Assembly (NCBI RefSeq): GCF_900099935.1
Contig: NZ_FNEK01000004.1
Span: forward strand, 1-64,000
Source of the DNA: Aliiruegeria lutimaris
GTDB taxonomy: Bacteria; Pseudomonadota; Alphaproteobacteria; Rhodobacterales; Rhodobacteraceae
DNA length: 64,000 nucleotides
Reading direction: 5' to 3'
Position numbers and translations under genes: made by a program. Position 1 is the first letter of the stretch. Each line of letters begins with the position of its first letter. A model generated the notes under the pieces. That model searched no databases, was not told where the DNA came from, and worked only from the letters and a program-made list of their open reading frames with translations. Below are positions 1-64,000 of this stretch, piece by piece.

Positions 1-77
1 TCGGACAGGTCTGCAACCTCTTCTCGGACGAAGAATGCTACAACTACTTCAAAGCCGCAGGCTATGAGGCCGATTAA
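1..77 (+). CDS. C-terminal end of an IS630-like transposase (cut by window edge)
   Basis: Only the last 24 codons are present, read from position 3 to the TAA at 75-77. The visible tail carries an EECYNYFKAAGYEAD segment, which resembles the usual ECANYxxxxGY end of IS630-family transposases. The catalytic DDE part and the left end of the element lie outside the window. The next gene, on the opposite strand, ends only 12 bp away, so the right end of the element must lie in or beside the end of that gene. The family call rests on a short similarity recalled from memory and is moderate. Confidence 0.5.
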   Translation, partial: GQVCNLFSDEECYNYFKAAGYEAD

Positions 78-89
78 ACGCGACACGCT

Positions 90-1106
90 CTAGTGCGGCT
101 TTTCTTGTTGCGCCGAGAACAGGCTGACGATCGGTACAAAGACGTAGGCCGCCACCGGAACCAGCAACAGGCCCAGCAGCAGGCCGAAGATACCGTCCAG
201 CACCGCCGTCACCAGCCATTTGACGAAGCCGGCCCAGCTCTCGGCGACAGCATGTGCGGCGGCATAGGCGAGATCGTGGATCTCGTGTCCGATGAGCCCG
301 AAGCCGATTTCCTCAAGGCCGTGCACGACGATGCTGCCACCGACCCAGAGCATTGCCAGAGTTCCGACAAGCGTCAGCAGTTTCATAAACCCGGGCATGC
401 CGTGCACGATCCCGCGCCCGATGGAGCGTGTCACACCCAGCCGGCCGTGGTCCGCCATGGCAACGCCAATGTCATCGGCCTTCACGATAAGCGCAACCGA
501 GCCATAGACCAGCGCGGTAATGCCCACCGCGACCAGCGCCAGGGTGAGCGCCTCGGTCCAGAAGCCGGAATCGGGGATGGCAGAGAGCGCGATGGTCATG
601 ATCTCGGCCGAGAGGATGAAATCTGTCTTGATGGCGCCGGCGACCCGGCTTTCCTCCAGCCCGGCCGCGTCTTCCAGCTGCTCCAGATGGCCCGCGTCAT
701 GGTGATGCGGCATCAGCCAGTGCAGCACCTTTTCCGCCCCCTCGAAACACAGATACCCCCCGCCAAGCATCAGAAGCGGCGCGATGGTCCAGGGCGCAAA
801 GTTGCTCAACAGCAGTGCAGCGGGCAACAATATCAGCAGCTTGTTCTTGATCGACCCGAAGGCGATGCGGCCAACGATGGGTAATTCGCGTTCGGCGGAG
901 AAGCCCATCGTGTATTTCGGCGTCACGGCGGCATCGTCGATCACCGCGCCGGCGGCCTTGGTGCCGGCCTTCATCGCATCGTCGATCACCCCCCCGGCCA
1001 CCTTGGCCGTGGTCTTGGCCGCTTGCCCCGCGATATCGTCCACCGAGGCCGCCGCGACCTTGGCAAGTGCTGCAATATCGTCCAGAAGCGCAAGCAATCC
1101 ACTCAT
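90..1106 (-). CDS. DUF808 (YedI-type) inner-membrane protein
   Basis: A 338-residue protein with a soluble N-terminus that opens SGLLALLDDIAAL and repeats the IDDA motif twice (about residues 41-60), the signature start of the DUF808/YedI family. About five to six hydrophobic helices follow (roughly 88-105, 108-128, 163-180, 186-208, 245-268, 297-330). A PHHHD stretch sits near 132-137. The role of the family is not established. Length is normal. The C-terminus lies 12 bp from the tail of a transposase gene, so its last residues could have been altered by insertion. Confidence 0.85.
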   Translation of the reverse strand: MSGLLALLDDIAALAKVAAASVDDIAGQAAKTTAKVAGGVIDDAMKAGTKAAGAVIDDAAVTPKYTMGFSAERELPIVGRIAFGSIKNKLLILLPAALLLSNFAPWTIAPLLMLGGGYLCFEGAEKVLHWLMPHHHDAGHLEQLEDAAGLEESRVAGAIKTDFILSAEIMTIALSAIPDSGFWTEALTLALVAVGITALVYGSVALIVKADDIGVAMADHGRLGVTRSIGRGIVHGMPGFMKLLTLVGTLAMLWVGGSIVVHGLEEIGFGLIGHEIHDLAYAAAHAVAESWAGFVKWLVTAVLDGIFGLLLGLLLVPVAAYVFVPIVSLFSAQQEKPH

Positions 1107-1251
1107 GACAACCTCATTCGGCCTGATCCGGTCAACCGCAGGTTACAGCCATTCCTCCCGGTTTAGAAACAGCCCAATTGCGCTGGAGAATTGAACTCCC
1201 CCAAGGCAGCCGTTAAGCCGACCGCAGCAGATCTCTGACAAGGAAGCCCCC

Positions 1252-1392
1252 ATGAGCAATCGCAGCTGGTTCATTCTGGCCCTTGTCATCGCCGCCCTGC
1301 TCGGGCTCAACTTCCTTTTCGGATGGCAGATGCACATCTTTCTCGGCCGGAAGTTCGACGGGCTGATCGAATGGATGGCCTTCTGGCGCTAA
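1252..1392 (+). CDS. 46-residue single-pass membrane peptide
   Basis: An ATG at 1252 is preceded by AAGGAAG at 1240-1246 and opens a 46-codon frame ending in TAA at 1390-1392. The peptide has one hydrophobic helix (about residues 6-25: a run of I, L, V, A, F) and a C-terminal part with LGRKFDGLIEWMAFWR. Similar tiny proteins in Rhodobacteraceae are often mislabelled as glyceraldehyde-3-phosphate dehydrogenase in databases; nothing here supports an enzyme. It stands alone between divergent DUF808 and the end of coaD. The function is unknown. The call rests on a good ribosome site, the helix and the recalled family resemblance. Confidence 0.7.
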   Translation: MSNRSWFILALVIAALLGLNFLFGWQMHIFLGRKFDGLIEWMAFWR

Positions 1393-1404
1393 TGCACTGA
1401 AAGC

Positions 1405-1905
1405 TCAGCAATCCGTGCCGAGCTTCTCCCGAAGGGCGCTGCGGACGTCCGGAGGCACGAATTTCGAGACATTGCCGCCGAGTCGCGCGATCTCCTTGAC
1501 CAACTTGGAGGCGATCGCCTGGTGCTGGGCCTCGGCCATGAGGAACACGGTCTCGATGGAATCGTCCAGCCGGCGGTTCATTCCAACCATCTGGAATTCA
1601 TACTCGAAATCGGCCACCGCGCGCAGGCCGCGGATGATCATCCTGGCACCGACATCGCGGGCGCAGTCGATCAGCAGGTTCTCGAACGGATGCGCCACGA
1701 TCTCGCAGCCGGTTTCCTCGGAGATGCGGGTGCACTCAGCCTCGATCATGCTGACGCGCTCTTCCAGGCTGAACAGCGGCCCCTTGTCCCGATTGATCGC
1801 GACGCCAATGACGAGCCGATCCACCAACACCGTGGCCCGGCGAATGATGTCGATATGGCCCATCGTGACCGGGTCGAAAGTTCCGGGGTAAAGTCCGATG
1901 CGCAT
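1405..1905 (-). CDS. coaD: Pantetheine-phosphate adenylyltransferase (CoA biosynthesis)
   Basis: The 166-residue product transfers AMP from ATP to 4'-phosphopantetheine, giving dephospho-CoA, the penultimate step of CoA synthesis. It has the nucleotidyltransferase signature GTFDPVTMGHIDI near residues 8-20 (T/HxGH motif) and the RGLRAVADFEYE segment. Length matches the family (about 160-170). I chose the ATG at 1905 because AGGAG lies 8 bases upstream; the ATG two codons earlier (1911) is too close to that site, and the frame open to 1995 is not needed. Cytoplasmic; apparently monocistronic. Confidence 0.95.
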   Translation of the reverse strand: MRIGLYPGTFDPVTMGHIDIIRRATVLVDRLVIGVAINRDKGPLFSLEERVSMIEAECTRISEETGCEIVAHPFENLLIDCARDVGARMIIRGLRAVADFEYEFQMVGMNRRLDDSIETVFLMAEAQHQAIASKLVKEIARLGGNVSKFVPPDVRSALREKLGTDC

Positions 1906-2192
1906 CGCCATGGCTCCTGATCTCCTCCGTCCCGCCCCGACCACTCCTTTTGGCCAAAAACGGAACCCTGCGAATCTCTCGCGTGGCCTTAACATGCCGC
2001 ATTGCAGCGATCTAGACCAATCTTCCCCGGAGTGACGGAAGGTTCCAAGCTTGCAACAGGCTTATTCCGATTGGATTTTTCCGTTCCGAAGCTGCTATGG
2101 GGCTCCGGGTCGGGGGGGCTCGCAAACCGACCCGAATGGGCAAACCGACTTGCCTAGGGAGCCGGCCGGCCCCCTCTTCCGAAGCACCCCTG

Positions 2193-2627
2193 TCAGTACC
2201 CCATGATCATGCCTTCGAGCGCATCCTTCTCCATGGCAAGTTCCGTCAGCCGCGCCTTGACCACATCGCCCAGGGTAATGATCCCGATCATCTTGCCATC
2301 CACGACCACGGGCATGTGGCGAAAACGACCTTCTGTCATGCGGCCCAATATGGATTCCGCCTCATCGCCCAGCCCACATGTCTCGATCAATTTCGTCATC
2401 ATGTCGTCGACCTTGTCGGCCATGCAGTTCGCCCCGCGCTTGCCGAGCTCACGCACGATATCGCGTTCCGACAGGATCCCGTCAAAGCTCGAACCATCCG
2501 AAGACACCACGACGGAGCCGATCCGCTTCTCCGAGAGCACGGCGGCGGCGGCCTCCACGCTGGTGCCGGGAGCGACGGTAATGACGCCTTCGGTTCCCTT
2601 CGACTTAAGAATTTGCTGAACAATCAT
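2193..2627 (-). CDS. Tandem CBS-domain protein
   Basis: A 144-residue protein made of two CBS motifs (about 10-65 and 75-135), with the typical LSEKRIGSVVV and GIITLGDVV strands. Such small paired CBS proteins bind adenine nucleotides and are thought to sense energy state, but the partner of this one is unknown. It starts with ATG at 2627, with GGAGG about ten bases upstream. It lies downstream of the LysR gene on the same strand, 26 bp apart. The 287-bp gap to coaD holds a GGGTCGG/CCGACCC inverted pair (2107-2132) without a T-run. Confidence 0.85.
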   Translation of the reverse strand: MIVQQILKSKGTEGVITVAPGTSVEAAAAVLSEKRIGSVVVSSDGSSFDGILSERDIVRELGKRGANCMADKVDDMMTKLIETCGLGDEAESILGRMTEGRFRHMPVVVDGKMIGIITLGDVVKARLTELAMEKDALEGMIMGY

Positions 2628-2653
2628 ATTGCTGTGTCCTCCCTGCGAATGCC

Positions 2654-3592
2654 TTACGTTTCCCTTTCCCCAGCGTCCTCCGAGGGAGCGCTTCCTGTCA
2701 ATGCCTCTCGCACGAGGATCATTTCCCGGCGCATTCCGCCCACGAGCAGTTCCGCGAAAGCCGAGAGGCGCTGGACACGGGCATCATCGGCGTGCCGGAT
2801 AAGGTAGAAGCTGCGCGTGAGCGCGAAAGCCTCCGACAGGACGCGTTCGAGGATATGGTCGCCGGGCAGCGCGAAATCATGGGTTACGGCAACGCCGGCG
2901 CCCTGCCGTGCCATCTGGTATTGCACCGCAACCGAGTTGCTGGCGAGCACCGGGCGATCTGCGCCGAGGTCGTGGAAATACTCCAGTTCCTTGTCGAAGA
3001 TCATCTCGGGGATGTAGCCGATCAGCCGATGCGCCTTGAGATCTTCCAGCGTCTCGATCGGCGCGGTCGAGGCCAGGTAATCGCGCGCCGCCGCCAGCAC
3101 GAGCTGGTAATCGACGATCTTCTGCACCGTGAGCCGGCCGGCCTCGGGACGGCTGACGCCAATCGCCATGTCGGCCTCGCGCCGGTTGAGATTGAACAGC
3201 CGCGGCAGCGCCACGATCTGCACTTCCAACTCGGGATGGGTCGCCACGATCCGCGAGACGACCTTCGGCAGCAGGAAATTGGCGCAGCCATCGGGCGCCC
3301 CGATCCGTACCACGCCCGAGAGCCGGTCCCCCTGCCCGCGCACGGCATCCTCGGCATGGGCCATGGCCTGCTCGGCCTCCTGCGCGTGCGGCAGCAGCCG
3401 TTCGCCGGCCCCGGTCAAAGCGTATCCGTTGGAGGATTTCAGAAACAGTGCCGCGCCCAGCCCGTCTTCTAGTCGCGAAACCCGACGCCCGACCGTCGCC
3501 GGATCCAGTTTCAGCGCATTGCCCGCCGCCGACAGGCTTCCCTGCCGCGCCACAGCGAGGAACACGCGCAGATCGTCCCAACTTGCCGCCAT
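2654..3592 (-). CDS. LysR-family regulator, probably of the valine catabolic cluster
   Basis: A 312-residue LysR protein. The N-terminal winged HTH (residues 1-60: WDDLRVFLAVARQGSLSAAG) is followed by a substrate-binding domain. The ATG at 3592 has GGGAG just upstream and begins exactly at the HTH, so the longer frame to 3694 is not used. The gene is divergent from mmsA, with a 100-bp spacer that contains several TTGCA/TGCAA dyads; this is the classic layout of a LysR regulator controlling its neighbour. Control of mmsA is inferred from position, not shown. Confidence 0.85.
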   Translation of the reverse strand: MAASWDDLRVFLAVARQGSLSAAGNALKLDPATVGRRVSRLEDGLGAALFLKSSNGYALTGAGERLLPHAQEAEQAMAHAEDAVRGQGDRLSGVVRIGAPDGCANFLLPKVVSRIVATHPELEVQIVALPRLFNLNRREADMAIGVSRPEAGRLTVQKIVDYQLVLAAARDYLASTAPIETLEDLKAHRLIGYIPEMIFDKELEYFHDLGADRPVLASNSVAVQYQMARQGAGVAVTHDFALPGDHILERVLSEAFALTRSFYLIRHADDARVQRLSAFAELLVGGMRREMILVREALTGSAPSEDAGERET

Positions 3593-3602
3593 CTCCCGCC
3601 CC

Positions 3603-3658
3603 TTGCAAAAATGCAAAATGATTTTGGCAACCTGCCGCTTCTCACTGCATTTGCGCAA
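3603..3658. promoter_or_regulatory. Dyad-rich LysR/mmsA divergent control region
   Basis: The spacer holds a perfect dyad TTGCA-AAAA-TGCAA (3603-3616), an overlapping imperfect one TGCAAAAT-G-ATTTTGGCA (3612-3629), and the palindrome TTGCGCAA (3651-3658). LysR proteins usually bind T-N11-A dyads in such spacers. These are the most likely operators for the neighbouring regulator. This is inferred from symmetry and position. Confidence 0.5.
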
Positions 3659-3692
3659 GGGTATTCTGGCGCCAACAGTCAAGGAGGACCCC

Positions 3693-5192
3693 ATGGATCA
3701 AATCGGTCATTACATCAACGGCGCCCGCGTCTCCGGCGCGTCCGGCCGCACGGCGGATGTCTTCAACCCGGCCACCGGCGAAGTTCAGGCACAGGTCGCG
3801 CTGGCCTCGAAGGCCGAGGTCGACGCGATCGTCGCCAAGGCCGCGGCCGCCCAGCCCGCATGGGGAGCCACCAACCCGCAGCGCCGCGCCCGCGTGATGA
3901 TGAAGGTCGTGGACCTTCTCAACCGCGACATGGACAAGCTGGCCGAGGCGCTCTCGCGCGAGCATGGCAAGACCTTCCCCGATGCCAAGGGCGACGTGCA
4001 GCGTGGCCTGGAAGTGATCGAGTTCTGCATCGGCGCGCCGCATCTGCTCAAGGGCGAGTATACCGACGGCGCCGGCCCCGGCATCGACATGTATTCCATG
4101 CGCCAGCCGCTGGGCGTCGTGGCCGGCATCACGCCTTTCAACTTCCCCGCCATGATCCCGCTATGGAAAGCCGGCCCGGCGCTCGCCTCCGGCAACGCCT
4201 TCATCCTGAAGCCGTCGGAGCGTGACCCCTCCGTGCCGCTGATGCTGGCCGAGATATTCAAGGAAGCCGGTCTGCCTGACGGATGTTTCCAGGTCATCAA
4301 CGGCGACAAGGAAGCGGTGGACGCGATCCTCGACAACGAGACCGTCCAGGCCATCGGCTTCGTCGGCTCCACGCCGATCGCGCAATATATCTACAGCCGC
4401 GGCTGTGCCAACGGCAAGCGCGTGCAGTGCTTCGGCGGCGCCAAGAACCACATGATCGTCATGCCCGACGCGGACATGGAACAGGCCGCCGATGCGCTGG
4501 TGGGCGCGGGTTATGGAGCCGCGGGCGAGCGCTGCATGGCGATCTCCGTGGCTGTGCCGGTGGGCGACGAGACGGCGGACCGCCTGATCGCCGCGCTCAA
4601 GCCGCGCATCGAGTCGCTGAAAGTGGGCCCCTACACCGCCGGTGACGATGTCGATTTCGGTCCGCTGGTGACCGCCGCCGCCAAGGCGAACGTGCAGCGC
4701 CTGGTCCAGACAGGCATCGACCAGGGCGCCGAGCTTGTCATCGACGGGCGTGACTTCTCGCTGCAAGGCTACGAGGACGGCTTCTTTGTCGGCCCGCATC
4801 TCTTCGACCGCGTGACCGAGGACATGGACATCTACAAGACCGAGATCTTCGGCCCGGTCCTGTCCACCGTGCGCGCCGAGACCTACGAGGAGGCCATCGG
4901 GCTCGCCATGGACCACGAATATGGCAACGGCACCGCGATCTTCACCCGCGATGGCGACACCGCGCGCGACTTCGCCAGCCGGATCAATATCGGCATGGTC
5001 GGCATAAACGTTCCGATCCCGGTTCCGCTGGCCTACCACTCCTTCGGCGGCTGGAAGAAATCCGGCTTCGGCGACCTGAACCAGCACGGCACGGACGGGT
5101 TCAAGTTCTACACTCGCACCAAGACCGTTACCGCCCGCTGGCCCTCGGGCATCAAGGAAGGCGCGGCGCTGAACTTCAAGGCAATGGACTGA
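3693..5192 (+). CDS. mmsA: CoA-acylating methylmalonate-semialdehyde dehydrogenase
   Basis: The 499-residue aldehyde dehydrogenase converts (methyl)malonate semialdehyde to propionyl-CoA or acetyl-CoA with NAD, late in valine and myo-inositol breakdown. The MDQIGHYINGARV start, GITPFNFPAMIPLW and the catalytic cysteine at residue 281 in GERCMAIS (rather than GQxC) are typical of the MmsA subfamily. AAGGAGG sits 5 bases before the ATG at 3693. Downstream genes at 5510-8588 encode the other steps of the pathway. A terminator and a repeat separate it from them. Confidence 0.95.
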   Translation: MDQIGHYINGARVSGASGRTADVFNPATGEVQAQVALASKAEVDAIVAKAAAAQPAWGATNPQRRARVMMKVVDLLNRDMDKLAEALSREHGKTFPDAKGDVQRGLEVIEFCIGAPHLLKGEYTDGAGPGIDMYSMRQPLGVVAGITPFNFPAMIPLWKAGPALASGNAFILKPSERDPSVPLMLAEIFKEAGLPDGCFQVINGDKEAVDAILDNETVQAIGFVGSTPIAQYIYSRGCANGKRVQCFGGAKNHMIVMPDADMEQAADALVGAGYGAAGERCMAISVAVPVGDETADRLIAALKPRIESLKVGPYTAGDDVDFGPLVTAAAKANVQRLVQTGIDQGAELVIDGRDFSLQGYEDGFFVGPHLFDRVTEDMDIYKTEIFGPVLSTVRAETYEEAIGLAMDHEYGNGTAIFTRDGDTARDFASRINIGMVGINVPIPVPLAYHSFGGWKKSGFGDLNQHGTDGFKFYTRTKTVTARWPSGIKEGAALNFKAMD

Positions 5193-5218
5193 CCCGACCC
5201 GTCCCAAGGAAAACGAAT

Positions 5219-5250
5219 GACCCGGTCGATCTGGCCGGGTCTTCTCTTCT
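5219..5250 (+). terminator. Rho-independent terminator after mmsA
   Basis: GACCCGG and CCGGGTC (5219-5225 and 5235-5241) form a stem closed by a 9-base loop, followed at once by a pyrimidine run cTTCTCTTCT. It begins 27 bp after the mmsA stop and would separate mmsA from the acyl-CoA dehydrogenase operon. Confidence 0.65.
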
Positions 5251-5266
5251 GCCGGCGTCCCGAACA

Positions 5267-5389
5267 ATCCTGCGGATCGTGCCTCCGGCGGGGATATTTG
5301 TCGGAAAGATGATGGGGAGGCGCGCTTGCCCTTCTTCTGACGAAAAATATCCTGGGGGAGCGCTTGCCAGAGCGCGGGGGCAAAGCCCC
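5267..5389 (+). repeat. Dispersed palindromic intergenic element, copy 1
   Basis: A 123-bp element with a conserved head (ATCCTGCGGATCGTGCCTCC), then GGCGGGGATATTT and its mirrored arm AAATATCCTGGGG, ending in GCGCTTGCCAGAGCGC and GGGGGCAAAGCCCC hairpins. The same order of parts recurs at 8720, 28587, 34289 and, inverted, at 58959. It fills much of the 317-bp gap between mmsA and the acyl-CoA dehydrogenase gene. No gene is seen in this gap. Confidence 0.8.
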
Positions 5390-5509
5390 ATAACCTCGAA
5401 CTCCCCTGTCTCGGCAACAGGAATTCGAGGCATTTCCTCTTGCCAAATTCCCGGCGCATGTAGAAATTGAACGGATATTCAATTTCCAGCGGCTTTGGGG
5501 AGGAAGCTC

Positions 5510-6652
5510 ATGGATTTCGCGCTCACCGAGGAACAGGTGGCAATCTTCGACATGGCCCGCGCCTTTGGCGAAGAACATATCGCGCCCTATGCAGCAGACT
5601 GGGACAACGCGGGCACGATCCCGAAGGAGCTTTGGCCCAAACTGGCCGAACTGGGCTTCGGCGGGCTTTACGTGAGCGAGGATTCCGGTGGCTCCGGCCT
5701 AGGCCGACTGGATGCAACTCTGGTCTTCGAGGCGCTGTCGATGTCCTGCGCCTCCGTCGCGGCCTTCCTGTCGATCCACAACATGTGCGCGAAGATGCTC
5801 GACAGCTTCGGCTCAGATCCGCTCAAGGAACGCTTCCTGCCCGGCGCGCTCTCGATGGAGACAGTCTTTTCCTATTGCCTGACCGAACCCGGATCGGGAT
5901 CAGACGCCGCGGCGCTCAAGACGAAAGCCGAAGCCACGGCGAACGGCTACATGCTCACTGGCACTAAGGCCTTCATCTCCGGCGGCGGCTATTCGGACGC
6001 CTATATCGTCATGGCGCGCACCGGCGGCGACGGGGCGAAAGGCATCTCGGCACTGGTGATCGAGGACGGTGCGCAAGGGCTCTCATACGGTGGGCTCGAG
6101 GCCAAGATGGGCTGGAAAAGCCAGCCAACACGTCAAGTCCAGATGGATGGTGTCAATTTGCCCGCCGACAACCTGTTGGGCGAAGAAGGCAAGGGCTTTT
6201 CCTATGCCATGGCCGGGCTCGATGGCGGACGGCTCAATATCTCCGCCTGCTCTCTTGGCGCCGCCCAAGCCGCGCTTGACGCGACCTTGCAATATATGTC
6301 GGAGCGAAAGGCCTTCGGCCAGACGATCGACCAGTTCCAGGCGCTGCAATTCCGTCTCGCTGACATGGAGATCGAGCTTCAGGCCGCCCGCACCTTCCTG
6401 CGGCAGGCGGCGTGGAAACTCGACACCGGCGCGCCGGACGCCACCAAGTTCTGTGCCATGGCCAAGAAATTCGTGACCGAGGCCGGCAGCCGGGTGGCCG
6501 ATCAATGCCTGCAACTACATGGCGGCTACGGGTATCTTGCCGATTACGGCATCGAGAAGATTGTCCGCGATCTGCGCGTGCACCAGATCCTCGAGGGCAC
6601 CAACGAGATCATGCGCGTGATCGTCGCGCGACAGTTGATAGGCAACAGATGA
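5510..6652 (+). CDS. Acyl-CoA dehydrogenase, probably isobutyryl-CoA dehydrogenase
   Basis: The 380-residue flavoenzyme (MDFALTEEQ start) oxidises a short-chain acyl-CoA to the enoyl-CoA and passes electrons to ETF. It shows CLTEPGSGSDAA (about 128-139), LQLHGGYGYL and the C-terminal LEGTNEIMR segment that carries the family's catalytic-base region. GGGGAGGAAG precedes the ATG at 5510. Its stop overlaps the start of 3-hydroxyisobutyryl-CoA hydrolase (ATGA), and mmsB follows, so isobutyryl-CoA from valine is the likely substrate. Substrate choice is inferred from context. Confidence 0.85.
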   Translation: MDFALTEEQVAIFDMARAFGEEHIAPYAADWDNAGTIPKELWPKLAELGFGGLYVSEDSGGSGLGRLDATLVFEALSMSCASVAAFLSIHNMCAKMLDSFGSDPLKERFLPGALSMETVFSYCLTEPGSGSDAAALKTKAEATANGYMLTGTKAFISGGGYSDAYIVMARTGGDGAKGISALVIEDGAQGLSYGGLEAKMGWKSQPTRQVQMDGVNLPADNLLGEEGKGFSYAMAGLDGGRLNISACSLGAAQAALDATLQYMSERKAFGQTIDQFQALQFRLADMEIELQAARTFLRQAAWKLDTGAPDATKFCAMAKKFVTEAGSRVADQCLQLHGGYGYLADYGIEKIVRDLRVHQILEGTNEIMRVIVARQLIGNR

Positions 6653-7716
6653 GCGATATCTCCATTCGCAAACAAGGCCGGACGGGGCGCATCACCCTCA
6701 CCCGGCCCAAGGCGCTCAACGCACTCACCTATAAGATGTGCCTCGCCATCGACGCGGCACTGAAAGACTGGGCCGAGGATGACACGGTCGCGATGATCCT
6801 GCTCGATGCAGAGGGCGAGAAGGCGTTCTGCGCGGGTGGCGATATTGCCGAGATGTATGCCACCGGCATGGCGGGCAACTACGCCTATGGCCGCCGGTTC
6901 TGGCAGGACGAATACCGGATGAACGCGCGGCTCTTTGAGTTTCCGAAACCCGTGGCCTCCTTCCTGCAGGGCTTCACCATGGGCGGCGGCGTCGGCATTG
7001 GCTGCCACGGCTCGCATCGCGTTGTCTGCGAGAGCAGCCGCATCTCCATGCCCGAATGCGGTATCGGGCTGATCCCGGATGTCGGTGGTTCATTGATCCT
7101 TGGCCGCGCGCCGGGACGGCTCGGGGAATATCTCGGCACGACAGGCACGCGCATGGGGCCGGCAGATGCGATCCTTGCCGGTTTCGCCGATTATTTCATT
7201 CCTGCCGCAAAATGGCCGAAGCTGATCGCAGCGCTGGAAGAAGCGGGCGACTGGACCCTGATCGATGCCGCTGCCGAAACGTCTCCCGCCGGCAATCTGA
7301 CCGCGTTGCACGACGAGATCGACACCCATTTCGCAGGCGAAACTCTGGGCGACATCCTGCGCTCGCTGCGCCACGCGCACGGCGATTTCGCCCGGGAAAC
7401 GCTGGCGGTGCTGGAGCGGAACTCGCCGCTGGCCATGGCCTGCACGGTCGAGATGGCCCACAGGCTGAACACGGACTCGACGATCCGGCAGGCGCTCGGG
7501 ATGGAATACCGCTTCACGCACCGCGCCATGGAGCATTCCGATTTCCTTGAAGGCATCCGCGCCGCCATCATCGACAAGGATCGAAACCCGAAATGGCGCC
7601 ATGCGCTTGACGAAGTGAACAGCGTCATGGTGAGCCAGATGCTGCTACCGCTCGGCGACGAGGCACTCACATTCGACGACGAACAGGACGAACTGGCGGG
7701 GGAGGACATGCCATGA
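6649..7716 (+). CDS. 3-hydroxyisobutyryl-CoA hydrolase-type enoyl-CoA hydratase family protein
   Basis: A 355-residue crotonase-fold enzyme. CAGGDIAEMY (about 63-72), MGGGVGIGCHGSHRVV and ESSRISMPECGIGLIPDVGGS match the long HIBCH subgroup (about 350 residues) rather than short enoyl-CoA hydratases (about 260). It would release 3-hydroxyisobutyrate from its CoA ester, which feeds the next gene product, MmsB. Start and stop overlap both neighbours by 4 bp (ATGA), showing tight translational coupling. Confidence 0.87.
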   Translation: MSDISIRKQGRTGRITLTRPKALNALTYKMCLAIDAALKDWAEDDTVAMILLDAEGEKAFCAGGDIAEMYATGMAGNYAYGRRFWQDEYRMNARLFEFPKPVASFLQGFTMGGGVGIGCHGSHRVVCESSRISMPECGIGLIPDVGGSLILGRAPGRLGEYLGTTGTRMGPADAILAGFADYFIPAAKWPKLIAALEEAGDWTLIDAAAETSPAGNLTALHDEIDTHFAGETLGDILRSLRHAHGDFARETLAVLERNSPLAMACTVEMAHRLNTDSTIRQALGMEYRFTHRAMEHSDFLEGIRAAIIDKDRNPKWRHALDEVNSVMVSQMLLPLGDEALTFDDEQDELAGEDMP

Positions 7717-8588
7717 AGGTCGGTTTTATTGGACTTGGAAATATGGGCGCGCCGATGGCGGCCAATCTGGCAGCGGCCGGACATGAAGTCGTCGGCTTCG
7801 ATCTTGTCGCCCCTTGCCCTGAAGGCGTGACGAAGGCCGCAAGCGCGATCGAAGCCGTTTCCGGCGCCGACGTGGTAGTGACCATGTTGCCCAACGGAGC
7901 AATTTTGCGCGCTGTGGCCGAGGAGATCCACCCCGCGATGGAGCCCGGCGCGGTACATCTCGATTGCTCCACGGTCGATGTCGAGAGCGCCCGCGCGGTG
8001 GCGGATGCCGCCAACGTGGCGGGGCTCGACGCGGTCGATGCGCCCGTCTCGGGCGGTGTCGGCGGCGCGGCGGCAGGCACGCTCACTTTCATGGCCGGCG
8101 GCACGCCAGAGGCCTTCGCCCGCGTCGCGCCCCTTTTCGACGTAATGGGGCAAAAGGCGGTGCATTGTGGCGAAGCCGGTGCCGGACAGGCGGCCAAGAT
8201 CTGCAACAACATGATCCTCGGCATCACCATGATCGGCACCTGCGAAGCTTTTGCGCTGGCCGACAAGCTGGGCCTCGACCGGCAGAAGATGTTCGACGTC
8301 GTCTCCACCTCCTCCGGCTATTCCTGGGTCATGAACGCCTATTGCCCCGCGCCGGGCGTCGGGCCGCAATCGCCCGCCGATAACGACTACCAGCCCGGAT
8401 TTGCCTCCGAATTGATGCTGAAAGACCTGCGCCTGAGCCAACAGGCCGCAGAGATGGCAGATGCAGACACCCCGCTGGGACAGGCCGCCACCGCGCTCTA
8501 TGCGGCTTTCGTGGAACAAGAGGACGGCGCGGGCAAGGATTTCTCGGCCATGCTGCCGCGCTTCGCACATCGCGCACGTGCGACGTAG
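7713..8588 (+). CDS. mmsB: 3-hydroxyisobutyrate dehydrogenase
   Basis: A 291-residue beta-hydroxyacid dehydrogenase that oxidises 3-hydroxyisobutyrate to methylmalonate semialdehyde, the substrate of MmsA encoded upstream. The N-terminal NAD(P) motif GFIGLGNMGAPMA (4-16), the DAPVSGGVGGAAAGTL substrate loop and GAGQAAKICNNM with the catalytic lysine are all present. It is the last gene of the ATGA-overlapping operon that starts at 5510. Confidence 0.93.
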   Translation: MKVGFIGLGNMGAPMAANLAAAGHEVVGFDLVAPCPEGVTKAASAIEAVSGADVVVTMLPNGAILRAVAEEIHPAMEPGAVHLDCSTVDVESARAVADAANVAGLDAVDAPVSGGVGGAAAGTLTFMAGGTPEAFARVAPLFDVMGQKAVHCGEAGAGQAAKICNNMILGITMIGTCEAFALADKLGLDRQKMFDVVSTSSGYSWVMNAYCPAPGVGPQSPADNDYQPGFASELMLKDLRLSQQAAEMADADTPLGQAATALYAAFVEQEDGAGKDFSAMLPRFAHRARAT

Positions 8589-8719
8589 CCCAACTAAGAC
8601 GGCTTGTCAGCATGCCTTGAAGGAGCGTCCTGCCAATTGCCCGGTGCCTTCACAGAGGTGCGAATTCTAGAGATATTCGAACTCATTCTCCGTTCGCGGG
8701 CGCGCTTTGCGCGCGTACG

Positions 8720-8830
8720 ATCCTGCGGATCGTGCCTCCGGCGGAAATATTTTCAGTCAGAAGAAGCTGTTGACGTCGCTCTTCCTTCTTCTGACCGGAA
8801 ATATCCCGGGGGCTTGGGGGCAGCGCCCCC
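8720..8830 (+). repeat. Dispersed palindromic intergenic element, copy 2
   Basis: It has the same head as the copy at 5267. The arms at 8747-8766 and 8785-8804 are complementary at 18 of 20 positions around an 18-base loop, so this copy would fold as a long hairpin. The tail differs (GGGGGCAGCGCCCCC). A GGGCGCGC/GCGCGCG run precedes it. It lies in the 438-bp gap 8589-9026 between mmsB and the AI-2E family gene; I see no gene or clear promoter in the rest of that gap. Confidence 0.8.
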
Positions 8831-9026
8831 AATCTCCGCTATCACCCCATTATCTTCCGATATTGCTTTGTTCGAGGGCTCACCAGGAGCACCTCGAGGA
8901 GCATCCTTGCCCATGCCGGACCGTCTCTTCCCCCTATTCTAGGTCTGATTAGCCTGCGCCCGGCATCCACCGGGGCTTCTTCTGCCATGCATTTCGAACT
9001 ACGCTCGCGGCAACGCCGGAGGCCGT

Positions 9027-10130
9027 ATGCCCGAACCCGCAAACAGACCGACCTTTCTCAGTCCGGACACGCTCCGCTGGTCGGCCCTGATCCTGGTGAC
9101 TGTTCTGATCACGCTGATGTTCTTCGGCATGATAAGATCCTTCCTGATCTCGCTCGTCATGGCGGCGATCGTTGCGGAACTGTCCCGCCCACTCTACCGG
9201 CGCATTCGCTCGGGCCTCTGGGGCCGGCGCAACCTGGCAGCCGCCGTGACCGTTCTGCTGGTCATCGTGCTGGTGATCATCCCGGTCGTTTTCATCGCCT
9301 CCGTGGCGGCCGAACAGGCATTTGCCCTCTCCCGTTCCATCGTCAATATCGTCAACACGGTGACCGAAAACGCGGCCAGCGTTACAATCCCCGACTGGGT
9401 GCCCTACCAGGACAGCCTCGACGAGCTCGGTCCCGAGATTGCCAACAAGATCGCCGACCTCGTTACCGCGCTCGCCCGCTTTACGGTGAGCACGCTCTCC
9501 CAGCTGACGCGAGGCACGGCGCTGTTCTTTCTCGACACCTTCATCTTCCTCTACGCGCTGTTCTTCTTCCTGCAGATGGAAACGCCGGTAATGAAACAGA
9601 TCCTGCGCTTCACCGGCCTGACGCCGACCATGCAGCGCAAGATCGCGGATCGCGCCGTTTCGGTCAGCCGCGCCACGATCAAGGGCACGTTGGTAATCGG
9701 GGTGGTCCAGGGCGTTCTGGGCGGAATCGGCTTCTACCTTGCCGGCATCCAGGGGCCTACCTTCTGGGGCGTGGTCATGGGCATCCTCTCGATCATTCCC
9801 GGCATCGGGCCGAGCCTCGTGCTGGCGATAGGCGTGATCTATCTCGCGGCCATCGGCCATACCGGCGCCGCCATCGGGCTTGGCCTCTGGGCCGGGCTGG
9901 TGGTGACCACGATCGACAATATCCTGCGCCCCATCCTCGTCGGACGCGACACACAGATGCATGACATCCTGATTCTCGTCAGCACCTTCGGGGGGCTGGG
10001 CATGTTCGGTGCGGTGGGGTTGATCCTCGGCCCGGTGGTGGCGGGTCTTTTCGTGACAATCTGGACCACCCTTTCCGAGTCCATGCTGACCCCACAAGAG
10101 AGCGAGGAAGACCGCTCTGCAAACACCTGA
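9027..10130 (+). CDS. AI-2E family (PerM/YdiK-type) membrane transporter
   Basis: A 367-residue polytopic protein with paired helices at about 18-55 and 65-90, a periplasmic stretch to about 160, and a helix cluster from 160 to 340 that includes the family-typical IIPGIGPSLVLAIGVIYLA segment and a DNILRPILVGRD motif. Some members export autoinducer-2 or act as Na+/H+ antiporters; the substrate cannot be read from sequence. It stands alone, with its C-terminus facing the tat operon. Confidence 0.85.
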   Translation: MPEPANRPTFLSPDTLRWSALILVTVLITLMFFGMIRSFLISLVMAAIVAELSRPLYRRIRSGLWGRRNLAAAVTVLLVIVLVIIPVVFIASVAAEQAFALSRSIVNIVNTVTENAASVTIPDWVPYQDSLDELGPEIANKIADLVTALARFTVSTLSQLTRGTALFFLDTFIFLYALFFFLQMETPVMKQILRFTGLTPTMQRKIADRAVSVSRATIKGTLVIGVVQGVLGGIGFYLAGIQGPTFWGVVMGILSIIPGIGPSLVLAIGVIYLAAIGHTGAAIGLGLWAGLVVTTIDNILRPILVGRDTQMHDILILVSTFGGLGMFGAVGLILGPVVAGLFVTIWTTLSESMLTPQESEEDRSANT

Positions 10131-10482
10131 GTCCGCCGCAGCCCTGACGCAGCCGCCAGAAATCAGAATGCAGCTTGCAGCCGCGCCCCGTGCCGGCGAA
10201 ATGTCCCACGCCGCGCCAGCGGCGCCACCGCCGCTCGGGCTCTGCCCGGCGGCAGTCCTTCGGATTCGCTTGTCAGGGAAGGTTTTCCACCAAACCACCT
10301 GGGAAAATACCCAGAACTACGCAATTCCATTTCAAATTCTTTCCCCGCGCCGCAAGAAAAATTCACTTCTTTGACGCGTTTGGGGCTTTGCTCTCCCCTC
10401 CGAAACCCATAAGTAAATCCAGAAGCGGAACGTTTGCGACAGCCGGACCCGTTGCCGTGGTCCGCAGTCAAGGAGAAAAGGA
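10131..10482. other. Gene-free spacer before tatA
   Basis: The 352-bp stretch holds the two-hairpin element at 10213-10253 and then an AT-richer part (about 10280-10420), where a promoter of the tat operon should lie. I could not pick a convincing -35/-10 pair. No coding frame has a ribosome site or a recognisable product. Confidence 0.5.
10213..10253 (+). repeat. Two-hairpin element (family B), copy 1
   Basis: GCGCC-AGC-GGCGC (10213-10225), a CACC spacer, then GCCGC-t-CGGGC-TCT-GCCCG-GCGGC (10230-10253). The same layout, with a matched base change in the second stem, occurs at 19900-19943. Confidence 0.55.
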
Positions 10483-10725
10483 ATGCTGAACAATATCGGC
10501 CCCATGGGCCTCCTGCTGATCGCCGTGGTCGTCATCGTGCTCTTCGGCCGGGGCAAGGTCTCCTCGCTGATGGGCGAGGTTGGCAAGGGCATCACTGCCT
10601 TCAAGAAGGGCGTGAGCGAGGGCAAGGAAGAGATCGAAAAGGAAAAGGCCGAGGCCGCGCTCGACGTGACGCCGGAGTCCCTGGACGCAGCCCCCGAAGA
10701 GACCGCCGAGAAAGACAAGGCCTGA
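10483..10725 (+). CDS. tatA: Sec-independent protein translocase TatA
   Basis: An 80-residue protein. A short N-terminal helix (about 5-20) is followed by the FGRGK hinge and an amphipathic helix (SSLMGEVGKGITAFKKGV), then an acidic tail. It oligomerises to form the Tat pore. GGAGAAAAGG precedes the ATG. First gene of tatABC. Two L,D-transpeptidases elsewhere in this window (27766 and 32304) carry twin-arginine signals and are likely clients. Confidence 0.95.
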   Translation: MLNNIGPMGLLLIAVVVIVLFGRGKVSSLMGEVGKGITAFKKGVSEGKEEIEKEKAEAALDVTPESLDAAPEETAEKDKA

Positions 10726-10770
10726 CACGGGCCCTGCCGGGCACGGGAATGCAAACGAGGCTGACAGGCG

Positions 10771-11265
10771 ATGCTTGATCTCGGATGGACCGAACTGCTG
10801 TTGATCGGCATCGTGGCGCTGATCGTGGTGGGCCCGAAGGACCTGCCGGTGATGTTCCGCACGCTGGGCAAGTTCACCGCGCGATTGCGCGCGATGGCGC
10901 GCGATTTCACCCGCGCGATGGAGGATGCCGCCGACGAGGCTGGGGTCAAGGATATCGCCAAGGATCTCAAGAAGGCGACCAATCCGAAATCCATGGGGCT
11001 GGACGCGCTGAAAGATGCCGCTGATCTCGACTTCGACCCATTCGGAGAGGATGACGAGGTTGCCGACGAGGCCGCGACCAAACCTGCCCGTGGCCCCGAA
11101 ACCGCGAAACTGACTGAGGAACGCGCCGAGGCCGCCCGCAAGATCCGCGAAAGTGCTGCCGCCAAGGCCACCGCGCGGCTCGAAGCCGAGGCCGCCGCCC
11201 GCGCAGAGGCCGAAGCTGCCCAGGCACCCGCCAAGGCGCCTGAGGCCGACACCCCCAAGGCATGA
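10771..11265 (+). CDS. tatB: Sec-independent protein translocase TatB
   Basis: A 164-residue protein with the TatB start MLDLGWTELLLIGIVALIVVG (conserved Glu8), the GPKDLP hinge and a long amphipathic helix (about 25-65). The tail from about 100 is Ala/Glu/Lys-rich and of low complexity. TatB works with TatC in signal-peptide recognition. It lies 45 bp after tatA and 10 bp before tatC. Confidence 0.95.
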   Translation: MLDLGWTELLLIGIVALIVVGPKDLPVMFRTLGKFTARLRAMARDFTRAMEDAADEAGVKDIAKDLKKATNPKSMGLDALKDAADLDFDPFGEDDEVADEAATKPARGPETAKLTEERAEAARKIRESAAAKATARLEAEAAARAEAEAAQAPAKAPEADTPKA

Positions 11266-11275
11266 GCTGAACCGC

Positions 11276-12172
11276 ATGAGCGACCGTCCCGAAGAAGACG
11301 ACATCGAAGATAGTTCCGCCCCGCTGATCGAGCATCTGGCGGAATTGCGCACGCGGTTGATCCACTCTGTGCTGGCCTTCACCGTGGCGATGATCCTGTG
11401 CTTCACCGTGGCCCAGCCGATCCTCAATTTCCTCGTCGAGCCGATCGCCCAGATCCTGCGCGCCCGCGGTGAGAACCCGCAGCTAATCTTCACCGCTCCG
11501 CAGGAGAAATTCTTCGTCCTGATCCGGATCTCGATGATCTTCGGTCTCGCGCTCTCCTTCCCCTATATCGGCTACCAGCTCTGGCGTTTCGTCGCGCCCG
11601 GCCTCTACAAGTCCGAAAAGAACGCCTTCCTGCCCTTCCTGATCTCTTCGCCGCTGCTGTTCATGTGCGGCGCGGCCTTCGCGCATTTTGTCGTCACCCC
11701 GCTGGCGATGAACTTCTTCATCGGCTTCTCCGACGCGATCCCGGCCCTCGCAGCCATGCTGAGCGGCGAGAATATCCCGGAGAACGTGCAGGACGCAGAG
11801 CTGCGCACGGTGTTTCTCGGCTCTGTACGCGAGAGCCTCGACCTGTCCTTGAAATTCATCATCGCTTTTGGCCTGTGCTTCCAGCTGCCCGTGCTGCTGA
11901 CGCTGATGGGCAAGGCCGGGCTGGTCTCGGCCGAGGGCCTGCGCAACGTGCGCAAATATGCCATTGTCGGCATACTGACGCTGGCCGCGCTGGTCACCCC
12001 GCCGGACGTGGTGACACAGATCATTCTCTTCACCGTCGTCTACGCGCTCTACGAGATCTCGATTTTCCTCGTCACCCGGGTCGAGAAGAAGCGCAACGAG
12101 GAGCTTCGCAAGATGGGCCTGCTCGATGAAGACGAGTTCGACGACGACGAGGAAAACAAAGAGACGGCCTGA
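11276..12172 (+). CDS. tatC: Sec-independent protein translocase TatC
   Basis: A 298-residue protein with six membrane helices and the LIEHLAELRTRLI entry motif (about 16-28), whose Glu contacts the twin-arginine signal. PFxxYQLWRFVAPGLY and the FxxPVLL region are also typical. The start at 11276 lies 10 bp after tatB; the longer frame upstream overlaps tatB and is not used. The acidic C-terminus is DEDEFDDDEE. The stop overlaps the next start by one base (TGATG). Confidence 0.95.
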   Translation: MSDRPEEDDIEDSSAPLIEHLAELRTRLIHSVLAFTVAMILCFTVAQPILNFLVEPIAQILRARGENPQLIFTAPQEKFFVLIRISMIFGLALSFPYIGYQLWRFVAPGLYKSEKNAFLPFLISSPLLFMCGAAFAHFVVTPLAMNFFIGFSDAIPALAAMLSGENIPENVQDAELRTVFLGSVRESLDLSLKFIIAFGLCFQLPVLLTLMGKAGLVSAEGLRNVRKYAIVGILTLAALVTPPDVVTQIILFTVVYALYEISIFLVTRVEKKRNEELRKMGLLDEDEFDDDEENKETA

Positions 12173-13020
12173 TGGATTTCACCGCCGAGGAACTCGACCG
12201 TATCGCCGCGGCGCTGGAACGCATCGCCCCGCCACCTGCCGCCACGCCGAATTTCGCGGCTGCCGAGGCCTTTGTCTGGCACACCGCGCCCGACCGGCTG
12301 GCGCCCGTGGCCGAGGTGAGCCGGGTGGACCTGTCGCTTCTGATCGGCATCGAACGCGCCCGTGACATCCTGTTGGAAAACACGCGCCAGTTCGCCCGTG
12401 GCCTGCCCGCGAACAACGCCCTGCTCTGGGGCGCGCGCGGCATGGGAAAATCGAGCCTTGTGAAGGCGGTACACGCCGAAATTCGTGCGGAAGGCAAAGA
12501 TCTGAAGATCGTGGAATTGCAGCGCGAGGACCTGCCGACGCTGCAACGGCTGCTGACGCTGCTGCGCTCGGCGCCAAACACACGCTTCCTGCTGTTCTGC
12601 GACGACCTCTCCTTCAGCCATGACGACCAACACTACAAGTCGCTCAAGGCGGTGCTGGATGGCGGCATCGAGGGTCGGCCGGAGAACGTGCTCTTCTACG
12701 CCACCTCCAACCGCCGCCACCTGATGCCGCGCGACATGATCGAGAACGAGCGCAGCTCGGCCATCAACCCGTCGGAGGCGGTCGAGGAAAAGGTTTCGCT
12801 CAGCGACCGTTTCGGTCTCTGGCTGGGTTTCCATCCCTGTTCGCAGGACGAGTATCTCGACATGATCCGGGGATATTGCGCCGCCTACAGGCTCAGGATT
12901 GCCGATGAAACGCTGCGCGCCGAGGCCATCGAATGGCAGGCGACGCGCGGCTCGCGGTCCGGCCGGGTGGCGTGGCAGTTCTTCGTCGATCTTGCCGGGC
13001 GGCACGGCGTCAGGATCTGA
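12172..13020 (+). CDS. DUF815-family AAA ATPase
   Basis: A 282-residue P-loop ATPase with Walker A GARGMGKS (residues 87-94) and Walker B LLFCDDLSF (about 142-150), of the DUF815 group. An N-terminal acidic/alanine-rich helix precedes it. The family has no assigned role. The start is fused to the tatC stop by one base, so it is translated with the Tat operon, and this tatC-DUF815 pairing is common in Rhodobacteraceae. Its 3' end overlaps the gene on the other strand by 11 bp. Confidence 0.85.
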   Translation: MDFTAEELDRIAAALERIAPPPAATPNFAAAEAFVWHTAPDRLAPVAEVSRVDLSLLIGIERARDILLENTRQFARGLPANNALLWGARGMGKSSLVKAVHAEIRAEGKDLKIVELQREDLPTLQRLLTLLRSAPNTRFLLFCDDLSFSHDDQHYKSLKAVLDGGIEGRPENVLFYATSNRRHLMPRDMIENERSSAINPSEAVEEKVSLSDRFGLWLGFHPCSQDEYLDMIRGYCAAYRLRIADETLRAEAIEWQATRGSRSGRVAWQFFVDLAGRHGVRI

Positions 13021-13747
13021 CGCCCGCCCGCATCGCGTCGTAGGCATCCCGCCAGGCGCCGTCGATCGCATCGATCCGGTCCGGATCGAACCTCTCCGCC
13101 TGCTCCCAATAGCGCCCCGAGGGCACGTTGTAGTCTGCTTCCCGCTCCAACCGTTCGGCCGTAGCCGGGGCGGCCTCGGGAAACGCGGGCAGATCGACCT
13201 GTCCCAGCTCGGACAGAGTCGTGCGCGGGAAGACCAGCCGGCTTTCGTCCTGCGAGAGGTTCACGCAGGCGCATCCCTGCCCGGCCGCCTTGAACCAGAG
13301 CCGCGCCGCCTTCGCCTCCAGTGAACGCAACGTCGGGTCCGCCCGCAGCGGGTCGGCGGTGCCGCTGCCGTAGAAATGCGTCTTGCCCGTCGCCGGATAC
13401 ACCATGTCACAGCCGACGAAGGCCAGCACGCGCGGGCGCAGGCAATCCAGCGCCCAGTAACCGGCGGTAAAGGCCATCGTGCCACCGGCATAGAACACGC
13501 CGCCGAAACGGTTATTCGACGGTACATATTCGCGGTAGAGCACCGTTTCCTGCCCCGGGCGCCGCGTTTCCGGCCCACGTTCGGGTGGAAAATCTTCGGG
13601 GTGGATGTGATGGGTCCAGTCCGGGCGGATCTGCCAGGCATTGTTGATCGCCACCACCGCATCGAAAGGATGCGCGGCCCAGTCGCGCGTAACCAGTGCG
13701 CCCGGGCCACTGCCCATGATCAGGACAAGATCGCGCGCCGCATTCAT
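13010..13747 (-). CDS. Uncharacterised Rossmann-like protein (possibly glycan-modifying)
   Basis: A 245-residue soluble protein that I do not recognise with certainty. It starts LVLIMGSGPGALVTRDW, continues with DAVVAINNAW and a FVGCDMVYP...THFYGSG.ADPLRADPTL block. That layout resembles DUF115-like and some bacterial glycosyltransferase-like proteins, but no catalytic motif is clear. I chose the ATG at 13747 (MNAARD); there is no strong ribosome site, and a TTG at 13774 directly after the upstream stop is possible. It lies downstream of the surE-pcm-lytM genes and overlaps the DUF815 gene tail to tail. Confidence 0.6.
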   Translation of the reverse strand: MNAARDLVLIMGSGPGALVTRDWAAHPFDAVVAINNAWQIRPDWTHHIHPEDFPPERGPETRRPGQETVLYREYVPSNNRFGGVFYAGGTMAFTAGYWALDCLRPRVLAFVGCDMVYPATGKTHFYGSGTADPLRADPTLRSLEAKAARLWFKAAGQGCACVNLSQDESRLVFPRTTLSELGQVDLPAFPEAAPATAERLEREADYNVPSGRYWEQAERFDPDRIDAIDGAWRDAYDAMRAGVRS

Positions 13748-13774
13748 GGTGTCGAGAACCGCACGCCGGGGCAA

Positions 13775-14926
13775 TTACTTGAGATAGTCGGACGGATCGA
13801 CAGCCTCGACACCATCGCGCACCTCGAAATGCAGATAGGGGTTGTCGGACGCGCGCACCGTGGCAATGACCTGCCCGCGCGAGACGCTCTGGCCTTTCTG
13901 GACCTTGAGGTTGTCGACATTGGCATAGACCGTCAGCAGCCCGCCCTCGTGGCGCAGCACGAGGATCGGCACTTGGTCGGTATCCTCGGTGATCGCGGCC
14001 ACGGTGCCGGCAGCGGCGGCGGAGACACTCGCGCCTCGAGAGGCGGAGATGTCGATTCCGTCATTCTTGCCCTTGCGGAAGTCGCGCACGATAGAGCCCT
14101 GGACCGGCATACTCATGCGGGCGCTGTTGGAGGCCGCGACGGTCGCATCGGCGCCCAGATCGGGCGATTCCGGCACGCCTGACGCCTCGCCCGTATCGGT
14201 GGCGAGCGGCACGGTATCTTCGTCGGGAAGCGGCTCGGAGGCGCTCGGCGGCGTGGGCGTCGGGCTGCCTTCGCCGGGCTCGGTGGTCGAGGTTTCGGTC
14301 TCGGGGCTCGCGGGCTGGGCCACCACCACCGGGATCAGCAGGTACTGGCCCTGGCGCACGGAGAGGTCCGGGCCGAGCCCGTTCCAGTCGGCGATGGATT
14401 TGGCGGAAACGCCGTAGAGGCGCGCGATGGAATAGGCCGTCTCGCCGGCCTCGACCTTGTGGCGCACCGGCTCCTCGCCGACCTGGGTCGAGATGGTGCC
14501 CGCGGCGGGTGCGGCGGCAGGAGACGCGCGGTTGATGGCATCGCCCGCAAGCGTCGCGATATCGACGCCGCCGGTTGCCGGCAACGATGTGCTTTCGGCG
14601 ACGCGGCGCGGCAAGGCCAGCACCTCGCCCTCGTTGAGCACGGCATCGACGGGTATGCCGTTGTAACGGGCCAGATCGTCGGCCGACATGCCGATCCGCC
14701 CGGCGACCTCCGCCGGGGTATCGCCACGGCGTGCCAGGGCCACCTGGTAGCTGGGATAGGAAATGACCCCGCGTGCGTCGGGCTGCGGTTTCGGCGCGGT
14801 CACCGGCTGCAGGGCCGAGGTTGTGTCGAACCCCTGGCCGAGATCCCGCATATCCAGATCCAACCCGGTCGTATCACAGGCTGCCAGCACCAATGCACTC
14901 GCACAAAGGGTCATGAAGGTCCGCAT
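13775..14926 (-). CDS. NlpD-like lipoprotein: two LysM domains plus degenerate M23 (LytM) domain
   Basis: A 383-residue protein with a lipoprotein signal (cysteine in VLAACDT, about residue 17). One LysM is near 47-100 and a second near 138-184, then a Pro/Ser/Glu-rich linker and a C-terminal LytM domain (about 290-383). The Zn ligands of active M23 peptidases look changed: NDGID in place of HxGID, and YANVD in place of YAHxS; LHFEV is kept. This matches NlpD/EnvC-type factors that activate cell-wall amidases rather than cutting peptidoglycan. The order surE-pcm-this gene is the same as surE-pcm-nlpD in E. coli. The start is at 14926, with AGGAG ten bases upstream. Confidence 0.85.
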   Translation of the reverse strand: MRTFMTLCASALVLAACDTTGLDLDMRDLGQGFDTTSALQPVTAPKPQPDARGVISYPSYQVALARRGDTPAEVAGRIGMSADDLARYNGIPVDAVLNEGEVLALPRRVAESTSLPATGGVDIATLAGDAINRASPAAAPAAGTISTQVGEEPVRHKVEAGETAYSIARLYGVSAKSIADWNGLGPDLSVRQGQYLLIPVVVAQPASPETETSTTEPGEGSPTPTPPSASEPLPDEDTVPLATDTGEASGVPESPDLGADATVAASNSARMSMPVQGSIVRDFRKGKNDGIDISASRGASVSAAAAGTVAAITEDTDQVPILVLRHEGGLLTVYANVDNLKVQKGQSVSRGQVIATVRASDNPYLHFEVRDGVEAVDPSDYLK

Positions 14927-15012
14927 CTGCTCTGGCTCCTCGTATGCCGGGCCCTCTTCACGGAGCCTCCGGGACAATCTGGGTGGCGGCCAAACCCGGC
15001 CGCCGGAAACAT

Positions 15013-15654
15013 TCACTCTCGCCCGAGGCCTTCCAGCAAGGGCACGAAACGGACCTTGAGAAGCTCGTCATAGTCCAACCCCTCCTCCGTTCGCCGCACC
15101 CGGATCAGGCTCTGCACGGCGTCGGACTGGCCCACGGGCAGGACCATGATACCGCCGATCCGCAGCTGCGCCAAGAGCGGCCCCGGCGGGTCTTCGGCGG
15201 CAGCGGTCACAATAATACGATCAAAAGGCGCGTGTTCGGGCAATCCGTGGCTGCCATCGGCGCAGAAGGTGATGATATTGGTCAGCCCGAGTTGGTCGAA
15301 CAGCCCCTGCGCCTGCTGGGTCAGCCGCTTGAAACGGTCCACGGTATAGACCCGTCGGGCAAGCTGCGACAGGATCGCGGCCTGGTAGCCCGAGCCGGTG
15401 CCCAGTTCCAGCACCTTGTCGCGCGGGCCGACTTCGAGAGCCTGGGTCATGATCCCCACCACGGAGGGCTGGGAAATGGTCTGCCCGCAGATGATCGGCA
15501 ACGGCGTGTCGTCATAGGCGCGATCGGCAAAGATCCCCTGCACGAAGAGCCCGCGGTCGACCTTCTCCATCGCCGTCAGCACGGCCTTGTCCGTTACGCC
15601 CTTGGATCTGAGCGCGAAGAGCAGGCGCATCTTCTGTTCGGCGGTCCAACTCAT
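15013..15654 (-). CDS. pcm: Protein-L-isoaspartate O-methyltransferase
   Basis: A 213-residue SAM-dependent enzyme that repairs isoaspartyl residues in damaged proteins. It shows [28 protein letters not shown] (SAM loop, about 79-93) and the DRIIVTAA strand. The start codon overlaps the surE stop (ATGA at 15651-15654), so the two are co-translated. Length is normal. Confidence 0.95.
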
Positions 15655-16439
15655 TCCAGCACGGCCTTCAGCCCTGCGAGCTGGTCATGTGCCGTCAGGT
15701 CCGCCCGCATCGGCGTGATCGAGATATAGCCGTCGATATTGGCCTGCACATCGGTGCCCGGCCCGGTGGCTACGTCCTGCTTCGCGCCCTCGACCCACAG
15801 GAAACGCCGCCCGTTGGGTGCGCGGGTCGGCTTGACGGAGAAACGCGTGCCGGGCCGGAAGCCCTGGGCGGTGACGGCGCGCCCCTTGACCTCGGCGGCC
15901 GGCAAGGGCGGGAAATTGACCGAGTAGAAGGTGCAGTAACCGCCCTTGTCGCCCCAGTCGCCCTTTTGCAGAAGGTCGCGGACAAGGGCTGCGCCATGCA
16001 CGGTGGCGGCTTCGTATTCATCCTCCAGCTCAACATTGCCGGGGCCGTAGAACTGCGACAGCGCAATTGCCGGCAGACCCTGCAAGGCGGCTTCCATTGC
16101 GCCGCCCACGGTACCGGAATAGAGCGTGTTCTCGCCCGAGTTGTTGCCCCGGTTGACGCCGGAAAGAATCAGGTCCGGCTTGCCATCCGTCATCACGTCA
16201 TAGATCCCGGCCAGCACGCAATCGGCGGGGCTGCCCTCGGCGGCGTAGCGGCGCTCGCCCAGCTTGGCGATCATCGTGGGGTGGGTGTAGCTGATGCAAT
16301 GGCCGACGCCGGATTGCTCGAAAGCGGGCGCGACAGTCCAGACTTCCCCCTCGGCCCCCGCGACCTCATGCGCGATCTTGTAGAGCACATCGAGCCCGGC
16401 CGCGTTGATTCCGTCGTCGTTGGTGATGAGAATGCGCAT
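15651..16439 (-). CDS. surE: 5'/3'-nucleotidase SurE
   Basis: A 262-residue metal-dependent nucleotide phosphatase. [12 protein letters not shown] carries the metal-binding Asp8-Asp9, and [25 protein letters not shown] carries the Asn/Ser ligands. It heads the surE-pcm-nlpD-like operon. A GCGGGGC/GCCCCGC pair lies just upstream (about 16499-16521). Confidence 0.95.
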
Positions 16440-16581
16440 GAACCGCCCTCGATTATTCTGTTTTCTGCTTTAGAGCGGCACGCAGGCAGGAGCAAGCTGC
16501 GGGGCATGGGAAAGCCCCGCGCACGCTGCGTCGGTGCGGGAGTGTTGCCGTTGCGCTTTTTTGCAAGGCGCAAGGGCGCGG

Positions 16582-17235
16582 TCAGCCCGCCTGCCGGATC
16601 AGGTCGACCAGCCGCGCGCCTTCGCGCGGGATCTCGACCAAGGCGCTCTTGTCCTCGCCGGGGAAAAAGCGCGCCCGAACCGCTGTCGGCACGGCTTGCG
16701 GCTGCAGGATCGTCACGCGCGGGCCGTGGCGGCGGGTTTCGGCCTGCCAGCTGCGCACCAGCGCCATCTGCGCCGCCTTGGTGGCCCCGTAGCAGCCGAA
16801 GAAGGGCTGACCGGCGCGATCATCGTCGAGAAACACCGCCTGCGCGCCCTCGCGTGCCTGCAGAAGCGGCGAAACAAAGGTGATCAGGCGGCGTGTCGCC
16901 TCGATATTGACGGCCACGGAACTGTGCCAGCTCTTGCCCTCGATCATATTCGTGGGCGTCAGCGGCGCGGCATAGATCGCCGTGTGCACCCACAGATCGA
17001 GCCCGCCCCACCGCTCGTGCACGGACCGGCAGAGATGCTGCATCGCGCCGTCATCGGTCACATCGAGCGGCGCAAGCGTCGCCTCGCCGCCCCGGGCCTT
17101 GATCCGGTCGTCGAGATCCTCAAGCCCGCCCACGGTGCGTGAGACGGCAAGGACGTGATAGTCGGGTGCGAGCGCCTCGGCCATGGCACAGCCAAGGCCA
17201 CGGGAAGCGCCGGTAACGAGGGCAAGTCTGGTCAT
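16582..17235 (-). CDS. Short-chain dehydrogenase/reductase
   Basis: A 217-residue classical SDR with the TGASRGLG nucleotide motif (8-15), a D.TD strand, a shifted N.A region (HTAIYAAP) and the catalytic pair YGATK near 146-150. The substrate is unknown. The ATG at 17235 starts immediately before LALVTGAS, so the open frame up to 17364 is discarded. No good ribosome site is seen. The next gene upstream on the same strand is the PilP-like protein 52 bp away. Confidence 0.82.
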   Translation of the reverse strand: MTRLALVTGASRGLGCAMAEALAPDYHVLAVSRTVGGLEDLDDRIKARGGEATLAPLDVTDDGAMQHLCRSVHERWGGLDLWVHTAIYAAPLTPTNMIEGKSWHSSVAVNIEATRRLITFVSPLLQAREGAQAVFLDDDRAGQPFFGCYGATKAAQMALVRSWQAETRRHGPRVTILQPQAVPTAVRARFFPGEDKSALVEIPREGARLVDLIRQAG

Positions 17236-17287
17236 GCGCGCATCTGCACCGCGCAAAGGGCGGAGGTCAAGCGAAAGGGCGCCGGCC

Positions 17288-17539
17288 TCAGCCCGAGGGC
17301 ATCTCCAGCTTTCTGGTGCCCGATCCGGTCTGCAGGAACATCTCGCCATTGCCGATGGCGACAATCCGGCGTCCAGCGACCTTCTCCCCCATCGTCACCT
17401 TCTCGATCCGGCCGGAAGAATGGCGCACCAGCGCATGGCGTTCGGCATCCGTGCCGAACGTGCCGATCAGGGCAAGCCGGTCCAGCTGGATCTCGTTTTT
17501 CTGCGTGGCCGCGGTGGCGACCGTCTTGTTCTCGGACAT
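17288..17539 (-). CDS. Small PilP/GspC-like protein
   Basis: An 83-residue protein (84 if the preceding ATG at 17542 is used). After a short polar start it reads as one beta-rich domain: LIGTFG, ALVRHSSGRIEKVTMGE, GRRIVAIGNGEMFLQ, TRKLEMPSG. This pattern of short strands resembles the homology-region domain of PilP and GspC pilus/secretion proteins. No signal peptide or membrane helix is visible, so a pilus role is doubtful. GAGG seven bases before 17539 favours that start. Confidence 0.6.
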   Translation of the reverse strand: MSENKTVATAATQKNEIQLDRLALIGTFGTDAERHALVRHSSGRIEKVTMGEKVAGRRIVAIGNGEMFLQTGSGTRKLEMPSG

Positions 17540-17926
17540 CATGATCCTCGTTGCACAATGGCCAGCCAGCGACCGCCTGATCAGGCAGGAACGATGGACA
17601 GGACAAAGCGATGATGAAAAAACTTCCCAGCCGCGCTGAATGCAGCGCTGAAGCGGGGTTACGGCGCAAGTATTCGCCCCGGCCCGGAGTTGGAAGTCAC
17701 GAGATCGCGCGGGGCGCGTGATGAGCCGGAACCCGCCCGCCTGCGCGCCAGACTGGGCGATTTGTCGCGCAGGCCGCGTGCGCGGGCAGGCGCGGGATCG
17801 GGCGGAGCGTTCCGGGCGGCGGCAAACCACCCTTACGGAAAGGCTGACCTTTCGGCCCCCGCACGCTACAAGACTCCCGGCACAGCCCACGCCGTTTTCT
17901 GCCCGCGGCAGCCGATGGAGGCCCCT
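17540..17926. other. Divergent gene-free spacer
   Basis: About 385 bp between the PilP-like gene and the SLC13 gene, which point away from each other. Both promoters must lie here. Coding-looking frames continue upstream from the SLC13 gene but have no ribosome site or family resemblance. I see no clear repeat or operator. Confidence 0.45.
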
Positions 17927-19738
17927 ATGCAAGGCGATGCTACGCTTGTTTTCTACCTGATCGGACTAACCGCGATCATGATGGCGTCGAACAAGGTCCG
18001 CTACGACCTGATCGCGCTGATCGTGCTTGTCACGCTCGCCCTGACCGGCATCCTGACCCCGACCGAGGCGGTCTCGGGATTCGGCGCCACGATCATCATC
18101 ATGGTCGCGGGCCTCTTCGTGGTCGGCGAAATGCTCGACCGGACCGGCGTGGCCCGCACCGTGGGCGACCTGATTCTGAAACAGGGCAAAGGCGACGAGG
18201 TACGGCTGATGATCCCGCTCTGCGTCGGTGCGGCGTTGCTGGGATCGGTCATGTCCTCGACAGCGGTGGTGGCGATCTTCATCCCGATCGTGATGCGGAT
18301 CGCCCGCGACACCGACATCAACGCCGCGCGGCTGCTGATGCCCATGTCCTATGGCGCACTGCTCTCGGGCATGCTGACGCTCATCGGCACGCCCGGCAAC
18401 CTCGCGGTATCCGACGCGCTGCGCGATGCCACCGGCGAACCGTTGGGCTTTTTCAGCTTCTCGCTCGTGGGCCTGATCGTGTTGGCCGGAACCGTCCTGT
18501 TTTTCGCCTTCGCCGGGCGACACCTGCTGGGGCCGAAATATGCTGACGGCAGCGACCAGCCGCGCAGCCGCAGCCGCTCCTTCGCCGAGATGTACCGCGA
18601 CCATGGTGTCGAGCGGGTCGAGGTGATCCGCCTCGCGCAGGCCTATGAAGGGGCCGCCGCGCGCGAGTTCGAACTCTCCGCGCCACGCATCCTCGCCCGC
18701 CGCCGTCGCGGCCCGCGCGGCAATGCCAATACCTCACTCTACTCGGCGGGGATGGATTTCCAGCCGGGCGACCTGATCGTGGTGACCGGATCGGAGGCAG
18801 AGATCGCCTCCTTCTGCGACCGGCCCGGCCTCGATCATGTCTGCAGCTTCTACGACGACATGAATGCCTGGATCGACACGCTGGGCATCATGGAAGTGAT
18901 GATCCACCCCGAGGCGAGCGTTCTGGGCCAGACCATCGAGGACCTGGAATTCCGCTCCACCTATGGTCTGGAAGTGCTGGCGCTCAAGCGCGGCTCCGAG
19001 CCGGTTCTGGATTTCGAGGAAGAGAAGCTGCGCAAGAGCGACCGCCTGCTGGTGGCCGGAAAATGGACGCGGCTCGACCGGATCAACCGCCGCAGCCGCG
19101 ATTTCGTGATCCTCGAGGAGCCGCATGAACGCTCGCTCTCGGTGCCCAACTCGAACAAGCTCTGGATCGCCATGATCATCCTCTTTGCGATGATCGGGGT
19201 CTCGCTCGGTGGCATGTCGATCACCATCGCCGTTATCCTGGCCGCTATCGCCGCCGTGCTGACCGGCACGGTCACGACCAACCAGGCCTATCGCTCGATC
19301 AAGCTGGACACGCTGGTGCTGATCGCGGGCATGCTGCCGCTGGCGACCGCGCTCGACAAGACGGGCGGCACGGACATGATCGTCAACGCGCTGATCGGCA
19401 TGGCGGGCGAGGAAAACCCGCGCGCCGTGATGTTCGCCATGTTCGTCCTGACCATGTCGCTGAGCTGGATCCTGTCCAACACGGCAACATTGGTGCTCGT
19501 GGCGCCCATCGCGGTTAACGCGGCGCTGTCGATGGGGGTGTCGCCGTTGCCAATGGCCATCGCGGTGCTCGTCGCGGGGTCCGCCGGCTTCGCTTCGCCG
19601 GTCTCCTCGCCCGTGGTGACACTGGTGGTCAACCCGGGCGGCTACAAGTTCATCGACTTCCTGAAATGCGGGTTGCCGATGACATTACTGGTGGCTGCAA
19701 CCACGCTTTTCCTGATCCCGGTGATCTTTCCGTTCTGA
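17927..19738 (+). CDS. SLC13-family anion transporter with two TrkA_C (RCK_C) domains
   Basis: A 603-residue permease. The N-terminal membrane half (about 1-205) includes the SSTAVVAIFIP helix hairpin. A cytoplasmic insert (about 215-400) holds two TrkA_C domains (ending FQPGDLIVVTG and LRKSDRLLVAG), and the second membrane half (about 420-603) contains LSNTATLVLVAPIAV and ends near the C-terminus. Family members carry sulfate, dicarboxylates or other anions with Na+; the RCK_C insert is thought to be regulatory. ATGGAGG precedes the ATG at 17927. The substrate cannot be told. Confidence 0.87.
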   Translation: MQGDATLVFYLIGLTAIMMASNKVRYDLIALIVLVTLALTGILTPTEAVSGFGATIIIMVAGLFVVGEMLDRTGVARTVGDLILKQGKGDEVRLMIPLCVGAALLGSVMSSTAVVAIFIPIVMRIARDTDINAARLLMPMSYGALLSGMLTLIGTPGNLAVSDALRDATGEPLGFFSFSLVGLIVLAGTVLFFAFAGRHLLGPKYADGSDQPRSRSRSFAEMYRDHGVERVEVIRLAQAYEGAAAREFELSAPRILARRRRGPRGNANTSLYSAGMDFQPGDLIVVTGSEAEIASFCDRPGLDHVCSFYDDMNAWIDTLGIMEVMIHPEASVLGQTIEDLEFRSTYGLEVLALKRGSEPVLDFEEEKLRKSDRLLVAGKWTRLDRINRRSRDFVILEEPHERSLSVPNSNKLWIAMIILFAMIGVSLGGMSITIAVILAAIAAVLTGTVTTNQAYRSIKLDTLVLIAGMLPLATALDKTGGTDMIVNALIGMAGEENPRAVMFAMFVLTMSLSWILSNTATLVLVAPIAVNAALSMGVSPLPMAIAVLVAGSAGFASPVSSPVVTLVVNPGGYKFIDFLKCGLPMTLLVAATTLFLIPVIFPF

Positions 19739-20023
19739 AGGCCCCGGCCTCGGAGCAAAAGCGAGGTGCTCCCGCCCGTCGTCGTCGCATCGAAGATGCG
19801 CTCCTCCCGTTGGGGGTGGCGCGCGCTTCGCGCGCGTGGTGTGATGCCGCTGGCGGCAAAATGCCTGCAGTGGAACAACAGCTCCGTGCCACAGGCACAC
19901 AGCGCGAAGCGCTGCCACCGCCGCACGAGCCATGCTCGGCGGCAAGCTTGCTTGCTGTGACAGACAGCTGGATGATCAGCGCAGCTCAGGCGCCAACACG
20001 CGCCTGAACGAGCGGAGATGGTC
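19739..20023. repeat. Hairpin-packed convergent intergenic region (includes family B copy 2)
   Basis: Six short-loop inverted repeats stand in a row: 19752-19772 (GGAGCA/TGCTCC), 19787-19799 (GCATC-GAA-GATGC), 19820-19834 (CGCGCG-CTT-CGCGCG), 19886-19898 (GTGCC-ACA-GGCAC), 19900-19914 (CAGCGC-GAA-GCGCTG) and 19920-19943 (GCCGC-a-CGAGC-CAT-GCTCG-GCGGC). The last two repeat the layout of the element at 10213. The region separates the 3' ends of the SLC13 gene and purF and may stop transcription from both sides. None has a long T-run. Confidence 0.6.
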
Positions 20024-21511
20024 TCACTCCGCCGCTGTCTTCAGCTTGAAGCCGCGCTCGATCATGTCGAAGGGCTCGACGGGGTATTCGCCCGAGAAGC
20101 ACGCATCGCAATATTTCGGGCAATTGCTGTCGCGCCCTTCACCCTGGCCGACGGCCCGGTAGAGCCCGTCAAGGGAGATGAACTTGAGGCTGTCCACCGC
20201 GAGATGCTCGCGCATCTCCTCCTCGGACATGGTTGCGGCAAGCAGTTTCTCGCGCTTCGGCGTGTCCACGCCGTAGAAACAGGGCCAGGCTGTCGGCGGC
20301 GAGGCGATGCGGAAATGCACCTCCTTGGCGCCGGCGTCGAGGATCATTTCCTTGATCTTGCGGCTCGTCGTACCGCGCACCACCGAGTCATCCACGAGGA
20401 TCACCCGCTTACCGGCGATCAGCGCCCGGTTAACGTTGAGCTTCAGCCGAACGCCCATGTTGCGGATCTGCTCGGACGGCTCGATGAAGGTCCGCCCCAT
20501 ATACTGGTTGCGGATGATCCCCATCGCGTAAGGAATGCCGCTTTCCTGGCTGAACCCGATCGCCGCAGGTGTCCCGCTATCGGGCACCGGGCAAACCAGA
20601 TCGGCATCGACCGGGTTCTCGCGCGCCAGCTCCACGCCGATCTGGCGGCGTGTCTCGTAAACGGAGCGGCCGCCGAGAATGGAATCGGGGCGGGAGAAAT
20701 AGACATGCTCGAAAATGCAGAAACGCGACTGGCGCGACTCGAAGGGACGATGGCTCGTCACGCCCTTCTCCGGCGAGATCACGACCATCTCGCCCGGCTC
20801 GATCTCGCGCACGAACTCGGCACCGATGATGTCGAGCGCGCAGGTCTCGGAGCTGAGCACCCAGCCATCGCCGATCCGGCCCAGCACCAGCGGGCGTACG
20901 CCCAGCGGGTCGCGCACGCCGATCAGTTTGGTCCGCGTCATGGCGACGACAGAGAAAGCGCCTTCGACCCGGCGCAGCGCATCCTTCATCCGCTCGGGAA
21001 TGTCGCGCTGCAACGAGCGGGCCATCAGGTGGATGATGCATTCGCTGTCCGAACCGGACTGGAAGATCGACCCGCGGTCGATCAGCTCGCGCCGCAGCGC
21101 CTCGGCATTGGTGATGTTGCCGTTATGCGCAATCGCCGCGCCGCCCATGGAGAACTCGCCGAAGAAGGGCTGCACGTCGCGGATCTCGGTGCGCCCCTTC
21201 GAGCCGGCGGTGGAGTAGCGCACATGGCCGATCCCGAGATCGCCCGGCAGCGTCTCCATCAGTTTGGCGGACGTGAAATTGTCCCGCACGTAACCGAAGC
21301 GGCGTGCCGAGTGAAAACCCGTCCCGTGGTTATGGGTGACGATCCCGCCCGCCTCCTGGCCCCGATGCTGCAGCGCATGCAGGCCGAGGGCGACGAAATT
21401 GGCGGCATCCGTCACGCCGATGACACCAAAGACGCCGCATTCTTCGCGGAGCTTGTCGTCATCGAACGGGTGGGCATGGAACGGCTTCGCGTTTTCGAGC
21501 GCGTCAGACAT
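20024..21511 (-). CDS. purF: Amidophosphoribosyltransferase
   Basis: A 495-residue enzyme that makes phosphoribosylamine from PRPP and glutamine, the first committed step of purine synthesis. REECGVFG places the nucleophile Cys at residue 25 after a propeptide, as in the self-processed Bacillus-type enzymes. The glutaminase half continues with GHVRYSTAG, and the PRPP loop is VILVDDSVVRGTTS (about 362-375). Cysteines near the C-terminus (NCPKYCDACF) fit the iron-sulfur type. It is last in the radA-cvpA-purF run, but a terminator lies in the 248-bp gap after cvpA. Confidence 0.96.
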   Translation of the reverse strand: MSDALENAKPFHAHPFDDDKLREECGVFGVIGVTDAANFVALGLHALQHRGQEAGGIVTHNHGTGFHSARRFGYVRDNFTSAKLMETLPGDLGIGHVRYSTAGSKGRTEIRDVQPFFGEFSMGGAAIAHNGNITNAEALRRELIDRGSIFQSGSDSECIIHLMARSLQRDIPERMKDALRRVEGAFSVVAMTRTKLIGVRDPLGVRPLVLGRIGDGWVLSSETCALDIIGAEFVREIEPGEMVVISPEKGVTSHRPFESRQSRFCIFEHVYFSRPDSILGGRSVYETRRQIGVELARENPVDADLVCPVPDSGTPAAIGFSQESGIPYAMGIIRNQYMGRTFIEPSEQIRNMGVRLKLNVNRALIAGKRVILVDDSVVRGTTSRKIKEMILDAGAKEVHFRIASPPTAWPCFYGVDTPKREKLLAATMSEEEMREHLAVDSLKFISLDGLYRAVGQGEGRDSNCPKYCDACFSGEYPVEPFDMIERGFKLKTAAE

Positions 21512-21700
21512 TTTACGGTGGGCTCCGAATCCGGCGGTGAGGTGCGCCGCCTCTTTACGGGCTTATACCTCAGGTGTCATCCCTTTGTCATGGTTCCCGG
21601 CCTGCAGGCTGCCTCACGGCCACCGGCGGGCTCCCGCTCACGAGGCCAGAACATCCGGCTGACTTTTCCAAATCCATAATTTGAGGGGGAATCCGAACGA

Positions 21701-21735
21701 AAAACCCCGGCATGCCCAAGGACAGCCGGGGGTAA
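21701..21735 (-). terminator. Rho-independent terminator between cvpA and purF
   Basis: Read on the minus strand, CCCCGGC (21731-21725) and GCCGGGG (21711-21705) form a stem followed by TTTT(T)CG. It begins about 25 bp after the cvpA stop. Transcripts from radA-cvpA would end here, or be attenuated, before purF. Confidence 0.7.
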
Positions 21736-21759
21736 AATCTCCGCGATGTGTCGAATCGG

Positions 21760-22362
21760 TCAGTTCGCGTTGGTCGGCGCAGGTTCGGAAACAGGAGCGC
21801 TGCCGGCGCCGCAGGACTGGTCGATCAGCGATTCGAACTTGTCTGTCAGCCAGGCAAGCGCCGTCTCCTGATCCGCGATCTCGCCGCTCACGCTGTCCTT
21901 CATCGAGGCGAAGACCTGCGCCGAGCGGCTCTGATCGACCATGTCGACGCCCTCTGCGCCGACGGCGAATTCGTAGATCACCAGCGCGATCACCACCAGC
22001 AGCATCCCGCGCAGCACGCCGAAGAGGAATCCGAGCCCCTGGTCGATCGCGTTGAGCGCCGAGCGTTGCACCAGCGAGGAAAAGACCGGGGTGAAGAGTG
22101 CGAAGACGATCAGCGCCAGGGCGAAGACGCCGGCAAAGGCCGCGATGGTCGAAGCCGTGCAATTGTCGAGGAAATCGCTGAGCACCGGGATCTCGCGCAC
22201 GAGCGGTTCGGCTTGCGGTGCGAAGATATAGGCGAGCACGGCCGCGGCGATCCAGCCGGCGATGGCCAGCGCCTCGCGGACGAAGCCACGCGAATAGGCG
22301 AGAATCGCCGAGAAGAGAATGATGACCGCAACGCCGCCGTCAACGATAGTGAAGCCTTCCAT
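21760..22362 (-). CDS. cvpA: CvpA-family membrane protein
   Basis: A 200-residue protein with four hydrophobic helices (about 7-25, 28-48, 65-90, 105-128) and the family's YSRGFVREALAIAGWI and FLFGVLRGML stretches. CvpA was named for colicin V production, but its basic role is in the envelope. The polar C-terminus carries ESLIDQSCG. It lies upstream of purF, as in E. coli, and 41 bp downstream of radA. Confidence 0.93.
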   Translation of the reverse strand: MEGFTIVDGGVAVIILFSAILAYSRGFVREALAIAGWIAAAVLAYIFAPQAEPLVREIPVLSDFLDNCTASTIAAFAGVFALALIVFALFTPVFSSLVQRSALNAIDQGLGFLFGVLRGMLLVVIALVIYEFAVGAEGVDMVDQSRSAQVFASMKDSVSGEIADQETALAWLTDKFESLIDQSCGAGSAPVSEPAPTNAN

Positions 22363-22403
22363 GCGCTTGCCTTCCTGCCCCGAGACAGTTTCTTTTGCGA
22401 CGC

Positions 22404-23765
22404 CTAGCCCGCGCCGAATATTTCACCCACAAAGGTTGCCAGATCGTTCATCTGGCAGACCATAACGCCCTTCGGAATGGATCCGGCAGACCGTTCCGGT
22501 AACGTCGCCTGCGAGAAACCAAGTTTTTGCGCCTCTTTCAACCTGTTTTCTGTCTGGCTGACCGGACGCAGGGCGCCGCTGAGACTGATCTCGCCGAAGA
22601 CGACCATGTCCGCGGGCAGGGCTGCATCCTCCCGCGCCGACAGCAAAGCCGCCGCAACGGCGAGGTCCGCGGCGGGCTCGCTCACCCGCAAACCACCCGC
22701 GACGTTCAGGTAGACATCGAGCCCGGCAAAGGGGATGCCGCAGCGCGCCTCCAGCACCGCGAGGATCATCGCCAGCCGGCTGCCATCCCAGCCGACCACC
22801 GTCCGACGGGCCTGCGGCGTGGGCGAGGGCGCGACAAGGGCCTGAAATTCCACCAGAACCGGGCGCGTGCCCTCGACGCCGGCAAAGACCACAGCCCCCG
22901 GCGCCCGCGTCTCCCGGTCCGACAGGAACAGCGCCGAAGGGTTGGCCACCTCGGCCAGCCCGCGCCCTGTCATCTCGAAAACGCCGATCTCGTCGGCCGG
23001 CCCGAACCGGTTCTTCACCGCGCGCAGGATACGGAACTGGTGGCCGCGCTCGCCCTCGAAATAAAGCACTGTGTCGACCATGTGCTCGACCACGCGCGGA
23101 CCGGCAATCTGGCCATCCTTGGTGACGTGACCGACGAGCACAACCGATGTACCGCGTCTTTTCGCAAAGCTCACCAATTCATGCGCGGCCGAGCGAACCT
23201 GGCTCACGGACCCCGGCGCGGCCTCCACATTGTCGGCCCACATGGTCTGAATCGAATCGATGATGGCGAGCTGCGGGCGTTCCCTGTCGAGCGTCGTCAG
23301 GATGTCGCGCAGGTTGGTCTCGGCCGCGAGCCGGACCTTCGCGTCGCCCAGCCCCAGCCGCTGCGCGCGCATCCGAACCTGGGCGCTCGCCTCCTCGCCC
23401 GACACGTAGACAACCGATAGCCCCGCCCCGGCGAACTTCGCCGCCGCCTGCAAGAGCAGCGTGGATTTGCCGATGCCCGGATCGCCGCCCACCAGCGTCG
23501 CCGAGGACGGCACCAGCCCGCCGCCCAACACGCGGTCCAACTCGTCCATGCCCGAACAGGTGCGCGGCGGCGGCGCTTCCTCTGCCGCGAGATCCAGCAA
23601 CTCGATGGAGCGTCCCTTGCCGCCCAGCGTCTTCTTGCTGGGTCCGGCCGAAAGCGGCGCCTCTACGATGATGGTGTTCCAGGCGCCGCAGGCGTCGCAA
23701 CGCCCCGACCAGCGTGGGTGGGTCGCGCCACAGGACGAACAGGTAAAGGACTTGGTTTTTGCCAT
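22404..23765 (-). CDS. radA: DNA repair protein RadA (Sms)
   Basis: A 453-residue RecA-like ATPase that helps process recombination branches. An N-terminal zinc finger CSSC...CDAC (about 9-27) is followed by Walker A GGDPGIGKSTLL (about 97-108), the RadA-specific KNRFGP (about 262) and a Lon-like C-terminal domain (about 285-453). ATG at 23765. The frame is complete and of normal length. Confidence 0.96.
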   Translation of the reverse strand: MAKTKSFTCSSCGATHPRWSGRCDACGAWNTIIVEAPLSAGPSKKTLGGKGRSIELLDLAAEEAPPPRTCSGMDELDRVLGGGLVPSSATLVGGDPGIGKSTLLLQAAAKFAGAGLSVVYVSGEEASAQVRMRAQRLGLGDAKVRLAAETNLRDILTTLDRERPQLAIIDSIQTMWADNVEAAPGSVSQVRSAAHELVSFAKRRGTSVVLVGHVTKDGQIAGPRVVEHMVDTVLYFEGERGHQFRILRAVKNRFGPADEIGVFEMTGRGLAEVANPSALFLSDRETRAPGAVVFAGVEGTRPVLVEFQALVAPSPTPQARRTVVGWDGSRLAMILAVLEARCGIPFAGLDVYLNVAGGLRVSEPAADLAVAAALLSAREDAALPADMVVFGEISLSGALRPVSQTENRLKEAQKLGFSQATLPERSAGSIPKGVMVCQMNDLATFVGEIFGAG

Positions 23766-23808
23766 GCCTCTACCTGCCCCAGCCGAAGCGGCAGGACAAG
23801 AGCGGGCG

Positions 23809-24255
23809 TCAGGCCGACGGGCTGCGTTTCTCGGTCAGAAACCCGATTGCCAGCGAGGCCAGGATACAGGCCGTGAACAGGTACAGCCCCCAGGCCGTCT
23901 CGACCGAGCCAACGCCAACCCCCTTGGCCAGAACGATATAAAGCGCGATCAGGAACACATCCGCCATGGCGAGCTTGCCAAGGATATGCAGCGGCCCGAG
24001 CAGCCGACGCCGCCGCGCGATGCCGAAATGCACCAGCGCCAGCCCCACCGTCTTCATGTAGGGCGCGAAAAGCGCGAAAAAGGTCACAGCCAGCGCCAGC
24101 GGCACATCGCTCCGCCAGAGCGATTGCAGCCCCGAGATCACCGAAATCTCGCTCATCCCGAAAAGCGGCAGCAAGCCCGCCCGCATCAGCGGCGCGAACC
24201 ACGCCACCGGATAGAGGATCAGGAGCGAAAGATTGGCGAATTTCAGAATGTTCAT
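23809..24255 (-). CDS. PqiA-like (paraquat-inducible protein A) membrane protein
   Basis: A 148-residue protein with four helices (about 5-22, 50-72, 92-112, 122-140). It has the PqiA-domain pattern LYPVAWFAPLM and a cytoplasmic GIARRRRLLGPLHILGKLAMADVFLIAL loop. Single-domain PqiA proteins are common in this family of bacteria, whereas E. coli PqiA has two such domains. It probably links to MCE-type lipid transport, but no mce gene is in view. It lies 43 bp upstream of radA on the same strand. Confidence 0.8.
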   Translation of the reverse strand: MNILKFANLSLLILYPVAWFAPLMRAGLLPLFGMSEISVISGLQSLWRSDVPLALAVTFFALFAPYMKTVGLALVHFGIARRRRLLGPLHILGKLAMADVFLIALYIVLAKGVGVGSVETAWGLYLFTACILASLAIGFLTEKRSPSA

Positions 24256-24375
24256 GGTCGCGGATATAGGCGCTTGAAGCCCCGGCCGAAACCCCGCGCC
24301 TCGTTGCCCGGGAAAATCGCGCGCTTGTCGCTCCGAGCCGGGCCGCCCCTACGGGAGCGGCCCAAGCGCCAGCGC

Positions 24376-25155
24376 CTACATCGACAGGTTGGTCGCGCCG
24401 CCATCGAGCAGAATATTCTGCCCGACGATGAACTGCGCCTGCTGGGAGCAAAGGAACGCGCAGGTTGCCCCGAAATCCTTGGCGTCGCCATATTTTCCCG
24501 CGGGAATCGTGCCCAGCCGTTTCTTCCTCTCCTCCTCCGGAGTTGTACCGGCCAGCCTTGCAGCAGATGCATCAAGGTTGATCATCCGATCCGTCGCGTG
24601 AATGCCCGGCAGCAGGTTGTTGATGGTCACGCCGCTCGGCGCCACCTGACGCGACGTGCCGGCCACGTAACCGGTCAGACCCGCGCGCGCCGCGTTGGAC
24701 AGGCCCAGCACCGGAACCGGCGCCTTGACCGACACGGAGGTGATATTGACCACCCTTCCCCAGCCGCGCTCCATCATGCCCGGCACCATTGCCTTCATCA
24801 GCGCGATCGGCGCCAGCATGTTGGCATCCAGCGCCTTGATGAAATCCTCGCGTTCCCAGTCCGTCCACATGCCCGGCGGCGGCCCGCCGGCATTGGTCAC
24901 CAGAATGTCTACCTGGCCTGCCACTTCCAGAACCTTTGCACGCCCCGCCTCATCGGTGATATCGGCCGCAACCGCTTCGACCGACACGCCGTATTCGGCA
25001 CAGATCGCCGTTGCCGTCTCCTCCAGCGCCTCGGACCCGCGCGCGTTCAGCACAAGTTCCACTCCGGCCGCGGCCAACGCCTCCGCACACCCGCGCCCCA
25101 GCCCTTTAGAGGAAGCCGTCACCAGCGCCCGCTTACCTGCGATTCCAAGATCCAT
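24376..25155 (-). CDS. SDR-family oxidoreductase with atypical active site
   Basis: A 259-residue FabG-like SDR. TASSKGLG (12-19) binds NAD(P), and NAGGPPPG replaces the usual NNAG context. At the YxxxK position the protein reads LSNAAR instead, which marks the atypical BKR-like subgroup rather than a mutation unique to this gene. The ATG at 25155 is supported by AAGGAAAG upstream and by the MDLGIAGKRALVT start. Function unknown; possibly an oxidoreductase of a hydroxyacid. Confidence 0.82.
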   Translation of the reverse strand: MDLGIAGKRALVTASSKGLGRGCAEALAAAGVELVLNARGSEALEETATAICAEYGVSVEAVAADITDEAGRAKVLEVAGQVDILVTNAGGPPPGMWTDWEREDFIKALDANMLAPIALMKAMVPGMMERGWGRVVNITSVSVKAPVPVLGLSNAARAGLTGYVAGTSRQVAPSGVTINNLLPGIHATDRMINLDASAARLAGTTPEEERKKRLGTIPAGKYGDAKDFGATCAFLCSQQAQFIVGQNILLDGGATNLSM

Positions 25156-25305
25156 CGTCTTTCCTTCCTTGTCTGCGCCCTCCTCGCGGATGGGTCTTGG
25201 CGGCGAGACTGCCGCGCATCGCGGCGCCCCGCAACCCCGTGGCGATTGACCCGCCCCCGTTCGGAGCGCTATCGGGGAGCATCCGACCCGACCCAGACGG
25301 ACATC

Positions 25306-26334
25306 ATGACCGACGCAGCCCTGCCTCAAGCCGACTACCACTGCCATGTCTTTGCGGGCACCGCCTTTTCCGTGGTTTCCGGCGCCAACCTCGGCGATCC
25401 CCTGCTAGGAGTTGGGGAGCTTTGCCCCGGCGACGTCTACCGCCTCTCGCCCCGGGCACAGGCGCTGCAGATCGCCGTGGCCGATTCCGGCAGCCAGGGA
25501 GGCCGCGTCCTGCGGGCAGACCATGGCCACCAGCGCCTCGCCAAGGGCAGCGAATTCGGGCTTCCCGGCGCCATGCTGCAGCTTTCCGCCCGGCTGACCT
25601 TCCTCGCCCCCGAGGGCCACCAGGTCGACCTGCTGCTGCTGGCGTTGTCAACGCCGGAAGGAGACGCCTTTGCCGCCCTGCCGCTGGAACCGGTCGAGCC
25701 GGGCCGCGATCACACGCTGATCGGCATCGACCCGACCCCCGAGCCGGTGCGACTGGCCGATATCACCTCGCTCGCCTTCGGGCGCGGCACCCATATCACG
25801 CTGGCCGATGGCCGGCAGGTTCCCGTCGAAGCGCTGGAAATCGGCGCCCGCATCCTGACACGCGATCACGGAGCCCAGCCGTTGCGGCAGATCCTGCGCC
25901 GCACCGTGCGCGCCGTCGGCCCCTTTGCCCCAGTCGTGATCCCGCGCGATACGTTCGGCAATGATGGCGACCTTATCCTGTCGCAGCAGCAGCGGCTCTT
26001 CATTTATCAACGCGAGTCCGACCGGCTGACCGATACCGCCGAAATGCTGATAAAGGCCGGATATCTCGTTGATAACGAAAAGGTCTTCCTGCGTCCGGGT
26101 GGGTATTCGGATTTCTTCACGCTGGTCTTCGACCATCACGAGGTGATCTATGCCGAATGCATCCCGGTGGAGAGCCTAGAAGTGAACGCCGCCACCCGGC
26201 CGGCGCTTCCCGAGGACATCGCCCAGGCGCTTCCCGATCTGGACCACGCGCCGCATGTCGGAACCGAGGCGGACCGCAGCACCGCCCAGGCAACGCTTGA
26301 GAAATTGCTTAAGGAACGCAATTCAAGCCGCTGA
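25306..26334 (+). CDS. Hint-domain protein lacking the usual cysteine
   Basis: A 342-residue protein. An N-terminal beta-rich domain (about 1-155, VYRLSPRAQALQIAV and similar) precedes a Hint domain (about 158-300: GTHITLADGRQVPVEAL, TRDHGAQPLRQI, EVIYAECIPVESLE). Active Hint domains start with Cys (CFxxGT); here it reads AFGRGT. The usual SPQHR block reads SQQQR, so the conserved His is also lost. It is therefore unlikely to self-cleave. Hint proteins of this layout are frequent in Rhodobacteraceae, without a known role. It is divergent from the SDR gene. Confidence 0.8.
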   Translation: MTDAALPQADYHCHVFAGTAFSVVSGANLGDPLLGVGELCPGDVYRLSPRAQALQIAVADSGSQGGRVLRADHGHQRLAKGSEFGLPGAMLQLSARLTFLAPEGHQVDLLLLALSTPEGDAFAALPLEPVEPGRDHTLIGIDPTPEPVRLADITSLAFGRGTHITLADGRQVPVEALEIGARILTRDHGAQPLRQILRRTVRAVGPFAPVVIPRDTFGNDGDLILSQQQRLFIYQRESDRLTDTAEMLIKAGYLVDNEKVFLRPGGYSDFFTLVFDHHEVIYAECIPVESLEVNAATRPALPEDIAQALPDLDHAPHVGTEADRSTAQATLEKLLKERNSSR

Positions 26335-26355
26335 TCTAGCGCTAATTTTTTGCGA

Positions 26356-26979
26356 TCAAACCAGGCTCTTTATCAAAGGCGTCCATTGCGCACGCATTGC
26401 ACGAAAGGCCGCCTGCGGCTTGTCAAAGATCGAGAGCCCCTCCTCGGCCAGATCGCCATAGGCAACCCGCTCCGAGATCCGCGCGACCGGCTGCTGGCCG
26501 ACCTTTTCGAAAAAGTCATCGAGCCGCGCATTGGCCCGCCCGCGCGGTTTCAGACGGTTGGCCAGAAGCTCGATCCCCACCTTGCCCTTGCGGATGCGCT
26601 TGATGTCCTGCAGGTCCTTCAGGAACCGCTTCGAACTGTCCGCATCGAAGAAGGAGGGCATGACCGGACAGATCACCGCCTTTGCCTCGGCCACGAGCAT
26701 CTGGGAATCGTCGTCATAGAGCGCGCCGGGTGCGTCGATCACCACCCAGTCGATCCCCTTGGGCACCTCGCCCAGCGATTTGTGCGAGGACCAGTCGAGA
26801 TGGGTGATCTTGGCGACATTCTTCGGCCGGCGCTTGAGCCAGCGCGTGGTCGATTTCTGCAAATCGGCATCCGCCAGCGCCACTTTCCAGCCGCCATCGG
26901 CCAGGGCAGCGGCAAGCGTGATCGCGGTGGTCGTCTTGCCGCATCCCCCCTTGCGATTGGCAATCAACACCGTCTTCAT
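26356..26979 (-). CDS. Orphan ParA-family ATPase
   Basis: A 207-residue deviant Walker ATPase. KGGCGKTT (residues 10-17) includes the signature Lys10, and WVVIDAPG (about 77-84) is the Walker B strand. There is no parB or parS here, so it is not the chromosome-partition pair. Small orphan ParA proteins position cytoplasmic cargo or act in plasmid-like maintenance. Its start overlaps the stop of the small gene upstream (ATGA), so the two form one unit. Confidence 0.85.
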   Translation of the reverse strand: MKTVLIANRKGGCGKTTTAITLAAALADGGWKVALADADLQKSTTRWLKRRPKNVAKITHLDWSSHKSLGEVPKGIDWVVIDAPGALYDDDSQMLVAEAKAVICPVMPSFFDADSSKRFLKDLQDIKRIRKGKVGIELLANRLKPRGRANARLDDFFEKVGQQPVARISERVAYGDLAEEGLSIFDKPQAAFRAMRAQWTPLIKSLV

Positions 26980-27161
26980 CTGCTCTCCCCCTCCTCGGGT
27001 TTCTCGTTGCTATCCAGGAATTGCTTGATAAAGCGCCGTATCTCTCGGGCCGCCGAGGTATCGAGATCCTCGCAAAGTTTTACGAATCGTTCCCTGTCCG
27101 AGACCGGAATCCGGATCAGGAGTTGCCCATCGTTCTTCATTTTCCTGCTACTGCCCGACAT
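26976..27161 (-). CDS. Small partner protein of the orphan ParA
   Basis: A 61-residue basic/charged protein (64 if the ATG at 27170 is used). After a short lead it reads QLLIRIPVSDRERFVKLCEDLDTSAAREIRRFIKQFL (given in parts): a short beta strand followed by two helices, like a ribbon-helix-helix DNA-binding fold. It is translationally coupled to the ParA gene, so it is the likely partner or regulator. No strong ribosome site is seen for either ATG. The fold call is by eye. Confidence 0.65.
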   Translation of the reverse strand: MSGSSRKMKNDGQLLIRIPVSDRERFVKLCEDLDTSAAREIRRFIKQFLDSNEKPEEGESR

Positions 27162-27374
27162 GGCGCCCATGCATATTTTTGTATCTACATTGTATATACA
27201 AACCGCAACGACGCAACCCGCCGCGCCGGGCAAGCCCCTTGCACCACCCGGACCAAGTTCTCTACAGATGAGACCAACACGCCGGTTTCCGGTTGATCTG
27301 TCCGCATAACGCAGCAAAGGCGCCGGACAGGGCAAAGGGAACAGGGCAGAAGCGGAAAATGTGGAGTACCCTGT

Positions 27375-27674
27375 ATGAAGACCGGACAGATTGTCCCCGC
27401 GATCCTGGCCCTGCTGGCCCTGGGCGCTTGCGCGGAAACAACCATTACCACGGGCCCCGAGGGCGACATCGCCACGCTGAAGGATGTGCCTGAGGGCGTG
27501 ATCGCGTTGGCCGCGCCGAACCAGGACCTGACCACGGTCCGCATCCAGCCCGAAGACGGTTGCTACTGGTACCGCTATTCCGGCCCGGTCGAGACGACCT
27601 ACCTGCCGCTGCGCGCAAGGGATGGCCGCCCGATCTGCTCGCGCGCACCGGAAACGGCGCAAACCAGCGGTTGA
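27375..27674 (+). CDS. Small lipoprotein of unknown function
   Basis: A 99-residue protein with a lipoprotein signal (LALGAC, modified Cys at residue 19). The mature part is short and beta-rich (TTITTGPEGDIATL, TVRIQPEDGCYWYRYSGPV) with two cysteines near 63 and 88 that could pair. No family is recognised. A bidirectional terminator follows at 27711. The ParA pair is upstream in the opposite direction. Confidence 0.72.
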   Translation: MKTGQIVPAILALLALGACAETTITTGPEGDIATLKDVPEGVIALAAPNQDLTTVRIQPEDGCYWYRYSGPVETTYLPLRARDGRPICSRAPETAQTSG

Positions 27675-27710
27675 TTACGGCCGCAGGCAAGAACCCGGTC
27701 CAGATATGAC

Positions 27711-27737
27711 AAAGGCCCCGAATCCCGGGGCCTTTTC
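27711..27737. terminator. Bidirectional rho-independent terminator
   Basis: AAAGGCCCCG-AAT-CCCGGGGCCTTTT is a near-perfect stem flanked by A and T runs. It sits between two converging genes (lipoprotein 27375-27674 and L,D-transpeptidase 27766-28425) and would serve both. Confidence 0.85.
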
Positions 27738-27765
27738 CATTTCGTGGCGATCCGTTCCGACGCGA

Positions 27766-28425
27766 TCAGTTGGCGGCGGTGACGTAATTCTCTCCGGGAT
27801 AAAGAACGGCTTTCGAGCCCGTCGCCACGTTGTCATACAGCCCGATGATATGGGCCATCACCATCCGAACGCAGCCCGAGCTGGCGCGGCTGCCAATGGA
27901 CCCTGCCAAGGGGGTGCCATGGATCCGAAGCATCGTGTCGCGACTGCCGACATAGAGGTAAAGCGCGCGCGATCCGAGCGGGTTGCTCGGCCCGCCCTCA
28001 CGGCCATCCTCGAATTTCTTATAGATATGGGGCTCGCGCTCGACCATATGCGCCGTCGGCGTCCAGGACGGCCATTTCGCCTTGCGCTTGATCGTGTAGG
28101 TTCCGGGCTCGTAGAGATTGCCACGCCCGATTGCCACGCCATAACGCATGGCGGTGCCGTTATCCTGGATGTGATAGAGATAGCGCGCCACGGCATCCAC
28201 GTGAATCTCGCCCGGGGTGAGCCCGGGATTGGCCTCGACCACGCGCGGAAGGAAGCGCTGCTGAATGCCCCAGGGGTTGGAGACCGCAGGGTCGTAATTG
28301 GCCGGTGTTACCTGCGCATCCCAAGCAGACCATTGCGACGCCGCCGCATTCGCAACGCCCGGCAGCCCGATCGGGGCCGAGAACAGTGCGGCGGACGACA
28401 TGATGAAGTGGCGCCGGGTCAGCAT
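27766..28425 (-). CDS. L,D-transpeptidase (YkuD domain), Tat-exported
   Basis: A 219-residue envelope enzyme that forms 3-3 cross-links or attaches proteins to peptidoglycan. The signal begins MLTRRHFIMSSAAL (twin-arginine type). The YkuD active site shows HGT and SSGCVRM (about 175-195), with the catalytic Cys. The ATG at 28425 has AAAGGAG ten bases upstream. A second enzyme of the same family is at 32304-32885, also with an RR signal. Confidence 0.88.
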   Translation of the reverse strand: MLTRRHFIMSSAALFSAPIGLPGVANAAASQWSAWDAQVTPANYDPAVSNPWGIQQRFLPRVVEANPGLTPGEIHVDAVARYLYHIQDNGTAMRYGVAIGRGNLYEPGTYTIKRKAKWPSWTPTAHMVEREPHIYKKFEDGREGGPSNPLGSRALYLYVGSRDTMLRIHGTPLAGSIGSRASSGCVRMVMAHIIGLYDNVATGSKAVLYPGENYVTAAN

Positions 28426-28586
28426 TGGAAAACTCCTTTGGGGGCCAAGAAACAATCAACTCCGCGTCCTTTCGCACAACGCCGGTTGCCGAATCAAGCC
28501 TCGCAACCTTTCAAATGCCTCACAATGCGGTGTCTCGGCCGGGACTCGCGGCATTCAGCCGATCTGCATAGTCCGCAGGAAAAACG

Positions 28587-28715
28587 ACCCTGCGGATCGT
28601 GCCTCCGGCGGAAGTATTTTTCAGAAAGATGAACAGGTACGACATCCTCCCATTCCTCTTTCCCCAAATATCCCGGGGGGAGCGCTCGCCAGAGCGCGGG
28701 GGGGCAGAGCCCCCC
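28587..28715 (+). repeat. Dispersed palindromic intergenic element, copy 3
   Basis: The head is ACCCTGCGGATCGTGCCTCC. The GGAAGTATTTTTCAGAAAGATGA arm is matched by TCTTTCCCCAAATATCCCGG, and the tail is GCGCTCGCCAGAGCGC plus GGGGCAGAGCCCC. It lies in the 347-bp gap 28426-28772 between two same-strand genes; nothing else is recognised there. Confidence 0.8.
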
Positions 28716-28772
28716 ATTTCGGCGGCATCCGCTATTCCGAAACGGCTAGGATGCCCAACGAGCGCGGCAGCG

Positions 28773-29738
28773 TTATCCGCGTTTCTCAGTGTGGAATTGG
28801 GCCGATTCCGTGCCGTAATGGCTCGACCTTGCTCCAAAGGCGCCACGCAGACGCCCCGCGGCAATACCGAGCTTGTGCACCGCCTTGACCACGCCATAAC
28901 GGCCCGTGAGCGGGACAGTCAGAAAATTCAGCAGCCCGTCAAGCAGCCTGAGAAAGGCCTGTCCGATACAGGACAACTTGGATTTTTGTCCCAGAACCAC
29001 AGCGTTATTGGATTGGTCCCGCGCCCGCTTGAAATGATACCCGAGCGTCAGCCGTTTCTGCGGCATCGGATCGTCGACATAGGCGGCGGGAACAAATCCG
29101 ATCCGGCCGCCCGCGGCGAGGAAATCGCGGCTGAACTTGGTGTCGGAACCGCCGGTGAATTGCAGCGCCTCGTCGAAACGCACGCCCGTGCGCCGCTGCG
29201 CGTCCAACGAGAGGCACCAATTATTGGTGTAGATGTCGATCGCGCCGTCGCGCCCCCCCTCCGCGCGGCGGCTCTTGGAACGGATCCGACCTTCCGCGCG
29301 TTTCTGAAGATGTTTCAGGACCGCCCGGTTCCACCCCGTCAGCGTGCCCGCCGGCGCCACCAGCCGCACCGGCCCGCCGGCCAACTCCAGCCCGCGCGCC
29401 GTCACGCCCTCCATGAGCGTCACCAGCCAGTCCGCGGCCACGACCTCGTCGTCATCGACGAAGGTCAGGAAATCGACACCCTCCTCGAGCGCCATGTCCA
29501 GCACCTTGTTGCGCCCCATCGGAATACCCTGCCGCGGCTCCAGGCCAAGCTGCACCGGCTCGGGCACCCGCTTCCGGAAAGCCTCGACCACCTCGGCGGC
29601 CTGATGCGCCTCGTCATTCTCGGCGAAAAGGAAGATCACCTCCACGCCCTCGGGCCGCTGCATGGCCGCGAAACTGTCGAGCAATTCGCCGAACATTTTC
29701 GGCCGCCGCCGCGTGATCGCCCCGATTGCAACGCGCAT
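28773..29738 (-). CDS. Family 2 glycosyltransferase
   Basis: A 321-residue GT-A enzyme. RVAIGAITRRRPKM is the start strand, and FLTFVDDDEVV carries the metal-binding DDD/DDE motif (about 90-100). Residues 120-225 contain SKSRRAEGGRD and GGSDTKFSRDFLAAGG, and the C-terminus is a helix that may touch the membrane. It transfers a sugar to an unknown acceptor; no polysaccharide genes surround it. GGAG precedes the ATG at 29738. Confidence 0.82.
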   Translation of the reverse strand: MRVAIGAITRRRPKMFGELLDSFAAMQRPEGVEVIFLFAENDEAHQAAEVVEAFRKRVPEPVQLGLEPRQGIPMGRNKVLDMALEEGVDFLTFVDDDEVVAADWLVTLMEGVTARGLELAGGPVRLVAPAGTLTGWNRAVLKHLQKRAEGRIRSKSRRAEGGRDGAIDIYTNNWCLSLDAQRRTGVRFDEALQFTGGSDTKFSRDFLAAGGRIGFVPAAYVDDPMPQKRLTLGYHFKRARDQSNNAVVLGQKSKLSCIGQAFLRLLDGLLNFLTVPLTGRYGVVKAVHKLGIAAGRLRGAFGARSSHYGTESAQFHTEKRG

Positions 29739-29860
29739 TGAACTCTCCTGCTCTCGCATTCGCGCCCGCCATATCCTGTTTACCCAATCGTTCCAAGCGT
29801 CTCACGGCTTGCGCCGCGTGGACCGCTCTGCCACGCTGAGGCTGCAGAGGGAGGAAAGTC

Positions 29861-30994
29861 ATGTCGCGCACAGCCCCCGCCTTGACGCTTGGAATCGAGG
29901 AAGAATACCTGCTCGTCGATGCCGAGACGCTGGAACTTGCCAATGCCCCCACGGCGCTGATCGAGGAATGCCAGGGCGCGATGCAGGGGCAGGTCTCGCC
30001 CGAGTTCCTGCAATGCCAGATCGAGGTCGGCACCAAGGTTTGCCAGGACATCAGCGCCGCGCGCGACGAGATCAAGCGGCTGCGCTCCACCGTGGCCCGT
30101 TGCGCCAAGCGGCACGGGATGGCGCCGATTGCCGCGTCCTGCCACCCCTTCGCCGACTGGAAGAAGCAGATGCATACCGACAAGAGCCGGTATAACGAGC
30201 TGGAACAGGCACTGGCCGGCGTGGCCCGGCGGCTGCTGATCTGCGGCATGCATGTGCATGTGGGCATCGAGAGCCCGGCGCAGCGGATCGATCTGATGAA
30301 CCAGCTCACCTATTTCCTGCCGCATCTGCTGGCCATGTCGGCCTCCTCGCCTTTCTGGATGGGACAGGATACGGGGCTCGCCTCCTACCGGCTGACCGTC
30401 TTCGACAACCTGCCCCGCACCGGCCTGCCGCCGCAGCTCAACTCCTGGGCCGAGTTCGAGCGGATGACCGGCGCTCTGGTGGATCTCGGCATCATCGAGG
30501 ACAGCTCCAAGATCTGGTGGGATCTGCGCCCCTCCTCGCGTTTCCCGACCATCGAGACGCGGATCTGCGACGTGCCCACGAAACTTGAGCACACGCTGAC
30601 CATTGCCGCTCTGACGCAGTGCTTCACCCGCATGCTCTGGCGGTTGGCAGCGCGCAACCAGCGCTGGCGGCTCTATTCCAACGTCCTGATCGGCGAGAAC
30701 CGCTGGCGCGCACAGCGCTACGGGCTCAACGAGGGCATGATCGATTTCGGCCAGCGCGAGATCGTTCCCTTCGCCGTGCTGGCCGAGGAGATGTGCGAAC
30801 TGCTGCAGGAGGATGCTGCTGCGCTTGACTGCGAAGCCGAGGTCGAGGGTGTGCTGAACCTGGTTCGGAACGGCAATTCGGCCGACCATCAGCGCGCCGT
30901 CTACAAGGAACGGATCGCGGCGGGCGATACGGACGACGCGGCGACCCGGGCTGTTGTCCGGTACTTGATCGACGCCTTTCACGACGGGCTGTAG
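29861..30994 (+). CDS. YbdK-type carboxylate-amine ligase (gamma-glutamylcysteine ligase-like)
   Basis: A 377-residue member of the GCS2 family: [18 protein letters not shown] at the start, [10 protein letters not shown] near 128-137, and [17 protein letters not shown] near 222-238, which hold the metal and substrate residues. E. coli YbdK has weak gamma-glutamyl ligase activity, but the true product is unknown. It is divergent from the glycosyltransferase and not part of a glutathione operon. Confidence 0.87.
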
Positions 30995-31071
30995 CGCGAC
31001 CTTGACCTGCAACAACGACAGAAACGCCGGTGGCGGCTATGAGGATCGGGCGGTCGCCCGGAGGTGTCCCA

Positions 31072-31509
31072 ATGGCCGAAAACCTGCTCTTCTGGTTCAT
31101 CCAGCTTCCAGGTTGGGCGCTGTTTCTCTATCTCGCCTATGCCCAATGCCCAGCGGCGATCCGCTACGAATGGGGTGTGCTCTTGGGAACGCAGGAGCCG
31201 GAGGCGCTGATCACACCGGTCGGCAGGGCTTTCTGGTGGGGGCTGGCGCTGGCGGACCTGGTTTTCTACACGCCGCTTCTCGGGCTTGGCCTGGCCGGGC
31301 AGGCGCTCGGAACAGGCTGGGCAGTTCCGGTGCTGGCCGCGGCGCTCGGTGTGACGGTCTACTGGCCCATTGCCAGCCTCGCGACGGTGGCCGCGGCGCG
31401 CGGCGCGCCGGGCTGGTCGCTGCCAAAGGAGCGCGACTACTGGATTGTTCTTCCCATCATGACGGGCTGGGCCGGGCTGGCGCTGCTCGGTCTCGTGCTG
31501 CTGGCCTGA
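31072..31509 (+). CDS. Four-helix membrane protein of unknown function
   Basis: A 145-residue hydrophobic protein with helices near 5-25, 52-78, 85-110 and 118-142. No family is recognised. The ATG at 31072 has GGAGG nine bases upstream; the longer frame from 31030 has no such site. It lies 77 bp after the YbdK-like gene and 16 bp before the DUF2161 gene, so all three may be co-transcribed. Confidence 0.65.
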   Translation: MAENLLFWFIQLPGWALFLYLAYAQCPAAIRYEWGVLLGTQEPEALITPVGRAFWWGLALADLVFYTPLLGLGLAGQALGTGWAVPVLAAALGVTVYWPIASLATVAAARGAPGWSLPKERDYWIVLPIMTGWAGLALLGLVLLA

Positions 31510-31525
31510 CCCGGAGCGGCGGCGC

Positions 31526-32197
31526 ATGAGCGCGAAGCCACGCGAAGCTGATCTTTACGCCCCGGTAAAGGCACTGCTCGAAAGCCAGGGCTACGAGGTG
31601 AAGGCCGAGATCGGCGCGGCCGATGTCGTGGCCTGCCGCCCCGGCGAGGACGAACCGCTGGTGGTCGAGTTGAAAACCGGCTTCTCGCTCACCCTCTTTC
31701 ACCAGGGCGTCGCCCGGCAATCGGTGAGCGACGTGGTTTACCTCGCCGTGCCGCATGTGACGGGCCGCCGGTTTCAACGCTCACTGAAGGAGAATATCAC
31801 GCTCTGTCGGCGTCTCGGCTTGGGCCTGATCACCGTCCGGCTGCAGGACGGACATGTGCAGTTGCATCTGGACCCGGCCCCCTACAGCCCACGCAAATCG
31901 CCACGGAGCAAATCGCGCCTGCTGCGCGAGTTTGCCCGCCGCGAGGGCGACCCGAATACCGGCGGCTCCACCCGCCGTGGCCTCGTCACCGCCTATCGGC
32001 AGGACGCTATGCGGATTGCCGCCCATCTGGGCACGCATGGTCCGAGCCGTGGCGCCGAGGTGGCGCGGGCGACCGGCGTGGAGAACGCCACGCGGATGAT
32101 GGCGGACGACCATTACGGATGGTTCGAACGGGTCGAACGCGGCATCTATGCGCTGACGCCCAATGGGCAAAAAGCCGCCGCCGGGCTGTCTGAATAG
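31526..32197 (+). CDS. DUF2161 protein with PD-(D/E)XK nuclease fold
   Basis: A 223-residue protein. The N-terminal half carries the nuclease core EIGAADVVACR...VVELKTGFS (E-D-ELK at about 30-55), the PD-(D/E)XK signature. A basic linker (SPRKSPRSKSRLL) leads to a C-terminal winged-helix-like part (about 140-223). Annotated members are only called phosphodiesterase-like. The target nucleic acid is not known, and no methylase or defence partner lies next to it. Confidence 0.75.
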   Translation: MSAKPREADLYAPVKALLESQGYEVKAEIGAADVVACRPGEDEPLVVELKTGFSLTLFHQGVARQSVSDVVYLAVPHVTGRRFQRSLKENITLCRRLGLGLITVRLQDGHVQLHLDPAPYSPRKSPRSKSRLLREFARREGDPNTGGSTRRGLVTAYRQDAMRIAAHLGTHGPSRGAEVARATGVENATRMMADDHYGWFERVERGIYALTPNGQKAAAGLSE

Positions 32198-32303
32198 CCA
32201 CATCGCGGATCACGTCCGCGTGTGACCCATTGGCCGGGCTGGACCGGTTTCGCGACTTCTGTCAAATCACGCTCAAACAGGCATACCAATCGAGTTGAGC
32301 AAA

Positions 32304-32885
32304 ATGACCACCCCATTCTCGCGCCGCCGCGTGATCGCTGGCCTGGCCGCCCTCCCCGTCCTTTCCGCCCCCGCTCTGTCGCGGGCGCAGGGGCTCGGCG
32401 CGCTGGACCGTCCCGTGACCGGAGCGCAGCGCAATATCTCCAGCTTCACCACCCGGAACTGGCAGGACCATTTCGACACGCTCGGCGTGGGCGCCATCGT
32501 CTGCGACGTGGACAGCCGCGCGCTCTCCTATTGGGGACCGGATGGCACTTTCCGGGTCTACCCGACCTCAGTGCCCCTGACCGAGGAACTGACGCGCCGC
32601 GGCTACACCGAGGTCGTGCGCAAGAAGGAAGGGCCCACCTGGACCCCGACCGCCTCGATGCGCGAACGCGACCCGAACCTGCCGGAATCGGTGCCGCCGG
32701 GGCCGGAAAACCCGCTGGGCACCCACGCGATGTATCTCGACTGGCCCGCCTACCTGATCCACGGCACGCATGACACGCGCAAGATCGGCCGGCCCTCCTC
32801 CTCGGGCTGTTTCGGCCTCTATAACGAGCAGGTGGCACAGCTTTACCCGCTGGTCGAGATCGGTACGCAGGTCCGCGTACTCTGA
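32304..32885 (+). CDS. L,D-transpeptidase (YkuD domain), second copy
   Basis: A 193-residue enzyme. The signal starts MTTPFSRRRVIAGLAALPVL with a twin-arginine motif. The active site reads HGTHDTRKIGRPSSSGCFGLY (about 153-173), with the nucleophile Cys. The family's usual SHGC is SSGC here, as in the copy at 27766. The ATG at 32304 has only a weak site; a TTG three codons earlier is possible. Confidence 0.85.
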   Translation: MTTPFSRRRVIAGLAALPVLSAPALSRAQGLGALDRPVTGAQRNISSFTTRNWQDHFDTLGVGAIVCDVDSRALSYWGPDGTFRVYPTSVPLTEELTRRGYTEVVRKKEGPTWTPTASMRERDPNLPESVPPGPENPLGTHAMYLDWPAYLIHGTHDTRKIGRPSSSGCFGLYNEQVAQLYPLVEIGTQVRVL

Positions 32886-32965
32886 TCGGGCATAGCCGAT
32901 CGCCGCTTGCGAGCCGGGCGGCGATTGGTTATCCGGGCGCCTTTCCCCGCCCGAGGAGTCCGATC

Positions 32966-34219
32966 ATGTGTGCCCACACGTTTGCCGTCGATTTCGGCAC
33001 CTCCAACTCAGCCGCCGCCTTTCTGGATGGCGGAACCATTCGCCGCATCGCGGTCGAACCGGGCGCGGACACGCTGCCAACGGCGGTGTTCTTTCCCACC
33101 GAGGGCAGGCGCATGCTGATCGGCAGCGCCGCCGGAAAGGCGCTGATCGCGGGCGAGGAAGGGCGCTACATGCGCGCGCTCAAGAGCATTCTCGGAACGA
33201 CCCTTTTTCACGAGGAGCGCCCCATCGGCGGCAAACGCCGCAAGCTGTCCGATATCGTTACCGCATTTCTCATCGACATCCGGCAAAAGGCCGAGGCAGA
33301 GACCGGCAAGCGGTTCGACCATGTGCTTTCGGACCGCCCTGTACGCTTCCACTCGACCGATGACGACCGCGATGCCCGCGCCGAGACAGATCTGCGCGGC
33401 TGTTATCAAGCGGCCGGGTTCGAGCGGGTCGATTTTCTCTATGAGCCGGAAGCGGCGGCGCGGGCCAGTGTCGGCCTGTCGGGCGCGGGCGAGACGGGGC
33501 TGATCGTCGATATCGGCGGCGGCACGTCGGATTTCACGCTGTTCCGAAATGGCGCCGAGGGCATCGAGATCCTCGCCAGCCACGGCATCCGCCTGGGCGG
33601 GACGGATTTCGACACCGAGGTCTCCATGGCCCATGCGATGCCACTTCTGGGTCATGGTGGCGAGTTGCGTCGCAGCTTCGGGGATGAACGGCTGCCGGTG
33701 CCCAACGCGATTTATCGAGATCTGGCAAGCTGGGCAAAGATCCCGTTTCTCTATGCCCGCAACACCGAGCGGCAGGTGGCGGACATGCTGGCCCACGCGG
33801 TCGAGACAGAAAAGATCGGCCGGCTGGAACAGGTGATCACCGAACGGCTCGGCCATGACCTCGCCTTTGCCGTGGAAGCGGGCAAGATCGCCGCCAATGG
33901 CAGCACCGCCCCGGCGAGAATCGACATGACCCCGATCGAGGCCGGCCTGACGGCGCGCATCACGCAAGGTTCGCTCAATGCCTGCCTATCGGGCTTCTCC
34001 GACCGCCTGCGCGAAGCGGTCATGGCTACGCTGGTTGCCGCCGGCACGCCGCCGGGCGAGGTTCAAACGGCGATTTTCGTCGGCGGTTCCAGCCTGATGT
34101 CCCTGGTCGGATCCGTCATCGAGGCCACCTGCCCCTTCGCCGGGATCCGCCACTCCGATGCCTTCACCGCCATCGTCGACGGGCTGGCGCTGGCCACGTC
34201 GGAAGAGGCTTTTGCCTGA
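32966..34219 (+). CDS. Hsp70-family (YegD-like) protein, nucleotide-binding domain only
   Basis: A 417-residue actin/Hsp70-fold protein. FAVDFGTSNSA (phosphate 1), VDIGGGTSDFTLF (phosphate 2) and FVGGSSLM (adenosine) are present; YEPEAAAR is the connect region. The substrate-binding domain and lid of DnaK are absent, as in YegD. Probably a specialised chaperone or stress factor with an unknown client. It is a single gene, followed by the repeat at 34289. Confidence 0.83.
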   Translation: MCAHTFAVDFGTSNSAAAFLDGGTIRRIAVEPGADTLPTAVFFPTEGRRMLIGSAAGKALIAGEEGRYMRALKSILGTTLFHEERPIGGKRRKLSDIVTAFLIDIRQKAEAETGKRFDHVLSDRPVRFHSTDDDRDARAETDLRGCYQAAGFERVDFLYEPEAAARASVGLSGAGETGLIVDIGGGTSDFTLFRNGAEGIEILASHGIRLGGTDFDTEVSMAHAMPLLGHGGELRRSFGDERLPVPNAIYRDLASWAKIPFLYARNTERQVADMLAHAVETEKIGRLEQVITERLGHDLAFAVEAGKIAANGSTAPARIDMTPIEAGLTARITQGSLNACLSGFSDRLREAVMATLVAAGTPPGEVQTAIFVGGSSLMSLVGSVIEATCPFAGIRHSDAFTAIVDGLALATSEEAFA

Positions 34220-34288
34220 TTCCACGCAAGGGTGACGCTGCAACCCAGCTTCGCAAAAAGGAAAGCGCGCGCTTCGCGGGCGCGAACG

Positions 34289-34411
34289 ATCCTGTGGATC
34301 GTGCCTCCGGCGGGGATATTTCACGGAAATATGAAACCAGACGGCCTCTCCATCATCTTTCCCCAAATATCCTGGGGGGAGCGCTCGCGAGAGCGCGGGG
34401 GGCAAAGCCCC
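34289..34411 (+). repeat. Dispersed palindromic intergenic element, copy 4
   Basis: The head is ATCCTGTGGATCGTGCCTCC, with arms GGCGGGGATATTTCACGGAAAT and ATCTTTCCCCAAATATCCTGGGG and tail GCGCTCGCGAGAGCGC plus GGGGCAAAGCCCC. A GC-rich hairpin-like run precedes it, as before copy 2. It occupies the gap between the Hsp70-like gene and prfC (34220-34558), where I see no gene. Confidence 0.8.
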
Positions 34412-34558
34412 TGTCAACGCCATATAGCCTCGCAAAACAAAAAAATTGCTCAATCGGGCACGGCTTCCCCGGAAGCCGGAATTCACGATCAGGCGGTGAA
34501 CTCCGCCATGCACTTGGCCGTGATTGCGCCCCGCCCGGACCATCGTTATAGGACGCGC

Positions 34559-36166
34559 ATGTTGGACACCGCCACAAACCGCCCCGCCCTGCCGCCCGAG
34601 ATTGCCCGTCGCCGGACCTTCGCGATCATCTCGCATCCCGACGCCGGCAAGACGACGCTGACGGAAAAATTCCTCCTATACGGGGGCGCCATCCAGATGG
34701 CCGGACAGGTGCGCGCAAAGGGCGAGGCACGGCGGACGCGCTCGGACTTCATGCAGATGGAGAAGGATCGCGGCATCTCCGTCTCGGCCTCGGCCATGTC
34801 CTTCGATTTCCACGAGTTTCGCTTCAACCTGGTGGACACGCCGGGCCACAGCGACTTCTCCGAAGACACCTATCGCACGCTGACGGCGGTGGACGCGGCG
34901 GTGATGGTGATCGACGGCGCCAAGGGCGTGGAGAGCCAGACCCAGAAGCTTTTCGAGGTCTGCCGTCTGCGCGACCTGCCGATCCTGACCTTCTGTAACA
35001 AGATGGACCGCGAGAGCCGGGACACCTTCGACATCATCGACGAGATCCAGGAGAACCTGGCCATCGACGTGACGCCGGCGAGCTGGCCTATCGGCAAGGG
35101 CCAGGATTTCATCGGCTGCTACGACATCCTGCGCGACCGCTTGGAACTTATGGACCGCGCGGACCGCAACAAGGTGGCCGAGAGCGTCTCCATCGAGGGG
35201 CTGGACGATCCGAAACTCGCCGAGCTGGTGCCCGCCCACCTTCTGGAAACCTTCCTAGAAGAACTGGAAATGGCGAAGGAGCTTCTGCCGGAGCTTGACC
35301 CGCAAAGCGTGCTCGAAGGCCATATGACCCCGATCTGGTTTGGCTCTGCGATCAATTCCTTCGGAGTGAAGGAACTCATGGACGGGATCGGCAAATACGG
35401 CCCCGAACCGCAGGTTCAGCGCGCCGAACCGCGTGCGATCGCGCCCGAGGAGACAAAGGTCTCCGGTTTCGTCTTCAAGGTGCAGGCCAACATGGACCCC
35501 AAGCACCGCGACCGTGTTGCCTTTGTCCGCATGGCGTCGGGGCATTTCAAGCGCGGGATGAAGCTCACCCATGTGCGCACGAAAAAGCAGATGGCGGTGT
35601 CGAACCCCGTGCTCTTCCTCGCCTCGGACCGCGAGCTGGCCGAGGAGGCCTGGGCCGGCGACATCATCGGCATTCCCAACCACGGCCAGCTGCGCATCGG
35701 CGACACGCTGACCGAGGGCGAGGCGCTGAAGGTGACAGGTATCCCGAGTTTCGCGCCGGAATTGCTGCAGACCTGCCGCGCGGGCGACCCGATGAAGGCC
35801 AAGCACCTGGAAAAGGCGCTGATGCAATTCGCAGAGGAAGGCGCAGCAAAGGTGTTCAAGCCGGTCATCAGCTCCGGCTTCATCGTCGGCGTCGTCGGCC
35901 AGCTTCAGTTCGAAGTTCTGGCGAGCCGGATCGAGCTGGAATACGGCCTGCCGGTGCGTTTCGAGCCAACGCAGTTCACCTCCGCCCGCTGGCTCACCGG
36001 GCCGAAGGACAAGGTCGAAGCCTTTGCCGCCGCCAACAAGGGCCACATGGCCCATGACAATGACGGCGACCTCGTCTACCTGACCCGCCTGCAATGGGAT
36101 ATCGACCGGGTGGAGCGCGACTTCCCTGAGCTGAAGCTCAGCGCAACCAAGGAAATGATGGTCTGA
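34559..36166 (+). CDS. prfC: Peptide chain release factor 3 (GTPase)
   Basis: A 535-residue translational GTPase that recycles RF1/RF2. It shows SHPDAGKTTLTEKFL (G1, about 24-38), LVDTPGHSDFSED (G3) and FCNKMDRE (G4), then the domain II/III segments FVFKVQANMDPKHRDR and FEVLASRIELEYG. Length matches the family (about 530). The longer upstream frame overlaps the repeat and is not used; ATG at 34559. Confidence 0.96.
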   Translation: MLDTATNRPALPPEIARRRTFAIISHPDAGKTTLTEKFLLYGGAIQMAGQVRAKGEARRTRSDFMQMEKDRGISVSASAMSFDFHEFRFNLVDTPGHSDFSEDTYRTLTAVDAAVMVIDGAKGVESQTQKLFEVCRLRDLPILTFCNKMDRESRDTFDIIDEIQENLAIDVTPASWPIGKGQDFIGCYDILRDRLELMDRADRNKVAESVSIEGLDDPKLAELVPAHLLETFLEELEMAKELLPELDPQSVLEGHMTPIWFGSAINSFGVKELMDGIGKYGPEPQVQRAEPRAIAPEETKVSGFVFKVQANMDPKHRDRVAFVRMASGHFKRGMKLTHVRTKKQMAVSNPVLFLASDRELAEEAWAGDIIGIPNHGQLRIGDTLTEGEALKVTGIPSFAPELLQTCRAGDPMKAKHLEKALMQFAEEGAAKVFKPVISSGFIVGVVGQLQFEVLASRIELEYGLPVRFEPTQFTSARWLTGPKDKVEAFAAANKGHMAHDNDGDLVYLTRLQWDIDRVERDFPELKLSATKEMMV

Positions 36167-36193
36167 AACCCGGGCGCGGCCGCAAGCGCGCGC

Positions 36194-36964
36194 CTACCAG
36201 CTTCCGATCATGGTCTTGCGCAGCAGGGTGAAACGCCGGGCGAACGGGCTTTCCTCCAGCGCGCCTTCGGCCACGCGGGACGGATCGGCAGCCGCCTTTT
36301 CGAGTGTTGCCCGCGCACGCCAGCCAGCGCGCAGGGCCGGGATCGCCGTTTTCGGCGGCCCGGCCTTTCGCGCGTCTTTCAATCGAACCAGCCCTTTGTT
36401 TGCCAGCGCCATAACAGCCTCCGGCCGACCATCGTGGAGCGGGCGCCGTCCGCGCGCTTCCAGCTCGGGAACGGCCCGCAGGAACGCCGCCAGACCGGCG
36501 GCCCAACCCGCGTCGCGAACGGGTTTCTCGGCCTCGACAGGCGTGCCGAGCGCTAGCGCCGCAACCCACATCAGCCCGGCCGCACTCGCCTCGATATAGG
36601 CGCGAAACGTCGCTTCATCCTCGAAAGGGTCACGATAAATGTCCCAACGTCGCGCCTCGACAAGCGCCTGCAAGGGTTCCACCGGCACGGCCCGCACCCG
36701 CTGCATCTCCGTCAGTGGTTCTGCGACCTCATGCGCCCGCGCCGGCTCACCTGCTGCGATCTCGCCCAGCACGTCATGCCACCATTGCAGCCGCATCTCG
36801 CAGATCATCGGCTCCTGGCTCACCCAGGGAATGCGCGTGACCTCGACATTGAAGGCATAGAGCGGGAACAGCACCTCGCGCGCGGCAACCGGGGCCGCCA
36901 TCGTGGCCAGGAACCGATCCGGATCGCCCTTCTCGACGATCGCCGCGCAGTCGGAAATGCTCAT
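36194..36964 (-). CDS. Squalene/phytoene synthase-fold protein without the Asp-rich motifs (NDUFAF6-like)
   Basis: A 256-residue all-helical protein of the squalene/phytoene synthase superfamily. PLYAFNVEVTRIPWVSQEPMICEMRLQWWHD aligns by eye with the first motif region but lacks the DDxxD pair, and FEDEATFRAYIEASAAGLMWVAALAL lacks the second. Such forms resemble NDUFAF6/SicilY, linked to complex I assembly, so terpene synthesis is unlikely. The start overlaps the methyltransferase stop (ATGA). Confidence 0.8.
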   Translation of the reverse strand: MSISDCAAIVEKGDPDRFLATMAAPVAAREVLFPLYAFNVEVTRIPWVSQEPMICEMRLQWWHDVLGEIAAGEPARAHEVAEPLTEMQRVRAVPVEPLQALVEARRWDIYRDPFEDEATFRAYIEASAAGLMWVAALALGTPVEAEKPVRDAGWAAGLAAFLRAVPELEARGRRPLHDGRPEAVMALANKGLVRLKDARKAGPPKTAIPALRAGWRARATLEKAAADPSRVAEGALEESPFARRFTLLRKTMIGSW

Positions 36965-37680
36965 GCGGGGGCAACCACGCAGAGAAGATAGGCGATGCGC
37001 TCCGGCGCCGCCCGCCACTGGGCGATTTCCGCCTCGCCCTCGGCCAGAACGCCCTCCAGCGCCTCCGAAACCGGCTCAGCCCGAAGTTCGGCAATGCGCG
37101 CTTCCATCGGCGCGTAATACGCCTCCCAGGGCTCGCCAATGATCAGCCGTCGGCCGAGCACCCGGTACCCCGCCTGCTCGACCCGTTCGACAATCCCGGC
37201 CTCCTCGGTGATCCCGGGGTAGTCCGCCCAGAAATCCCGAACCGCCTGCGGCTCGTCGCCACCCAGCAAGACCGGCTCGGAAAACGCGACCTTTCCGCTG
37301 CGGGTCAACGCCTTCCGCCATGCCGAAAGCGCCTCGGTCACGCCGAGGAAATACATCGCCCCGGCGCACCAGATCAGGTCATAGGGCCCGGTCAGTTCGG
37401 CCATGGAGCCGGCCCACGCCTTGACCCTCGGGCCGAACCGCGCACAACGCGCCGCCGTGGCCTCGGCGAAGGGCGCATGCAGGTCGAGCGCGTCGATCCA
37501 CGCCTCCGGCAGCATCTCGGCCAGCGTCACAGTATCTGCGCCCGGCCCGCAGCCCGCATCACAGATGCGCGCCTCGCCATGCGTCCCGGCAAGCTCGACA
37601 GCCCATCGCACATCTTCCGGCAGCCCTGGCCCCTCTCGGGGCAGATCCTTGTGAAGCGTGAAAAATGCTGTCAAATCCAT
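36961..37680 (-). CDS. Class I SAM-dependent methyltransferase
   Basis: A 239-residue Rossmann methyltransferase. ICDAGCGPGADTVTLAEM (about 40-57) is the SAM loop, DALDLHAPFA is the acidic turn, and DLIWCAGAMYFLG follows. The ATG at 37680 begins MDLTAFFTLHKDL. The target is unknown. It is 4-bp coupled to the squalene-synthase-fold gene and ends close to cimA, so the three may be one transcript. Confidence 0.85.
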   Translation of the reverse strand: MDLTAFFTLHKDLPREGPGLPEDVRWAVELAGTHGEARICDAGCGPGADTVTLAEMLPEAWIDALDLHAPFAEATAARCARFGPRVKAWAGSMAELTGPYDLIWCAGAMYFLGVTEALSAWRKALTRSGKVAFSEPVLLGGDEPQAVRDFWADYPGITEEAGIVERVEQAGYRVLGRRLIIGEPWEAYYAPMEARIAELRAEPVSEALEGVLAEGEAEIAQWRAAPERIAYLLCVVAPA

Positions 37681-37687
37681 GCCTTGC

Positions 37688-39319
37688 CTATTTCCCTTTT
37701 GCCGGCGCCCCATCGCGGACCAGCTTCCACTGGATCGCGCCCAGAAGCGCCTCGAATGACGCGTCCACGATGTTCGGCGACACGCCAACGGTAGACCAGC
37801 GCCGCCCCGCGGAATCTTCGCTGTCGATAATGACACGGGTGACCGCCTCGGTGCCACCATTGGTGATGCGCACCTTGAAATCGACCAGTTTCATGTCGGC
37901 AATATAGGGCTGCAAGGGTCCGAGATCCTTGGCAAGCGCCCGGCTGAGCGCGTTGACAGGTCCACGGTCCGAGCCGCCCGGATCCAGCGATTCCGACACG
38001 GAAAGCACCTTCTCGCCATTGATGAAAAGGACGACCACCGCCTCGGAGAGCGTGATCGTCTCGCCCAGCCGGTTCTTGCGCCGCTCCACGATCACCCGGT
38101 AGCGGTCGATGGTGAAGAATTGCGGCAGCAGGCCCAGTTCGCGCCGTGCCAGCAGCTCGAAGCTCGCCTGCGCGGTGTCATAGGTGTAGCCCGCCGATTC
38201 CTGCGCCTTCACGAGGTCGAGGATCCGCGCCAGTGCCGGATCGCCCTTATCCACCTTCAGCCCGGCATCGCTGAGCCGCTTGCGCAGGTTGGACTGCCCG
38301 GCCTGGTTCGACATCGGGATGATCCGCTCGTTTCCCACCACGGACGGGTCTACATGCTCATAGGTCGACGGGTCCTTGAGCATCGCACTCGCATGCAGCC
38401 CTGCCTTGTGGGCAAAGGCCGAGGCGCCGACATAGGGGGCCGAGCGCAGGGGCACGCGGTTCAGGATGTCGTCCATCATCCGGCTAGCACGGGTCAGGCT
38501 GGCCAGCCCTTCCCGGCTCACACCGGTTTCCAGCGTGCTGGCATAAGGTTCCTTGAGCAGCAGCGTCGGGATCAGCGAGATCAGGTTGGCATTGCCGCAG
38601 CGCTCGCCCAGCCCGTTCAGCGTGCCCTGCACCTGGCGGGCGCCTGCGTCGACCGCGGCCAGCGTGTTCGCCACCGCGTTCTCGGTGTCGTTATGGGTGT
38701 GAATGCCAAGCTTGTCGCCGGGGATGCCGCTGGCGATCACCGCCTTGGTGATCTCGTGGACCTCCGCCGGCAGCGTGCCGCCATTGGTGTCGCAGAGCAC
38801 GACCCAACGCGCGCCCGCTTCCAACGCAGCGTGCAGAGAGGCCAGCGCGTATTCCGGGTTGGCCTTGTAGCCGTCAAAGAAATGCTCGGCATCGAACATC
38901 GCCTCGCGCCCCAACCCGACAAGGTGCGAGATCGAATCCGCGATTGCGGCGATATTCTCTTCAAGTTCGACCCCCAACGCCTTGGTAACGTGGAAATCAT
39001 AGCTCTTGCCGACAAGGCAGACCGCCGGCGTTTCCGCGTTCACCACGCCAGCCAGGACCTCGTCATTGGCCGCCGAACGGCCGACCCGCTTGGTCATGCC
39101 AAAAGCGAGGAAGGTGGCGTTTTTCAGCTTCGGCGCGCTCTCGAAGAACTCGCTGTCGGTCGGGTTGGCGCCGGGCCAGCCGCCCTCGACATAGTCGATG
39201 CCCAACTCGTCCAGCATGAGCGCAATCTCGTGCTTGTCCTCCAGGCTGAACTGCACGCCCTGCGTCTGCTGTCCGTCCCGCAGGGTGGTGTCGAACAGGT
39301 AAAGCCGTTCCTTGCTCAT
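37688..39319 (-). CDS. cimA: (R)-citramalate synthase
   Basis: A 543-residue enzyme that condenses pyruvate and acetyl-CoA to citramalate, a threonine-independent entry to isoleucine. LFDTTLRDGQQTQG (8-21) is the catalytic DTTLRDG motif, GLGERCGNANL and LGIHTHNDTENAVAN carry metal ligands, and the C-terminal LeuA-dimer regulatory domain spans about 395-540. The length (540) fits the CimA group rather than LeuA. GAGGG precedes the ATG. Confidence 0.95.
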   Translation of the reverse strand: MSKERLYLFDTTLRDGQQTQGVQFSLEDKHEIALMLDELGIDYVEGGWPGANPTDSEFFESAPKLKNATFLAFGMTKRVGRSAANDEVLAGVVNAETPAVCLVGKSYDFHVTKALGVELEENIAAIADSISHLVGLGREAMFDAEHFFDGYKANPEYALASLHAALEAGARWVVLCDTNGGTLPAEVHEITKAVIASGIPGDKLGIHTHNDTENAVANTLAAVDAGARQVQGTLNGLGERCGNANLISLIPTLLLKEPYASTLETGVSREGLASLTRASRMMDDILNRVPLRSAPYVGASAFAHKAGLHASAMLKDPSTYEHVDPSVVGNERIIPMSNQAGQSNLRKRLSDAGLKVDKGDPALARILDLVKAQESAGYTYDTAQASFELLARRELGLLPQFFTIDRYRVIVERRKNRLGETITLSEAVVVLFINGEKVLSVSESLDPGGSDRGPVNALSRALAKDLGPLQPYIADMKLVDFKVRITNGGTEAVTRVIIDSEDSAGRRWSTVGVSPNIVDASFEALLGAIQWKLVRDGAPAKGK

Positions 39320-39479
39320 GCCACACCCTCTCCCTTTTGCATTCTTTCAGTCCCCCATGTACCGAACCGTACGGAGGGCAGTGCCCGAACCGTGGGGTGG
39401 GCGAGAAGCGCCCGCCCCGGGGGGGCGGTTAGGACGCTGCTCGGGACGCACGCGCCCCTGGTGGTGTTTGAGTGGGCGG

Positions 39480-40883
39480 TCACTGCAGTTCTTCCAGCTT
39501 CTGGAGATCGACGAGCTCCCCAAACTCCCAAACAGTGCCTTCTTTTCCGTCCTTCAAGATGATCCCGGCCGCAGACAATCCATCGCGAATTCTGTCGGCT
39601 TCTGCGAAATCTCTCGCCGCCTTCGCTTTCGTGCGGGCCTCGACTAGATCGTCAATCATGCTGGCGACCTCTGCATTTACCCCGACTTGCAATCCGCCAG
39701 AATCAACGAAGCGAGTCGCCACCCAATCGCCCATCTCGTCGAGCAGCAGCCCCATCAACTGGGCCGAAGCCTTCAGACCAGCCAGATCGCCTTCGCCGGC
39801 CAGCTTGTGCAGCGCGGCAATCGCGCCCGACGTGTTCAGGTCGTCACTGAGCGCGGCGATCACCTCGGGCGCAGGGCTCGGAGAGGGCTCGATGCCCTCG
39901 ACGAGTCCTCGCCACTTACGCAAGGTCGCCTGCGCCTGCCGCGCCTTTTCAGCGGTCCAGTCCATCGGCTTTCCGTAATGCGTCTGAAGATAGACAAACC
40001 GGATCACCTCGCCCGGAATGCCCTGCTCCAGCACGTCATGCACGGTGAAGAAATTGCCCAGGGACTTGGACATCTTCTTCCCTTCGACCTGCAGCATCTC
40101 GTTATGCATCCAGATCTTCGCAAACTTCCCCTCCGGATGGGCGCAACGGCTCTGGGCGATCTCGTTCTCGTGATGCGGAAACATCAGGTCGTTTCCTCCG
40201 CCATGGATGTCGAAGCTCTCGCCCAGAAGCGCAAGGCTCATGGCCGAGCACTCTATGTGCCAGCCGGGCCGCCCACGGCCCCAGGGACTTTCCCAGCCCG
40301 GCAGGTCGTCCGTCGACGGCTTCCACAGAACGAAATCCATCGGGTCTTCCTTGTAGGGCGCAACCTCGACCCTTGCTCCCGCGATCATGTCATCAACTGA
40401 GCGCCCGGATAGCTTGCCGTAATCGGCGTATTCGCGCACGCGGAACAGGACATGCCCTTCCTTCGCGTAGGCATAGCCATCTGCAATCAGCCCCTGGATC
40501 ATGGCGATCATCTCGCCGATATAGGCCGTCGCGCGTGGCTCGTGGTTCGGCACCATGACCCCAAGCTTGCCCATATCCTCGTGATACCAGCGGATGGTCT
40601 CCTCGGTGATGTCCGAGATCGGCCGCCCGCTCTCCTGGGAGCGCTTGTTGATCTTGTCATCCACGTCGGTGAAATTGCGCACGTACGTCACGTGCTCCGG
40701 CCCGTAGACATGGCGCAGCAACCGGTAAAGCACATCGAAGACGATCACCGGGCGCGCGTTGCCCATATGCGCGCGGTCATAGACCGTCGGCCCGCAGACA
40801 TACATCCGCACGTTGTCGGGGTCGATCGGCTGCAGCACTTCCTTGCTGCGGGTCCTTGTATTCCAGAGCCTTATCTCGGCCAT
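39480..40883 (-). CDS. cysS: Cysteinyl-tRNA synthetase
   Basis: A 467-residue class I synthetase. [16 protein letters not shown] holds the zinc cysteine and the HIGH-type [16 protein letters not shown] holds the zinc-site His, and [10 protein letters not shown] is KMSKS. The ATG at 40883 has AGGAG in front. The open frame continues to 41246 across the divergent spacer, but nothing there fits the family. Confidence 0.96.
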
Positions 40884-41100
40884 GATCACTCCTCGCGTTG
40901 CGCGCGCGGCGGGTCTAGCAACTTCGATCTGAAAAGGAAATGAAGGAACCGGCCCGCCTGACGATGTCAGCAGGTAATGCAGATGCAAATGTTGATGCTG
41001 CGATGGTTCATAGCGTCGCTCATAGCCTGCCCGCCCCGTGCCGCCAAGCCCTTTCCTGTCCACCCTTGCCGCGACCGCTCGGCGCAGGCAAAGTGCGTGC

Positions 41101-41445
41101 ATGGATCGCGACAGCATCAACGCCTTTTGCGCGGCGCTCCCGGGTGCCGAGGTCAGCGAGCCCTTCGGGCCGGGGCATGACATCTGGAAAGTGGGCGGCA
41201 AGGTTTTTGCGGCGCTTGGCGCGGAGAACCGTGGCGTCTCGGTCAAATGTGCAGATGTGGAGACCGCCGAAATGCTGCGCGAGGCCGGTCCGTTCGAAAA
41301 GGCACCCTATTTCCACCGCTCCTGGGTCCTTGTGCCTTTCGATGGCGTGGAACGGGACGAGGCGGAACACCGCATTCGGGCTTCCTATCAGCACATCCGC
41401 GCGGCACTGCCGAAAAAGGTTCAGGCCAGCCTTGGGCCATTGTGA
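41101..41445 (+). CDS. MmcQ/YjbR-family protein
   Basis: A 114-residue protein of the MmcQ/YjbR family (also called CyaY-like DNA-binding). It shows [32 protein letters not shown] at the N-terminal half and a C-terminal [14 protein letters not shown]. The ATG at 41101 opens this domain. Its biochemical role is not known. The 217-bp spacer upstream is divergent with cysS and shows nothing clear. Confidence 0.82.
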
Positions 41446-41470
41446 GAACCGCAAGGAAAGGACATGCCTC

Positions 41471-41842
41471 ATGGACCCTATCACAGAGTTTCAGAGCCTC
41501 TTTGACCGCTATGTCGCGGCCTATCGCTCCGGCGATGCGGCCGGATGCGCCGCCCTCTTCACCGAGAATGCGCAGATGCACTCGCCCTATGCGCCGCCCG
41601 CGCATGGCCGTTCCGAGATCGAGGCGGTGCACCGCGACTGGACGTCAGACGATGTGAGTGGAAAGGAGGTTGTCGTTCTCGAAGCCGGCATGTCGGGCGA
41701 TCTGGCATGGTGCCTGGCCGAGTTCCGCGAAGATGCCACTACCGATGAGGGGACCTCCCTGAACCTGCTGGAACGTCAGAAAGACGGAAACTGGTTGATA
41801 CGCGTGTGCAGCCTCAACGAGGCATTCGCACCGGAAGGTTGA
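41471..41842 (+). CDS. SnoaL/DUF4440-like ketosteroid isomerase-fold protein
   Basis: A 123-residue NTF2-like protein: YVAAYRSGDAAGCAALFTENAQMHSPYAPPAHGRSEI, then strands ending WLIRVCSLNEAFAP. Members range from enzymes to binding proteins; no active-site pattern decides this one. It lies 25 bp after the MmcQ-like gene, with AAGGAAAGG before the ATG, so the two may be co-transcribed. Confidence 0.8.
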   Translation: MDPITEFQSLFDRYVAAYRSGDAAGCAALFTENAQMHSPYAPPAHGRSEIEAVHRDWTSDDVSGKEVVVLEAGMSGDLAWCLAEFREDATTDEGTSLNLLERQKDGNWLIRVCSLNEAFAPEG

Positions 41843-41854
41843 CGCCCCCGCGCT

Positions 41855-42919
41855 TCAGCCCAGAACAATCCGGGGTGACTCGGTCGTCTCCAGCACCTCT
41901 CCCACCATGGACGCCTGCGCGAAACCGTGGCGCGCGAAAACGGCCAGCACCTCGTCCAGCGCCGTAGGTGCGCAGGAAACCAGTAGGCCGCCGCTGGTCT
42001 GCGGGTCCGTCAGCAACGCGCGGTCAATATCAGAAAACCCTTCTGGAAGAACCACTTCCGCGCCATAGCTCGCCCAGTTGCGACCCGAGGCCCCGGTGAC
42101 GTGGCCGCTCTCTGCCATGGCACGCACCTCCGGCAGGAAGGGCACGCATGCCCAGTCGAGCCTCGCGGTGCAGCCTGACCCCCGCATCATCTCCAGCATG
42201 TGTCCGGCAAGGCCGAACCCCGTCACGTCGGTCATCGCGTGCACGCCCGCCAGCGCGGCCAGTTCGGGGCCGGGCGTGTTGAGCTGAGTCGTGACCTCGA
42301 TCATCCGGGCGTAACCCTCGGCGCTGAGTTGCTCTTTCTTGAGCGCGGCGGAGAACACCCCGGCGCCAATCGGCTTGCCCTGCACCAGAATGTCCCCCGG
42401 CCGGGCCGAGGCGTTCTTCTTGACCAGGTCGGGATGCACGATGCCGAGCGCGACAAGGCCATAAATCGCCTCCACCGAGTCGATGGAATGCCCACCCACG
42501 ACCGGAATGCCGGCCGCCCGCGCAGCCGCCTGCCCGCCATCGAGGATCCGCCCGATGGTCTTCTGCGAGAGCCTGTCGATCGGCATGCCGACCAGCGCCA
42601 GCGCCATGATCGGCCGCGCGCCCATCGCGTAGACATCGCTGATCGCGTTGGTCGCTGCAATGCGGCCGAAATCGAACGGGTCATCGACGATGGGCATGAA
42701 GAAATCGGTGGTCGCCACCAGCGCCTGCTCGTCGTTCAGCCGGTACACCGCCGCGTCATCGGCATTCTCGGTGCCGACCAGCAGTTCTTCGGGCAGCTGC
42801 ATCGGCGTCGTCTCGCGCAGGATCTGCGACAGAACCGCCGGCGCGATCTTGCAGCCGCAGCCGCCACCGTGGGAGAGCGAGGTCAAACGCGGTTCGCGGG
42901 GGACTTGCACATCATTCAT
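41855..42919 (-). CDS. selD: Selenide, water dikinase
   Basis: A 354-residue enzyme that makes selenophosphate from selenide and ATP. HGGGCGCKIAP holds the catalytic Cys21 and Lys24, a Cys rather than Sec form. MNDVQVPREPR is the start at 42919, with GGAG eight bases upstream. No selA, selB or mnmH/selU gene is in view, so the use of the selenophosphate (Sec, selenouridine or a cofactor) cannot be read here. Both neighbours are unrelated. Confidence 0.95.
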   Translation of the reverse strand: MNDVQVPREPRLTSLSHGGGCGCKIAPAVLSQILRETTPMQLPEELLVGTENADDAAVYRLNDEQALVATTDFFMPIVDDPFDFGRIAATNAISDVYAMGARPIMALALVGMPIDRLSQKTIGRILDGGQAAARAAGIPVVGGHSIDSVEAIYGLVALGIVHPDLVKKNASARPGDILVQGKPIGAGVFSAALKKEQLSAEGYARMIEVTTQLNTPGPELAALAGVHAMTDVTGFGLAGHMLEMMRGSGCTARLDWACVPFLPEVRAMAESGHVTGASGRNWASYGAEVVLPEGFSDIDRALLTDPQTSGGLLVSCAPTALDEVLAVFARHGFAQASMVGEVLETTESPRIVLG

Positions 42920-43235
42920 GAGATTTCTCCGGACAACGGGCAGACAGCACGCAGCCTGCACTGGGAAAGGAACACGGGGGGCCACTATGCCCCGCTAAAA
43001 GCCAAGTCAATCTTTCCGCCACAGCCGCAAACGCAACCCGGACTTGCATGGCCACACCCACGCGCCAAAGGCGCGCCACCGCCCAATGCCCGGAGATGCC
43101 GCAGGCATCGAGGAGCGCGGGCAAGCGCCCTGCCCGCTGGAGCGGCGGTTGGGGCGGTTCCTGTCTCGAAAAGGTCCTGAATCGCGGCGGACGAAGCAAA
43201 CCGGCCAGATCGTCCGCCCTTTCAGACCTCGTGGA
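42920..43235. other. Gene-free spacer after the Gfo/Idh gene, with a folded segment
   Basis: The 316 bp separates the 5' end of selD from the 3' end of the Gfo/Idh gene, with both genes on the minus strand. Between 43061 and 43158 it holds CGCGCC-AAA-GGCGCG, GATGCC-GCA-GGCATC (43095-43109), GCGGGCA-7-TGCCCGC (43117-43137), and an outer pair ACCGCCCAA / TTGGGGCGGT (43078-43086 / 43149-43158), which would draw a three-way junction. The first hairpin resembles those at 19820 and 10213. No tRNA or coding gene is seen. Confidence 0.5.
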
Positions 43236-44285
43236 TCAGGACGGAATGTTGACCGATTGGCCCGTCCGCGACGATGTCTCGATTGCCTCGATCAGCCGGT
43301 GCGATACCAGTGCCTCGCGCCCAGTGACAATCGGTGCACGTCCATTGTGCAGGGCATCGATAAAGTCTTCGATCACGGCCTGATGCCACTCGTGCCGACC
43401 GGTCAGGTGTTCACCTTCCACGGCGGGTCCGGTCCCCGCCTCGACCTGCCTGCGCCCGTCGCGCCAATTCACCTCGAGCGTATCCTTGTCCATCTGCAAC
43501 GATCCCTGTTCGAAGTGAAGCGTGATCGTCTCTGTCCGGTGCGGGAACATCGCCGTGCTGGCGACGAAGGATCCCACCGCGCCGCAGGCGAACCGCAAGC
43601 CCGCGATGGCGAAATCCTCCGCCTCCATCCGGTGCAGGGGCGTTGTCGCTGTCATTGCCTGAACGCCAACGACCGGCCCGGTGAGGCTGAGCGCGAGATC
43701 GATGGAGTGGATCGCGTTGGTGATCATCACGCCGCCGCCATCGCGGGCATAGGTGCCGCGACCCAATTCGTCGTAATAGGACTGATCGCGCCACAGCGGC
43801 ACCGCGATCTCGACGAGGCCCAGCTTGCCGAGCTCGCCGCTCGCGATACGTTGCGCCGCCGCGATCGCCGGCGCGCGCAACCGGTGCTGAAAGAGCACCC
43901 CGAGGATGACGCCCGCGCGCTCACAGATTTCAACGACCTCCAGCGCTTCGCCGGTGGTGCGTCCGACCGGCTTCTCGAGAAGGATGTGCTTGCCTGCGCG
44001 GGCCAGCACGTCGATGACCTCGCTGCGTACACTCGGCGGGGTCACGACGATTGCCATCTGGATCGACGGGTCCGCAGCGACCGCGGCCAGATCAGAGGTG
44101 AACTGGGGCGCCTGACCCGCGTAATACTCCGCGAGATACTGTGCACGCTCGGGATGGTGCGAGACGATCGCTTCAAGCTTTGCCACGTCGCGCGCAGCCG
44201 ACAGCGCAGCCACATGGGTCTTCGCGATCATGCCGGCACCGATAAGCGCCACCCCGACGCGCTGCTGTTCAACTGTTTTGCCCAT
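43236..44285 (-). CDS. Gfo/Idh/MocA-family oxidoreductase
   Basis: A 349-residue NAD(P)-dependent enzyme. VALIGAGMIAKTHVAAL (about 10-26) is the Rossmann start, ILLEKPVGRT (about 93-102) holds the family EKP, and the C-terminal part forms the substrate sheet (MEAEDFAIAGLRFACG). Substrate is probably a sugar or inositol; no sugar genes adjoin. I used the ATG at 44285 (MGKTVEQQ); an ATG at 44318 with AGGA near it is also possible. Confidence 0.83.
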   Translation of the reverse strand: MGKTVEQQRVGVALIGAGMIAKTHVAALSAARDVAKLEAIVSHHPERAQYLAEYYAGQAPQFTSDLAAVAADPSIQMAIVVTPPSVRSEVIDVLARAGKHILLEKPVGRTTGEALEVVEICERAGVILGVLFQHRLRAPAIAAAQRIASGELGKLGLVEIAVPLWRDQSYYDELGRGTYARDGGGVMITNAIHSIDLALSLTGPVVGVQAMTATTPLHRMEAEDFAIAGLRFACGAVGSFVASTAMFPHRTETITLHFEQGSLQMDKDTLEVNWRDGRRQVEAGTGPAVEGEHLTGRHEWHQAVIEDFIDALHNGRAPIVTGREALVSHRLIEAIETSSRTGQSVNIPS

Positions 44286-44413
44286 GTCCCGTGCCCTGCA
44301 ATTGCCTATTCCGAACATCTATCCTGCAAGTTCCGCCAGGACACCAGTCAAACCCGCCGGCGCACGAGTTGCAGCCATGGTGCAACAAACGCCTGCCCCA
44401 TCGGCACGTTGCC

Positions 44414-45388
44414 TCAAACCAACGGCGTCCGCCCTTCCAGCACGGTCCGGAAGACATCCGTATCCACATTGCCCCCCGACAGGACCACACCCACCTTGCG
44501 CCCGGCCATCGCTTCCCGCTCCTGGCAGAGCGCGGCCAGCGCCGCCGCGCCGGCCCCTTCGGACAGGTTATGCGTGGTCTCGAAATAGAGCCGCATGGCG
44601 GCGGCCACCTCGTCGTCGCTTACCGTCACGATCCGGTCGGCGCCGCGCACGTAGATCTCGAAGGCCTCGGCCACCGGCACCCGCACCGCCATGCCGTCGG
44701 CAAAAGTCGCCGCCGAGTTGGTCTCGACCAGCTTGCCGGCCGCAACCGACAGCTGCGCACAGGCGGCTTCGGTGGAGACGACACCCACGATCCGCGTCGA
44801 CAGCCCAAGCGCGTCCCGCGCCAGGATCGTACCGCAGATCCCCGAGCCACAGCCGATGGGCACGTAAACCGTATCGAGATCCGACAATGCGTTGAGCAAT
44901 TCCCAGCCATAAGTGCCCACGCCGCGCACAAGCTCCGGGTGGAAAGGCGGAACAACCGCGAGCCCCTCGGCCTCGGCCACGCGCATTGCTTCTTCCTTGG
45001 CCGTATCGAAATCGCTGCCATGCACGACCAGCTCGGCGCCAAAGGCTTCCATGGCGGCGTTCTTTTCGACCGAGTTGCCTTCCGGCACATAGACTAGCGC
45101 CCGCATCCCGGCCGCCCGCGCCGCCAGCGCCTGGCTCTGGCCGTGATTGCCGCGCGTCGCGGTGCAAATGCCCGGGCAGTCCGGCTGACTCCGCTTGAGC
45201 CAGTCGATGAAAGTAATGCCCCCGCGCACCTTGAACGCCCCGGTCGGCGCATGGTTCTCATGCTTCACCCAGACCTCCGCCCCGACACGGTTGGACAGAA
45301 GGGGCCAATGCCGCTGTGGCGTGGGCGGGACAAGACGGTGAACCAGTTCCGAGGCGACCTCGAATTCGTCAGCAGTGAAACGCAACAT
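44414..45388 (-). CDS. Threonine dehydratase-like PLP enzyme
   Basis: A 324-residue fold-type II PLP enzyme. PTGAFKVRGG holds the Schiff-base lysine (about 52), TATRGNHGQS (about 78-87) binds the substrate carboxylate, and CGSGICG (about 183) is the glycine loop for the phosphate. It lacks the C-terminal ACT domain of biosynthetic IlvA, so it is a catabolic dehydratase or related lyase (serine/threonine or a hydroxy-amino acid). It is divergent from the aminotransferase. Confidence 0.82.
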   Translation of the reverse strand: MLRFTADEFEVASELVHRLVPPTPQRHWPLLSNRVGAEVWVKHENHAPTGAFKVRGGITFIDWLKRSQPDCPGICTATRGNHGQSQALAARAAGMRALVYVPEGNSVEKNAAMEAFGAELVVHGSDFDTAKEEAMRVAEAEGLAVVPPFHPELVRGVGTYGWELLNALSDLDTVYVPIGCGSGICGTILARDALGLSTRIVGVVSTEAACAQLSVAAGKLVETNSAATFADGMAVRVPVAEAFEIYVRGADRIVTVSDDEVAAAMRLYFETTHNLSEGAGAAALAALCQEREAMAGRKVGVVLSGGNVDTDVFRTVLEGRTPLV

Positions 45389-45535
45389 TCCGGACTCCCA
45401 ATTTCGCCCGGCAAAAGAGCACTCCCGGGCGGCGACGACAATCCGCCGGGCTGCGACCTTTCGCGTCGGCCAATGCTGGCCGGGCGCGGATCATCCGATT
45501 TGACAATCTTCCGGCTCCGATGCCCGATGCGGCCC

Positions 45536-46735
45536 ATGAAAGCTTCCGCACGCCTCTCCACTCTGCTGCCCGACGGTAATGACGGCTGGGACCTCTACCG
45601 CAAGGCGCTGGCCCGGCAGAACGCCGGCATGCCGGTCACGATGCTCACTATCGGAGAACATGATATCGGAACCGCGCCGGCCATTCTCGACGCCATGGAC
45701 GCCGCCGCCCGACGCGGCCTGACCGGCTATGCCCCGGTGCCCGGGCAGAACACCCTGCGCGCCCGCGTGGCCGAGCGTATCGAGCGCATGACAGGAACCG
45801 CGACAGCCGAAGAAAACGTGCTAATCGTGCCGGGCGGACAGGCCGGCCTTTTCGCCTCCCATATCGCGACGCTCGATCCCGGCGACACCGCGCTTTTTGT
45901 CGATCCCTACTACGCCACCTATCCCGGCACGATCCGGGGCGCGGGCGGGCTGCCGCGCGCCATTGTCACCGGGCCAGAGACCCGCTTTTGCCCGAGCCGG
46001 GATGCGCTGGCCGAAGCCGCGCCCGGCGCGCGGACGTTGCTCATCAACACGCCCAACAACCCCACCGGGCAGATCTATGACCGCGTGACGCTGGAGGGCA
46101 TCGCCGAGGCCTGCATCGCCCACGACCTCTGGCTGATCAGCGACGAGGTTTACGAAACGCAGGTCTGGAAGGGCGCCCATCTCAGCCCGCGCGCGCTGCC
46201 CGGCATGGCCGAGCGGACGCTGGTTGTCGGCTCCATGTCCAAGAGCCACGCCATGACCGGCAGCCGCATCGGCTGGGTCGTCGGCCCGGCCGAGATCATC
46301 GCCCATATGGCCGACCTCGCCACGCACACCACCTATGGCGTGCCCGGTTTCGTGCAGGCCGCCGCGCTTTGGGCGCTGCAACAGGGCCCGGATCTGGAGG
46401 CGGAGGTTTCCGCCCCCTTCCGCCGCCGCCGCGCGCTGGCCGAACAGGCGCTGGCCGGCAACAACCGGATCCGCGCCCTGCCCTCGGATGCCACCATGTA
46501 TCTCATGCTCGACATCCGACCGACTGGCCTGAGCGGCAGCGCATTCGCCGAAGCGCTCCTTGAGGCCGAAGGCATCGCTGTCATGCCGGGCGAGAGCTTC
46601 GGACACGCGGCGGCAGGCCATGTCCGCGTCGCCATGACAATCGAGGATGAGGCCTTTGCCGAGGCACTCGCCCGACTGGCCCGTTTTGCCGAAACCTGCC
46701 CGAGCGGCACCCCGACCAATTACGAGGAGACCTGA
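45536..46735 (+). CDS. Pyridoxal-phosphate aminotransferase (class I/II)
   Basis: A 399-residue enzyme of the aspartate aminotransferase fold. YAPVPGQNTLRARVAERI, NTPNNPTGQIYDR and VGSMSKSHAMTGSRIGWVVG (with the PLP lysine) are diagnostic. I start at the ATG at 45536 (MKASARLS); the ATG at 45527 in the same frame is also possible. It lies 1 bp before a PEP mutase/isocitrate lyase family gene and is thus probably co-transcribed with it. The amino-acid substrate is not known. Confidence 0.85.
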   Translation: MKASARLSTLLPDGNDGWDLYRKALARQNAGMPVTMLTIGEHDIGTAPAILDAMDAAARRGLTGYAPVPGQNTLRARVAERIERMTGTATAEENVLIVPGGQAGLFASHIATLDPGDTALFVDPYYATYPGTIRGAGGLPRAIVTGPETRFCPSRDALAEAAPGARTLLINTPNNPTGQIYDRVTLEGIAEACIAHDLWLISDEVYETQVWKGAHLSPRALPGMAERTLVVGSMSKSHAMTGSRIGWVVGPAEIIAHMADLATHTTYGVPGFVQAAALWALQQGPDLEAEVSAPFRRRRALAEQALAGNNRIRALPSDATMYLMLDIRPTGLSGSAFAEALLEAEGIAVMPGESFGHAAAGHVRVAMTIEDEAFAEALARLARFAETCPSGTPTNYEET

Positions 46736-46736
46736 G

Positions 46737-47579
46737 ATGCGCCACGATCCCGGCCCCGGCTTTCGCGCCCTGCATCGCCCCGGCTCGCCCTTCATCCTCG
46801 CCAATGCCTGGGATACGGGCTCGGCACGCTTGCTGGCCGGCATGGGCGCCGAGGCGATTGGCACCTCTTCCGCCGCCCACGCTTTCACGCTCGGCCGACC
46901 CGATGGCGGACAGGTAAGCCGCGACGAGGCACTGGCCCATGCCGAGGCGCTCGTTGCCGCCACGCCGCTGCCAGTCTCCGGCGATTTCGAGAACGGCTTC
47001 GGCGATGCTCCCGAGACGGTCGCCGAGACGGTGCGCCTGGCCTGCGAGGCCGGACTGGCGGGTATCTCCATCGAAGATGCCGCACTCCCCGGCGACAGCG
47101 CCTACCCGTTCGAACTTGCCGTCGAGCGCATTCGCGCAGCGGCCGCCGCCGCACGCGCCCTGCCGCGGGATTTCTTCCTGCTGGCGCGCGCCGACGGCAT
47201 CATGAACGGACATTATGGCCAGCAGGAAGCGCTGAAGCGTATCCGGGCTTTCGACATGGCCGGGGCCGATGGGCTCTACGTGCCGCTGCCGGCCAGTATG
47301 GACGACCTCGCGGAAATCTGCGCCGCCACCCAAAAGCCGGTCAACGCGCTGGCCGCCGGTCCCTACACCGCCGTCTCGCGCGACGCCTTCGCCGCAATCG
47401 GCGTGGCGCGGATCTCGCTCGGCTCGGCCTTGGCCCGGGCGACACACCGGCTGATCCACGACGCCGCATTCGCGATGTTCGGCAGCGGAGACTTCACCGC
47501 CCTCGGACAGGATATCTCCGGCGGCGAGGTGGCCGAGATCATGGCCCAAGGGAGCGATCGGCAGCATACGGACAAATAA
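46737..47579 (+). CDS. Isocitrate lyase/PEP mutase-family enzyme
   Basis: A 280-residue TIM-barrel protein. ILANAWDTGSARLLAGMGAEAIGTSS is the N-terminal strand pair, SGDFENGFGD (about 81-90) is the metal region, and ISIEDAAL follows. It lacks the KKCGH/KRCGH loop of true isocitrate lyases. Family members cleave or rearrange C-C or P-C bonds of 2-oxoacid-like compounds. GAGGAGACCTGAG precedes the ATG. Together with the aminotransferase it could form a short carbon-skeleton route; that is inference. Confidence 0.82.
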   Translation: MRHDPGPGFRALHRPGSPFILANAWDTGSARLLAGMGAEAIGTSSAAHAFTLGRPDGGQVSRDEALAHAEALVAATPLPVSGDFENGFGDAPETVAETVRLACEAGLAGISIEDAALPGDSAYPFELAVERIRAAAAAARALPRDFFLLARADGIMNGHYGQQEALKRIRAFDMAGADGLYVPLPASMDDLAEICAATQKPVNALAAGPYTAVSRDAFAAIGVARISLGSALARATHRLIHDAAFAMFGSGDFTALGQDISGGEVAEIMAQGSDRQHTDK

Positions 47580-47687
47580 CGAACCGTCGCGCCGCACAGA
47601 AATCAACGTGCTCCGCGAGCGAACGTGTCACTCCTTGCACCCGAACGAACGCGCCCCAGGGGGCCGTTCGACCGGGTGACGGGACAC

Positions 47688-47720
47688 TCCTTCTTCCTCT
47701 TTCAAAAAAATATCCCGGGG
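47688..47720 (+). repeat. Half copy of the dispersed palindromic element
   Basis: TTCTTCCTCTTTC-A-rich-AAATATCCCGGGG matches only the right-hand arm of the elements at 8720 and 28587. The head and tail are missing, so it looks like a worn or truncated copy. It is part of the 362-bp gap 47580-47941. Confidence 0.5.
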
Positions 47721-47759
47721 CAACCTTTGGCACCGCCATTGGACCAGGAAATTCATTGC

Positions 47760-47779
47760 CCGGTCCGGACCGGTACAAT
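47760..47779. promoter_or_regulatory. 14-bp palindrome upstream of the acetate transporter
   Basis: CCGGTCCGGACCGG (47760-47773) is perfectly palindromic and is followed directly by TACAAT (47774-47779), a possible -10 box. No -35 box lies at a suitable distance. It stands about 165 bp before the transporter start and could be an operator. Nothing else is recognised in the surrounding gap. Confidence 0.3.
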
Positions 47780-47941
47780 GACGCGGGACCACACTCGTCG
47801 CCGGCGTGCCATGCATCGCCTTCATGCCACCCATGCCGATCACGCCCGGTGCGGCGCTGGTGACCGGTTTTCCTCCGGAAAAATTCCAATAAACGCGCGC
47901 CAACAGGAAAAACGCGCCCTTCCAAGACTGGAGTAAACGTC

Positions 47942-48553
47942 ATGTCCCACAACGGCACCGCTGCCGCCAATCCCGCAGTCGTCGGCCTGGGAGGGTTCGG
48001 ACTTACCACCTTCCTCTTGCAGTTGCACAATCTCGAACTCATGAGTGCCGGCCCCGTGCTTTGGGTCGGCCTGATTTATGGCGGGCTTGCACAAATGATC
48101 GCGGGTTTCCAGGAACAGAAGACCGGCAGTCACTTCGGCTACAGCGCCTTCGTCTCCTACGGGGCCTTCTGGATCGCGCTCTGCCTGCTGCTGATGGCCA
48201 ACCATTTCGGCATCTTCACCTCCAGCACCACCGATGTCGGCTGGTTCATGGCCGCGTGGACCATCTACACAGTGATGATGTGCATCGCCGCCTTCCGCAT
48301 TCACGCTGCGATGGCTTTCACATTCCTGACGCTGCTGATCGGCTTTGTCGGCCTTGTCATCGGCCATTTCGGCGCACCCACTTTCAATACACTGGCCGCG
48401 ATCGACCTGCTCTTCTGCGCCTTCGGTGCCTGGTACATGATGATCGGGGTCATCCTGAAAGACGTCTACGGCCACGAAGTCCTGCCGATGGGCAAGCCCT
48501 GGATCAGCGACCTGCGCGCAGAGAAGAACCTCGGCGCGCCGGTGGCGTCCTGA
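47942..48553 (+). CDS. SatP/YaaH-family acetate-succinate transporter
   Basis: A 203-residue protein of the GPR1/FUN34/YaaH family with six helices. The start NPAVVGLGGFGLTTFLLQLHN carries the family's NPAPLGL-like motif. It imports acetate or succinate with protons. It begins after a long spacer, so it has its own promoter. A hairpin of 11 bp follows 18 bp after the stop. Confidence 0.9.
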   Translation: MSHNGTAAANPAVVGLGGFGLTTFLLQLHNLELMSAGPVLWVGLIYGGLAQMIAGFQEQKTGSHFGYSAFVSYGAFWIALCLLLMANHFGIFTSSTTDVGWFMAAWTIYTVMMCIAAFRIHAAMAFTFLTLLIGFVGLVIGHFGAPTFNTLAAIDLLFCAFGAWYMMIGVILKDVYGHEVLPMGKPWISDLRAEKNLGAPVAS

Positions 48554-48571
48554 GCGCAGCAATAACGGCAA

Positions 48572-48611
48572 ACGGGCTGGCCTCTGCCTGCAAAGACAAG
48601 GGCCAGCCCGT
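48572..48611. terminator. Strong hairpin between converging genes, no T-run
   Basis: ACGGGCTGGCC (48572-48582) and GGCCAGCCCGT (48601-48611) pair perfectly over 11 bp around an 18-base loop. It lies 18 bp after the transporter stop and 47 bp before the end of the porin-like gene on the other strand. A T-run is missing on both sides, so it may act as an RNA stabiliser rather than an intrinsic terminator. Confidence 0.5.
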
Positions 48612-48657
48612 CTCCCGTAGCCTGGCGCACATCTAGCGCCGCAAGGCCGGTCAGGCC

Positions 48658-49047
48658 TCAGGAGCGGTAATTCACGCCCACTGTCGCGGTGGTGGCATTG
48701 ACCGTTCCGAAATCGCGGTAGTCGTCGAAGCGATGCTTGGCGATCTCACCCGTAAGGCTGATCGTGTCGCCGATCATCGTCTGGACACCGACAACCCAGT
48801 CTCCAAGATCCCAGTCATAGCCGGCCGAGACGCCGCCAATCATGTCGTCGCCCTCCAGACCGTCGGTCAACTCCCCGTAGCCAAGTTGCAGGCCCACATG
48901 CCCGCCCGTCCAATCGGAGCTTGTTTGCACGGGGATCGGTGTCGGGGCCGGTTCGATCGCGACCGGGTCCAGCGAGCCGGCAAAGGCGGGTGCGGCAAGT
49001 GTCAGGGCGAGGGTGGCGCCGATGGCGCGGGAGGAGAAATTCTTCAT
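48658..49047 (-). CDS. Shortened outer-membrane beta-barrel (porin-family) protein
   Basis: A 129-residue protein. A signal peptide (LALTLAAPAFA) and a Pro-rich lead (PAPTPIPVQT) are followed by DWTGGHVGLQLGYGEL, a typical first strand of OmpA-like/porin-family barrels. Full members in this group have about 190-210 residues and eight strands. Here the text jumps from the fourth strand region to the usual last one (HRFDDYRDFGTVNATTATVGVNYRS, in parts), and ends in Ser instead of Phe. It looks like an in-frame internal loss; function as a barrel is doubtful. Confidence 0.75.
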   Translation of the reverse strand: MKNFSSRAIGATLALTLAAPAFAGSLDPVAIEPAPTPIPVQTSSDWTGGHVGLQLGYGELTDGLEGDDMIGGVSAGYDWDLGDWVVGVQTMIGDTISLTGEIAKHRFDDYRDFGTVNATTATVGVNYRS

Positions 49048-49268
49048 CGGTTTCCCTTTTGGGGTTGGGCTGCTCATGTAGCCATTCTGCCTCCCTTGAA
49101 GCGGAGGCATGGCAGATCTAGGCACCCTGAACCGCGCTCCAACCATCCGTGCCAGGATTGGAGAACTACGCCTTGGTCACAAGAAAAACCGTTCGCATAC
49201 CTTTAGGAAATATTAATAAATGCGCCGCGATGGCAAATTGCCATCATTGAATTCCGGATTCTCGCGCT

Positions 49269-51107
49269 CTACTGCGCAGCCTTCTCTTCCAGTTCCAACC
49301 ACTCTTCCTCGGCGGCCCCCAGGGCTTGCTGGCGTTCGACCAGCGCCTCCGAGGCTTTCTGGAACTTCACCGGATGCTCGGTGAACAGGTTGGGATCGGC
49401 AAGGAATTCCTCCAGCTTCGCGATCTCGGCCTCCAGGCGTTCGATCTCGGCCGGCAGCGCCTCCAGCCGGTGCTTCTCGGTAAATGTCAGCCTGCTTGGA
49501 GCCGCGGCGGGCGCGGCGGGCTTCTCTGCCTCCCGGGGCGACGGCTTCGCAGAATTGCCGCCGGGTTTCGCCTTCGCGGGCGCTGCCCCAAGCCTTTCGG
49601 CGCGCTGCGCCTGGTAATCGCTCCAACCGCCGGCATAGAGCACCGCCCGGCCATCGCCCTCCATGGCGACCGTGGTCGTGGCGATCCGGTCGAGGAAATC
49701 CCGGTCGTGGCTGACTAGCAGCACGGTGCCGTCGTAATCCGAGATAAGCTCCTGCAGCAGGTCTAGCGTCTCGATATCGAGGTCGTTGGTCGGTTCGTCG
49801 AGCACCAGCAGGTTCGCAGGCTGCGCAAGGATCTTGGCCAGCAGCAGCCGCGCCTTCTCGCCGCCCGAGAGCGAGCGAACCGGCGCGCGGGCCTGCTGCT
49901 CGTTGAACAGGAAGTCCTTGAGATACCCCACGACATGTTTCGGCGTGCCGCGCACCATCACCTGATCGCCGCCCCGTCCCTGCACGCGCAGCGCCTTGTC
50001 ACCGGTCAGGCTCTCCCAGAGCGTCACGTCCGGGTCGAGTTGGGCGCGGCTCTGGTCGAACACGGCGAGGTCGAGATTGGTGCCGAGCCGGATCTTGCCG
50101 CTATCGGCCGGCTCCTGCCCGATCAGCATTTTCAAAAGCGTCGTCTTGCCCGCGCCATTGGGGCCGACAAGCGCCACGCGTTCGCCGCGCTGGATGCGCA
50201 TGGAGAACGGCCTCAGGATGAGGTTGTCGTCATAAGCTTTTGTAATATCTTTAACTTCTACAACCAGCTTACCCGATGCCTTGCCGGTGTCGATCGCCAG
50301 GTCCGCCGTCCCTTGCCGACGGATCTGCGCCGAACGCTCCTCGCGCAATGCCTTCAAGGCGCGGACACGGCCCTGGTTCCGGGTGCGGCGTGCTGAAATG
50401 CCTTCGACGGCCCATTTCGCCTCGGCCTTGATCTTGCGGTCGAGCTTATGACGGGCCTCGTCTTCCTCTGCCCAGACCTTGTCGCGCCACTCCTCGAAGG
50501 AGGTGAAACCATGCTCCTGCCGCCGGACCTCGCCGCGGTCGAGCCACAGGGTCGCGCGCGTCAAACGCTTGAGAAAAGCCCGGTCATGCGAGATCAGCAC
50601 GAAGGCCGTGCGGGTTTCGGCCAGTTGCTCTTCGAGCCACTGGATCGCCTGGATGTCGAGATGGTTGGTGGGCTCGTCGAGCAGCATCAGTTCCGGCGCC
50701 TCGGCCAGCAGCTTGGCCAGCGCCGCGCGCCGCCGCTCGCCGCCCGATGCGGTCTCGACCGGGCGCGACAGATCCAGTTTGAGCCCTTCACCCGCCATTT
50801 CCACCCTGTAGATTTCTCCCTCGGGAAGACCAGAGGCGGCGAAATCGCCGAGCGTCGCATGGCCCTCCATGGTCGGATCCTGCTCCATGTAGCCGACATG
50901 CACGCCGGGCGGCACGATACGCTCGCCCGTATCCGGCTCCACCAGCCCGGCCATGACCTTCATGAGCGTGGATTTGCCCGAACCGTTGCGGCCCACGAGT
51001 GCGACCCGGTCGCCCTGTTGGATGACAAGGCCGAGATCGGAAAACACAGGGTCGCCGCCGAAGGTCAGCGCGATATCGGAAAGCTGGAGAAGGGGTGCAC
51101 GTGCCAT
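49269..51107 (-). CDS. ABC-F family ATPase (Uup-like)
   Basis: A 612-residue soluble twin ABC protein. Walker A GRNGSGKST (about 38) and GPNGAGKTT (about 314), signatures SGGERRRAAL and SGGEKARLLL, and LDEPTNHLD / LDEPTNDLD are all present. A charged linker (about 240-280) joins the two, and the C-terminus from about 520 is Pro/Ala-rich and then coiled coil, as in Uup. ABC-F proteins act on the ribosome or on DNA structures. No transmembrane helices are seen. Confidence 0.9.
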   Translation of the reverse strand: MARAPLLQLSDIALTFGGDPVFSDLGLVIQQGDRVALVGRNGSGKSTLMKVMAGLVEPDTGERIVPPGVHVGYMEQDPTMEGHATLGDFAASGLPEGEIYRVEMAGEGLKLDLSRPVETASGGERRRAALAKLLAEAPELMLLDEPTNHLDIQAIQWLEEQLAETRTAFVLISHDRAFLKRLTRATLWLDRGEVRRQEHGFTSFEEWRDKVWAEEDEARHKLDRKIKAEAKWAVEGISARRTRNQGRVRALKALREERSAQIRRQGTADLAIDTGKASGKLVVEVKDITKAYDDNLILRPFSMRIQRGERVALVGPNGAGKTTLLKMLIGQEPADSGKIRLGTNLDLAVFDQSRAQLDPDVTLWESLTGDKALRVQGRGGDQVMVRGTPKHVVGYLKDFLFNEQQARAPVRSLSGGEKARLLLAKILAQPANLLVLDEPTNDLDIETLDLLQELISDYDGTVLLVSHDRDFLDRIATTTVAMEGDGRAVLYAGGWSDYQAQRAERLGAAPAKAKPGGNSAKPSPREAEKPAAPAAAPSRLTFTEKHRLEALPAEIERLEAEIAKLEEFLADPNLFTEHPVKFQKASEALVERQQALGAAEEEWLELEEKAAQ

Positions 51108-51224
51108 GGGCGCGAGCTATGCCAGCGTGGGTCCAAGATCAAGCGTCCTTCGTGCCGCCAGCCTGCGGACCATCCGTGACCACGCCTTCGGCGCGCTCCT
51201 CCGGGAAGGGCAGCGCCCCCCTTC

Positions 51225-51953
51225 CTACCCGGCCACCCCGCGCAGCAGCCGCTTGCGGTCAGGAGGAATGGCGCGGATTTCCAGCCCGGTGAAGACATGC
51301 AGTGTTCCGAGGTCGCGGTCCACGACCGCGTGGTCCGACACCCACCCCCCCATGAGCAGGTAGGTTCGCAGCAATGGTGGCATGCCGAGCATGGCGCGTT
51401 TGAGATCCGGCTTGCGGCGCAACCTTTGGGCGAAGCGGAAGACATTTGGCGCCTTGACCAGCGGCAGCCAGCGTTTCGGCGCCAGGTGGCGTTCCTTCAG
51501 GAGCGCGAAGGCATCCATGTATTCCCCGGCCTCGGTGCCCTTGAAAGAAGAGCAGCCAAAGAGCATTTCCACGCCCTGCGCGTCGACATGGGCGGTCATC
51601 GCCCCCCAAGCGACGCGGAGGATATCGGCATCCTTGCAATCGGGATGGATGCAAAACCGGCCCATCTCTATCATCGGCCCTTCAAAATCGCGAAGCGCCG
51701 AGAGTTCGTAATATTGCGCGGAATAGCTCTGACCGATATCGGCCCCGGCGCTCAACGGCAGCAGCCGGAAGGTGCAGACCAGCGTTCCGCTACGGCTCTC
51801 CTCGACCAACATGTGCTGGCAGGCGGCATCGAAAGCGTCTTCATCCGGCCGGCCGCTGCGGAAACAGAGCGCGCGCAAATCCAGCGCCCGTTCGAGATCG
51901 GCGCGGCTTTCGGCCAGGCGGGCCTGGTAATGGCCGCGGCGCAGGTTCAACAT
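51225..51953 (-). CDS. olsB: Ornithine N-acyltransferase of ornithine-lipid synthesis
   Basis: A 242-residue GNAT-fold acyltransferase of the OlsB family: DLRALCFRSG, FDAACQHMLVEE (about 41-52), MIEMGRFCIHPD (about 96-107) and MLFGCSSFKGT (about 130-140). It attaches a 3-hydroxyacyl chain from ACP to ornithine, the first step of ornithine lipids. The partner olsA is not in view. It is 117 bp downstream of the ABC-F gene but reads from its own start on the same strand. Confidence 0.87.
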   Translation of the reverse strand: MLNLRRGHYQARLAESRADLERALDLRALCFRSGRPDEDAFDAACQHMLVEESRSGTLVCTFRLLPLSAGADIGQSYSAQYYELSALRDFEGPMIEMGRFCIHPDCKDADILRVAWGAMTAHVDAQGVEMLFGCSSFKGTEAGEYMDAFALLKERHLAPKRWLPLVKAPNVFRFAQRLRRKPDLKRAMLGMPPLLRTYLLMGGWVSDHAVVDRDLGTLHVFTGLEIRAIPPDRKRLLRGVAG

Positions 51954-52199
51954 GATCGGCTCCTTGCCTCAGCCCGCGGGTTCAACCGGCTTCCGGGGCG
52001 AATCTTTTGCCCGACCGGCTACCACGCGAGGCGTGACGGAAATCTGACATTTCTACCCGCGCGCGCATAGCCCCGCGGGGCCGTGGCGGATTCGCATGCA
52101 TGGCTTTGTCGAAACTGTTGAAAACGTGATCCGTCACAGGCTTCCCTGGCGTGAAAAGCGCTTTAGCTTGAGGAGACATCATCGCAGGAGGACGCGCAC

Positions 52200-52598
52200 A
52201 TGGCCGACAAGATTGCCAAGACAGAAGAAGAGTGGCGCGCGGAACTCGGTCCGTTGGGATACGAGGTCATGCGCAATCACGGCACCGAACGCCCCTTCAG
52301 CCATGACGACTTTCCGCAGAGCGCTGGAACCTTTCGCTGCGCGGGCTGTGGCGAGCCGCTTTTCGTGCAGGAGGACAAGTTCGACGCGGGCTGCGGCTGG
52401 CCGAGCTTTACCCGGCCTCTCGCGGACGAGACCATTGGCGAAAGCCGCGACAGCCGCCATGGCATGGTTCGCACCGAGGTTCATTGCAACCGCTGCAATG
52501 GCCATCTGGGGCACGTTTTTCCCGATGGGCCCGCACCGACGGGCCTGCGCTACTGCATCAACGGGGTCGCGCTGCGCTTCGAGCCGGAAGAGGATTGA
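52200..52598 (+). CDS. msrB: Peptide methionine-(R)-S-oxide reductase
   Basis: A 132-residue repair enzyme. Zinc cysteines are in CAGCGEPLF and CNRCNGHLGHVF, and the catalytic Cys is in RYCINGVAL (about 117-125). CGWPSF is also present. It restores methionine from its R-sulfoxide using thioredoxin. AGGAGG lies about 10 bases before the ATG. It is an isolated gene. Confidence 0.95.
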   Translation: MADKIAKTEEEWRAELGPLGYEVMRNHGTERPFSHDDFPQSAGTFRCAGCGEPLFVQEDKFDAGCGWPSFTRPLADETIGESRDSRHGMVRTEVHCNRCNGHLGHVFPDGPAPTGLRYCINGVALRFEPEED

Positions 52599-52623
52599 AG
52601 CACTCCGCGCAACTGGTCTCCCT

Positions 52624-53091
52624 CTAGATGTTGCTGCCGATATCGAGGCTGCCGATATTGCCGAAGAGCTGCTGCAGGAAGCTCAGTCCCTCGATATTGC
52701 TGGCGGTCACGCGACGCGAGAGCGCGACGACATTGCCATCCTGCAAGCCGAAGCGCTCGATATTGGTGACCACGCCCTTGTCATCGAAGCTGATCGCGAC
52801 GACCTCGCGTTCGATCACTTCCGGCGCGCGGTAGAGATAGGAGCTCTTGCGCATCGACATGTAATAGTAGCCCGAGTCCTTGAGCACGCCGGAGGAGCCC
52901 GGCGACCCGATCAGCTGGGTCACGGATTCCCGGGTATCCTTGCCCACGATAATCTCGGCGAGCTGGTCATCGCTTGGCACGTAGCCATGATAGTCGTAGA
53001 GCGGCTCGCAGGCCGAGATTGCCAGCAATCCCAGTCCCACGCACAGGGCACGCATAAAGCGTCCAGATTTTCCTTGGCCTTGCCTGCCCAT
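52624..53091 (-). CDS. bamE: Outer-membrane protein assembly factor BamE
   Basis: A 155-residue lipoprotein of the BAM complex. The signal ends LAISACEP (modified Cys at about 28 from the ATG at 53091). The SmpA/OmlA domain has VGKDTRESVTQLIGSPGSSGVL and YYYMSMRKSSYLYRAPEVIE. GAGG six bases before 53091 favours that start; an ATG at 53055 would give a shorter signal. It is divergent from the DUF177 gene, as in related genomes. Confidence 0.9.
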   Translation of the reverse strand: MGRQGQGKSGRFMRALCVGLGLLAISACEPLYDYHGYVPSDDQLAEIIVGKDTRESVTQLIGSPGSSGVLKDSGYYYMSMRKSSYLYRAPEVIEREVVAISFDDKGVVTNIERFGLQDGNVVALSRRVTASNIEGLSFLQQLFGNIGSLDIGSNI

Positions 53092-53174
53092 GACTGCCCT
53101 CACGCCTCTTGCTCGTCGAACTGCTTTCCGGCTTATAACAAGGGCATCCTTTTCTTCAAGAAAGGAAGAGTTGA

Positions 53175-53714
53175 ATGAATGCGACCGATAATCCGACTCG
53201 TTTCGTCCTGGCCCGGCTGCAGACGGGCGAGCCGACGCCCTTCAGGCTGGTTCCCGAAGAGGCCGGACTCGATCGGCTCAAGCAGGAGCTGAACCTTCTG
53301 GGGCTACGAAAGGTGCGCCTTGAGGGACGGTTTGTGCCCGTTGGCGGGCGCGACTGGAAGCTGGACGCGATGCTGGGCGCCACGGCGGTGCAGCCCTGTT
53401 CGGTGACGCTTGCGCCGGTGACCACCCGGATCGACACGCCCGTTTTGCGCTATTACATGGCCGATTTATCCAATCCGACCGAATCCGAAGCGGAAATGCC
53501 GGAGGATGACAGCATCGAGCCTCTACCCGAGTCGGTCGATCTGTGGGACGTGCTGAGCGAGGCGCTGGCCATCGCCCTGCCCGATTTCCCGCGTGCCGAA
53601 GGGGTCGAACTGGGCGAGTCGGTCTTCACCGAGCCCGGCGCGGAGCCGCTGACGGAAGATGCCGCGAAACCCTTTGCCGGCCTTGCCGCGTTGAAAAAAA
53701 AGTTCGAAGACTGA
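53175..53714 (+). CDS. DUF177 (YceD) protein
   Basis: A 179-residue protein of the YceD group, whose gene is usually next to rpmF and is linked to 23S rRNA/ribosome maturation. It shows LNLLGLRKVRLEGRFVPVGGRDWKLDAMLGATAVQPC (parts) and a C-terminal acidic section ending AGLAALKKKFED. Here it is followed 199 bp later by rpmF. AAGGAAG precedes the ATG. Confidence 0.9.
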   Translation: MNATDNPTRFVLARLQTGEPTPFRLVPEEAGLDRLKQELNLLGLRKVRLEGRFVPVGGRDWKLDAMLGATAVQPCSVTLAPVTTRIDTPVLRYYMADLSNPTESEAEMPEDDSIEPLPESVDLWDVLSEALAIALPDFPRAEGVELGESVFTEPGAEPLTEDAAKPFAGLAALKKKFED

Positions 53715-53913
53715 TCTGGGAGGAAGCCATCGCGCAAGCCGGGCCATTCTGCCGCATGCAGACTTGCAATCGGCTCCGAATTGCGTATGTTCTCGCATCT
53801 TCCACACACCCTTGCACGGGATGCGAAGCCGGCGTATGACGCGCCGACGAATGAAACACTTGCCGTCGGGCTGTCCTTTGGGTTGCCTATCCGGCCAAAA
53901 CCGAGGTTGAGAC

Positions 53914-54120
53914 ATGGCTGTCCCTCAGAACAAGATCACCCGCTCGCGCCGCGGTCAGCGCCGTTCACACGATTCGCTTTCTGGCGCCAACCCGAATGAA
54001 TGCCCCAACTGTGGCGAACTGAAGCGTCCGCATCACGTCTGTGGCGCCTGCGGCCATTACGATGACCGTGAAGTTGTCGCGCTGGTCGAGGATGTCGATC
54101 TCGACGAAGACGCGGCCTGA
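53914..54120 (+). CDS. rpmF: 50S ribosomal protein L32
   Basis: A 68-residue protein with the [16 protein letters not shown] start and a zinc ribbon CPNC...CGAC (about 30-46) followed by HYDDREV. The C-terminus is acidic. Second in the DUF177-rpmF-plsX-fabH-ihfA-merR order conserved in alphaproteobacteria. Length is typical for this group. Confidence 0.96.
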
Positions 54121-54155
54121 ACCACTCCCTACCGGCAGTCACAGGCGCTTTGATC

Positions 54156-55247
54156 ATGAGAACAGACGCGCAGGATGATCTGCCGGGAACGACTCCTTCG
54201 GAGCTCGTGGGAAAAATCGTGATTTCGGTCGACGCCATGGGCGGCGACCATGGGCCGGCTGCCGTGGTAGCCGGCTGTGCCATGTCTGCAAAGAAGAACC
54301 CGGAGATCGGCTTCATCCTGCATGGCAATCGCGAGATCCTCGAACCGTTGGTCACGAAGCGGCATTTGAAGAATTGCTGCGTGATCCGGGATGCGCCTGA
54401 TGTGGTCACGATGGAGACGAAACCATCGGTCGTGATGCGTCGCGGCAAGGGGACCTCCATGTGGTCGGCCATCGATTCTGTGCGTCATCACGAGGCGACC
54501 GTTGCGGTTTCCTGTGGCAATACTGGTGCGCTTATGGCGCTCTCGATGGTGCGCCTGCGCAAATTGCCCGGCGTGAACCGCCCCGCGATCGCGTGCCTGT
54601 GGCCGTCGCGAAGCGACTCCGGATATGCGGTGATGCTCGATGTCGGCGCCGATATCCGCGCCGATGAAAGCGACCTGCTGCAATATGCGCTGATGGGCTC
54701 ATCCTATGCCCGCAACGGGCTCAAGATCGCGCGCCCCCGTGTCGGCCTGCTCAATGTCGGCACCGAGGAACACAAGGGGCGCCCGGAACTGAAAGCTGCC
54801 CATAGCCTGATCGCCAATGCCGCGCCGGACTCCAAGTTCGAGTTCATCGGATTCGTCGAGGGCGGCGATATTCCGCGTGGGCAAGCCGACGTGATCGTGA
54901 CCGACGGCTTCACCGGCAATGTCGCGCTCAAGACGGCCGAGGGCACGGCCTCCCTGATCCGCGAGTTCCTCGGCGAGGCATTCCGACACACGTTCCTGAG
55001 CCGAATCGCCGCGCTTCTGGCCCTGACCTCGCTGCGCCGCTTGTCCAAGCGGACGGACCCGCGGCGCGTGAATGGCGGTGTTTTCCTCGGTCTGAACGGA
55101 ACTGTGGTCAAATCGCACGGTTCTGCCGACGCAACCGGCGTGTCTGCGGCAATCAAACTCGCCTTTCAACTGGCGCAAGCCGGCTTTTCCGACCGTCTAG
55201 CGGCGCGGGTGGCCTCGACCTCGGCGTCACGACAGGATATGTCGTGA
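54156..55247 (+). CDS. plsX: Phosphate acyltransferase PlsX
   Basis: A 363-residue enzyme that makes acyl-phosphate from acyl-ACP for glycerolipid synthesis. It shows ISVDAMGGDHGPAAVV (about 24-39), SCGNTGALMALSM and FTGNVALKTAEGTASLI. The core starts at about residue 22; the first 20 residues are variable, so the start at 54156 is uncertain. It is 35 bp after rpmF. Confidence 0.94.
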   Translation: MRTDAQDDLPGTTPSELVGKIVISVDAMGGDHGPAAVVAGCAMSAKKNPEIGFILHGNREILEPLVTKRHLKNCCVIRDAPDVVTMETKPSVVMRRGKGTSMWSAIDSVRHHEATVAVSCGNTGALMALSMVRLRKLPGVNRPAIACLWPSRSDSGYAVMLDVGADIRADESDLLQYALMGSSYARNGLKIARPRVGLLNVGTEEHKGRPELKAAHSLIANAAPDSKFEFIGFVEGGDIPRGQADVIVTDGFTGNVALKTAEGTASLIREFLGEAFRHTFLSRIAALLALTSLRRLSKRTDPRRVNGGVFLGLNGTVVKSHGSADATGVSAAIKLAFQLAQAGFSDRLAARVASTSASRQDMS

Positions 55248-55304
55248 CGCAGCGTTTCTGTTGACGGTAACAGAATCGAGAAAAAACCAACTAGGCAGGC
55301 AGGA

Positions 55305-56276
55305 ATGCATCTCAGAGCTGTCGTGCGTGGCGTGGGCCACTACCTTCCCCAGCGAATCGTCGAGAACAGCGAATTCGAAGAGAGCATCGACACCTCTGAC
55401 GAATGGATCCGTTCCCGCTCCGGTATCGAGCGACGGCATTTCGCCGCCCCCGATGAAACCACCTCGGACCTGGCAACACATGCCGCGCGCAATGCGCTCG
55501 CGGATGCCGGAATGGAACCCGACGATATTGACGCGATCATTCTGGCCACTTCGACCGCCGATCTAACCTTCCCTTCCGCCGCAACGATGGTTCAGAACAA
55601 GCTGGGCATGACCCGCGGCTTTGCCTTCGACGTTCAGGCCGTCTGCGCGGGCTTTGTCTTCGCGCTCAGCAACGCCAATGCGCTTATCCTGTCGGGACAA
55701 GCCAAGCGCGTGCTGGTGATCGGCGCCGAAACCTTCAGCCGCATACTGGACATGCAGGACCGCGGGACCTGCGTGCTGTTCGGCGATGGCGCGGGCGCGC
55801 TGCTGCTGGAAGCGCAGGAAGGCACCGGCAGCAGCGATGATCGCGGCATTCTCGCCACGGACCTCAATTCCGACGGCCGCTACAAGGACATTCTCTATGT
55901 CGATGGCGGCGTCTCGACCAACACGACCGGCGTGCTGAAGATGCAGGGCAAGGAAGTGTTCCGCCACGCGGTCGAGAAGCTGGCCACCACCGCCCATACA
56001 GCCCTTGAAAAGATCGGGCTGAGCGGTGACGACGTCGACTGGATCGTGCCGCACCAGGCGAATATCCGTATCATCAAGGGCACCGCGAACCGCATGAAAG
56101 TACCGATGGAGCGGGTGATCGTGACCGTGCAGGATCACGGCAACACCTCGGCGGCATCGATTCCCCTCGCCCTCTCGGTCGGCAAGGCCCAGGGGCGCAT
56201 CAAGCCCGGCCAACTGGTCGTAACCGAGGCCATTGGCGGCGGGCTGGCCTGGGGCGCGGTCGTATTGCGCTGGTAA
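55305..56276 (+). CDS. fabH: 3-oxoacyl-[ACP] synthase III
   Basis: A 323-residue thiolase-fold enzyme that starts fatty-acid chains. The catalytic triad is visible: Cys in [12 protein letters not shown] (about 112), His in [10 protein letters not shown] (about 250) and Asn in [14 protein letters not shown] (about 280). GGCAGGA precedes the ATG. It is next to plsX, as usual. Confidence 0.96.
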
Positions 56277-56530
56277 AACGCTCCTGGCGCCGAATTTCGC
56301 ACCCGCCCAGGCGGACGTCACCCGGTGAACCATGCCGCGATGCCGCTATATTTTCCCATGCTTTTCAGAAGGTTGAGGCGTGCCTTGCAGGGGAACTCGT
56401 TGCCCGAAACAAGGCGCCTGCGCCTGCCACCTCTTGCAGCCAAAGATTCGCTCTGTCACACAAGTCATTGATATTGACTGAAATACATAGCTCGCCTACG
56501 CTCCTTTCTCAAAACAGGGATGGACAAGTA

Positions 56531-56833
56531 ATGAGCGACAAGACCTTGACCCGTATGGATCTCAGCGAGTCCGTGTTCCGCGAAGTGGGCTTGTCCCGCA
56601 ATGAATCGGCACAGCTCGTTGAAAGCGTGCTCCAGCATGTCTCCGACGCCCTCGTGCGGGGCGAGCAGGTGAAGATTTCCTCCTTCGGCACGTTCTCGGT
56701 GCGCGACAAGGCCGCGCGTGTCGGCCGCAATCCCAAGACCGGCGAAGAGGTTCCCATTTCGCCGCGCCGTGTGCTGACCTTCCGCCCCTCGCATCTGATG
56801 AAGGAGCGGGTCGCCGCAGGCAACCGCAAGTAA
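56531..56833 (+). CDS. ihfA: Integration host factor alpha subunit
   Basis: A 100-residue DNA-bending protein of the HU/IHF family: [66 protein letters not shown] (in parts). The RNPKTGE loop is the DNA-bending arm. The ATG at 56531 is the one that begins the fold. It forms a heterodimer with IhfB encoded elsewhere. Confidence 0.95.
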
Positions 56834-56843
56834 GGCCCCTTTC

Positions 56844-57647
56844 ATGAACGGTAAATCCCCAGACGCATTCCGCACCATCAGCGAGGTCGCGGACTGGCTC
56901 GGTGTGAACACCCATGTGCTGCGCTTCTGGGAGAGCAAGTTTTCCCAAGTCAAACCGGTGAAGCGCGCTGGCGGGCGCCGCTATTACCGCCCCGCCGACA
57001 TGGAGCTTCTGGGCGGCATACAGAAGCTGCTGCACGAGGACGGAATGACCATCAAGGGTGTGCAGAAAGTTCTGCGCGACCAGGGTGTCAAGGCCGTCTG
57101 CGCCATGTCGAAACCCGTCGAGGAGGAGGACGAGAACGTCTTCGCGACCGCCCCGCCCGCGCCCGCGCCCGCGCAGGAGATGGAATCGCCCACGCCCTCG
57201 GAGCAACCTTCCGCGCCCGATCTGGCGGCTGCTGCCGACGAGCCGCCGTCGCAACCGGAGTCCGACGCGGCGCCCGAGCCCGAAAAGCCCCGGCAGGAAG
57301 AACCGTCAATGCCGCTCTTCTCGCATCACACACCTTCGTCCGCCCCCGGGACACCGTCCGCGCCCACGGAATTGTCCGCTGAAAACGACCAGGCGCCTTC
57401 GACACAGGAATCCTCCGAAACGCCGGAGGCCGACATAGCCGCGCCTCCGGACTCGCAGGCCGTCCCCGACAGCCCGGCTGCGGCGGCCCGCCCGACCGCC
57501 CCAGTCATTGCCCCGCTGCCGGCGCGCGACATCCCCCTTGCGGAAGCGCTCGCCATGCTCCGTCCACGCCAGATCGCTCCGGAAAAACTCGCCCCGATTT
57601 TCGCAGGCTTGGTCGCTCTGCGGGAACGGATGGAAAGCCACGGGTGA
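56844..57647 (+). CDS. MerR-family regulator with long Pro/Ala-rich tail
   Basis: A 267-residue protein. The MerR HTH (about 8-80) reads [23 protein letters not shown] and [12 protein letters not shown]. From about 95 to 220 the tail is rich in Pro, Ala, Glu and Ser and of low complexity. The C-terminus ([35 protein letters not shown], in parts) is helical. It lies 10 bp after ihfA; this pairing is conserved in alphaproteobacteria. The target genes are unknown. Confidence 0.88.
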
Positions 57648-57711
57648 GCAGGCATTTCGTGGCCAATTGCCTCTTGCCCTCGCTGCAGAATACGGTATCA
57701 AGCCCGAACGT

Positions 57712-57788
57712 CGGGCTATGGCGCAGCCTGGTAGCGCGTCCGTCTGGGGGACGGAAGGTCGCAGGTTCAAGTCCTGCTAGCCCGACCA
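57712..57788 (+). tRNA. tRNA-Pro (GGG)
   Basis: A 77-nt cloverleaf. The acceptor CGGGCTA pairs with TAGCCCG, the D stem is GCGC/GCGC, the anticodon stem TCCGT/ACGGA encloses CTGGGGG with anticodon GGG at 57746-57748, and the T arm is GCAGG-TTCAAGT-CCTGC. ACCA is encoded at the end. A terminator follows within 5 bp. Confidence 0.95.
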
Positions 57789-57792
57789 TTCA

Positions 57793-57828
57793 AAAAACCG
57801 CCCGCGACCCTCGGGAAGCGGGCGTTTT
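57793..57828 (+). terminator. Rho-independent terminator after tRNA-Pro
   Basis: CGCCCGC (57799-57805) and GCGGGCG (57818-57824) form a 7-bp stem, preceded by A6 and followed by TTTT. It ends the tRNA transcript just before dcd. Confidence 0.85.
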
Positions 57829-57867
57829 GCTGTCCGCATTCTGCCGCGCGGACATAGGGAGGTGCAG

Positions 57868-58944
57868 ATGAACGGCGTTCTGCCAAGCCAGTCCATCACG
57901 CGGATGATCGCCGAGGGCGCCATTGCCGCCGACCAGCCCTTTGCCAGGGGACAGGTGCAGCCAGCGAGCCTCGATCTGCGGCTGGGCAGCGCCGCCTACC
58001 GGGTGCGGGCGTCCTTCCTTGCCGGAGACGGTCGCTCTGTGCGCGACAAGCTCGGCGAATTCGAGATGCACCGGATCGACCTCTCCGAGGGCGCTGTGCT
58101 GGAAAAGAACTGCGTCTATGTCGTGCCACTGCAGGAACGGCTCGCGCTTCCCGCTGGCATCAACGCGGTGGCGAATGCCAAATCCTCAACTGGCCGGCTG
58201 GACTTGCTGACTCGCGTCATCACCGATGGCGGAACCGAGTTCGACCGCATCGGCAGCGGCTACACTGGACCGCTCTATGCCGAGATCTGCCCACGTTCCT
58301 TCTCGGTGCTGGTGCGCCCGGGCATGCGCCTGAACCAGGTCCGTTTCAGGCAAGGCAAGGTCGAGCTGGACGACGCCACGCTGCGCGCCCTGCATGACGA
58401 GGTCGGGCTGGTCTCCGGCGAAGCGACGATCTCCGAAGGGCTCGCCTTCTCGGTCGACCTTCAACCGCAAGATGACCGCCTCGTCGGCTGGCGCGCCAAG
58501 CCCCATGCCGGGGTGATCGACCTCGACAAGATCGGCCATTACGCCCCGCGCGACTTCTGGGAACGGGTAGAAACCGAGGATGGCCGCATCATCCTCGACC
58601 CCGGTGCCTTCTATATCCTCGTCAGCCGCGAGGCCGTGCATATCCCGCCCGATTACGCTGCCGAAATGGCCCCTTACCTCGCAATGGTCGGCGAGTTCCG
58701 CGTCCACTATGCCGGCTTCTTCGATCCGGGCTTCGGCCACGCCCCGGCGGGCGGATCCGGCGCCCGCGGCGTTCTGGAAGTGCGCTGCCACGAAGCTCCA
58801 TTTGCGCTCGAACACGGGCAGGTTGTCGGCCGGTTGGTATATGAACGCATGGCCGAACGCCCCGAAGCACTCTATGGCGAGGGCATTGCCTCGAATTACC
58901 AGGGCCAGGGACTGAAGCTCTCCAAGCATTTCCGCGCGCCTTAG
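57868..58944 (+). CDS. dcd: Double-length dCTP deaminase
   Basis: A 358-residue protein, about twice the length of E. coli Dcd (193). The N-terminal half shows QPASLDLRLGS and STGRLDLLTRVITDGGTEFD, and the C-terminal half repeats the trimeric dUTPase-like fold (AFYILVSREAVHIPPDYAAEM, VHYAGFFDPGFG). It deaminates dCTP toward dUMP synthesis. AGGGAGG lies just before the ATG at 57868; a GTG two codons earlier is less likely. Such tandem forms are normal in alphaproteobacteria. Confidence 0.9.
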   Translation: MNGVLPSQSITRMIAEGAIAADQPFARGQVQPASLDLRLGSAAYRVRASFLAGDGRSVRDKLGEFEMHRIDLSEGAVLEKNCVYVVPLQERLALPAGINAVANAKSSTGRLDLLTRVITDGGTEFDRIGSGYTGPLYAEICPRSFSVLVRPGMRLNQVRFRQGKVELDDATLRALHDEVGLVSGEATISEGLAFSVDLQPQDDRLVGWRAKPHAGVIDLDKIGHYAPRDFWERVETEDGRIILDPGAFYILVSREAVHIPPDYAAEMAPYLAMVGEFRVHYAGFFDPGFGHAPAGGSGARGVLEVRCHEAPFALEHGQVVGRLVYERMAERPEALYGEGIASNYQGQGLKLSKHFRAP

Positions 58945-58958
58945 AGCGATGGCGAAAA

Positions 58959-59085
58959 GGGGGCTCTGCCCCCCGCGCTCTCGCGAGCGCTCCCCCCGGG
59001 ATACTTGGAGAAAGATGATGATGGGCAGAGCCATCCTTATCATCTTTCCAACAAATATCCCCGCCGGAGGCACGACCCGCAGGAT
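58959..59085 (-). repeat. Dispersed palindromic intergenic element, copy 5 (inverted)
   Basis: This is the same element as at 34289, read from the other strand: GGGGCTCTGCCCC and GCGCTCTCGCGAGCGC first, then the ATACTTGGAGAAAGATGATGATGG and CATCTTTCCAACAAATATCC arms, then GGAGGCACGACCCGCAGGAT. It begins 14 bp after the dcd stop and is followed by a terminator serving the cytochrome operon. Confidence 0.8.
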
Positions 59086-59100
59086 CGTTCATGCGCAATT

Positions 59101-59130
59101 GAAAAAAGCGCCCCGATCTCCCGGGGCGCT
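59101..59130 (-). terminator. Rho-independent terminator of the cytochrome operon
   Basis: AGCGCCCCG (59107-59115) and CGGGGCGCT (59122-59130) pair over 9 bp. On the minus strand the stem is followed by TTTTTTC. It lies 25 bp beyond the stop of the cytochrome b gene. Confidence 0.85.
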
Positions 59131-59154
59131 CTGTTCTTACCTGGCTGCGTGCCG

Positions 59155-59817
59155 TTATTCGGCCGGCTTGATCCGGTGCGGTTCATCCGCTTCCAGATAG
59201 GCCTCTTCCTCCGGCGACAGGACGATATCGTCGTAGCCGGTAAACATCGGCCGTACATGCTTCCAGATCGAATGCCCGGTCGTCATCAGGTAGAGATGCA
59301 TGACGATGAAGGACAGGATCCCGAAGGCCGCCAGCACATGCAGGTTGCCCACGATCTCGATCCAGAAGCCCGAACCGGCGGCCGGCTCCCACAGGCGATA
59401 GGTCAGGTAGGCGATGCCAGTGATCCAGATCGTCGGGAAGATCGCCAGCTTCAACGCCAGGTAGGCCATCGCCTGCAGCGGGTTGTGCTTGCGCCAATAG
59501 GCCTTCCGATAGGGGTGCTTTTCGCCCTTGAAGATGCCGTAGCTGTAGAAGCGCATGACCTGGAACAACCCGTTCGACGTGGGCATATAGTGTTTCCACG
59601 TGCCCGTCGTGAAGTGCCAGAAGATCGCGAAGATCCAGAGCAGCATCAGCAGCAAAGCGGCATAGGTGTGCACCAGAACCGCCTGGTCATAGGGGATCCA
59701 CTCATGGATGCCGTAGAGCCGGAAGCCGGTAAAGGTCATCACGATCACCAGCAACACCTGTCCCCAGTGCCAGAAGCGTTCGAACGGCGGATAGATCTTG
59801 ACGAGACGTTCAGCCAT
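59155..59817 (-). CDS. Membrane cytochrome b partner of the octaheme cytochrome
   Basis: A 220-residue protein of the cytochrome b/b6 or formate dehydrogenase gamma type. Four helices (about 16-36, 43-66, 115-140, 150-172) carry candidate haem histidines (ERFWHWGQ, LVHTYAALL, FWHFTTG, NLHVLAAF, FIVMHLYLM). It would pass quinol electrons to, or accept them from, the octaheme protein encoded just upstream. The start is 1 bp after that gene's stop, with AAGGAG at a good distance. The C-terminus is soluble. Confidence 0.88.
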   Translation of the reverse strand: MAERLVKIYPPFERFWHWGQVLLVIVMTFTGFRLYGIHEWIPYDQAVLVHTYAALLLMLLWIFAIFWHFTTGTWKHYMPTSNGLFQVMRFYSYGIFKGEKHPYRKAYWRKHNPLQAMAYLALKLAIFPTIWITGIAYLTYRLWEPAAGSGFWIEIVGNLHVLAAFGILSFIVMHLYLMTTGHSIWKHVRPMFTGYDDIVLSPEEEAYLEADEPHRIKPAE

Positions 59818-59818
59818 C

Positions 59819-61462
59819 TCACTGCTCCTTCATGTTCTTGCGGCCGAAGAAACGCATGATCGCATGGATCACGACTCCACCCAGTGTCAGCAACAGGATC
59901 AGCGCGCCCAGCTTGCCTCCCGGTCCCATCGGGTTGGCGCCCGGGATATGGATGCCGGCGATATTGGCCAGTCGTCCGTTCTCCTTGTGGCATTCCTCGC
60001 ACTGCACGGCGTCCTTGGACGGGGCCACCATGTGGGTGATCGGCCAGTACATCTCGGTGGACACGAAGTCGTAGCTACCCGAATATTCGGTGCCCGACGC
60101 CGCCGCGCCCGCCTCGAAGGCCTTGTCCCAATCCCATTTGCCCCAATAGGCCGTGTCTGACCCCGGTCCGAACAGGTGCGGATAGAGCAGACGGTTGCGC
60201 TCGGTGTCATAGGGCTGCTTGCCTCGCATCACCTTGAACGGCCAGATCCGGCTCTTTTCATCGTCCTGGCTGCCCGAGATCATGTTGACCTCGACCACGC
60301 CGCTCGGATCGATTTCGCGCTCGGCATTGGCGTACTCCACCTGACCGTCGAACCAGAAATACTCCGGTTGCAGGTCCTCGCCCCATTGGAAGTCGCCTTT
60401 CATGGAGTCATAGGTGGGCTTCTTCTTGCCACCAGCCGTCTCGTATCCCGCGACCTTGAACGGCTTGCCTTCGTCGTTCTTCTTGCCGGCCGTCGACCAG
60501 TCCCAGACGGTCTTGGTCGGCACGCCGCCCTTGGCATATTCGGGAATATGGCAGGTCTGGCAGGCGATCTTGTCACGGTGCGAGTTCAGCTTGAAGCCGA
60601 TCAGCGTCAGGCTGTCATGCGGCTCGGTGTCGTGGCAGCTCTCGCAAGTGGCAACGTCATGGCGCTGGCCCGGGAGCGGTGCGCCCGCGGTATCCTTGGC
60701 CGTCACGTTGTAGCGCGAGCCATGCCACTGGTGCTTGTCGGAGACGTGGCACTCGTTGCAGGTGAAGTTCAGCCCGTCAGAGGCCATGTGAATGTCGACA
60801 TCCTCGGTCGGATTGTGCATCGCCGAAGACAGGTCGCCATGTTTCACGTTGTCGCCGCCGCCGCCATAGAAGTGGCAGTTGCCGCAATTGTCGCGGTCGG
60901 GCTGACCGACGCTTTGCGCGACCTTCATCAGGTCCACCGGCTGCGCCGGCGTGCCCATGTTTGTCTTCGCGCCTTCCTTGATTTCCTTGCCGAAGGGCTT
61001 GCCTGCGCCCGCGGGGATCTTGGCATAGGTGTCCGTCTTGTCGTGGCAGACAAGGCAGTCAACCGCGGTTTCCGAAGCGGGAGGCGGCTGGTTCATGTCG
61101 TCCCAGCCGTAACCGACATGGCACGAGGTACAGCGTGGCTCGTTGGCGGCGACCGCAACGCAATAGGAGTTGACCACGTTGTTCTTGCCGAGATCCTGAC
61201 CGGTTTCGGGATGCTCGTAATCCCATGACCAGTGGATCGATTCCTTGACCTGTGCGGCTGCCTCCGTATGGCAGCTCAGGCAGGCGGCGGTCACTTCTGG
61301 CCCTGTCGCGAAATCCTTTTGCAGGGCTTCGAGTTTCGAGTGATCTACCGTGCTGCCGGAGCTGTCTCCGGGCGGTGCCGTGGTTTCTTGTGCTAAGGCG
61401 GCTCCGGCCCCTGCCAAGGCAAGGGTCAGGCCGACAGCGAACAGCGAGTGTTTGGAAATCAT
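59819..61462 (-). CDS. Octaheme c-type cytochrome (tetrathionate-reductase family)
   Basis: A 547-residue periplasmic protein with a signal peptide (ALAGAGAALAQ, about 12-28). It has eight CXXCH motifs: CLSCH, CTSCH, CLVCH, CGNCH, CNECH, CESCH, CQTCH and CEECH. The C-terminus has one membrane helix (GALILLLTLGGVVIHAIM) and a basic end, so it is anchored. It resembles Shewanella octaheme tetrathionate reductase (OTR), which can reduce tetrathionate, nitrite or hydroxylamine in vitro. The ATG at 61462 starts the signal peptide. It forms an operon with the cytochrome b gene. Confidence 0.9.
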   Translation of the reverse strand: MISKHSLFAVGLTLALAGAGAALAQETTAPPGDSSGSTVDHSKLEALQKDFATGPEVTAACLSCHTEAAAQVKESIHWSWDYEHPETGQDLGKNNVVNSYCVAVAANEPRCTSCHVGYGWDDMNQPPPASETAVDCLVCHDKTDTYAKIPAGAGKPFGKEIKEGAKTNMGTPAQPVDLMKVAQSVGQPDRDNCGNCHFYGGGGDNVKHGDLSSAMHNPTEDVDIHMASDGLNFTCNECHVSDKHQWHGSRYNVTAKDTAGAPLPGQRHDVATCESCHDTEPHDSLTLIGFKLNSHRDKIACQTCHIPEYAKGGVPTKTVWDWSTAGKKNDEGKPFKVAGYETAGGKKKPTYDSMKGDFQWGEDLQPEYFWFDGQVEYANAEREIDPSGVVEVNMISGSQDDEKSRIWPFKVMRGKQPYDTERNRLLYPHLFGPGSDTAYWGKWDWDKAFEAGAAASGTEYSGSYDFVSTEMYWPITHMVAPSKDAVQCEECHKENGRLANIAGIHIPGANPMGPGGKLGALILLLTLGGVVIHAIMRFFGRKNMKEQ

Positions 61463-62013
61463 GCAGATATCCCTTCCATCTTCAGATGCTGCAACGGTCC
61501 TGATGGGCCTCATGCAACGCCTATTCCGGTGGGAGATCCATGATTCATGACAGTTTTCGAATATATCGATATGTTGACAGTTTCAAAAATATATTTTTTC
61601 AAGATGCCTTTTACGTAAGCGGAAATTCTTTCTTTACATACAAACACTGAGTAAGACTTATATGCAGTATTTTCAATATATCTAATCGGGCAAACATGCG
61701 CTGATCTACCGCAGTGTGCGTTTTCGATTTTTCCAAGTCTGAAGGCGACTTGACCGGCATTCTCTCCTTGCACCGACCGCGGGAAAAGGGCGCTTCCAGG
61801 GTGTCGAAAAACAGCATCAAACTGTTACGGTACCGGGTCGACGCGACAATCAATCCCTTGGGGTTTTGGCCAGCCTCGAAACGAACCATCGCGGCGTTCC
61901 GCTTTTAAGGGATCGCGCATCCACACGCACAGGGGCCGGAACAGCGCCCACGCGGTCGTGAGGCAAGTTTGGAGCGGCGTCAGAAACGCCGGATGCCTGG
62001 CACGAAACGCGGC
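61463..62013. other. AT-rich gene-free spacer between the octaheme operon and the LamB-type gene
   Basis: 551 bp. The part from 61540 to 61690 is much richer in A and T than the rest of the window and holds the palindromes ATATCGATAT (61563-61572) and AAAAATATATTTTT (61585-61598). It lies upstream of the octaheme gene and probably carries its promoter. Frames of 64 and 92 codons on opposite strands (61714-61908 and 61611-61889) are antisense to each other and have no ribosome site; I do not call them genes, but a worn mobile-element remnant is possible. Confidence 0.5.
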
Positions 62014-63288
<1,275 letters not shown>

Positions 63289-63421
63289 TCATTTATGCGC
63301 GACAATCGCATGGGTCGCCGGATAGAGGCGACTCTTCGGAACGAAGCCTAGGCCCGGCCTCGCGGCTGCGCCAACGGGTCCGATACGGATTTTTCCGGAT
63401 TGAGACCTTGCGGTCGCAGGC

Positions 63422-64000
63422 TCAGTCTTCGCCGTCCTCATCCTCGAACATGTCGGGCTGGTCGTCCTCGCCGCCATCGCCCTCTTCCATGCCGAAGCCG
63501 GGTGGCGGACGGTTGTCGAGCAGGCCCGCGGCGCGCAGGTCGCGCAGACCGGGCAGGTCGCGGGCGCTCTCCAGGCCGAAATGGTCGAGGAAGCCGGGCG
63601 TGACCACGAAAGTCACCGGCCGACCCGGCGTCATCCGGCGGCGGCCGAAGCGGATCCATTCCATTTCCAGCAACTGGTCGATCGTGCCGCGCGAGACGGA
63701 AACACCGCGGATCTCCTCGATCTCGGCCCGTGTGACAGGCTGGTGATAGGCGATGATCGCCAGAGTCTCGATGGCCGCGCGCGACAGCTTGCGGGTTTCC
63801 ACCGTTTCCTTCTGCATCAGGAAGCCGAGATCGGGCGCGGTCCGGATCGCCCAGCGGTCGGCGATACGCACCACGTTTACGCCCCTGCCCTCGTAGCGTT
63901 TGCGCAACCGCTCCAGCGCCGTGATCGCATCCGCGCCATGCGGCATCCGAGCGTTCAGCTCGCCCACCGTGATCGGCTCGGCGGTGGCAAAGAGGATCGC
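63422..64000 (-). CDS. scpB: Chromosome segregation/condensation protein ScpB (5' end outside)
   Basis: The visible 192 codons read AILFATAEPITVGELNARM from the window edge and continue through LSRAAIETLAIIAYHQPVTRAEIEEIRGVSV (in parts), the ScpB winged-helix core. The C-terminal tail is acidic (GEDDQPDMFEDEDGED). Only a short N-terminal part is missing at the window edge. ScpB binds ScpA and SMC. The gene reads from beyond 64000. Confidence 0.93.
   Translation of the reverse strand, partial: AILFATAEPITVGELNARMPHGADAITALERLRKRYEGRGVNVVRIADRWAIRTAPDLGFLMQKETVETRKLSRAAIETLAIIAYHQPVTRAEIEEIRGVSVSRGTIDQLLEMEWIRFGRRRMTPGRPVTFVVTPGFLDHFGLESARDLPGLRDLRAAGLLDNRPPPGFGMEEGDGGEDDQPDMFEDEDGED

Follow-up and report, generated by a model that had tools for sequence, protein, structure and literature searches.

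A membrane-anchored octaheme tetrathionate reductase family protein and its cytochrome b partner in Aliiruegeria lutimaris

The structure of the octaheme tetrathionate reductase (OTR) of Shewanella oneidensis (1SP3), published in 2004, reportedly assigns active-site roles to Cys64, Asp150 and Lys153, the last of these being the ligand of the catalytic heme. The Shewanella enzyme interacts with the soluble tetraheme cytochrome STC, and its reduction of nitrite and hydroxylamine is cited in the same report (PMC4484225; this and the following papers are drawn on for the passages concerned with the points given). BOGUAY_2386 of the orange Guaymas Beggiatoaceae is described as a protein of 582 aa for which helices are predicted at the N- and C-termini, its gene being followed by one for a cytochrome b of the thiosulfate reductase type; assayed with an artificial donor in place of quinol, two preparations reduced tetrathionate at 93 and 22 µmol/min/mg, and the rate with nitrite was 1.3 µmol/min/mg. 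Its closest kin include Sedimenticola (PMC6449678). For a cluster of Otr and cytochrome b561 in Ignavibacteriae Ch128a, electron supply from quinone has been proposed (PMC7509429). In sediment microcosms, the otr transcript was 36-fold up with tetrathionate at day 8 (1.8-fold at day 1, not significant), and the tetrathionate/thiosulfate couple is placed at +198 mV (PMC8528874). Genomic context varies: in Caldithrix, otr lies near a hydrogenase, and growth tests gave no support to respiration of sulfur, polysulfide or thiosulfate despite otr, tetrathionate not being named in the passage concerned (PMC5317091); in lucinid symbionts, otr adjoins soxY and occurs with soxY/soxZ (PMC11237559). Occurrence or classification of OTR is treated in PMC9040765, PMC8359478, PMC12774639, PMC10734462, PMC10376724 and PMC7096707. 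Methylophaga thiooxydans was dropped as a source of physiology, its genome being without OTR (PMC6548844, in the part cited).

We analysed a stretch of 64,000 nucleotides from Aliiruegeria lutimaris (the window), in which an octaheme protein and a cytochrome b are encoded by two adjoining genes with the following features.

61540-61553, minus strand: degenerate sequence where relatives have an FNR-type box (aligned by eye)
59819-61462, minus strand: octaheme c-type cytochrome of the OTR family, 547 aa, anchored (TIGR04315, 1SP3, eight CXXCH)
61388-61462, minus strand: probable signal peptide, residues about 1-25 (sequence by eye and model)
61160-61162, minus strand: Cys101 (Cys64 of 1SP3), active-site residue by alignment
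60851-60853, minus strand: Asp204 (Asp150 of 1SP3), active-site residue by alignment
60842-60844, minus strand: Lys207 (Lys153 of 1SP3), by alignment the lysine that ligates the catalytic heme
59831-59923, minus strand: C-terminal membrane anchor helix, residues 514-544 (AlphaFold2 helix)
59155-59817, minus strand: cytochrome b, di-heme PF01292 type, 220 aa (PF01292, E=2.3e-23)
59105-59132, minus strand: intrinsic terminator-like hairpin closing the operon (12 pairs, 8 GC, T tail)

At its longest, the octaheme open reading frame covers 59819-61513. The start at 61513 was discarded in favour of 61462, because a ribosome-binding-like stretch (GGAAGGGA, found by eye) precedes the latter and a proper signal peptide begins there; the AlphaFold2 model shows a helix over residues 5-20 and low confidence over 20-35, and the cleavage point is putative. 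The cytochrome b gene starts one base past the octaheme stop codon, and its ribosome-binding-like AAGGAG lies within the end of the octaheme gene. A preliminary description of this DNA had noted a strong terminator and no other redox genes beside the pair. Both observations stand: the hairpin (59132-59105) closes the operon, scoring on the plus strand too, where a gene ending at 58944, which from its sequence we take to be dcd, converges on it; and no redox gene was found adjoining the pair at this locus, the upstream neighbour being a LamB porin (62014-63279) 500 bases from the octaheme reading frame. The porin was excluded from the module because, among loci L027-L106, only L027 (Aliiruegeria) carries LamB in the fetched flanks (blastp, 1e-4).

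The octaheme protein is a member of the OTR family with the fold of 1SP3, as had been proposed. It matches TIGR04315 at E=1.6e-181 (604 bits against a curated cut-off of 375) and 1SP3 at E=4.2e-114 by phmmer, it is 44% identical to the Shewanella oneidensis enzyme, and with its AlphaFold2 model (mean pLDDT 81.6) Foldseek returns 1sp3 at E=3.9e-47 and a TM-score of 0.86 by target length. The family matches of both genes lie far past chance. All eight heme motifs, at residues 61, 111, 136, 193, 235, 273, 301 and 488 of the 547-aa form, are CXXCH; the active-site motif of octaheme nitrite reductase (ONR) is CXXCK. Like the Shewanella protein, the window protein has eight hemes and keeps the counterparts of Cys64, Asp150 and Lys153; from this correspondence we take Cys101 and Asp204 to be active-site residues and Lys207 to be the catalytic heme ligand, so that the non-standard ligand which the preliminary description had suggested looking for is present as a lysine. 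In the alignment, with three fragments of a broken OTR copy (L003, L005, L006) left out of the octaheme count, Cys101 is kept in 121/121 anchored rows (114 distinct) and 6/6 soluble rows, Asp204 in 118/121 and 5/6, and Lys207 in 121/121 and 6/6 as well as in all seven rows of a nine-heme paralog. Unlike the Shewanella enzyme, which is soluble and without an anchor helix, the window protein has both an anchor and an adjacent cytochrome b.

The anchor that had been predicted for the C-terminus is seen in hydropathy and as the AlphaFold2 helix 514-544. Within this helix, His533 (59864-59866) and Arg537 are invariant in the 121 anchored rows (114 distinct) and in 7/7 nine-heme rows, and are represented by a gap in 6/6 soluble rows. 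The cytochrome b scores 83.3 bits against PF01292 (gathering threshold 30.1, E=2.3e-23) and 100.7 bits against the thiosulfate reductase cytochrome b PhsC (NF011582), under the equivalog cut-off of 204. Of the four helices previously assigned to it, three are detected by hydropathy at the cut-off used, and a fourth is expected because of the PF01292 family and the histidine pattern. His17, His50, His160 and His174 are present in 122/122 rows (114 distinct; the window is counted twice, and ten broken or duplicate rows were left out beforehand). A profile of the cytochrome b matches HyaC (4gd3) at E=1.4e-4, and the four histidines align with His18, His57, His155 and His169 of FdnI and with HyaC; in FdnI, these four histidines pair as b-heme ligands. 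The window pair thus resembles E. coli FdnHI and HyaAC in having a di-heme cytochrome b with the same four-histidine pattern and a partner whose C-terminal helix carries a histidine (seen by eye in FdnH and HyaA), although the likeness of the anchor helices is judged by eye only and the catalytic part of FdnHI and HyaAC is unrelated to the octaheme protein. In a hydrogenase, the anchor histidine matters for the quinone reaction; our search of the hydrogenase anchor-histidine literature found nothing useful on this point.

The genome of A. lutimaris (G000) contains further OTR-like genes. A second operon (L156, contig C121: 6377-8011, 8106-9872 and 9889-10491) encodes a pentaheme cytochrome, an OTR paralog with nine hemes and a cytochrome b. 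In the paralog the lysine is kept, but both the active-site cysteine (leucine in 7/7 rows) and the aspartate (7/7) are lost; this type, which forms a long branch, is confined among the loci read to the window's genus. Contig C125 (L157, about 4865-6225) carries a third copy of OTR and cytochrome b, which is broken by internal stops and deletions. Its nearest counterpart is L018 of a congener, where the copy is intact (69% identity over 251 residues versus 56% to the window). The pentaheme partner has relatives in five further genomes of Rhodobacteraceae (L171-L175), and the loci of about 4 kb around them show neither a multiheme nor a cytochrome b neighbour.

The distribution of the pair was read from two sets: the 80 relatives most similar to the window protein, out of 282 found in named genomes, and an evenly drawn set of 398 genomes of Pseudomonadota. 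Of the named relatives, those of Aliiruegeria sabulilitoris (90% identity) and Tropicimonas (79-87%) are nearest, in agreement with the marine roseobacter origin suggested earlier. A cytochrome b coding sequence adjoins the octaheme gene in all 80 best relatives (split into two reading frames in L074 and L095), and the C-terminal helix is present in every one. The Pseudomonadota sample contains 67 genomes with any OTR match, 45 of them above the cut-off; in 29 loci taken from its better-scoring places (L107-L135), 25 have the cytochrome b partner. The anchor helix passes the hydropathy cut-off in 23 of these 25 and is visible in the alignment in the two that were missed (L109, L122). The remaining four (L113, L115, L121, L126) are soluble and lack both the cytochrome b, as far as the fetched loci reach, and, in the alignment, the anchor helix; three of them (L113, L115, L126) are close kin of the Shewanella enzyme. 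Of 198 sampled Rhodobacteraceae genomes, 13 have an OTR match (12 above the cut-off), counting that of the window; in a sample of close relatives the figure is 12 of 60 genomes, eight of these in the window's genus. Among the genomes sampled, the otr-cytochrome b pair is therefore the common form, and the view that an anchored two-gene form is unusual is not supported.

Published counterparts lead to the same point. BOGUAY_2386, as described, is likewise an octaheme OTR with predicted terminal helices and a cytochrome b downstream; it differs in that thiosulfate reductase genes follow and in its gammaproteobacterial origin, the two being likened by description and not by direct sequence comparison (PMC6449678). 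An OTR of Sedimenticola (L045) is 57% identical to that of the window and belongs to a pair of the same kind. The Ch128a cluster shares the two-gene arrangement and the proposal of a quinone-linked membrane enzyme, and differs in belonging to another phylum; the passages concerned report no activity for it (PMC7509429). The unrecognised role that had been considered for the pair is not supported: the arrangement is already in print (PMC7509429), and an anchored relative followed by a cytochrome b gene reduced tetrathionate and, more slowly, nitrite (PMC6449678). It had been asked whether the protein falls in a clade of known biochemistry whose members share the operon: this largely holds, since the pair is common and a relative has been assayed, with the qualification that BOGUAY_2386 is absent from our tree.

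That tree (77 rows, maximum likelihood in quick mode, SH-aLRT support) comprises TIGR04315 members and 1SP3 only. The soluble forms and 1SP3 form one clade (SH-aLRT 99), outside which the window protein falls. With midpoint rooting and no outgroup, the soluble clade is nested in the anchored forms, beside L153 (91) and then L108/L114 (86). This topology suggests that the soluble OTR was derived from an anchored one, a view helped by the more distant relatives L166 and L167, which also adjoin a cytochrome b; it is kept at the level of a suggestion by the root without outgroup and by the long branches of L142 and L153, whose placement is unsure.

Genomic neighbours were surveyed for clues to function. 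Genes of the sulfur-transport family PF04143, which we take to carry thiosulfate, occur at five of 20 loci hand-picked from the Pseudomonadota sample (L139, L142, L147, L148, L150) in fetched stretches of 16 kb (6 kb for L154) with copy counts merged by hand, where 0.16 were expected (P about 8e-7); L142 and L150 have soluble OTRs. A weak YeeE-like match at L141 was dropped, Pfam finding no YeeE family there. In the flanks of up to 6 kb that surround the module, phmmer with four queries found sulfur-transport genes in 0/80 of the nearest relatives. The scan for neighbour families used 109 of 132 listed neighbour genes, 23 having been dropped by hand, mostly because they overlapped the module; no OTR was called in 12 of the 80 loci, which contributed no neighbour. 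Of the 134 families, the 25 that occur most often include neither a recurrent functional neighbour nor a nitrogen-metabolism family; the commonest were DUF882, glutamine amidotransferase and aminotransferases, and these neighbours look like house-keeping synteny. SoxB exceeds its cut-off in 12 of the 13 Rhodobacteraceae genomes with OTR, one of which (G536) has a partial match at a contig end, versus 115 of the 185 others (Fisher p=0.022, kinship ignored). Three further observations concern gene context. The window's genome carries soxB and, about 5 kb from it, a PF04143 gene (contig C52, 6091-13953). At L144, L146 and L151, DUF3373 (PF11853) proteins directly adjoin soluble Shewanella-type OTR genes. 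Beside the soluble OTR of L150 lie a multiheme-cytochrome b fusion and two sulfur-transport genes (5142-7397, 4627-5145, 3352-4617), one of the latter fused to a rhodanese domain, so that the cytochrome b partner reappears there in fused form.

Upstream of the octaheme gene, the FNR consensus palindrome TTGAT-N4-ATCAA (PMC5398030) occurs without a mismatch in 10 of 79 loci; allowing one mismatch raises the count to 26, and allowing two raises it to 44. These loci are related, and the counts are not independent events. Stretches upstream of other genes, which were placed somewhat differently and end at the called start, gave 2, 11 and 90 of 517, block shuffles gave 0.01, 0.68 and 8.4, and four decoy palindromes gave 0 to 1 at up to one mismatch. 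The boxes in relatives argue for use under low oxygen. In the window, the aligned sequence at 61540-61553 has four mismatches, and the best match within 400 bases before the start has three, as in L027, so that FNR control in A. lutimaris is only putative. The related palindrome TTGAC-N4-GTCAA is enriched as well (15/81 at up to one mismatch, control 0.8); with this and the degenerate window box, the regulator of otr is not pinned down. Before the octaheme start, an AT-rich block (61554-61610) is partly conserved across seven Tropicimonas-group loci.

We read the pair, with a probability of roughly 60%, as a membrane-bound quinol:tetrathionate reductase that serves as an electron sink at low oxygen and for which nitrite and hydroxylamine are likely side substrates. 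The quinol link, raised as a possibility before, agrees with the quinone-type cytochrome b partner. The cytochrome b would oxidise quinol through two b hemes, probably ligated by His17/His174 and His50/His160, and electrons would pass the octaheme anchor helix with its invariant His533 to the eight periplasmic c hemes. The last heme of this chain would be heme 2, with its lysine ligand and with Cys101 and Asp204 next to it; there tetrathionate would be split to give two thiosulfates. In this roseobacter, which carries the sox gene soxB, the reaction could provide an alternative electron sink under low oxygen, and nitrite and hydroxylamine may be side or alternative substrates.

Three other explanations were weighed. 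A quinol-linked, ammonia-forming nitrite/hydroxylamine reductase for nitrogen-oxide respiration or detoxification is unlikely: such a role would accord with the reported reduction of both compounds by Shewanella OTR (cited in PMC4484225) and of nitrite by BOGUAY_2386 (PMC6449678), and boxes of FNR/Dnr type fit nitrogen-oxide control too, but BOGUAY_2386 was about 17- to 73-fold faster on tetrathionate, in different preparations (PMC6449678), the recurrent neighbours that we did find are sulfur-transport genes, lucinid symbionts have soxY/soxZ beside otr (PMC11237559), and the 25 commonest of the 134 flank families include none of nitrogen metabolism. We consider it distinctly improbable that the pair runs in reverse in this soxB-positive organism, as a thiosulfate:quinone oxidoreductase making tetrathionate. 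No sequence feature fixes the direction of the reaction; ubiquinone, at about +0.1 V, lies below the tetrathionate/thiosulfate couple (+198 mV), and reduction of quinone by thiosulfate would therefore be uphill. The soxB gene of the window's genome would suit the oxidative direction, TsdA enzymes run both ways (PMC6879331), and anaerobic thiosulfate oxidation by roseobacters has been reported, in passages that do not mention otr (PMC10090131), but the FNR-type boxes, like the activity measured for relatives, speak for reduction. That the protein belongs with hydroxylamine oxidoreductase (HAO) or the Thioalkalivibrio-type ONR instead of OTR is very improbable and was discarded, for although an eight-heme architecture is common to these groups (PMC6449678), TIGR04315 is the best family and passes its cut-off, no HAO or NrfA family matches at E up to 0.1, the sole nitrite-reductase model to match is NrfH at 20 bits (cut-off 134), none of the eight CXXCH motifs is replaced by CXXCK, and 1SP3 is the sole structure match below E=0.001.

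Our literature search, mostly outside subscription journals, found no report on the Rhodobacteraceae pair, on the anchor-helix histidine or on FNR control of otr, and in the literature consulted we likewise did not meet the invariant anchor histidine and arginine, FNR-type boxes before otr in many relatives, sulfur-transport genes beside some distant OTR relatives or the nine-heme paralog. A wider scheme can be drawn for the complex, which we think unlikely: the anchored otr-cytochrome b complex would be the original and main form of the family, constructed like formate dehydrogenase-N or hydrogenase 1, and His533 would either help to ligate heme b or contribute to the quinone site. In roseobacters with sox genes, the complex would act on the quinone pool as an oxygen-regulated, reversible valve between tetrathionate and thiosulfate, while the soluble enzyme of Shewanella, the basis of much of the biochemistry, would be a derived offshoot.

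The module itself is ordinary and represents a known kind of system, not a new one. Its analysis corrects the picture of OTR as a soluble Shewanella enzyme. Concrete points for testing are the invariant histidine of the anchor, the boxes of FNR type and the nine-heme paralog, which lacks the active-site cysteine; since the anchored pair is the common form in the genomes sampled, studies of OTR physiology should use the membrane complex.
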